A DNA stretch of 20,864 bases from a virus, in the IMG/VR virus record IMGVR_UViG_3300033146_000723, positions 1 through 20,864 of that record. One strand, given 5' to 3'. Numbering within the stretch: the first letter of the stretch is position 1; each line of letters opens with the position of its first letter. Below, piece by piece: positions 1 through 20,864 of this stretch. The translations under genes and the position numbers were made by a program. The notes under the pieces are model-generated. The model ran no database searches. It worked only from the letters and a program-made list of their open reading frames with translations, and was not told the DNA's origin.

Positions 1-28
1 GTTTCTCCAACATTTTTTGATATTGTTA

Positions 29-1129
29 TTATTGATTAATGTAATCTTTTATTTCATTGAATAATTTATTTATAGCATCATTAAATATATCAATGTTTTC
101 AAATATATTCTGTTCTTGAATTATTAAATTATCGGTTAGTCTAATATTATTTTTGTCTTGTAGTGTATAGTATATAGTATATAATGGGTTATCCATATCT
201 GTATTTCTTGGATATATATTCATATGTAATGTTTTATCTCCAATTTCTGAAACACTAGAAATAGATTCATTCATTGATACATTTTTCGTTATCTTAGTAT
301 TGTATTTTTGTAATAGTTCATTTTTATTTATAAATTTTTGAAATGTTTTAATGTTTTTATATTTTAATCTATCTGCTTTTGGTGGATTTTTATATGTTTT
401 ATTTCTAATTGAATCAATCCATTTGATTGGTTTTATAGATAAAAATACTGCCTGAATCGGTTCACTTGGATGAATTATACCTTCACCGTTTTTATCACAC
501 ACCCCATCATAACCCAGTTTGGTTAATATATGTCTCCATCTATTGGTTATTGATGTATTTTTAAATTCTGGGAAATTGTAATTATCGTATGCTATTGCTC
601 TTGTTATAAACCACAATTGACCAAAATCGGAAGTGTTTCTATTGTAATAATAGTTATCTTCATCATCATCTTCATATTCATAGTCGACATCTGATGCTTC
701 TTCTATTATTGATTTAAATCTATCTTGATTTTGACTACTAACCATTTTTGATAATTTATCAATGTCTCTTTCAAGGTCTTGTTGTCGATAATCATATGTT
801 ATATCTTTAATAACATTACTATCATCGATTAATTGAATCACCTGTACGAACTCTCTATCTCCTCCGAATGGTATTTTCATATCTAATGTTTCGCCATCAA
901 CCAATCCATTTTCCAAACCATATTCTTCCCATACTAATTTTAAGGGATACGTGTATATCCCATTGGGTGTGTTAAAATCAGATTTAGGATTAATTCCTAT
1001 CTTATTAACCCTGGTGAAAGATATATAAATATCATCTCTATCCTTATATTTTTCCAATTCCTGATAAACTGATATTTTATCATTATTGTGTTTTCTTTTT
1101 TCTAACATAAATTGTTTCAAAGTAATCAT
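29..1129 (-). CDS. Putative capsid-packaged protein, family A (ART-like?), 366 aa
   Basis: Family name not recognised. The first ten residues, MITLKQFMLE, match the short leader shared by seven other genes here and resemble T4 internal-protein capsid-targeting peptides that the prohead protease cuts after [LI]-x-E. Residues 30-110 carry the paralogue-defining block IYISFT, GINPKSDFNTPNGIYTYPL and PFGGDR. An acidic low-complexity insert sits at about 147-160. Residues 195-240 hold W-x-x-I-L-x-x-L-G-Y-D-G, then GIIHPSEP and QAVFLS-x-K-P-I-K. This ending recalls the GYDG...VVF..xQIK close of polyvalent phage ADP-ribosyltransferase-like or barnase-like domains, but I cannot place catalytic residues, so function is open. 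The C-terminal ~70 residues resemble the tail of the 13201 protein. The start is supported by AGGAGG just upstream and a TATAAATG box 30 bases away. It is divergent from the terminase gene. Confidence 0.7.
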   Translation of the reverse strand: MITLKQFMLEKRKHNNDKISVYQELEKYKDRDDIYISFTRVNKIGINPKSDFNTPNGIYTYPLKLVWEEYGLENGLVDGETLDMKIPFGGDREFVQVIQLIDDSNVIKDITYDYRQQDLERDIDKLSKMVSSQNQDRFKSIIEEASDVDYEYEDDDEDNYYYNRNTSDFGQLWFITRAIAYDNYNFPEFKNTSITNRWRHILTKLGYDGVCDKNGEGIIHPSEPIQAVFLSIKPIKWIDSIRNKTYKNPPKADRLKYKNIKTFQKFINKNELLQKYNTKITKNVSMNESISSVSEIGDKTLHMNIYPRNTDMDNPLYTIYYTLQDKNNIRLTDNLIIQEQNIFENIDIFNDAINKLFNEIKDYINQ

Positions 1130-1158
1130 AATATAAACCTCCTATATTGTAATATTTT

Positions 1159-1166
1159 CATTTATA
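1159..1166 (-). promoter_or_regulatory. T4-type late promoter box (TATAAATG)
   Basis: Read on the minus strand this is TATAAATG, 30 bases before the ATG at 1129. The spacing matches five other boxes in the window. T4 late promoters need only a TATAAATA element around -10, with no -35. In DNA this AT-rich the box alone is weak evidence; the constant spacing is the support. Confidence 0.5.
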
Positions 1167-1190
1167 TATATTTATTTATTTGATATAAAA

Positions 1191-1198
1191 TATAAATA
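1191..1198 (+). promoter_or_regulatory. T4-type late promoter box (TATAAATA)
   Basis: A perfect TATAAATA lies about 31 bases before the ATG at 1230, so the terminase C-half should be expressed late. A three-codon frame (ATG GTG CTT TGA, 1218-1229) ends directly before the start codon. The Shine-Dalgarno signal is poor. Confidence 0.6.
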
Positions 1199-1229
1199 AA
1201 GATATGTTAATAATATTATGGTGCTTTGA

Positions 1230-1709
1230 ATGTTTAAAAAATTAAAAAATATGTTTATAAATTGGTTGTTGGAGAGAAAAACTATATCTATTGGAGATTT
1301 TCATAATAAGTTCTGTTCTGTAACACATACTAATATTTATGATAATGGGAAATTGAAATTTATAGAGGAGCAACCCATATTTAATAAAAATATATACATT
1401 GAATCAGAGGATAATAAGTATATTAGAGTTAATAAATCATTAAAAACAATAAAATATGGTGTTTGGGGTGTTGAGCTTGAAAATGGTAAAAATATTAAAT
1501 GTGCTGATGAACATATTTTTATGGATAATTCAGGTTCAGAGATATTGTGTAAAAATTTAAAAGTAAATGATACAATATTAAAAACTAAAAATGGTAATTC
1601 AAAGGTTTCTAAATTATCTATTAGTAGTATTCAAGAGCATATGTATGATTTAGAGTTAGCTTATGATAGTTCTCACACTTATTATACTAATGATATTGTT
1701 TCTCATAAT
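1230..1709 (+). other. Atypically split intein, C-terminal fragment (IntC, 160 aa, no endonuclease domain)
   Basis: Block B is seen at about residues 77-98 (GVWGVELENGKNIKCADEHI, with H95 as block-B histidine). Block F and G are at 137-160, ending SHN with H159 and N160, followed by Thr as +1 nucleophile. Block A with the N-terminal Cys or Ser is missing, so the split lies between blocks A and B. IntN is therefore very short, unlike DnaE-type inteins, which split near the endonuclease position. Only about 40 residues separate blocks B and F, so there is no LAGLIDADG domain. TerL inteins with early split sites (AceL-TerL type) are known; this one appears longer because residues about 18-60 precede block B. 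Residues 1-17 look like an added amphipathic helix. Confidence 0.88.
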
Positions 1710-3146
1710 ACAACAACTAGTGCTTCATTTATGTTATTTTATATATTATTTAATAAACAAAAAACAGTAGCTATAGTTGCTAATAAACAGGCTACAGCTA
1801 AAGAAATTTTAGACCGTATAAAATTAATGTATGATTATCTTCCTATGTGGATGAAACCTGGTATAGTTGAATGGAATAAAGCAAGCGTTAAATTTGATAA
1901 TGGTTGTAAAATAATGGCTGCCGCAACTAGCTCGGATTCTATACGTGGACAGTCAATATCATTATTATATTTGGATGAATTTGCATTTATTCAGAAGAAT
2001 TTAATTAACGAGTTTATCGAATCTACTTTTCCAGTTATTTCGTCATCTAAATTAGCTAGAATTATAATTACATCTACACCTAATGGTAAAAATCATTTTT
2101 ATAAATTTTATCAAGATGCTGTACATAAAAAATCATCATTTATACCTTCTAGGATTAGGTGGGATGATGTTCCTGGTAGGGATGATGAATGGAGAGAAGA
2201 ACGTATAAAAGAGCTTGGGTCTATTGAAAAATTTAATCAAGAATATGGAGCTGAGTTCGCTGAGGCTTCTAATATGGCATTTAATGCTGAAACAATTAGA
2301 CATATTGAAAAAATTCAAGTAAAAGACCCATTATATAAGAAAGTTAAGATTGTTACTGGGTTGAGAGTGTTTGAAAGACCTAACAATAGAAGTAAATATT
2401 TGATATCTTGTGATGTTGCTGGAGGTAGAGGTAGAGATTCATCAACTATGATTGTATTCGATATAACTAAAGATAACGTGTATAACATTGTTGCTACTTA
2501 TCAAAATGATGAAATTCAAACTATTGATTATCCTGAGATGATTTATAAAATTGCATTATATTATAATGAGGCATATGTTATAATAGAGAATAACTCCCTT
2601 GGTGACGGTGTAGCGAATGATTTGTGGTATGATTATGAATATACAAATATATATAGCACTGATTTCACAAGAGAGAATAAAACAAAGAAGACTGCTTATC
2701 ACGAAATTGGGATAAAAACTAACAGGAAAAATAAAAGGGCTGGTGTATTATATCTATCATCAATGCTTGATAGGTTTAAAATATATATTCCTGATGTCAG
2801 GGTTATAGATGAATTATATACATTTGTTAAAAATGAAAATGACACTTATTCTGCAAGTCAAAGTAATCACGATGATTTTGTAATGAATCTGGTTTTATTT
2901 GCATATTTAGTCAAAACTAGAGAATCATTTGATTTACTTCGTGCATCATATAAGGATTTTGATAATGGTGATGATGATTTACCATTAGATGGAGTTGCAT
3001 ATATTGAGGGTGGTGTCTTTAGAAGTAATAAACAACAAGCAATTCGAGATTCTGATGATGAGTTGTTGAATATGTTAATGGGTGATGTTAGTACAAATTT
3101 TAATCGTGATAAATATAAGAATCAGATTGAAAATTTTTTTAAATAA
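1230..3146 (+). CDS. Split-intein C-half fused to C-half of terminase large subunit (TerL, T4 gp17-like)
   Basis: Residues 1-160 are the C-terminal piece of an intein and residues 161-638 are the C-extein, the packaging motor-nuclease of a T4-like phage. The extein begins TTTSASF and aligns without gaps to T4 gp17 from the T of the Walker A GKT. G-x-x-x-x-GK and about 165 N-terminal residues are therefore absent and must come from another gene by trans-splicing. Visible terminase motifs are EWNKASVKFDNG (214-225), Walker B LLYLDE with D249/E250, and the coupling motif TSTPNG (281-286). The RNase H-like nuclease acids are D395 (SCDVAGGRGRD), E453 (IIENN) and D548/D549 (HDDFVMN). All key residues of this half are intact, which argues for function rather than decay. 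A late promoter box lies just upstream. The matching N-half with IntN was looked for and is not in this window. Confidence 0.93.
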   Translation: MFKKLKNMFINWLLERKTISIGDFHNKFCSVTHTNIYDNGKLKFIEEQPIFNKNIYIESEDNKYIRVNKSLKTIKYGVWGVELENGKNIKCADEHIFMDNSGSEILCKNLKVNDTILKTKNGNSKVSKLSISSIQEHMYDLELAYDSSHTYYTNDIVSHNTTTSASFMLFYILFNKQKTVAIVANKQATAKEILDRIKLMYDYLPMWMKPGIVEWNKASVKFDNGCKIMAAATSSDSIRGQSISLLYLDEFAFIQKNLINEFIESTFPVISSSKLARIIITSTPNGKNHFYKFYQDAVHKKSSFIPSRIRWDDVPGRDDEWREERIKELGSIEKFNQEYGAEFAEASNMAFNAETIRHIEKIQVKDPLYKKVKIVTGLRVFERPNNRSKYLISCDVAGGRGRDSSTMIVFDITKDNVYNIVATYQNDEIQTIDYPEMIYKIALYYNEAYVIIENNSLGDGVANDLWYDYEYTNIYSTDFTRENKTKKTAYHEIGIKTNRKNKRAGVLYLSSMLDRFKIYIPDVRVIDELYTFVKNENDTYSASQSNHDDFVMNLVLFAYLVKTRESFDLLRASYKDFDNGDDDLPLDGVAYIEGGVFRSNKQQAIRDSDDELLNMLMGDVSTNFNRDKYKNQIENFFK

Positions 3147-3155
3147 AACTTTACA
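3141..3155 (+). repeat. 15-bp direct repeat flanking the first homing endonuclease gene (left copy)
   Basis: AAATAAAACTTTACA occurs here, overlapping the terminase stop codon, and again at 5008-5022 just after the endonuclease gene. In both places an AT-rich promoter-like stretch follows. The pair may mark the edges of the inserted module. Confidence 0.55.
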
Positions 3156-3178
3156 TTCAAATAAATATATGATATTGT
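3150..3178 (+). promoter_or_regulatory. Sigma70-like promoter for the first homing endonuclease gene
   Basis: TTTACA (3150-3155), a 17-base spacer and TATTGT (3173-3178) preceded by TGA give an extended -10. It lies 32 bases before the ATG at 3211, which has AGGGAT as ribosome binding site. The design matches the promoter of the second endonuclease gene at 18086-18114, so both appear to carry host-type promoters of their own. Confidence 0.55.
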
Positions 3179-3210
3179 TATTGTTGTGTTTAATATATTA
3201 GGGATATTAT

Positions 3211-4998
3211 ATGATTTTAAAACAAGATATAATAGATAAATTAAATAAGATTAATTTAGGTAGGCGTAAAAATAAAGATTGGACTGTGGATTTAAATGAC
3301 AATGAATTAGATGAAATTATTAATAGTGTTAAACATTTAGATATATATGTTGATGATTTTAAAGAAATTCGTGATTGTTATATTAATAATATTAATGTTC
3401 AACCTATTTGTCCTGTTTGTGGGGGTAAATGTAAATATGAACGAACTTATAAAAGTAAATATTCTGAATTTTGTTCTGCAAAATGTAGAAATAGTGATAT
3501 AGGAAAAGATATAATTGTAAAAAAAACAAAAAAAACAAATTTAAAGAATTATGGGGTTGAATTTAAATCACAATTGGAGGATAGTAAAGATAATATTAAA
3601 CAATATTGGGATAACTTGTCAGAATCTGATATAATCGCTAAATTGGAAAAAACTAAAAAGACAAATTTAGAGAAATATGGTGTTGAGAATCCATCACAAT
3701 CTGATGAAATAAAAGAAAAAATAAAAAAGACAAATTTGGAGAGATATGGCGTTGAGAACCCATCACAATCAGATGAAATAAAAGAAAAAATAAAAAAGAC
3801 AAATTTGGAGAGATATGGTGTTGAGGTTGTGTTCCAATCAAACGAGATTAAGGAATTGATAAAAAATACAAATTTAGAGAAATATGGTGTTGAGAATCCA
3901 TCGCAATCTGATGAAATAAAAGAAAAATCATCAATTACCAATAGGATGAAATATTATAAAACTTTTAAATTATTATTAAAACAAAAAAAGATAGAACCGT
4001 TATTTGAAATGTCAGAATATTTAACTATTGATTATGATTCAAGCGTGAAAAAATATAAATGTTTAATATGTGACAAAGAATTTGAAAATAATAATTTGAA
4101 CATTCAAAAGATTAGTTGTCCGTATCATAAATTTCGTTCATTAGCTGAGGCTGATATTGTAAGTTGGTTAAACAATGAATCTCCAGGGTTAAAATATGTG
4201 ACGAATAAACAGATGTATAATAATGGCAAAAGATATGAATTGGATATTTATTTACCTGATTTAAATATTGGAATAGAATATCACAGACTCTATTTGCATA
4301 GTGAAGCACATAAAAATAAAAATTATCACAAAGATAAATATGAGTTTTTTAAATCTCTTGGAATTGAAATTGTACAAATATTTGAAAACGAATGGTTAAA
4401 TAGTCAAGAAATAGTTAAATCGATATTGCGAACAAAATTAGGCGTGGTTGAACGAAAAGTGTATGGTAGGTCTTGTACCATTCGTAACATTGAAAACGAT
4501 GAATATAGGCAATTTTGTGAGCTTAATCATATACAAGGGTATTGTAGTGCTAAAGTGAAATTGGGATTGTATGATAAAACTGGTGAATTGGTTCAAATAA
4601 TGAGCTTTTCAAAACCTCGTTTTAATAAAAATTATGATTGGGAAAATATAAGAACTTGCACATTATTAAATACAATTGTTGTTGGTGGATTTTCTAAATT
4701 ATTAAAATATTTCAAAAATAATTATCCAGGGTCTATAATATCATATGTAGATGTTAGATATTTTAATGGAAATGGTTACATCAATAATGGGTTTACTCTT
4801 ATCAATCACATAAAACCTAATTTCTTTTATTTTAAAAATGGGGATATTATATTAGAATCACGTCAAAAATATCAAAAACATAAATTATCAAAAATATTCA
4901 ATAATTATGACTCTACAATCACGGCACACGATAATATGCTTCAAAATAAATTTCTTAGAATATATGATGCTGGTAATTTAATGTTAACTATTAATTAA
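3211..4998 (+). CDS. Vsr-like homing endonuclease 1 (EDxHD-type), 595 aa
   Basis: A free-standing homing endonuclease candidate. In order: a four-Cys zinc knuckle (C67, C70, C88, C92); tandem 23-residue repeats of the form KTNLEKYGVENPSQSDEIKE (about 108-241), probably DNA-contacting; a second C-x2-C...C-x2-H knuckle (284-306); a Vsr/PD-(D/E)xK-like nuclease domain (about 310-410) with YELDIYLPDLNIGIEY, then YHKDKYEFF and QIFENEW; and a conserved C-terminal domain (415-590) with NHIQG, SYVDVRYFNGNGY and RIYDAGN, which I cannot name with certainty. In the motif that reads EYHGLYWHSE in the 18137 paralogue, this copy has R359 for Gly and L362 for Trp, which may weaken activity. It sits directly after the terminase C-half, consistent with fractured-gene modules where split inteins travel with such enzymes. 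Its 3' part is nearly identical in DNA to the second copy. Confidence 0.85.
   Translation: MILKQDIIDKLNKINLGRRKNKDWTVDLNDNELDEIINSVKHLDIYVDDFKEIRDCYINNINVQPICPVCGGKCKYERTYKSKYSEFCSAKCRNSDIGKDIIVKKTKKTNLKNYGVEFKSQLEDSKDNIKQYWDNLSESDIIAKLEKTKKTNLEKYGVENPSQSDEIKEKIKKTNLERYGVENPSQSDEIKEKIKKTNLERYGVEVVFQSNEIKELIKNTNLEKYGVENPSQSDEIKEKSSITNRMKYYKTFKLLLKQKKIEPLFEMSEYLTIDYDSSVKKYKCLICDKEFENNNLNIQKISCPYHKFRSLAEADIVSWLNNESPGLKYVTNKQMYNNGKRYELDIYLPDLNIGIEYHRLYLHSEAHKNKNYHKDKYEFFKSLGIEIVQIFENEWLNSQEIVKSILRTKLGVVERKVYGRSCTIRNIENDEYRQFCELNHIQGYCSAKVKLGLYDKTGELVQIMSFSKPRFNKNYDWENIRTCTLLNTIVVGGFSKLLKYFKNNYPGSIISYVDVRYFNGNGYINNGFTLINHIKPNFFYFKNGDIILESRQKYQKHKLSKIFNNYDSTITAHDNMLQNKFLRIYDAGNLMLTIN
3658..3933 (+). 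repeat. Four tandem 69-bp coding repeats (23-aa units)
   Basis: Four in-frame units (3658, 3727, 3796, 3865) encode KTNLE[KR]YGVE... and a weaker copy lies at about 3532. Units 1 and 2 are almost identical in DNA, and unit 3 diverges in the middle (VVFQSNE). They code for the probable DNA-binding repeats of the endonuclease and are not an intergenic array. Confidence 0.85.
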
Positions 4999-5002
4999 TT
5001 AC

Positions 5003-5024
5003 ATTGTAAATAAAACTTTACAAT
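5003..5024 (+). terminator. Hairpin after homing endonuclease 1 (weak terminator candidate)
   Basis: ATTGTAAA (5003-5010) and TTTACAAT (5017-5024) form a perfect 8-bp inverted repeat with a 6-base loop, 5 bases after the stop codon. It is AT-rich and no U-run follows. It could be a weak transcription end or mRNA 3' structure, or an accident of composition. It overlaps the right copy of the 15-bp direct repeat. Confidence 0.3.
5008..5022 (+). repeat. 15-bp direct repeat flanking the first homing endonuclease gene (right copy)
   Basis: Identical to 3141-3155. See the left copy. Confidence 0.55.
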
Positions 5025-5070
5025 AAATGATATAATCATCTTATATTTAAATCAAAATCATTTAAAATTG

Positions 5071-5079
5071 TGTTATAAT
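5071..5079 (+). promoter_or_regulatory. Extended -10 promoter candidate
   Basis: TGT directly before TATAAT (5074-5079) makes a good extended -10. The -35 position (5051-5056, ATCAAA) is poor. It lies 63 bases before the ATG of the small lipoprotein gene. Confidence 0.35.
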
Positions 5080-5142
5080 TATCTGGTACGGTTTTTGCTT
5101 ATACGGTTATGATTTTTGTTATTTATATTACGAGGTGCTATT

Positions 5143-5328
5143 ATGAAAAAGATTTTATTTTTATTTTTATTATCGATGTTTTCAATTATTTCTTGTGTGG
5201 ATGTTGATAAAAATGAAAAATCAAATGTTATTGATTTTGAGACTATTGATGGATTTGTTCCACCTGTTATAACTGTTGAAATTGTGGAAATTACAATGGT
5301 TGAATTGGTAATTGATGTGAAATTATAA
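5143..5328 (+). CDS. Small lipoprotein, 61 aa
   Basis: I start it at the ATG at 5143 rather than an upstream in-frame TTG at 5116, because the ATG has a GAGG-like site 8 bases away and opens a clear signal peptide. MKKILFLFLLSMFSIIS then C18 is a lipobox-type signal, so the mature product would be a lipid-anchored peptide of about 44 residues. The mature part is acidic, with a valine/isoleucine-rich end, and has no recognised domain. It is followed closely by a strong promoter and a membrane-anchored peptidase gene. That suggests an outer-membrane spanin subunit or a superinfection-exclusion lipoprotein, but neither can be shown from sequence. A Gram-negative host would fit the spanin idea. 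Confidence 0.6.
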   Translation: MKKILFLFLLSMFSIISCVDVDKNEKSNVIDFETIDGFVPPVITVEIVEITMVELVIDVKL

Positions 5329-5334
5329 AAAAAC

Positions 5335-5363
5335 TTGACATATATGATATAATATGCTATAAT
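5335..5363 (+). promoter_or_regulatory. Near-perfect sigma70 promoter
   Basis: TTGACA (5335-5340), a 17-base spacer and TATAAT (5358-5363) with TGC before it form a consensus extended -10 promoter. A second TATAAT lies at 5348-5353. It is the best host-type promoter in the window and precedes the peptidase gene, so that gene is probably read early by host RNA polymerase. Confidence 0.8.
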
Positions 5364-5398
5364 ATATATGTTATTTATTTTAATTTATGGAGTTATTG

Positions 5399-6241
5399 AT
5401 GTCAAGGTTTGTTATTGTTGAGGAACACACCCACACTATTGGTAAGATTTTAACGTTTATTATTATTTTTTTGACTATTGTTGTTGGCATCTTTGATGTT
5501 GATATTAGTTCGTTTCCGTTTAGGGCTTATCGATTATTTTTAAAAGTTACAGGTGGTATATATTGTTTAGTTAGTGAGGGTGGCGATAGTTCTAATAATT
5601 ATGCTAAATTAACATTATGCTTATCTAAAAATGAAGAATACGATGAAACTATAAAAATTGAACAAGATTTGTTTATTTTAAATAATAAAAAGAGAAAGGA
5701 AAAACATGATAGAATAGTTGAGAAAATTAGATTGAATAAGATTGAAAATAATAAAGCTAGATATCTAAATGATATTAATAAATATAAAAAAAATGGATTT
5801 GTTGATTTAAGAAAGTTATTGGGTAAATATAAAAATATTAAATATAAAAAACAAAATAGACAATATTTAATAAATGTTAATGCTATTAAACGTGTTGAAT
5901 TTATAAATTTAATGAAACATATTAATAACACTATATATGGAGGAATATATATTACCGAAACTACTTTGGGAGCACACGCTAAAGGGGTTCATAGTCACTA
6001 TAATGGTTATAAAATAGATATTAGAAGTAATGATTTAACATATTTAGAAATAATGAATATTATGCGTAAATTTAAAAGATATAATATATGTTCAACTTTT
6101 GAATATGAAAACACAGCAGAAAGTAAAGAAGTAGCTAATAAACTAGCAAATAAAGAATCATATAATATTAGGAGGGCTATGTATGTTGAACATATAGATG
6201 TCAACCTAGCTAAGGATGGAAACTGTAGAAATATATTATAA
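5399..6241 (+). CDS. Membrane-anchored M15-like peptidase domain protein, 280 aa
   Basis: The start is the ATG at 5399, which has GGAG at 5389-5392; an upstream in-frame ATG at 5387 overlaps that site. Residues about 14-33 form a hydrophobic segment (KILTFIIIFLTIVVGIF), so the N-terminus is a signal anchor. A basic, helical stretch (about 85-150) follows. The C-terminal domain (about 160-280) has H200-x-x-G203-x-x-x-D207 (SHYNGYKIDI) and H265-I-D (EHIDV). This matches the zinc site of the Hedgehog/DD-peptidase fold (SxHxxGxAxD ... HxD) seen in M15-type murein peptidases. Predicted role: cutting peptide cross-links in peptidoglycan, as an endolysin-like or entry-related enzyme. The same domain ends the 8684 protein, where ITETT also aligns, so the two probably share ancestry. 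Confidence 0.65.
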   Translation: MSRFVIVEEHTHTIGKILTFIIIFLTIVVGIFDVDISSFPFRAYRLFLKVTGGIYCLVSEGGDSSNNYAKLTLCLSKNEEYDETIKIEQDLFILNNKKRKEKHDRIVEKIRLNKIENNKARYLNDINKYKKNGFVDLRKLLGKYKNIKYKKQNRQYLINVNAIKRVEFINLMKHINNTIYGGIYITETTLGAHAKGVHSHYNGYKIDIRSNDLTYLEIMNIMRKFKRYNICSTFEYENTAESKEVANKLANKESYNIRRAMYVEHIDVNLAKDGNCRNIL

Positions 6242-6256
6242 TCTTTAATATATTTG

Positions 6257-6310
6257 AATCTTGTAAAATGATAAATATATTTATAATAATAAAATATAGG
6301 ATATCATATG
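6257..6310 (+). repeat. Duplicated leader, copy 1 (repeated at 8633-8686)
   Basis: About 54 bases up to the start codon of the 6308 gene are repeated almost exactly before the 8684 gene. They include the late promoter box and ribosome binding site. Identity continues into both coding regions, at an offset of 2376 bases. Confidence 0.9.
6270..6277 (+). promoter_or_regulatory. Late promoter box (GATAAATA)
   Basis: GATAAATA ends about 30 bases before the ATG at 6308. It is a one-base variant of the T4 late box and is also present before 8684 and 18022 (minus). A TATAAT at 6282-6287 is an alternative host-type element, but it has no -35 at a good distance. Confidence 0.5.
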
Positions 6311-8629
6311 TCTAACAAAAAAGCAATAGATGAATTATTAAAACAATCAAATGAAACTATTCATAAAATAACTGTTGAAAATATAAAAAAACAAACTGCT
6401 TTTTTGGAGAGTTTTGTTAAAAATTCACACAATATAGATGTAAAAATCCACAAAATGAGAAAAGATGAATATTCTAAATTAATGAATTTAGAATATGATT
6501 TTATTAATAATAAAAAAAAGATAGCGTATGAGAACTATAAAGAAGAAATAGAGGCTCTTAGTTTACAAAAAGAACAAAATAAAAAACAATTAGAAGAGCA
6601 TAAAAAACATTTATATGAAATGTATAAAGCTCAAGGTCATAGTGATGAATATATTGCTGATAAAATAAAAAAGTCAGTTGCTGACAGTGAAAAATATCAT
6701 AAAGAAGAAATAGATAAATTACAAAAAAATATTGATAAATATAAAGCAAAATATAGAAAAGAACGTGAAGTCTTAAAGAAATTTGAAAAAAACACATCTG
6801 CATTGACTAGAGCTATGAATATGGTTGGTGGGTCTGTTGACGGTTTCAATAAAAATAATACAATATTATCTAATAACATTAAAAATATTAATAATAGCAC
6901 AAATAAGTTTAAAACAATATTATTGGATTTTGAAAATGCATTTGATAGTCAGTTAAAAAAATCATCCCCGATGTTAGCTTATTTTAAAAACTTATTATTT
7001 ACTAAAAAAAATAAAGATGAAAAAAACATAGTAGATATTTTAAAAAAAGGGACAAATATTAATAGTAAAAAAAGCAAGGTATCTAGTCCTAAAAATGGTC
7101 AAGAACAAGTTAAAGGTAGATATTCAGATAAAGAAATTGCATACATAAAAAAGAAATATAGAAATGCTAAATCAATACCAAAAATAGCATCAGGATTGAA
7201 TAGACCAGAGAAATCTGTTAAAATAAAAATTAAAAAAATGAAAGAAAAAGGGGAGTTGAGGGATGTTGAACGTGTCAATCCATTTTCAATGTTTGAAGAT
7301 GGGTTAAAAAAAATAGGAGGGATATTTAAAACAGAGATATCATCATTAGGAACTAAATTAAATAAGTTGAAAAGTATATCTACATTTAAGATGGTTGGTA
7401 ATTTTAAAATGCTTGGTTATTTTATTGCATTGGTTTCTGCTGTTAAGTTAGCAAGTAAATTACCTGAATTATTTCAAAAACAATCTGAACGGAAATTTGG
7501 TAAATTGAAAGATGGTGAAGTTTTATCTGGTACTAGTAAACCTAATTCTAACAATATGAATGGTGTTCCATTTGTTAGAATTGGAAATTCTTTGGATAAC
7601 CGTGAGCAAATGTATTCCAGGGCAATTAAAAAAGCAAAACTTATTGAAAATCCAGAGGAGCAAACCAAAAGATTAAAAGAAATAAATAATCTGTATAAAT
7701 CAATATTGAAAAATAGGGATAAATTTAAAGAGACCAGTAGTAGTCCTTTCAGTTTTTTTGGAGATAGTTTATCTGATATAGAAGAAAAAAAGCTAGCTCT
7801 TCTTTATAAATTAGAAAAATTTGCAGGTAATTCTATTGAGGATGTTAATATAAATTCTCCGATATATAAAGATAGATTTGGGTTGAATTTTGAAAAAGTA
7901 TCAACTAAACGTGGTGGGCTGGCTTCTAAGGAATATAAATTAAGTGGTGATATTTTATCTAATAAAAAAGATAGTAGAATTTTAAAGTTTATAGGTGAAC
8001 ACAATCATAAAATTTTTACACCATATGAACAGGCTGATATATCCCCAAATGCAGAATATTTAAACTCTGATGTTTCTATGCAAAATAATAAGGAATTATT
8101 ACAATCTTTTAAATTTATTAAAAAACAAGATAGATATGCTGAATATAATTACAATGCAACTGATGAAGCTCAACGAGATAAAGCATTATCATTATTAAAT
8201 GATGGTTATGTTATTCGTCCTCACGTTCCTGATAACGAAAAATTAGATGATATAACTAAAATACATTTAGCATATATTAAAAGACGGGATTCAAAAACAC
8301 CACAAAAGCAAGTTTTACCAGTTTTTAAACTAAAATTAAAAGATGCGTTTAAACAACATATGCGTGTTGGTTTCAATAAAGATTCTAATGGTATGGTTCG
8401 ACAAAAAAAGAATGAAAGTGTGAAAAATATAAGTAATGTTGGGAAAAAATTAAGTTCGGATAATAATGTTAATAAAAGTATAAATAATCGAACTACACAA
8501 AATATATTAGAAATTGAAACTAACAATCAACAAATTAATAATAATATGTTTGTTAGTGGTGATACAAATGTCCATTTAGTACGTATGATAAACGGTTTAA
8601 CTGATAAATTAGAATGTGAAATGGTCTAA
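6308..8629 (+). CDS. Putative virion protein with coiled coil, HTH-like segment and degenerate M15-like domain, 773 aa
   Basis: Residues 1-165 are lysine/glutamate-rich coiled coil. Residues 270-316 (YSDKEIAYIKKKY...IASGLNRPEKSVKIKI) look like a Myb/SANT-type helix-turn-helix. A hydrophobic stretch lies at about 360-385. The C-terminal region (about 540-695) aligns with the peptidase domain of the 8684 protein, but the zinc motif is gone. HxxGxxxD has become NAEYLNSD (about 581-588) and H-L-D has become H684-M-R, so this copy should be catalytically dead. Residues 1-180 and 201-330 are nearly identical to 8684, while the rest has diverged. Size, coiled coil and a wall-lytic end fit a tail or ejected virion protein, possibly tape-measure-like. 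That is inference. Confidence 0.65.
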   Translation: MSNKKAIDELLKQSNETIHKITVENIKKQTAFLESFVKNSHNIDVKIHKMRKDEYSKLMNLEYDFINNKKKIAYENYKEEIEALSLQKEQNKKQLEEHKKHLYEMYKAQGHSDEYIADKIKKSVADSEKYHKEEIDKLQKNIDKYKAKYRKEREVLKKFEKNTSALTRAMNMVGGSVDGFNKNNTILSNNIKNINNSTNKFKTILLDFENAFDSQLKKSSPMLAYFKNLLFTKKNKDEKNIVDILKKGTNINSKKSKVSSPKNGQEQVKGRYSDKEIAYIKKKYRNAKSIPKIASGLNRPEKSVKIKIKKMKEKGELRDVERVNPFSMFEDGLKKIGGIFKTEISSLGTKLNKLKSISTFKMVGNFKMLGYFIALVSAVKLASKLPELFQKQSERKFGKLKDGEVLSGTSKPNSNNMNGVPFVRIGNSLDNREQMYSRAIKKAKLIENPEEQTKRLKEINNLYKSILKNRDKFKETSSSPFSFFGDSLSDIEEKKLALLYKLEKFAGNSIEDVNINSPIYKDRFGLNFEKVSTKRGGLASKEYKLSGDILSNKKDSRILKFIGEHNHKIFTPYEQADISPNAEYLNSDVSMQNNKELLQSFKFIKKQDRYAEYNYNATDEAQRDKALSLLNDGYVIRPHVPDNEKLDDITKIHLAYIKRRDSKTPQKQVLPVFKLKLKDAFKQHMRVGFNKDSNGMVRQKKNESVKNISNVGKKLSSDNNVNKSINNRTTQNILEIETNNQQINNNMFVSGDTNVHLVRMINGLTDKLECEMV

Positions 8630-8632
8630 GTT

Positions 8633-8686
8633 AATCTTGTAAAATGATAAATATATTTATAATAATAAAATATAGGATATCATATG
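8633..8686 (+). repeat. Duplicated leader, copy 2 (repeat of 6257-6310)
   Basis: It begins 4 bases after the stop codon of the upstream paralogue and runs into the next start codon. This shows that the tandem duplication included the promoter. Confidence 0.9.
8646..8653 (+). promoter_or_regulatory. Late promoter box (GATAAATA)
   Basis: Same element and spacing (about 30 bases) as at 6270-6277, before the ATG at 8684. Confidence 0.5.
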
Positions 8687-11005
8687 TCTAACAAAAAAGC
8701 AATAGATGAATTATTAAAACAATCAAATGAAACTATTCACAAAATAACTGTTGAAAATATAAAAAAACAAACCGCTTTTTTGGAGAATTTTGTTAAAAAT
8801 TCACACAATATAGATGTAAAAATTCATAAAATGAGAAAAGATGAATATTCTAAATTAATAAATTTAGAATATGATTTTATTAATAATAAAAAAAAGATAG
8901 CATATGAAAAATATAAAGATGAGATAGAGACTCTTAGTTTACAAAAAGAACAAAATAAAAAACAATTAGAAGAGCATAAAAAACATTTATACGATATGTA
9001 TAAAGCTCAAGGTCGTAGTGATGAATATATTGCTGATAAAATAAAAAAGTCAGTTGCTGATAGTGAGAAATATTATAAAGAAGAAATAGATAAATTACAA
9101 AAAAATATTGACAAATATAAAATAAAATATAGAAAAGAACGTGAAGTCTTAAAGAAATTTGAAAAAAACACATCCGCATTAACTAGAGCTATGAATATGG
9201 TTGGTGGGTCTGTTGATAGGATGGGTAATAATAGTAAAATTATCAATACTAGTATCGATAAAATCGGAACAGGAACTAGCAAGTTTAAAACAATATTAGG
9301 GGATTTTGAAAATGCATTTGATAGTCAGTTAAAAAAATCATCCCCAATGTTAGCTTATTTTAAAAAATTATTATTCAATAAAGAAAATAAAAAAGAAAAC
9401 GATATAAATAAAATATTAAAAAAAGGGACAAATATTGATAGTAAAAAAAGTAAAGTATCTAGTCCTAAAAATGGTCAAGAACAAGTTAAAGGTAGATATT
9501 CAGATAAAGAAATTGCGTACATAAAAAAGAAATATAAAGATGTTAAATCAATACCAAAAATAGCATCAGGATTGAATAGACCAGAGAAATCCGTTAAAAT
9601 AAAAATTAAAAACATGAAAGAAAAAGGGGAGTTAAGGGATGTTGAACGTGTCAATCCATTTTCAATGTTTAAGACTGGTTTTAAAAAATTGGGTGGTGTA
9701 TTTAAAACAGGGTTTTTATCATTAGGAACTAAATTAAATAAGTTGAAAAGTATTGAGATGCTTGGATTGCTACCACTTTTAAAAATGGTTGGAATAGTTG
9801 GCACTGCCATTGCTTCTTGGGGTGGTTATAAATATTTAAAGAAAAAATTTGTTGATGATTATAAAGCTCCAACAGGAGCCAGTATTACAGGTGTTGAGAG
9901 TGATAATTTTAAAGAAACATATTCTAAAGTTGAAAAATATGAACCAAATGAAAAACATAGAACAAAGGTATTACGAAAACTTGTAACCCTTAAAAGTAAA
10001 TTTGCAAAGAATAAGCATAATATAGCATACGAAAAAGATGGTATTGGTGGTGGTAATCAATTACATATAGACCAATTAGAGGCAGAACAACAAAAAATTA
10101 TTGATGAAATATCTAAAATTAATAATGAATATACTAAAGATAATTTAAAGAATATAAACAATCCAGAATTTAAAAATAAACATAAAGGCATACGTTTTAA
10201 AAAAAGAACTCTCAAAAATGGTAACATTAGGTCTAGGGCTTTTAAGTTGAATCAAGATGTTTTAAAGGATAATAATAGTCAAAATGTATTAAAAATGTTA
10301 GGTAATCGTGGATATACTATTACAGAAACAACCAAGGGGTCTCACGAAAAATCAAAATCAGGAATTGACCACATTAATGGATATAAGGCAGATGTTAGAA
10401 CTTATGATAAAGATGCATCAGAATTATTAAAAATGGTTGGGTATATTAATAAGCAAGATATTAGGGTTGCTTATGAATATAAAGCTGATGACCCCAATCA
10501 AAGAGTGAAAGCATTAGCATTGTTGAATGCAGGGTATAAAATACATCCACATATATCCAATGGTAAAAAGGATACAGCCACTACTAAACATTTAAATAAG
10601 ATTAGAGGTATAGACAAACTAAATGATAAAAAATTAGTATTAAATACCACAACTGTTAAAGGTGATTGGAAAAAGTGGGGTTCACATTTAGATATTAATT
10701 TTGGTAAACATTCTAATGGTGATTTAAATAGGCATTTTGTAGATAATAGACAAAAACAGATTAAGCAACAATCTCAACCAAGTGCGGTAGGGAAAAAAAT
10801 CCAAGAAAATGAATCTGTACGAGATAGTATTACAAATGATATAAAGAATAAAGTTAATCTTCACAAGCAAAACAGTACACAAAATATTAATAATACATCT
10901 ATTTCTAAAGGTGGTTCAAATGTGGCTCTCACTAATGCTGTTAGTGGATTGGTTGATGTATTAGAACGAAAATTATTACCATCAGGTGAAATACAATTAG
11001 TTTAA
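8684..11005 (+). CDS. Putative virion protein with coiled coil, HTH-like segment and intact M15-like peptidase domain, 773 aa
   Basis: The architecture matches the upstream paralogue: coiled coil (1-165), HTH-like segment (270-316), and a hydrophobic helix at about 357-380 (MLGLLPLLKMVGIVGTAIAS). A peptidase-like domain spans about 515-685 and a Gln/Asn-rich tail follows. The zinc-ligand pattern is complete: H563-x-x-G566-x-x-x-D570 (HINGYKAD) and H668-L-D670 (GSHLDI). These fit the Hedgehog/DD-peptidase (M15-like) fold, predicting cleavage of peptide bonds in peptidoglycan. As part of a long coiled-coil virion protein it would most likely help genome entry rather than lysis. Residues 1-180 and 201-330 are almost identical to the 6308 protein. 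Downstream a membrane protein gene starts after 12 bases with a strong AAGGAGAG site, so the two are probably co-transcribed. Confidence 0.7.
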   Translation: MSNKKAIDELLKQSNETIHKITVENIKKQTAFLENFVKNSHNIDVKIHKMRKDEYSKLINLEYDFINNKKKIAYEKYKDEIETLSLQKEQNKKQLEEHKKHLYDMYKAQGRSDEYIADKIKKSVADSEKYYKEEIDKLQKNIDKYKIKYRKEREVLKKFEKNTSALTRAMNMVGGSVDRMGNNSKIINTSIDKIGTGTSKFKTILGDFENAFDSQLKKSSPMLAYFKKLLFNKENKKENDINKILKKGTNIDSKKSKVSSPKNGQEQVKGRYSDKEIAYIKKKYKDVKSIPKIASGLNRPEKSVKIKIKNMKEKGELRDVERVNPFSMFKTGFKKLGGVFKTGFLSLGTKLNKLKSIEMLGLLPLLKMVGIVGTAIASWGGYKYLKKKFVDDYKAPTGASITGVESDNFKETYSKVEKYEPNEKHRTKVLRKLVTLKSKFAKNKHNIAYEKDGIGGGNQLHIDQLEAEQQKIIDEISKINNEYTKDNLKNINNPEFKNKHKGIRFKKRTLKNGNIRSRAFKLNQDVLKDNNSQNVLKMLGNRGYTITETTKGSHEKSKSGIDHINGYKADVRTYDKDASELLKMVGYINKQDIRVAYEYKADDPNQRVKALALLNAGYKIHPHISNGKKDTATTKHLNKIRGIDKLNDKKLVLNTTTVKGDWKKWGSHLDINFGKHSNGDLNRHFVDNRQKQIKQQSQPSAVGKKIQENESVRDSITNDIKNKVNLHKQNSTQNINNTSISKGGSNVALTNAVSGLVDVLERKLLPSGEIQLV

Positions 11006-11017
11006 AGGAGAGACAAT

Positions 11018-11467
11018 ATGATTACAACATTATTTTCAATTCAATTTATAGTTATAGCAATATTTATCAATATGATTGTTTTTTTTATAACTAATAGTGT
11101 CAAGGACTTCTCAACAAAAGGTAGAGGTTCAAACCCTGATTTTGGTTTACCTAATATTGCTATTCGTAATATTTTAATGGTAGTTATATTTATATTGGCA
11201 TTTGGTTCAACTTGGGCGTTGGCTACATTGGGTGAGGTTGTATTAATTTCAAAATCTATATTTTTAACATCTTCGTGGTGTGCAGTATTATCTACAATAA
11301 CTTATAATATTGGAGTTAAAGAGATAATGCAAGGTTTGAGATTGGTGTTAAAAAAAAAGATATTATTAGGTGGGACATCAACTTCTAATAAATCAATAAA
11401 TAAAAAGGTTAATATTTCAAAATCTAAAAAATTAGAAAGTGAAAAAAACATTAAAGATTTTGATTAA
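11018..11467 (+). CDS. Small membrane protein, three predicted TM segments (holin-like?), 149 aa
   Basis: Family not recognised. Hydrophobic segments lie at about residues 5-27, 49-70 and 72-94. They are followed by a basic helix and a strongly charged Lys/Ser-rich C-terminal tail (about 110-149). Size, three membrane spans and a charged tail are typical of class I holins, and the gene follows one with a peptidase domain. Many phage membrane proteins share these traits, however, so holin is only a suggestion. The AAGGAGAG site 7 bases upstream supports the ATG at 11018. It probably shares the late transcript of the 8684 gene. Confidence 0.55.
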   Translation: MITTLFSIQFIVIAIFINMIVFFITNSVKDFSTKGRGSNPDFGLPNIAIRNILMVVIFILAFGSTWALATLGEVVLISKSIFLTSSWCAVLSTITYNIGVKEIMQGLRLVLKKKILLGGTSTSNKSINKKVNISKSKKLESEKNIKDFD

Positions 11468-11477
11468 CTATTAAAAT

Positions 11478-11485
11478 TATAAATA
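11478..11485 (+). promoter_or_regulatory. T4-type late promoter box (TATAAATA)
   Basis: A perfect TATAAATA ends 29 bases before the ATG at 11515. It is the last such box seen before the packed gene run that extends to 17609, so it may drive that whole run. Confidence 0.6.
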
Positions 11486-11514
11486 TTTAATAATTAACCT
11501 TTGAGGATTGTTTT

Positions 11515-11970
11515 ATGAAAAATAAATATGAAAAATTAAAAATAAAATATAATAAGTTTATAGATACTACTATTGGTAAAGTTATTATTTTCCCTTTTAA
11601 GACACTATTTGTTATTATGGCTGGTATAGGTTCCGTTATTGGTTTACTGTTCGTGGTGGCTAAAATGCGTAGCAATAAGGATGATGTTGACATTGATAGT
11701 ATATCTGATAATATTAATGGTAATTATATTATCAATAAAGAGATACGTGAAATGCAAAAAAGAATAAATATTATTGATAATGATATTCATAAACACAATT
11801 ATATTGACTTAACATCTGATGAAATTGAAATTTATAATGATTATTCTAAAAATAAAAGTTTAAAGGGTAAGAATATGGAAGAAAAAAAACGTATACTAAA
11901 AACTATTAAGAAAATAGGTTTGATTAGAACCCCAGATGATTCTATAAAAGATATGGAGGGATTATATTAA
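11515..11970 (+). CDS. Single-span membrane protein of unknown function, 151 aa
   Basis: Not recognised. A short basic helix (1-18) leads into a long hydrophobic segment (about residues 21-49, with GKVIIFPF and IMAGIGSVIGLLFVVA). A charged, mostly helical soluble part of about 100 residues follows. The topology, one N-terminal membrane span plus a helical domain, is that of many inner-membrane spanin subunits and phage exclusion proteins, with nothing to choose between them. TTGAGGA lies at a usable distance before the ATG. Its stop TAA overlaps the next ATG by one base, which indicates translational coupling to the isochorismatase-like gene. Confidence 0.55.
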   Translation: MKNKYEKLKIKYNKFIDTTIGKVIIFPFKTLFVIMAGIGSVIGLLFVVAKMRSNKDDVDIDSISDNINGNYIINKEIREMQKRINIIDNDIHKHNYIDLTSDEIEIYNDYSKNKSLKGKNMEEKKRILKTIKKIGLIRTPDDSIKDMEGLY

Positions 11971-12563
11971 TGCGAATTACAATGGATATGTTGTTAAAAG
12001 AGAGTGTTAATTATCATGGTAGGGATTTAGTAATAGTTGATATTCAACCATCTTATGAGCGATATATTAATTTTAATATTGCTGATTTTATTAAATGGTT
12101 GAATGATAATAGTTATAAATTCAATAAAATATATTTTCTTTTTAATGGTGAGGAATTTGGACTTGATTCTTGGGATGCTATTAATCATTGGTATATTGAA
12201 AATGGGATGGATGAGGTTAAGGTTTATGGTGAGGAATTTGAAAAAAATTATGGGTTTTTTAGGGATATGATGGATTCACAAGTAGACGATGAAGTCATCG
12301 TTAAAATTGGAAAATATATGCTTAATAACGGGTATAATGATATTCGTGATATTTCAGATGAAACATTTAATATTTTAATGGGTGATGATTTGGTTGATAA
12401 TGATTATTATACATTCTATATCCCAGATGTTGTTGATATATTAGAATCTGCTAATAATCCTGTGTTGGTTGGAGGTGGGTCTAATGAATGCTTAGCTGAA
12501 ATTGAGTTATTATTTCAAATGTTAGATATTGATTATGAATTAGAATATAATTGGGTATATTAG
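11970..12563 (+). CDS. Isochorismatase-like protein with packaging-type N-terminus, 197 aa
   Basis: The N-terminus MRITMDMLLKE ends in LLKE, a variant of the packaged-protein leader. After it, LVIVDIQPSYE (D24 in the VDIQ motif) opens a fold like the isochorismatase-type cysteine hydrolases. NPVLVGGGSNECLAEIELL (C174) near the C-terminus fits their nucleophile-cysteine strand-helix. The remaining catalytic lysine cannot be placed confidently; K87 or K92 are untested options. Those enzymes hydrolyse C-N or vinyl-ether bonds in small molecules such as isochorismate or nicotinamide, but the substrate here is unknown. The middle part (GYGFFRDMMD-like, written NYGFFRDMMDS here) is acidic. The downstream neighbour is a paralogue in which both D24 and C174 are replaced. 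The gene overlaps the upstream stop by one base. Confidence 0.5.
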   Translation: MRITMDMLLKESVNYHGRDLVIVDIQPSYERYINFNIADFIKWLNDNSYKFNKIYFLFNGEEFGLDSWDAINHWYIENGMDEVKVYGEEFEKNYGFFRDMMDSQVDDEVIVKIGKYMLNNGYNDIRDISDETFNILMGDDLVDNDYYTFYIPDVVDILESANNPVLVGGGSNECLAEIELLFQMLDIDYELEYNWVY

Positions 12564-12572
12564 GGGGAAAAA

Positions 12573-13190
12573 ATGAAATTTACAAGTGGTCAATTATTGT
12601 TAAAAGAGGATTATAAAGGTAGGGATTTATTAATTGTTAATATTCAACCATCAATGGAAAGTAGAATATCCTTTAATTTGATAGATTTTGGAAAGTGGTT
12701 ACAAAATAATGGTGATGATTTTTATGATATTTTTTTCTTATATAATGGTCAAGTTGGTGAATCAAAACATAATACCGATGTTCAAATATCAACTTGGTAT
12801 AATGACAGACTTGGAATTATAGATGGTTTTACATCTATTGCACAAGATATTAAAGAATTGCCTAGTTATTTTGATAAAATATTAGATACTGATTATTCTA
12901 ATGATGATATTATTCGTTTGGGAAAATATATGACATCTAGAAATTATGATAAGATTGATGATATGTCTAAAGAAGAGATAATAAATTTAAATATTAATGA
13001 GGGGTTTAAAGAGGAACTTGTAAATGGTAAACACGTTATGAATATACCTTATGATTTTTTAAAATTAATTAAATCATTAAAAAACCCTGTAGTTATTGGT
13101 GGATTGGGTCACGAATCTATGAGAATGTTAGATATTATATTTGCAATTGTTAATAAAAATATGGATAAAAATAAAGATTGGTGTTTTTAA
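12573..13190 (+). CDS. Paralogue of the 11970 protein with both presumed catalytic residues changed, 205 aa
   Basis: The fold features are the same: GRDLLIVNIQPSMES near the N-terminus, NPVVIGGLGHESMRM near the C-terminus, and an aromatic final residue (WCF versus WVY). The Asp of VDIQ is Asn (N23) and the Cys of NECLAE is Ser (S182), so isochorismatase-type chemistry should be lost. It may be a binding protein, a decoy or a decaying copy. The leader MKFTSGQLLLKE again ends in L-x-K-E, like the other presumed packaged proteins. AGGGGG 6 bases before the ATG is a strong ribosome binding site. Its stop lies 10 bases before the next gene. Confidence 0.55.
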   Translation: MKFTSGQLLLKEDYKGRDLLIVNIQPSMESRISFNLIDFGKWLQNNGDDFYDIFFLYNGQVGESKHNTDVQISTWYNDRLGIIDGFTSIAQDIKELPSYFDKILDTDYSNDDIIRLGKYMTSRNYDKIDDMSKEEIINLNINEGFKEELVNGKHVMNIPYDFLKLIKSLKNPVVIGGLGHESMRMLDIIFAIVNKNMDKNKDWCF

Positions 13191-13200
13191 GGGGTGTTTA

Positions 13201-14217
13201 ATGATTAATTTTAAAGATTTTTTATTAGAGCGTAGAACTAATATTGAGGATAATCCTAAAATTTCTGCATACGAGATATTGAAAAAATATAAAAATGATG
13301 ATGATATATATATATCTTTCACTATAATTAATAAAGTAGGAATTAATCCTAAATCTGATTTTAATACCCCAAATGGAATATATTGTTATCCTATAAAAGA
13401 AATATGGAAAAAATACAATATAGATATACAACAAAGTGTAGGTGAAGTTGTCCCATTTGGTGGGGATAGACCTTATATTCAAGTTTTACGATTGGTTAAT
13501 GATGATGGTTTTATTAATGATATGTATTACGATTATAAAATTGATAATTATGATAGAGACATATCCAAATTGAAAGATTTAGTTGATGATAATGTTGATG
13601 AATTAAATGATATTATTGAATCATCGAATACAAAATCTAGATTAACAAATAAACCAATAGGTAGATTTTGGTTTATTACAAGAGAAATAGCTATAAATAA
13701 AAATAATTCATTCAATATGTTTGGTAAGGGTGAATTAACTATGCGTTGGAATAATATATTAAGACAACTTGGATATACTGGTTTTGCTGATAAGTCAGGT
13801 AAAGGAATAATACATCCATCTGAACCTTTACAGGCTGTATTTTTATCCATTAAACCTGTTAAATGGATTGAAATGGTTAATAATAAAGATTATGATAAAT
13901 CCAAAGTGGATACTACTAATAAAGATATATGGTTGAATATTACAAACAGCATAAGTGATGACCCTGAAACATTAAGTTTTGTTTCTAATGATGGGTTTGA
14001 ATATAATTATAAATATAAGACACAATCAGGTGACTTTAAAATAACTTTAACATTGGAAAGTAATTTAGGGGATACTCCTAGATATACATTAACATCTTGG
14101 GATAATGATGATTTATTCGATGAACGAGTTTTAAATAAAGATGTTTTTGAAGATATAGATAAACTTAAGAAAATGATTATATCTATGATGAAAGATATGA
14201 GTAAATATAATGATTAA
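13201..14217 (+). CDS. Putative capsid-packaged protein, family A, 338 aa
   Basis: The start is the ATG at 13201, with AAGGGG 6 bases away; it gives the leader MINFKDFLLE, and a longer upstream frame would run through the preceding gene. Residues 34-95 hold the family block IYISFT, GINPKSDFNTPNGIYCYP and VPFGGDR. Residues about 178-222 hold WNNILRQLGYTGFADKSG, GIIHPSEP and QAVFLS-x-K-P. As in the 29-1129 paralogue, the ending resembles ADP-ribosyltransferase-like polyvalent phage domains, but no catalytic set can be assigned. The C-terminal ~110 residues are beta-rich and end in a helix, matching the tail of the 29-1129 protein. A 104-base patch (13744-13847) is nearly identical to the 14899 gene, pointing to gene conversion. 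The next gene overlaps it by 8 bases. Confidence 0.68.
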   Translation: MINFKDFLLERRTNIEDNPKISAYEILKKYKNDDDIYISFTIINKVGINPKSDFNTPNGIYCYPIKEIWKKYNIDIQQSVGEVVPFGGDRPYIQVLRLVNDDGFINDMYYDYKIDNYDRDISKLKDLVDDNVDELNDIIESSNTKSRLTNKPIGRFWFITREIAINKNNSFNMFGKGELTMRWNNILRQLGYTGFADKSGKGIIHPSEPLQAVFLSIKPVKWIEMVNNKDYDKSKVDTTNKDIWLNITNSISDDPETLSFVSNDGFEYNYKYKTQSGDFKITLTLESNLGDTPRYTLTSWDNDDLFDERVLNKDVFEDIDKLKKMIISMMKDMSKYND

Positions 14218-14893
14218 TTTTAAAAAATATATAATAGAATCTAATACAATTCATAATGATAACCCTAAAATTTCTGCATACGATATATTGAATAAATATA
14301 AAGATATGGATAATATTTATATTTCATTCTCATTTGTAAAAGAAATAAGTATTGACTCTATAGATGATGATGCAATTCCATATGGTGTGGTGTGCTATCC
14401 CTTAAAAGAAATATGGAAACAAAATAAAACATATCAACACAAAAATATAGATTTTTTGTCTTTATATAATAAAGATATGCCTTATATTCAGGTAATACGA
14501 TTAGTTAATGATGATGGATGTATTAATGATATGTATAATGATTACACTAATGTCAATTTTGATAATGATATAGATAAAATAAAATCTTTAACTGGTGTTG
14601 ATTATAAATATATTAATAAAATTATAATTAATTCCCAGACAAATTCTAAAATAAAATCTCCTATTGGTATATTTTTACATATTACTAATAGCATTGCTAA
14701 AAGTAATATTGAATATTTTAATATTTTTGGCAACGGAACTATAGTTGAACGTTGGGCTAATATACTAAAACAGCTTGGATATAATGGTTTTGCTGATAAA
14801 TCAGGAAGATACATATTTAATAAATATAAGAGGTTTCAATCGTTGTTTTTAACAGAACAAAATATTAAATTGATTGATATAATTAATAGGTGA
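14210..14893 (+). CDS. Degenerate short member of family A, 227 aa
   Basis: The leader MINFKKYIIE and NPKISAYDILNKYKDMDNIYISF match the neighbouring family members, and the order of the blocks is kept. The hallmark motifs are eroded, though. GINPKSDFNTPNGIYTYPL has become SIDSIDDDAIPYGVVCYPL, and GIIHPSEPLQAVFLS has become YIFNKYKRFQSLFLT. The C-terminal extension of the other members is absent. The reading frame is clean and the leader is retained, so it may still be made and packaged with an altered role. It overlaps the preceding gene by 8 bases and its TGA lies 5 bases before the next ATG, consistent with translational coupling. Confidence 0.62.
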   Translation: MINFKKYIIESNTIHNDNPKISAYDILNKYKDMDNIYISFSFVKEISIDSIDDDAIPYGVVCYPLKEIWKQNKTYQHKNIDFLSLYNKDMPYIQVIRLVNDDGCINDMYNDYTNVNFDNDIDKIKSLTGVDYKYINKIIINSQTNSKIKSPIGIFLHITNSIAKSNIEYFNIFGNGTIVERWANILKQLGYNGFADKSGRYIFNKYKRFQSLFLTEQNIKLIDIINR

Positions 14894-14898
14894 ATATT

Positions 14899-16278
14899 AT
14901 GATTAGTTTTAAAGAATTTTTATCAGAGGCTAGGAGAAATCCTAATGATAATCCTAGAGTTTCAGTATACGATAAATTAAAACAATATAAGGATAGGGAT
15001 GATATATATATTACTTTTACTGATATAAATAAAGTAGGCATTAAACCAATGTCTGATTTTAACACTCCTAATGGAATATATACTTATCCATTAAAAGAAA
15101 TTTGGGAAGAATATAACATTGATAATAATACTGATATTGGTAGCGAGGTTCCATTTGCTGGGGATAGGAAATTTATTCAAATTATACAATTGATTAATGA
15201 TGATGGATTTATTAATGATATGTATGTAGATTATACCGAGATTGATTATAACAAAGATATTGAGAATATTGAGAACATTATTAAATCTAAATCACAATAT
15301 AAAGATAAGGATAATGATTTTTTAGATGAAATTGTAGGGAATGCGTTAAATGAATCTATTAATGACTCACCAATAGGGAGATTGTGGTATATTACGTGGA
15401 AAATATCTAAAAATGTTAATATGTTTGAATTTTTAGGTAGCCATAGTAATACACAACGTTGGAATAATATATTAAGACAACTTGGATATACTGGTTTTGC
15501 TGATAAGTCAGGTAAAGGAATAATACATTCATCCGAGCCTTTACAGGCTGTGTTTTTATCTACCCAGCCTATTAAATTAATTGATACTATTGATAACATT
15601 ATTACTAATTATAACTCTAAAATAAAGGATGCTATTCAAACAGATAATTATGATTTGTTTAATAGATATATTAAAATATCCCCTGAATCTTCAAATTTAG
15701 AATTATTAAATTATGCAATTTATAAGAAAAAAGAAAAATTCGTTAAAATAATATTGGATTCTGGGGCTATTCCTGATAGTAATAGTTTATATTATGCGAT
15801 TTATATTAAAAATTCAAATATTTTAGATGATGTCATTTCTATATGCAAGAGCTCGAATATTAAATTAAATGCGAAAGTGTTAAGTTTGGTTATTAGTATG
15901 GATGACGAAAAATTATTAGATAAAATAATTCAATTGAATGTTACATTTAATGATTATACTTTATTAGAAGCTGTTAACGTTGGAAATATAAATATATTTG
16001 AAAAACTTATGCGTTTAAATGTCAAAATTCCTGATGATTTATTATCTGCAATTATACACAATAATAATCTTGATATTTTTAATAAAGCTGTTGAATTAGG
16101 GATTAAACCTGATGTGAAATCTTTAAATACTGCAATTGTGGTTCAAAATATTGATATGATTAAAACGGTTATAAAATTAGGTGGTGAATATACAGATGCA
16201 ACGTTGGATTTAGTTGAAGAGTTTAATAATAAGGAAATTAAAAATATTATTATGAAATATATTGGAGGTAAAAGTTGA
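14899..16278 (+). CDS. Family A domain fused to ankyrin-like repeats, putative packaged effector, 459 aa
   Basis: The leader MISFKEFLSE is followed by Ala, the most T4-like cleavage context in the set. The family A domain (about 20-230) has GIKPMSDFNTPNGIYTYPL, VPFAGDR, WNNILRQLGYTGFADKSG and GIIHSSEPLQAVFLS. Residues about 240-455 then form some six helical repeats of about 33 residues. Examples are NSLYYAIYIKNSNILDDVIS, YTLLEAVNVGNINIFEKLM and KSLNTAIVVQNIDMIKTVIK, each in the pattern L-x-x-A-[IV]-x-x-x-[ND]-x-x-[IL]-[FI] typical of ankyrin-like repeats. Such repeats bind proteins, so the fusion suggests delivery of the N-terminal domain to a host or phage partner. GGTGA lies 5 bases before the ATG at 14899, which I prefer to a GTG at 14890. 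TGATG joins it to the next gene. Confidence 0.68.
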   Translation: MISFKEFLSEARRNPNDNPRVSVYDKLKQYKDRDDIYITFTDINKVGIKPMSDFNTPNGIYTYPLKEIWEEYNIDNNTDIGSEVPFAGDRKFIQIIQLINDDGFINDMYVDYTEIDYNKDIENIENIIKSKSQYKDKDNDFLDEIVGNALNESINDSPIGRLWYITWKISKNVNMFEFLGSHSNTQRWNNILRQLGYTGFADKSGKGIIHSSEPLQAVFLSTQPIKLIDTIDNIITNYNSKIKDAIQTDNYDLFNRYIKISPESSNLELLNYAIYKKKEKFVKIILDSGAIPDSNSLYYAIYIKNSNILDDVISICKSSNIKLNAKVLSLVISMDDEKLLDKIIQLNVTFNDYTLLEAVNVGNINIFEKLMRLNVKIPDDLLSAIIHNNNLDIFNKAVELGIKPDVKSLNTAIVVQNIDMIKTVIKLGGEYTDATLDLVEEFNNKEIKNIIMKYIGGKS

Positions 16279-17609
16279 TGATTAACTTTAAAGATTTTTT
16301 ATTAGAGGAGATATTAGCTGATGATTTAAAGGAATTATATAATATTAATTATAAATATGATATGATTAAATTATCTAAATTTAATGGGTTACCAAAACGA
16401 AGAGAAAATATTATAAAAAAAATTGAATTTGATGGAGTTATTGTTGCCAACTCTGTTATTAAGGAGTTAATTACTGTTTTTGAGGGGTGGTTAAGTAGGC
16501 ACGATTTGGATTCACCTGTTAACTGGGCTAAAATTCGTGTACAAGGTCTTGATTATATAAATGATAATGTTAGGGAAATAATAGATGCTATTGAATCTGA
16601 ATATAATGACTATTCAAAAATATTTAATAATAACTCATCTAGTCAGTTAATATATGATTATTTCCAGTATATTGTTAATAATAATATTATAGATAAGGTT
16701 TCTGTATATGATTGGTTAGGATATTTGGCTGATGATTTGGTCGAAATGTACACGGAGTATATTGATGATGATAGTTTTTCAACGGAGGAACGAGAATCAT
16801 ATCAAAAAATGATTGATTCGTTGGAGGATGGTGAATATGAATATGTGTTTGAATATATAGATAATGTTATTGGTCTCGATGAAGTCAAACACTATATTAT
16901 TGGTGCGTTGGAGAATGCTGATATTGATAATGAAGATTTTTATGTAGAATTATATGAGTATATGGTTTTCCCTTTGTGGTCCGAGTACTGGAAAAGTCAG
17001 GGTATATCCGAAACCAGGGATACAATATATAAGATTAAAAATGATTTAGATATTGCTTTGAAATCTAAGGATTTATCTAATAAGTTTAAAGTTATAAATA
17101 TTGCCTTAAATGCATCCCATCAAACGGGGTCAATGTTAGATTATTTTGAGGATGAATCACCTGAAATTGATAAAAAGCTATTGGATGACTTGTCCAATAT
17201 GGATGTTACTAAGTTAAATAATGAGTTGAGAGTTCAAGGTTTTAAAGTTCCTAAAATAGACCATCAAACTTTAGGTGAGGATTTTAATGGTATTGCTGAT
17301 AATTTCAAGGGAATTAATGATTCTGAATTTGAGGGTATGTTAGATGGTAAAACCCCACAAGAAGTTGAGCGTAAACAACGTGATAGAGAACAAGTTAAAA
17401 ATGAAATTGATAGAAAAAATAAGGAAAAGGAACGCATATCAAACGAAGTGCAAAAGAATAAAGACGATATTCAACGTATGAAAAACAATAATAACACCAA
17501 TGATTCTGTATTAAATTCATTATATGATAGAATTCAAACGTCTTTACAAAAAAATCAAGATATAAATCAAAATATTTTAGATTTATATAAGAAATTAAAA
17601 AATATTTAA
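16278..17609 (+). CDS. Putative packaged helical protein, unknown function, 443 aa
   Basis: Not recognised. The leader MINFKDFLLE is identical to that of the 13201 protein, though the rest is unrelated. Residues about 15-260 are acidic and predicted mostly helical, rich in Tyr, Asp and Glu. About 270-330 carry IALNASHQTGSMLDYF and LDDLSNMDVTKLNNELRVQG, which look like a conserved unit but which I cannot assign. Residues about 355-443 are a highly charged coiled coil (REQVKNEIDRKNKEKERISN and on). The start at 16278 sits in TGATG and has GGAGGT 8 bases upstream; a TTG at 16275 in the same frame is less likely. Its stop overlaps the stop of the convergent gene at 17606. Confidence 0.62.
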   Translation: MINFKDFLLEEILADDLKELYNINYKYDMIKLSKFNGLPKRRENIIKKIEFDGVIVANSVIKELITVFEGWLSRHDLDSPVNWAKIRVQGLDYINDNVREIIDAIESEYNDYSKIFNNNSSSQLIYDYFQYIVNNNIIDKVSVYDWLGYLADDLVEMYTEYIDDDSFSTEERESYQKMIDSLEDGEYEYVFEYIDNVIGLDEVKHYIIGALENADIDNEDFYVELYEYMVFPLWSEYWKSQGISETRDTIYKIKNDLDIALKSKDLSNKFKVINIALNASHQTGSMLDYFEDESPEIDKKLLDDLSNMDVTKLNNELRVQGFKVPKIDHQTLGEDFNGIADNFKGINDSEFEGMLDGKTPQEVERKQRDREQVKNEIDRKNKEKERISNEVQKNKDDIQRMKNNNNTNDSVLNSLYDRIQTSLQKNQDINQNILDLYKKLKNI

Positions 17610-18022
17610 TTATCTATTATATCTGAATCTAACTGCCCAAATTCTTTTAAAAAAATTATCTTCATATCATTTATAAATTGCTCATTGGAAATTAAAAAAT
17701 AAGATGTTTTCAATATATGTTTCATATTTAAATCATTTGGTTTTATTTTTTGATTATTTATATTAAAATCAAAATCTTCAACATTATAATTTGTTGCATT
17801 TATATTTATTGTTATTTTGGATTCATTATAAAACACTAAAATTACATTATAAACATTATCACTATGCATATTTATATCATCAATTATAACATTGACACCG
17901 TTTAGAATATTATTACTATTTAATAATGATAAAATGCTATCTTCTATTTTTGAAATTATATCAATATCTACACCATCATTATTGCCTGTATTCTCTTTAA
18001 GATATTTTTTAAAATCAATCAT
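17606..18022 (-). CDS. Small putative packaged protein, unknown function, 138 aa
   Basis: Not recognised. It starts MIDFKKYLKE, the shared leader, then an Asn/Asp/Ile-rich sequence with alternating hydrophobics that suggests beta strands (ILNGVNVIIDDI, NVILVFYNESKITININ) and a C-terminal helix. It is one of two leader-bearing genes read from the minus strand. GGAG lies 8 bases before the ATG and a GATAAATA late box about 27 bases before it. It is convergent with the 16278 gene, whose stop codon it overlaps, and divergent from homing endonuclease 2. Confidence 0.55.
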   Translation of the reverse strand: MIDFKKYLKENTGNNDGVDIDIISKIEDSILSLLNSNNILNGVNVIIDDINMHSDNVYNVILVFYNESKITININATNYNVEDFDFNINNQKIKPNDLNMKHILKTSYFLISNEQFINDMKIIFLKEFGQLDSDIIDN

Positions 18023-18048
18023 TTATTTCTCCTATATATATTTACCAA

Positions 18049-18056
18049 TATTTATC
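18049..18056 (-). promoter_or_regulatory. Late promoter box (GATAAATA, minus strand)
   Basis: Read on the minus strand this is GATAAATA, 27 bases before the ATG at 18022. The variant and the distance match the boxes before 6308 and 8684. Confidence 0.45.
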
Positions 18057-18085
18057 AATTTAGAACTAAATATTTTTTGAAAAAG

Positions 18086-18114
18086 TTGACATTGATTATG
18101 GTTTATGATATTAT
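18086..18114 (+). promoter_or_regulatory. Sigma70-like promoter for homing endonuclease 2
   Basis: TTGACA (18086-18091), a 17-base spacer and TATTAT (18109-18114) with TGA before it form an extended -10 promoter. It lies 22 bases before the ATG at 18137. The layout is the same as at 3150-3178. Confidence 0.65.
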
Positions 18115-18136
18115 ATTATTTTCAAGAGGTTAAAAT

Positions 18137-19882
18137 ATGTCAAACAAGTCAAAACAATCAATAATAGATATATTTAATAATATTAGAGGAGCATCTGTAA
18201 AATGTTGGATGAAATATTTCACGGATGTTGAATTGAAACATATTCAGGAGATGCTTACACATTTAAATATTAATAATAACTCGTTTAGAGAAATTAGGAC
18301 TTGTTATATTAATAATATATATAGTCAACCAGTTTGCTCGGTGTGTGGTAATCCTTGTGTTTTTGATAATAATAATAACAAATATAAAAATTTTTGTTCA
18401 ATTGATTGTAAAAAAACAAAACAGGGTAAAAAGTTAATAAATGATAAAGTAAAGAAAACTAGCATTGAAAAATATGGGGTTGAACATTATTCTAAGACTA
18501 TCGAACATAATGATAAAGTAAAGAAAACTAGCATTGAAAAATATGGTGTTGAACATTACTCTAAGACTATTGAATATAATGAGAAAGTAAAAAAAACTAG
18601 CATTGAAAAATATGGTGTTGAAAATGCATCACAATCAACTGATATTAAAAATAAGAGGGTTAATAGTAATATTGAAAAATATGGTGTTGATAACGTGTTT
18701 CAAAATGATGATATTAAGACAAATATAAAAAAAAATAATTTAAAAAAATATGGGGTTGAATATTATTCACAAACTGATGAATATAGAATTAAAACAAAAA
18801 AATTAAGAAGGTCTCAGAATTATGATATTTTTGTTTTGTTATTGCAACAAAAACAAATAACACAATTGTTTAATAAAGATGATTACATTGAATTTGATTA
18901 TAATGATATTCTGAGGTTTAAATGTGAAAAATGTGGGATGGAGTTCACTTTTAAAAATGTTAAAAATCAAGACATTGAAATTATTAGTATATATTGCCCG
19001 AATCACAAATATAAATCACAGGCTGAGTTTGATATTTATAATTGGTTGATTAGTGAAAATAAAAATTTAAACATAATATTAAATAAAAGGTTTTATTATA
19101 ATAATAATCATTTTTATGAAATTGATTTATATTTACCTGAATTAAATATAGGAATTGAATATCACGGATTATATTGGCATTCAGAGGCTCGAAAAAAGAA
19201 AAACTATCATAAAAATAAATATGATTTTTTTAAAAATATGGATGTTCAACTTATTCAAATATTTGAAAATGAATGGGTTCATAAAAAAGATATAGTTAAA
19301 TCGATATTACGAACAAAATTAGGCGTGGTTGAACGAAAAGTGTATGGTAGGTCTTGTACCATTCGTAACATTAAAAACGATGAATATAAGCAATTTTGTG
19401 AGCTTAATCATATACAAGGGTATTGTAATGCTAAAGTGAAATTGGGATTGTATGATAAAACTGGTGAATTGGTTCAAATTATGTCATTTTCAAAACCTCG
19501 TTTTAATAAAAATTATGATTGGGAAAATATAAGAACTTGCACTAAAATCAATACAGTGGTTGTTGGTGGGTTTTCAAAATTATTAAAATATTTCAAAAAT
19601 AATTATCCAGGGTCTATAATATCGTACGTAGATTTGAGATATTTTAATGGGAATGGTTATATCAATAATGGGTTTGAAAAGATTGGAGAATCACCCCCTA
19701 ATTTCTTTTATTTTAAAAATGATAGTAGTTTCATACTTGAATCACGACAAAAATATCAAAAACATAAATTGATTAACATTTTTGACAACTTCGATTCAAC
19801 AAAAACATCTCATGAAAATATGTTAATGAATAATTATCTTAGAATATATGATGCTGGTAATTTAGTTTTAATATCAGTCTAA
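18137..19882 (+). CDS. Vsr-like homing endonuclease 2 (EDxHD-type), 581 aa
   Basis: The domain order is that of the 3211 paralogue. A zinc knuckle (C67, C70, C87, C91) is followed by about five 23-residue repeats of KKTSIEKYGVEHYSKTIE type (about 106-220) and a second knuckle (C263, C266, C287, H290). The Vsr-like nuclease domain (about 295-395) has YEIDLYLPELNIGIEYHGLY with WHSE, then YHKNKYDFF and QIFENEW. The conserved C-terminal domain (400-575) follows. Here the nuclease signature EYHGLYWHSE is intact, so this copy is the better candidate for an active enzyme. The expected role is cutting an allele that lacks the gene and so spreading by repair. It sits between convergent late genes and no interrupted gene is seen around it, so it looks free-standing. 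AGAGGT precedes the ATG. Confidence 0.85.
   Translation: MSNKSKQSIIDIFNNIRGASVKCWMKYFTDVELKHIQEMLTHLNINNNSFREIRTCYINNIYSQPVCSVCGNPCVFDNNNNKYKNFCSIDCKKTKQGKKLINDKVKKTSIEKYGVEHYSKTIEHNDKVKKTSIEKYGVEHYSKTIEYNEKVKKTSIEKYGVENASQSTDIKNKRVNSNIEKYGVDNVFQNDDIKTNIKKNNLKKYGVEYYSQTDEYRIKTKKLRRSQNYDIFVLLLQQKQITQLFNKDDYIEFDYNDILRFKCEKCGMEFTFKNVKNQDIEIISIYCPNHKYKSQAEFDIYNWLISENKNLNIILNKRFYYNNNHFYEIDLYLPELNIGIEYHGLYWHSEARKKKNYHKNKYDFFKNMDVQLIQIFENEWVHKKDIVKSILRTKLGVVERKVYGRSCTIRNIKNDEYKQFCELNHIQGYCNAKVKLGLYDKTGELVQIMSFSKPRFNKNYDWENIRTCTKINTVVVGGFSKLLKYFKNNYPGSIISYVDLRYFNGNGYINNGFEKIGESPPNFFYFKNDSSFILESRQKYQKHKLINIFDNFDSTKTSHENMLMNNYLRIYDAGNLVLISV
18452..18658 (+). repeat. Tandem 69-bp coding repeats (23-aa units) in homing endonuclease 2
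   Basis: Units begin at about 18452, 18521 and 18590, and more diverged copies run to about 18790. The first two are almost identical in DNA. They match the repeats of the first endonuclease in length and in the core EKYGVE, but differ in the flanking residues. Confidence 0.8.
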
Positions 19883-19887
19883 TCATA

Positions 19888-20607
19888 TTAATCATCTGAA
19901 AATTTATCACTAAATGGGTCGTTTGGATTCCAGTTGATAAGTTCTTTTGATTTATCTTCAATATCTTTATTATCACCAATTTTAGGAGAATCACCTTCTA
20001 TAGTATTCAATCCATCAATTTTAGGGTCACCAGTTTCAAGTGTCTCGTGTGAATAATCCCAAACAGTACAATTCAATTCAAAAACCATTAACTCTCCAAA
20101 TGCAAAGAATGATGCACTTTCATTACAATTTGTTATTTTAAATATTTTAGGTTTTCCATTTTTTGCAACAGCTAAATCAAACAATATTAAATCTTCTGGT
20201 TCAGGACGTTCCATATCATATCCACACCTCGACATTAGATTTCTCCAAGTTTCGATTTCAATACTTAAAGTAATTTCGTCTTCCATTGTAAAATTAAACT
20301 TATTAAACAAATTATGCTGACCATCATAAGAATCATAATTTTCTAATAATCCTTTCATTGGGATAGTATCCTCGTACGCTATATTAACATCTTCTCCATA
20401 TATACGGTTTAGATTTGTATTACTAGCTGTATTAGTATCTTCCCCAAACCCACCATTACCACCAAATGGGTCAGTATCTTGTTCAGATAGTACTTTTGGG
20501 ATATATCGAATATTTATTCCGAATAGGTTAATTACTTGTGCTGTTAGTCCTCTATACGTTTTTTGTGTATCTTTGCTATTGTAAAGTGAATACCCTAATC
20601 CGCTCAT
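19888..20607 (-). CDS. T4 gp14-like neck protein, 239 aa
   Basis: Head-completion (neck) protein that helps close the filled head and join the tail in T4-like phages. The sequence fits the gp14 family along its length: YRGLTAQVINLFGINIRYIP, then YGEDVNIAYEDTIPMKGLLE, NLFNKFNFTMEDEITLSIEI and RPEPEDLILFDL. FKITNCNESASFFAFGELMV and FELNCTVWDYSHE follow. The length is close to T4 gp14 (256 residues). A Gly/Asn-rich insert (FGGNGGFGEDTNTASNTN) interrupts the usual spacing between the first two blocks. The C-terminal ~45 residues are acidic and look disordered. The gene starts 2 bases after the stop of the fibre-like gene, so the two are co-transcribed. It is convergent with homing endonuclease 2. 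Confidence 0.85.
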   Translation of the reverse strand: MSGLGYSLYNSKDTQKTYRGLTAQVINLFGINIRYIPKVLSEQDTDPFGGNGGFGEDTNTASNTNLNRIYGEDVNIAYEDTIPMKGLLENYDSYDGQHNLFNKFNFTMEDEITLSIEIETWRNLMSRCGYDMERPEPEDLILFDLAVAKNGKPKIFKITNCNESASFFAFGELMVFELNCTVWDYSHETLETGDPKIDGLNTIEGDSPKIGDNKDIEDKSKELINWNPNDPFSDKFSDD

Positions 20608-20609
20608 TT

Positions 20610-20864
20610 TTAATTACCTATTAATCCGTGAGTTCTAAGTCGAGATAATAATGCATTTAATTGAGTTCTAAGCTCCGAAACTTCGGCTCGAAGCCTATCA
20701 CATTCGGCTCCTGAAAAAGTCGTAGCATCGGCTCCTGAACCGCTTAGAGCACCTGGAGATGTTAACGGGGATACGTCTGCAACGTTAGCACTTCTATTAC
20801 CAACCACTTGAACACCGTTTATTTTGTATGTATGACCTTGTGATAAATCAATATCATTTATAGT
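20610..20864 (-). CDS. Fibre-like protein, C-terminal end only (5' part beyond the window)
   Basis: The frame is open to the window edge, so the true start lies outside. The visible ~84 residues begin INDIDLSQGHTYKINGVQVV, the ...G-x-x-Y-K-I-N-G-x-Q-V-[VL]-G sequence common near the ends of phage tail and collar fibres. A Ser/Gly/Ala-rich linker follows, and a final short coiled coil (DRLRAEVSELRTQLNALLSR) ends THGLIGN. Such a helix would suit trimerisation. In T4 the whisker protein and gp13 lie next to gp14, so a neck or collar fibre is possible, but a tail fibre cannot be excluded. Base composition is clearly richer in G+C than its surroundings. Confidence 0.6.
   Translation of the reverse strand, partial: TINDIDLSQGHTYKINGVQVVGNRSANVADVSPLTSPGALSGSGADATTFSGAECDRLRAEVSELRTQLNALLSRLRTHGLIGN

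What the first reader, a model, noticed from the sequence alone, without database searches (positions are those of the whole stretch)
1230..1711. Terminase split by an early-split mini-intein exactly at Walker A GK|T
The ORF opens with intein blocks B, F and G and a terminal SHN, and continues TTTSASF, which aligns gap-free to T4 gp17 from the Thr of GKT. Block A and the P-loop glycines are missing, so the gene is fractured inside its ATP-binding loop. The motor should work only after trans-splicing. The split point between blocks A and B implies a very short IntN, as in AceL-TerL-type inteins, but here IntC is unusually long (160 aa).
Basis: partly seen in the sequence, partly recalled or inferred. 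Interest (0 to 1): 0.88.

Follow-up and report, generated by a model that had tools for sequence, protein, structure and literature searches.

The report
Split-intein half of phage packaging motor
This viral gene makes only the back part of the phage's DNA-packaging motor, headed by half of a self-splicing protein element (an intein), so the motor's ATP-binding loop can be completed only by joining to a front part encoded elsewhere; this is a new variant of a known and, in environmental phages, common arrangement.

Summary
ORF 1230-3146 is a 160-residue C-terminal intein half (IntC, 1230-1709, ending SHN) joined to a T4-type large-terminase C-part starting at the Thr after Walker A GK. The window is the whole 20,864-bp record and contains no N-half. 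Relatives at 68-71% identity have intact terL; one at 46% (L004) has the same split, with its N-half plus IntN divergently encoded. Inteins at this GK|T site occur in hundreds of phages. In IMG/VR split forms outnumber contiguous ones (34 vs 15 non-redundant). Delftia phage PhiW-14 and Vibrio phage vB_VmeM-32 (77 kb apart, opposite strands) are complete-genome precedents.

One point of the interpretation needs correction. The split is not at the AceL-TerL position (S2). It lies one element earlier (S1), inside a helical-hairpin insertion in the beta2-alpha1 loop. Contiguous relatives L094 and L150 carry the whole hairpin; L004, L091 and L110 have the first helix on IntN and the second on IntC. 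This explains the long IntC and predicts the missing IntN at about 33-45 residues after [P/S/A]RQxGK. Trans-splicing is inferred, not shown. The missing N-half was sought in IMG/VR and not found.

The parts
1230..3146 (+). terL C-part gene: IntC (160 aa) + TerL C-extein (478 aa)
   Evidence: Pfam PF03237/PF17289; alignment to relatives
1230..1709 (+). IntC, the C-terminal fragment of a class-1-like split intein (blocks B, F, G; ends SHN)
   Evidence: homologous IntCs in L004, L091, L110, L127
1230..1274 (+). N-terminal helix of IntC (MFKKLKNMFINWLLE), second arm of a helical-hairpin insertion
   Evidence: helix 2-14 in the model (pLDDT about 69); aligns to helix 51-64 of contiguous intein L094
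1278..1313 (+). intein helix alpha1 (KTISIGDFHNKF) retained in IntC, so the split is at S1
   Evidence: helix 21-27 in the model; aligns with TIGELHSRF of the contiguous Kuttervirus intein and with L094/L150
1461..1523 (+). intein block B (VWGVELENGKNIKCADEHIFM; His95 invariant among relatives)
1641..1709 (+). intein blocks F and G (MYDLELAYDSSHTYYTNDIVSHN)
   Evidence: TIGR01443 over cut-off
1710..3143 (+). TerL C-extein from +1 Thr: Walker B (LLYLDEFAF), ITSTPN motif, nuclease acidic residues (CDVAGG, IIENN, NHDDF)
   Evidence: 68-71% identical to intact terL of L002/L003
1191..1198 (+). TATAAATA, T4-late-promoter-like box 31 bp before the ATG (weak: 23 copies in window, 13.8 expected)
3211..4998 (+). 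free-standing homing endonuclease gene just downstream; possibly linked to the intein's mobility (unproven)
   Evidence: PHROG 3339 homing endonuclease E=2e-122

Best explanation
The ORF is the C-terminal partner of a split intein inserted between Lys and Thr of the Walker A motif of a T4-type large terminase. A separate N-partner (TerL residues 1 to ...RQxGK, then an IntN of about 33-45 residues starting with Cys) is predicted elsewhere in the genome, beyond the 20.9-kb record. The two fragments are predicted to meet through a helix at the end of IntN packing on the helix at the start of IntC, plus completion of the intein fold by IntN strands beta1-beta2. They would then splice by the ordinary route: Cys1 thioester, transfer to Thr+1, Asn160 cyclisation with the penultimate His, and acyl shift. 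This yields a seamless GK-TTT P-loop and an active packaging ATPase. Shown here: IntC anatomy and predicted fold, extein identity, absence of an N-half in the record, matched N/C pairs in relatives, and the hairpin in contiguous relatives. Inferred: the existence of the N-partner in this virus, helix docking, splicing, and dependence of packaging on it.
For: IntC blocks and fold. TerL extein and motifs. Same split in L004 with an N-half on the opposite strand of the same 134-kb contig. S1 pairs: L091, where the two ORFs lie 41 nt apart (IntN CCIKTTNIKLEK...IMNKIKKFILFIMDRRIYYDTFGKV), and L110 (IntN CLYKTTIINTAVKPKGFKKLLLKLFFRKQYDLIF...). Contiguous L094 and L150 (203 aa) carry both helices; IntN+IntC lengths sum to 190-200 aa, against 203 contiguous. 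The L094 model has helices 16-34 and 51-64 joined by a low-confidence loop that contains the split point. The S1 family including the window is one supported group (99/89) in the 66-row intein tree. Intact terL in the nearest relatives shows the gene is normally whole. Complete-genome precedents for the split: PhiW-14 adjacent; vB_VmeM-32, N-half at 79,947-80,624(-) and C-half at 1,102-3,216(+).
Against: The N-partner of this virus was not found: no match in the record, and none in IMG/VR with two N-half profiles or two IntN DNA patterns. Those patterns cover only the commonest codons. Splicing was not tested. Block B has CADEH where many inteins have TxxH. The window's intein is on a long branch in the tree (1.76). 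Helix amphipathicity is not consistently above shuffles, so the docking role of the hairpin rests on homology and prediction only. The ATG has only a weak ribosome-binding site.
Confidence: 0.88

Rival explanations
1. Dead remnant: a contiguous intein-bearing terL was broken, the front half was lost, and the ORF is a decaying pseudogene while another intact terL (or a superinfecting phage) serves packaging.
For: No N-half in the record. The neighbouring upstream ORF (29-1129, minus strand) is unrelated, a member of a four-copy family. Long branch of the intein.
Against: 638 codons without a stop. Intein catalytic residues and all terminase motifs are intact. The start codon sits at the homologous split position of L004/L091/L110, directly after a stop, with the conserved extra helix. 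The extein is 68-71% identical to intact TerLs over 456-481 residues. No second TerL in the record.
Confidence: 0.05
2. Assembly or frameshift artefact: the gene is contiguous in the real virus, and the contig has been misjoined just upstream of 1230.
For: Single metagenomic contig without read data. The upstream 100 bp is AT-rich intergenic sequence next to a divergent ORF of a repeated family, a place where misjoins can occur.
Against: A misjoin would have to fall by chance exactly at the split position shared by L004, L091, L110 and L127 and leave a proper Met start after a stop. No N-terminal fragment in any frame upstream. Split forms are the majority at this site.
Confidence: 0.05
3. The halves work without splicing, as a two-chain TerL joined non-covalently, with the intein halves serving only as a dimerisation clamp.
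For: Genes-in-pieces without splicing are known for phage ribonucleotide reductase (cited in PMC10448857).
Against: The break is inside the P-loop between the catalytic Lys and Thr, where a covalent loop is expected to be essential (established knowledge). Splice-site residues C1 (in relatives), H159, N160 and T+1 are conserved in every S1 member seen.
Confidence: 0.03

Closest known systems
Contiguous Walker-A TerL inteins (TerL1-a of mycobacteriophages, PMC5050341; Ackermannviridae/Kuttervirus gp17 inteins)
   Same: Same protein and same insertion point between Lys and Thr of the P-loop (PMC5050341)
   Different: Those are one chain; here the intein is split, in a T4-type TerL with an extra helical hairpin
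Fractured genes with split inteins and free-standing homing endonucleases (Dassa et al. 2009; not readable here, known from citations and memory)
   Same: Conserved phage enzyme gene broken by a split intein; homing endonuclease genes sit between halves in many relatives (L005, L040; gaps of 0.9-1.3 kb in 22 of 41 split loci)
   Different: In the window the endonuclease is downstream of the C-half and the N-half is not adjacent
AceL-TerL / GOS-TerL atypical split inteins (S2)
   Same: Terminase host, short IntN, long IntC (PMC11766414, PMC13014065)
   Different: Split after helix alpha1 there; before alpha1 here. L005, VmeM-32 and PhiW-14 are the S2-type cases at this GK|T site
VidaL and PolB16 OarG inteins (S1)
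   Same: Split between beta2 and alpha1 (PMC13014065); VidaL structure 6vgv is the top fold match
   Different: IntN 15-16 aa there; in relatives of the window 33-44 aa with an added helix, and a matching helix at the IntC start
Vibrio phage vB_VmeM-32 VmeM32_00001 + VmeM32_00107
   Same: TerL split at the same GK|T site, halves far apart and on opposite strands in a complete genome
   Different: S2 split without the hairpin; also carries a second, contiguous intein at Walker B

Membership tests
Intein (HINT splicing domain) | Blocks B, F, G with block B His, penultimate His and terminal Asn | tested here: met
   fold
Intein (HINT splicing domain) | +1 Cys/Ser/Thr on the C-extein | tested here: met
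   Thr161
Intein (HINT splicing domain) | Block A with Cys1/Ser1 | tested here: inconclusive
   absent from this record; present as Cys1 in the separate N-halves of L004, L091, L110
Intein (HINT splicing domain) | Catalyses splicing | not testable with these tools
   needs expression
Split intein / fractured gene | Two separate ORFs each carrying one extein and one intein part | tested here: inconclusive
   C-half shown; N-half of this virus not in the record; pairs shown in relatives
Split intein / fractured gene | Free-standing homing endonuclease between the halves | tested here: not met
   HEG at 3211-4998 is downstream of the C-half; 29-1129(-) upstream is not an endonuclease by Pfam, NCBIfam or PHROG. 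Not universal in the group: L091 and PhiW-14 have none between the halves
AceL-TerL type (S2 atypical split) | Split after helix alpha1 | tested here: not met
   alpha1 lies in IntC
VidaL type (S1 atypical split) | Split between beta2 and alpha1 | tested here: met
VidaL type (S1 atypical split) | IntN of about 15-16 residues | tested here: not met
   IntN of the three S1 relatives with a known N-half is 33, 42 and 44 residues; own IntN unknown
T4-type large terminase (gp17) | ATPase and RNaseH-like nuclease domains with their motifs | tested here: met
   PF03237 (from Walker A on) and PF17289; motifs in the sequence

The most novel reading that the evidence does not exclude
This is a distinct clade of TerL split inteins whose halves find each other through a dedicated helical-hairpin module, one helix per half, at an S1 split. 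In some members (L004, probably this virus) the halves sit in separately controlled, divergent or distant transcription units, so assembly of the packaging motor would be an AND-gate. The contiguous members L094/L150 could be re-fused split inteins.
Probability: 0.35. Interest if true: 0.65.

Novelty: new variant of a known kind. Interest (0 to 1): 0.5.

Why it matters
It shows that an essential phage motor is commonly encoded in two pieces that must be spliced through the ATP-binding loop. It also places the split inside a definable helical insertion that exists both whole (contiguous) and broken (split) in close relatives. That series lets the origin, and possible reversal, of intein splitting be studied directly, and gives new short-IntN split-intein pairs with built-in association helices that can be tested at once. 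It warns annotators that N-halves are missed: PhiW-14's has no annotated gene and VmeM-32's is called hypothetical.

Tried and rejected
Looked for the N-half in the record by tblastn, profile and family search: none. Looked for it in IMG/VR with N-half alignments and with two RQxGK-C DNA patterns: found intact terLs and other phages' N-halves, not this one. Genome-contig scan for close relatives: no relative, so no host is named. Considered 'AceL-TerL type': rejected because alpha1 is in IntC. Tested helix amphipathicity as support for docking: inconsistent, not used. Considered independent splits versus re-fusion in the S1 clade: the split forms as one clade are not rejected (p-AU 0.52), so unresolved. 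TATAAATA as a late promoter: only modest enrichment, kept as weak. Three literature look-ups found no paper on split TerL inteins with this hairpin, but Dassa 2009 and Bachmann 2015 are not held, so priority cannot be judged fully.

Full report
What is there. The window is the whole of a 20,864-bp linear viral record, 25.6% G+C. ORF 1230-3146 begins with ATG directly after an in-frame TGA and codes for 638 residues. Residues 161-638 are the T4-type large terminase from the Thr of Walker A onwards (PF03237 from profile position 11, PF17289; PHROG 2, E=1e-48). The Walker B, ITSTPN and nuclease acidic motifs are present (sequence). Residues 1-160 are an intein C-part: NCBIfam intein_Cterm over its cut-off, Pfam Intein_splicing under its cut-off at E=4.7e-5, PDB profile matches to gp41-1, VidaL and Cat inteins. 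A predicted fold (mean pLDDT 83.8) has all its top 50 PDB matches among inteins and HINT relatives, best 6vgv VidaL.

No N-half here. tblastn with two intact N-halves, a profile and PF03237 find no front half or second TerL in the record. The record is a fragment, so this says nothing about the whole genome. The divergent ORF directly upstream (29-1129, minus strand) belongs to a family with three further copies in the window, unnamed by Pfam, NCBIfam and PHROGs.

Relatives. The nearest TerLs are intact: L002 71%, L003 68%, L047/L048 67-71%. L004, a 134-kb contig, is 46% identical over residues 1-567 and has the same split. Its IntC ORF starts at 2471 (+), and its N-half, ending ...RLIAKWPRQVGK|CVVGSTKINIRRESKNYFKKNILKLIRKIDSTF, lies on the opposite strand at 1843-2370, about 100 bp away.

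How common. A tblastn search with the IntC finds 306 phage records with an intein like this, mostly terminase-annotated, many of them Ackermannviridae; the ones read out are contiguous at GK|T (region loci L025, L037). Among the matches 96 are TerL-like. Sorted and thinned at 90% identity these give 34 split, co-directional loci, 15 contiguous, 6 with no N-half in the locus held, and 8 undetermined. Gaps between halves fall in two classes: close to zero, or about 0.9-1.3 kb, the size of one endonuclease gene as seen in L005 and L040. The pattern requires particular residues, so the ratio is for that subset. In complete genomes, Delftia phage PhiW-14 has its N-half in an unannotated ORF just before the C-half. 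Vibrio phage vB_VmeM-32 has the C-half at 1,102-3,216 (+) and the N-half at 79,947-80,624 (-), annotated hypothetical. A 306-kb record has halves about 15 kb apart.

Where the split is. Literature distinguishes S1, between strand beta2 and helix alpha1 (VidaL, PolB16; IntN 15-16 aa), from S2, after alpha1 (AceL-TerL, GOS-TerL) (PMC13014065; PMC11766414). In the window TISIGDFHNKF aligns with the alpha1 segment TIGELHSRF of the contiguous Kuttervirus intein, so the split is S1. Before it IntC has an extra segment MFKKLKNMFINWLLER, predicted helical. L004 (MFKWIKHILERWIYDY), L091 (MNLSKIKQKIVDWCLGK), L110 (MQNILTRLKQHLINWLL) and L127 (MRIIKNIFNLIEDWCW) have the same. The IntNs of L004, L091 and L110 end in a segment like FKKxILKLIxRKxYD. 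L094 and L150 are contiguous inteins at the same site. They carry both segments in one chain, in the beta2-alpha1 loop, with a linker between. The L094 model has helices 16-34 and 51-64 and a low-confidence loop between. IntN+IntC lengths (190, 196, 200) approach the contiguous 203. The split is therefore inside a helical-hairpin insertion, which accounts for the 'unusually long' IntC. The five S1 split and two contiguous hairpin inteins form one supported group (99/89) in a 66-row tree, weaker in a reduced tree (93/89). Whether L094/L150 are ancestors-like or re-fused cannot be told (p-AU 0.52 for the split forms as one clade).

How it most likely works. The expected N-partner carries TerL up to [P/S/A]RQxGK and an IntN with Cys1. 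The two chains would associate through the hairpin helices and by completing the intein fold, then splice by the ordinary Cys1/Thr+1 route and close the P-loop. Association through the helices is inference: they are homologous to a hairpin in contiguous forms, but sequence amphipathicity does not stand out consistently from shuffles. Splicing is inferred from intact catalytic residues across the clade.

Verdict. The finding is real and mostly read correctly. It is a new variant of a known kind: a split intein in a P-loop TerL site that is already known for contiguous inteins (PMC5050341), with an S1 split in a hairpin and halves not adjacent. It is not an AceL-TerL-type split. The most useful additions are the matched N/C pairs, the contiguous forms with the hairpin, and the isolate vB_VmeM-32, where trans-splicing between distant genes could be tested directly.

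Noticed in passing
KU160494.1 (L026 1102-3213; L031 1480-2157): Vibrio phage vB_VmeM-32 TerL is split at GK|T with halves 77 kb apart on opposite strands; the C-half also holds a second, contiguous intein at Walker B (DE|CVSGDT...SHN|CAF).
   Followed up: partly
NC_013697.1 (L038 1877-2347): Delftia phage PhiW-14: the TerL N-half with IntN is an unannotated ORF between the small terminase and the annotated TerL.
   Followed up: partly
L036 1955-5369 (Campylobacter phage IBB_35): TerL interrupted by what look like three inteins, at least one split with two endonuclease-like ORFs between its halves; relative CP20 (L035) has only the first.
   Followed up: no
L094 3769-4377(-), L150 3986-4594: Contiguous inteins carrying the hairpin that is broken in the split forms; possible re-fused split inteins.
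   Followed up: partly
L016 2408-4558: A TerL split by an intein at another site (...QEYE|CVFGETLI... / ...VSHN|CEFMGSSG), with an S2-like split.
   Followed up: no
L190 (418-kb record): TerL N-half reads through three in-frame TAG codons, suggesting TAG recoding in that phage.
   Followed up: no
window 29-1129(-), 13141-14217, 14210-14893, 14890-16278: Four paralogues (35-56% identical) of an unnamed family with almost no match in phage records (two uncultured phages).
   Followed up: partly
window 6308-8629 and 8684-11005: Two tandem 773-residue ORFs, 53% identical, alike at the N-terminus and diverging at the C-terminus.
   Followed up: no
window 3211-4998 and 18137-19882: Two homing-endonuclease-like genes, 58% identical to each other, with further copies in L002/L049.
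   Followed up: partly
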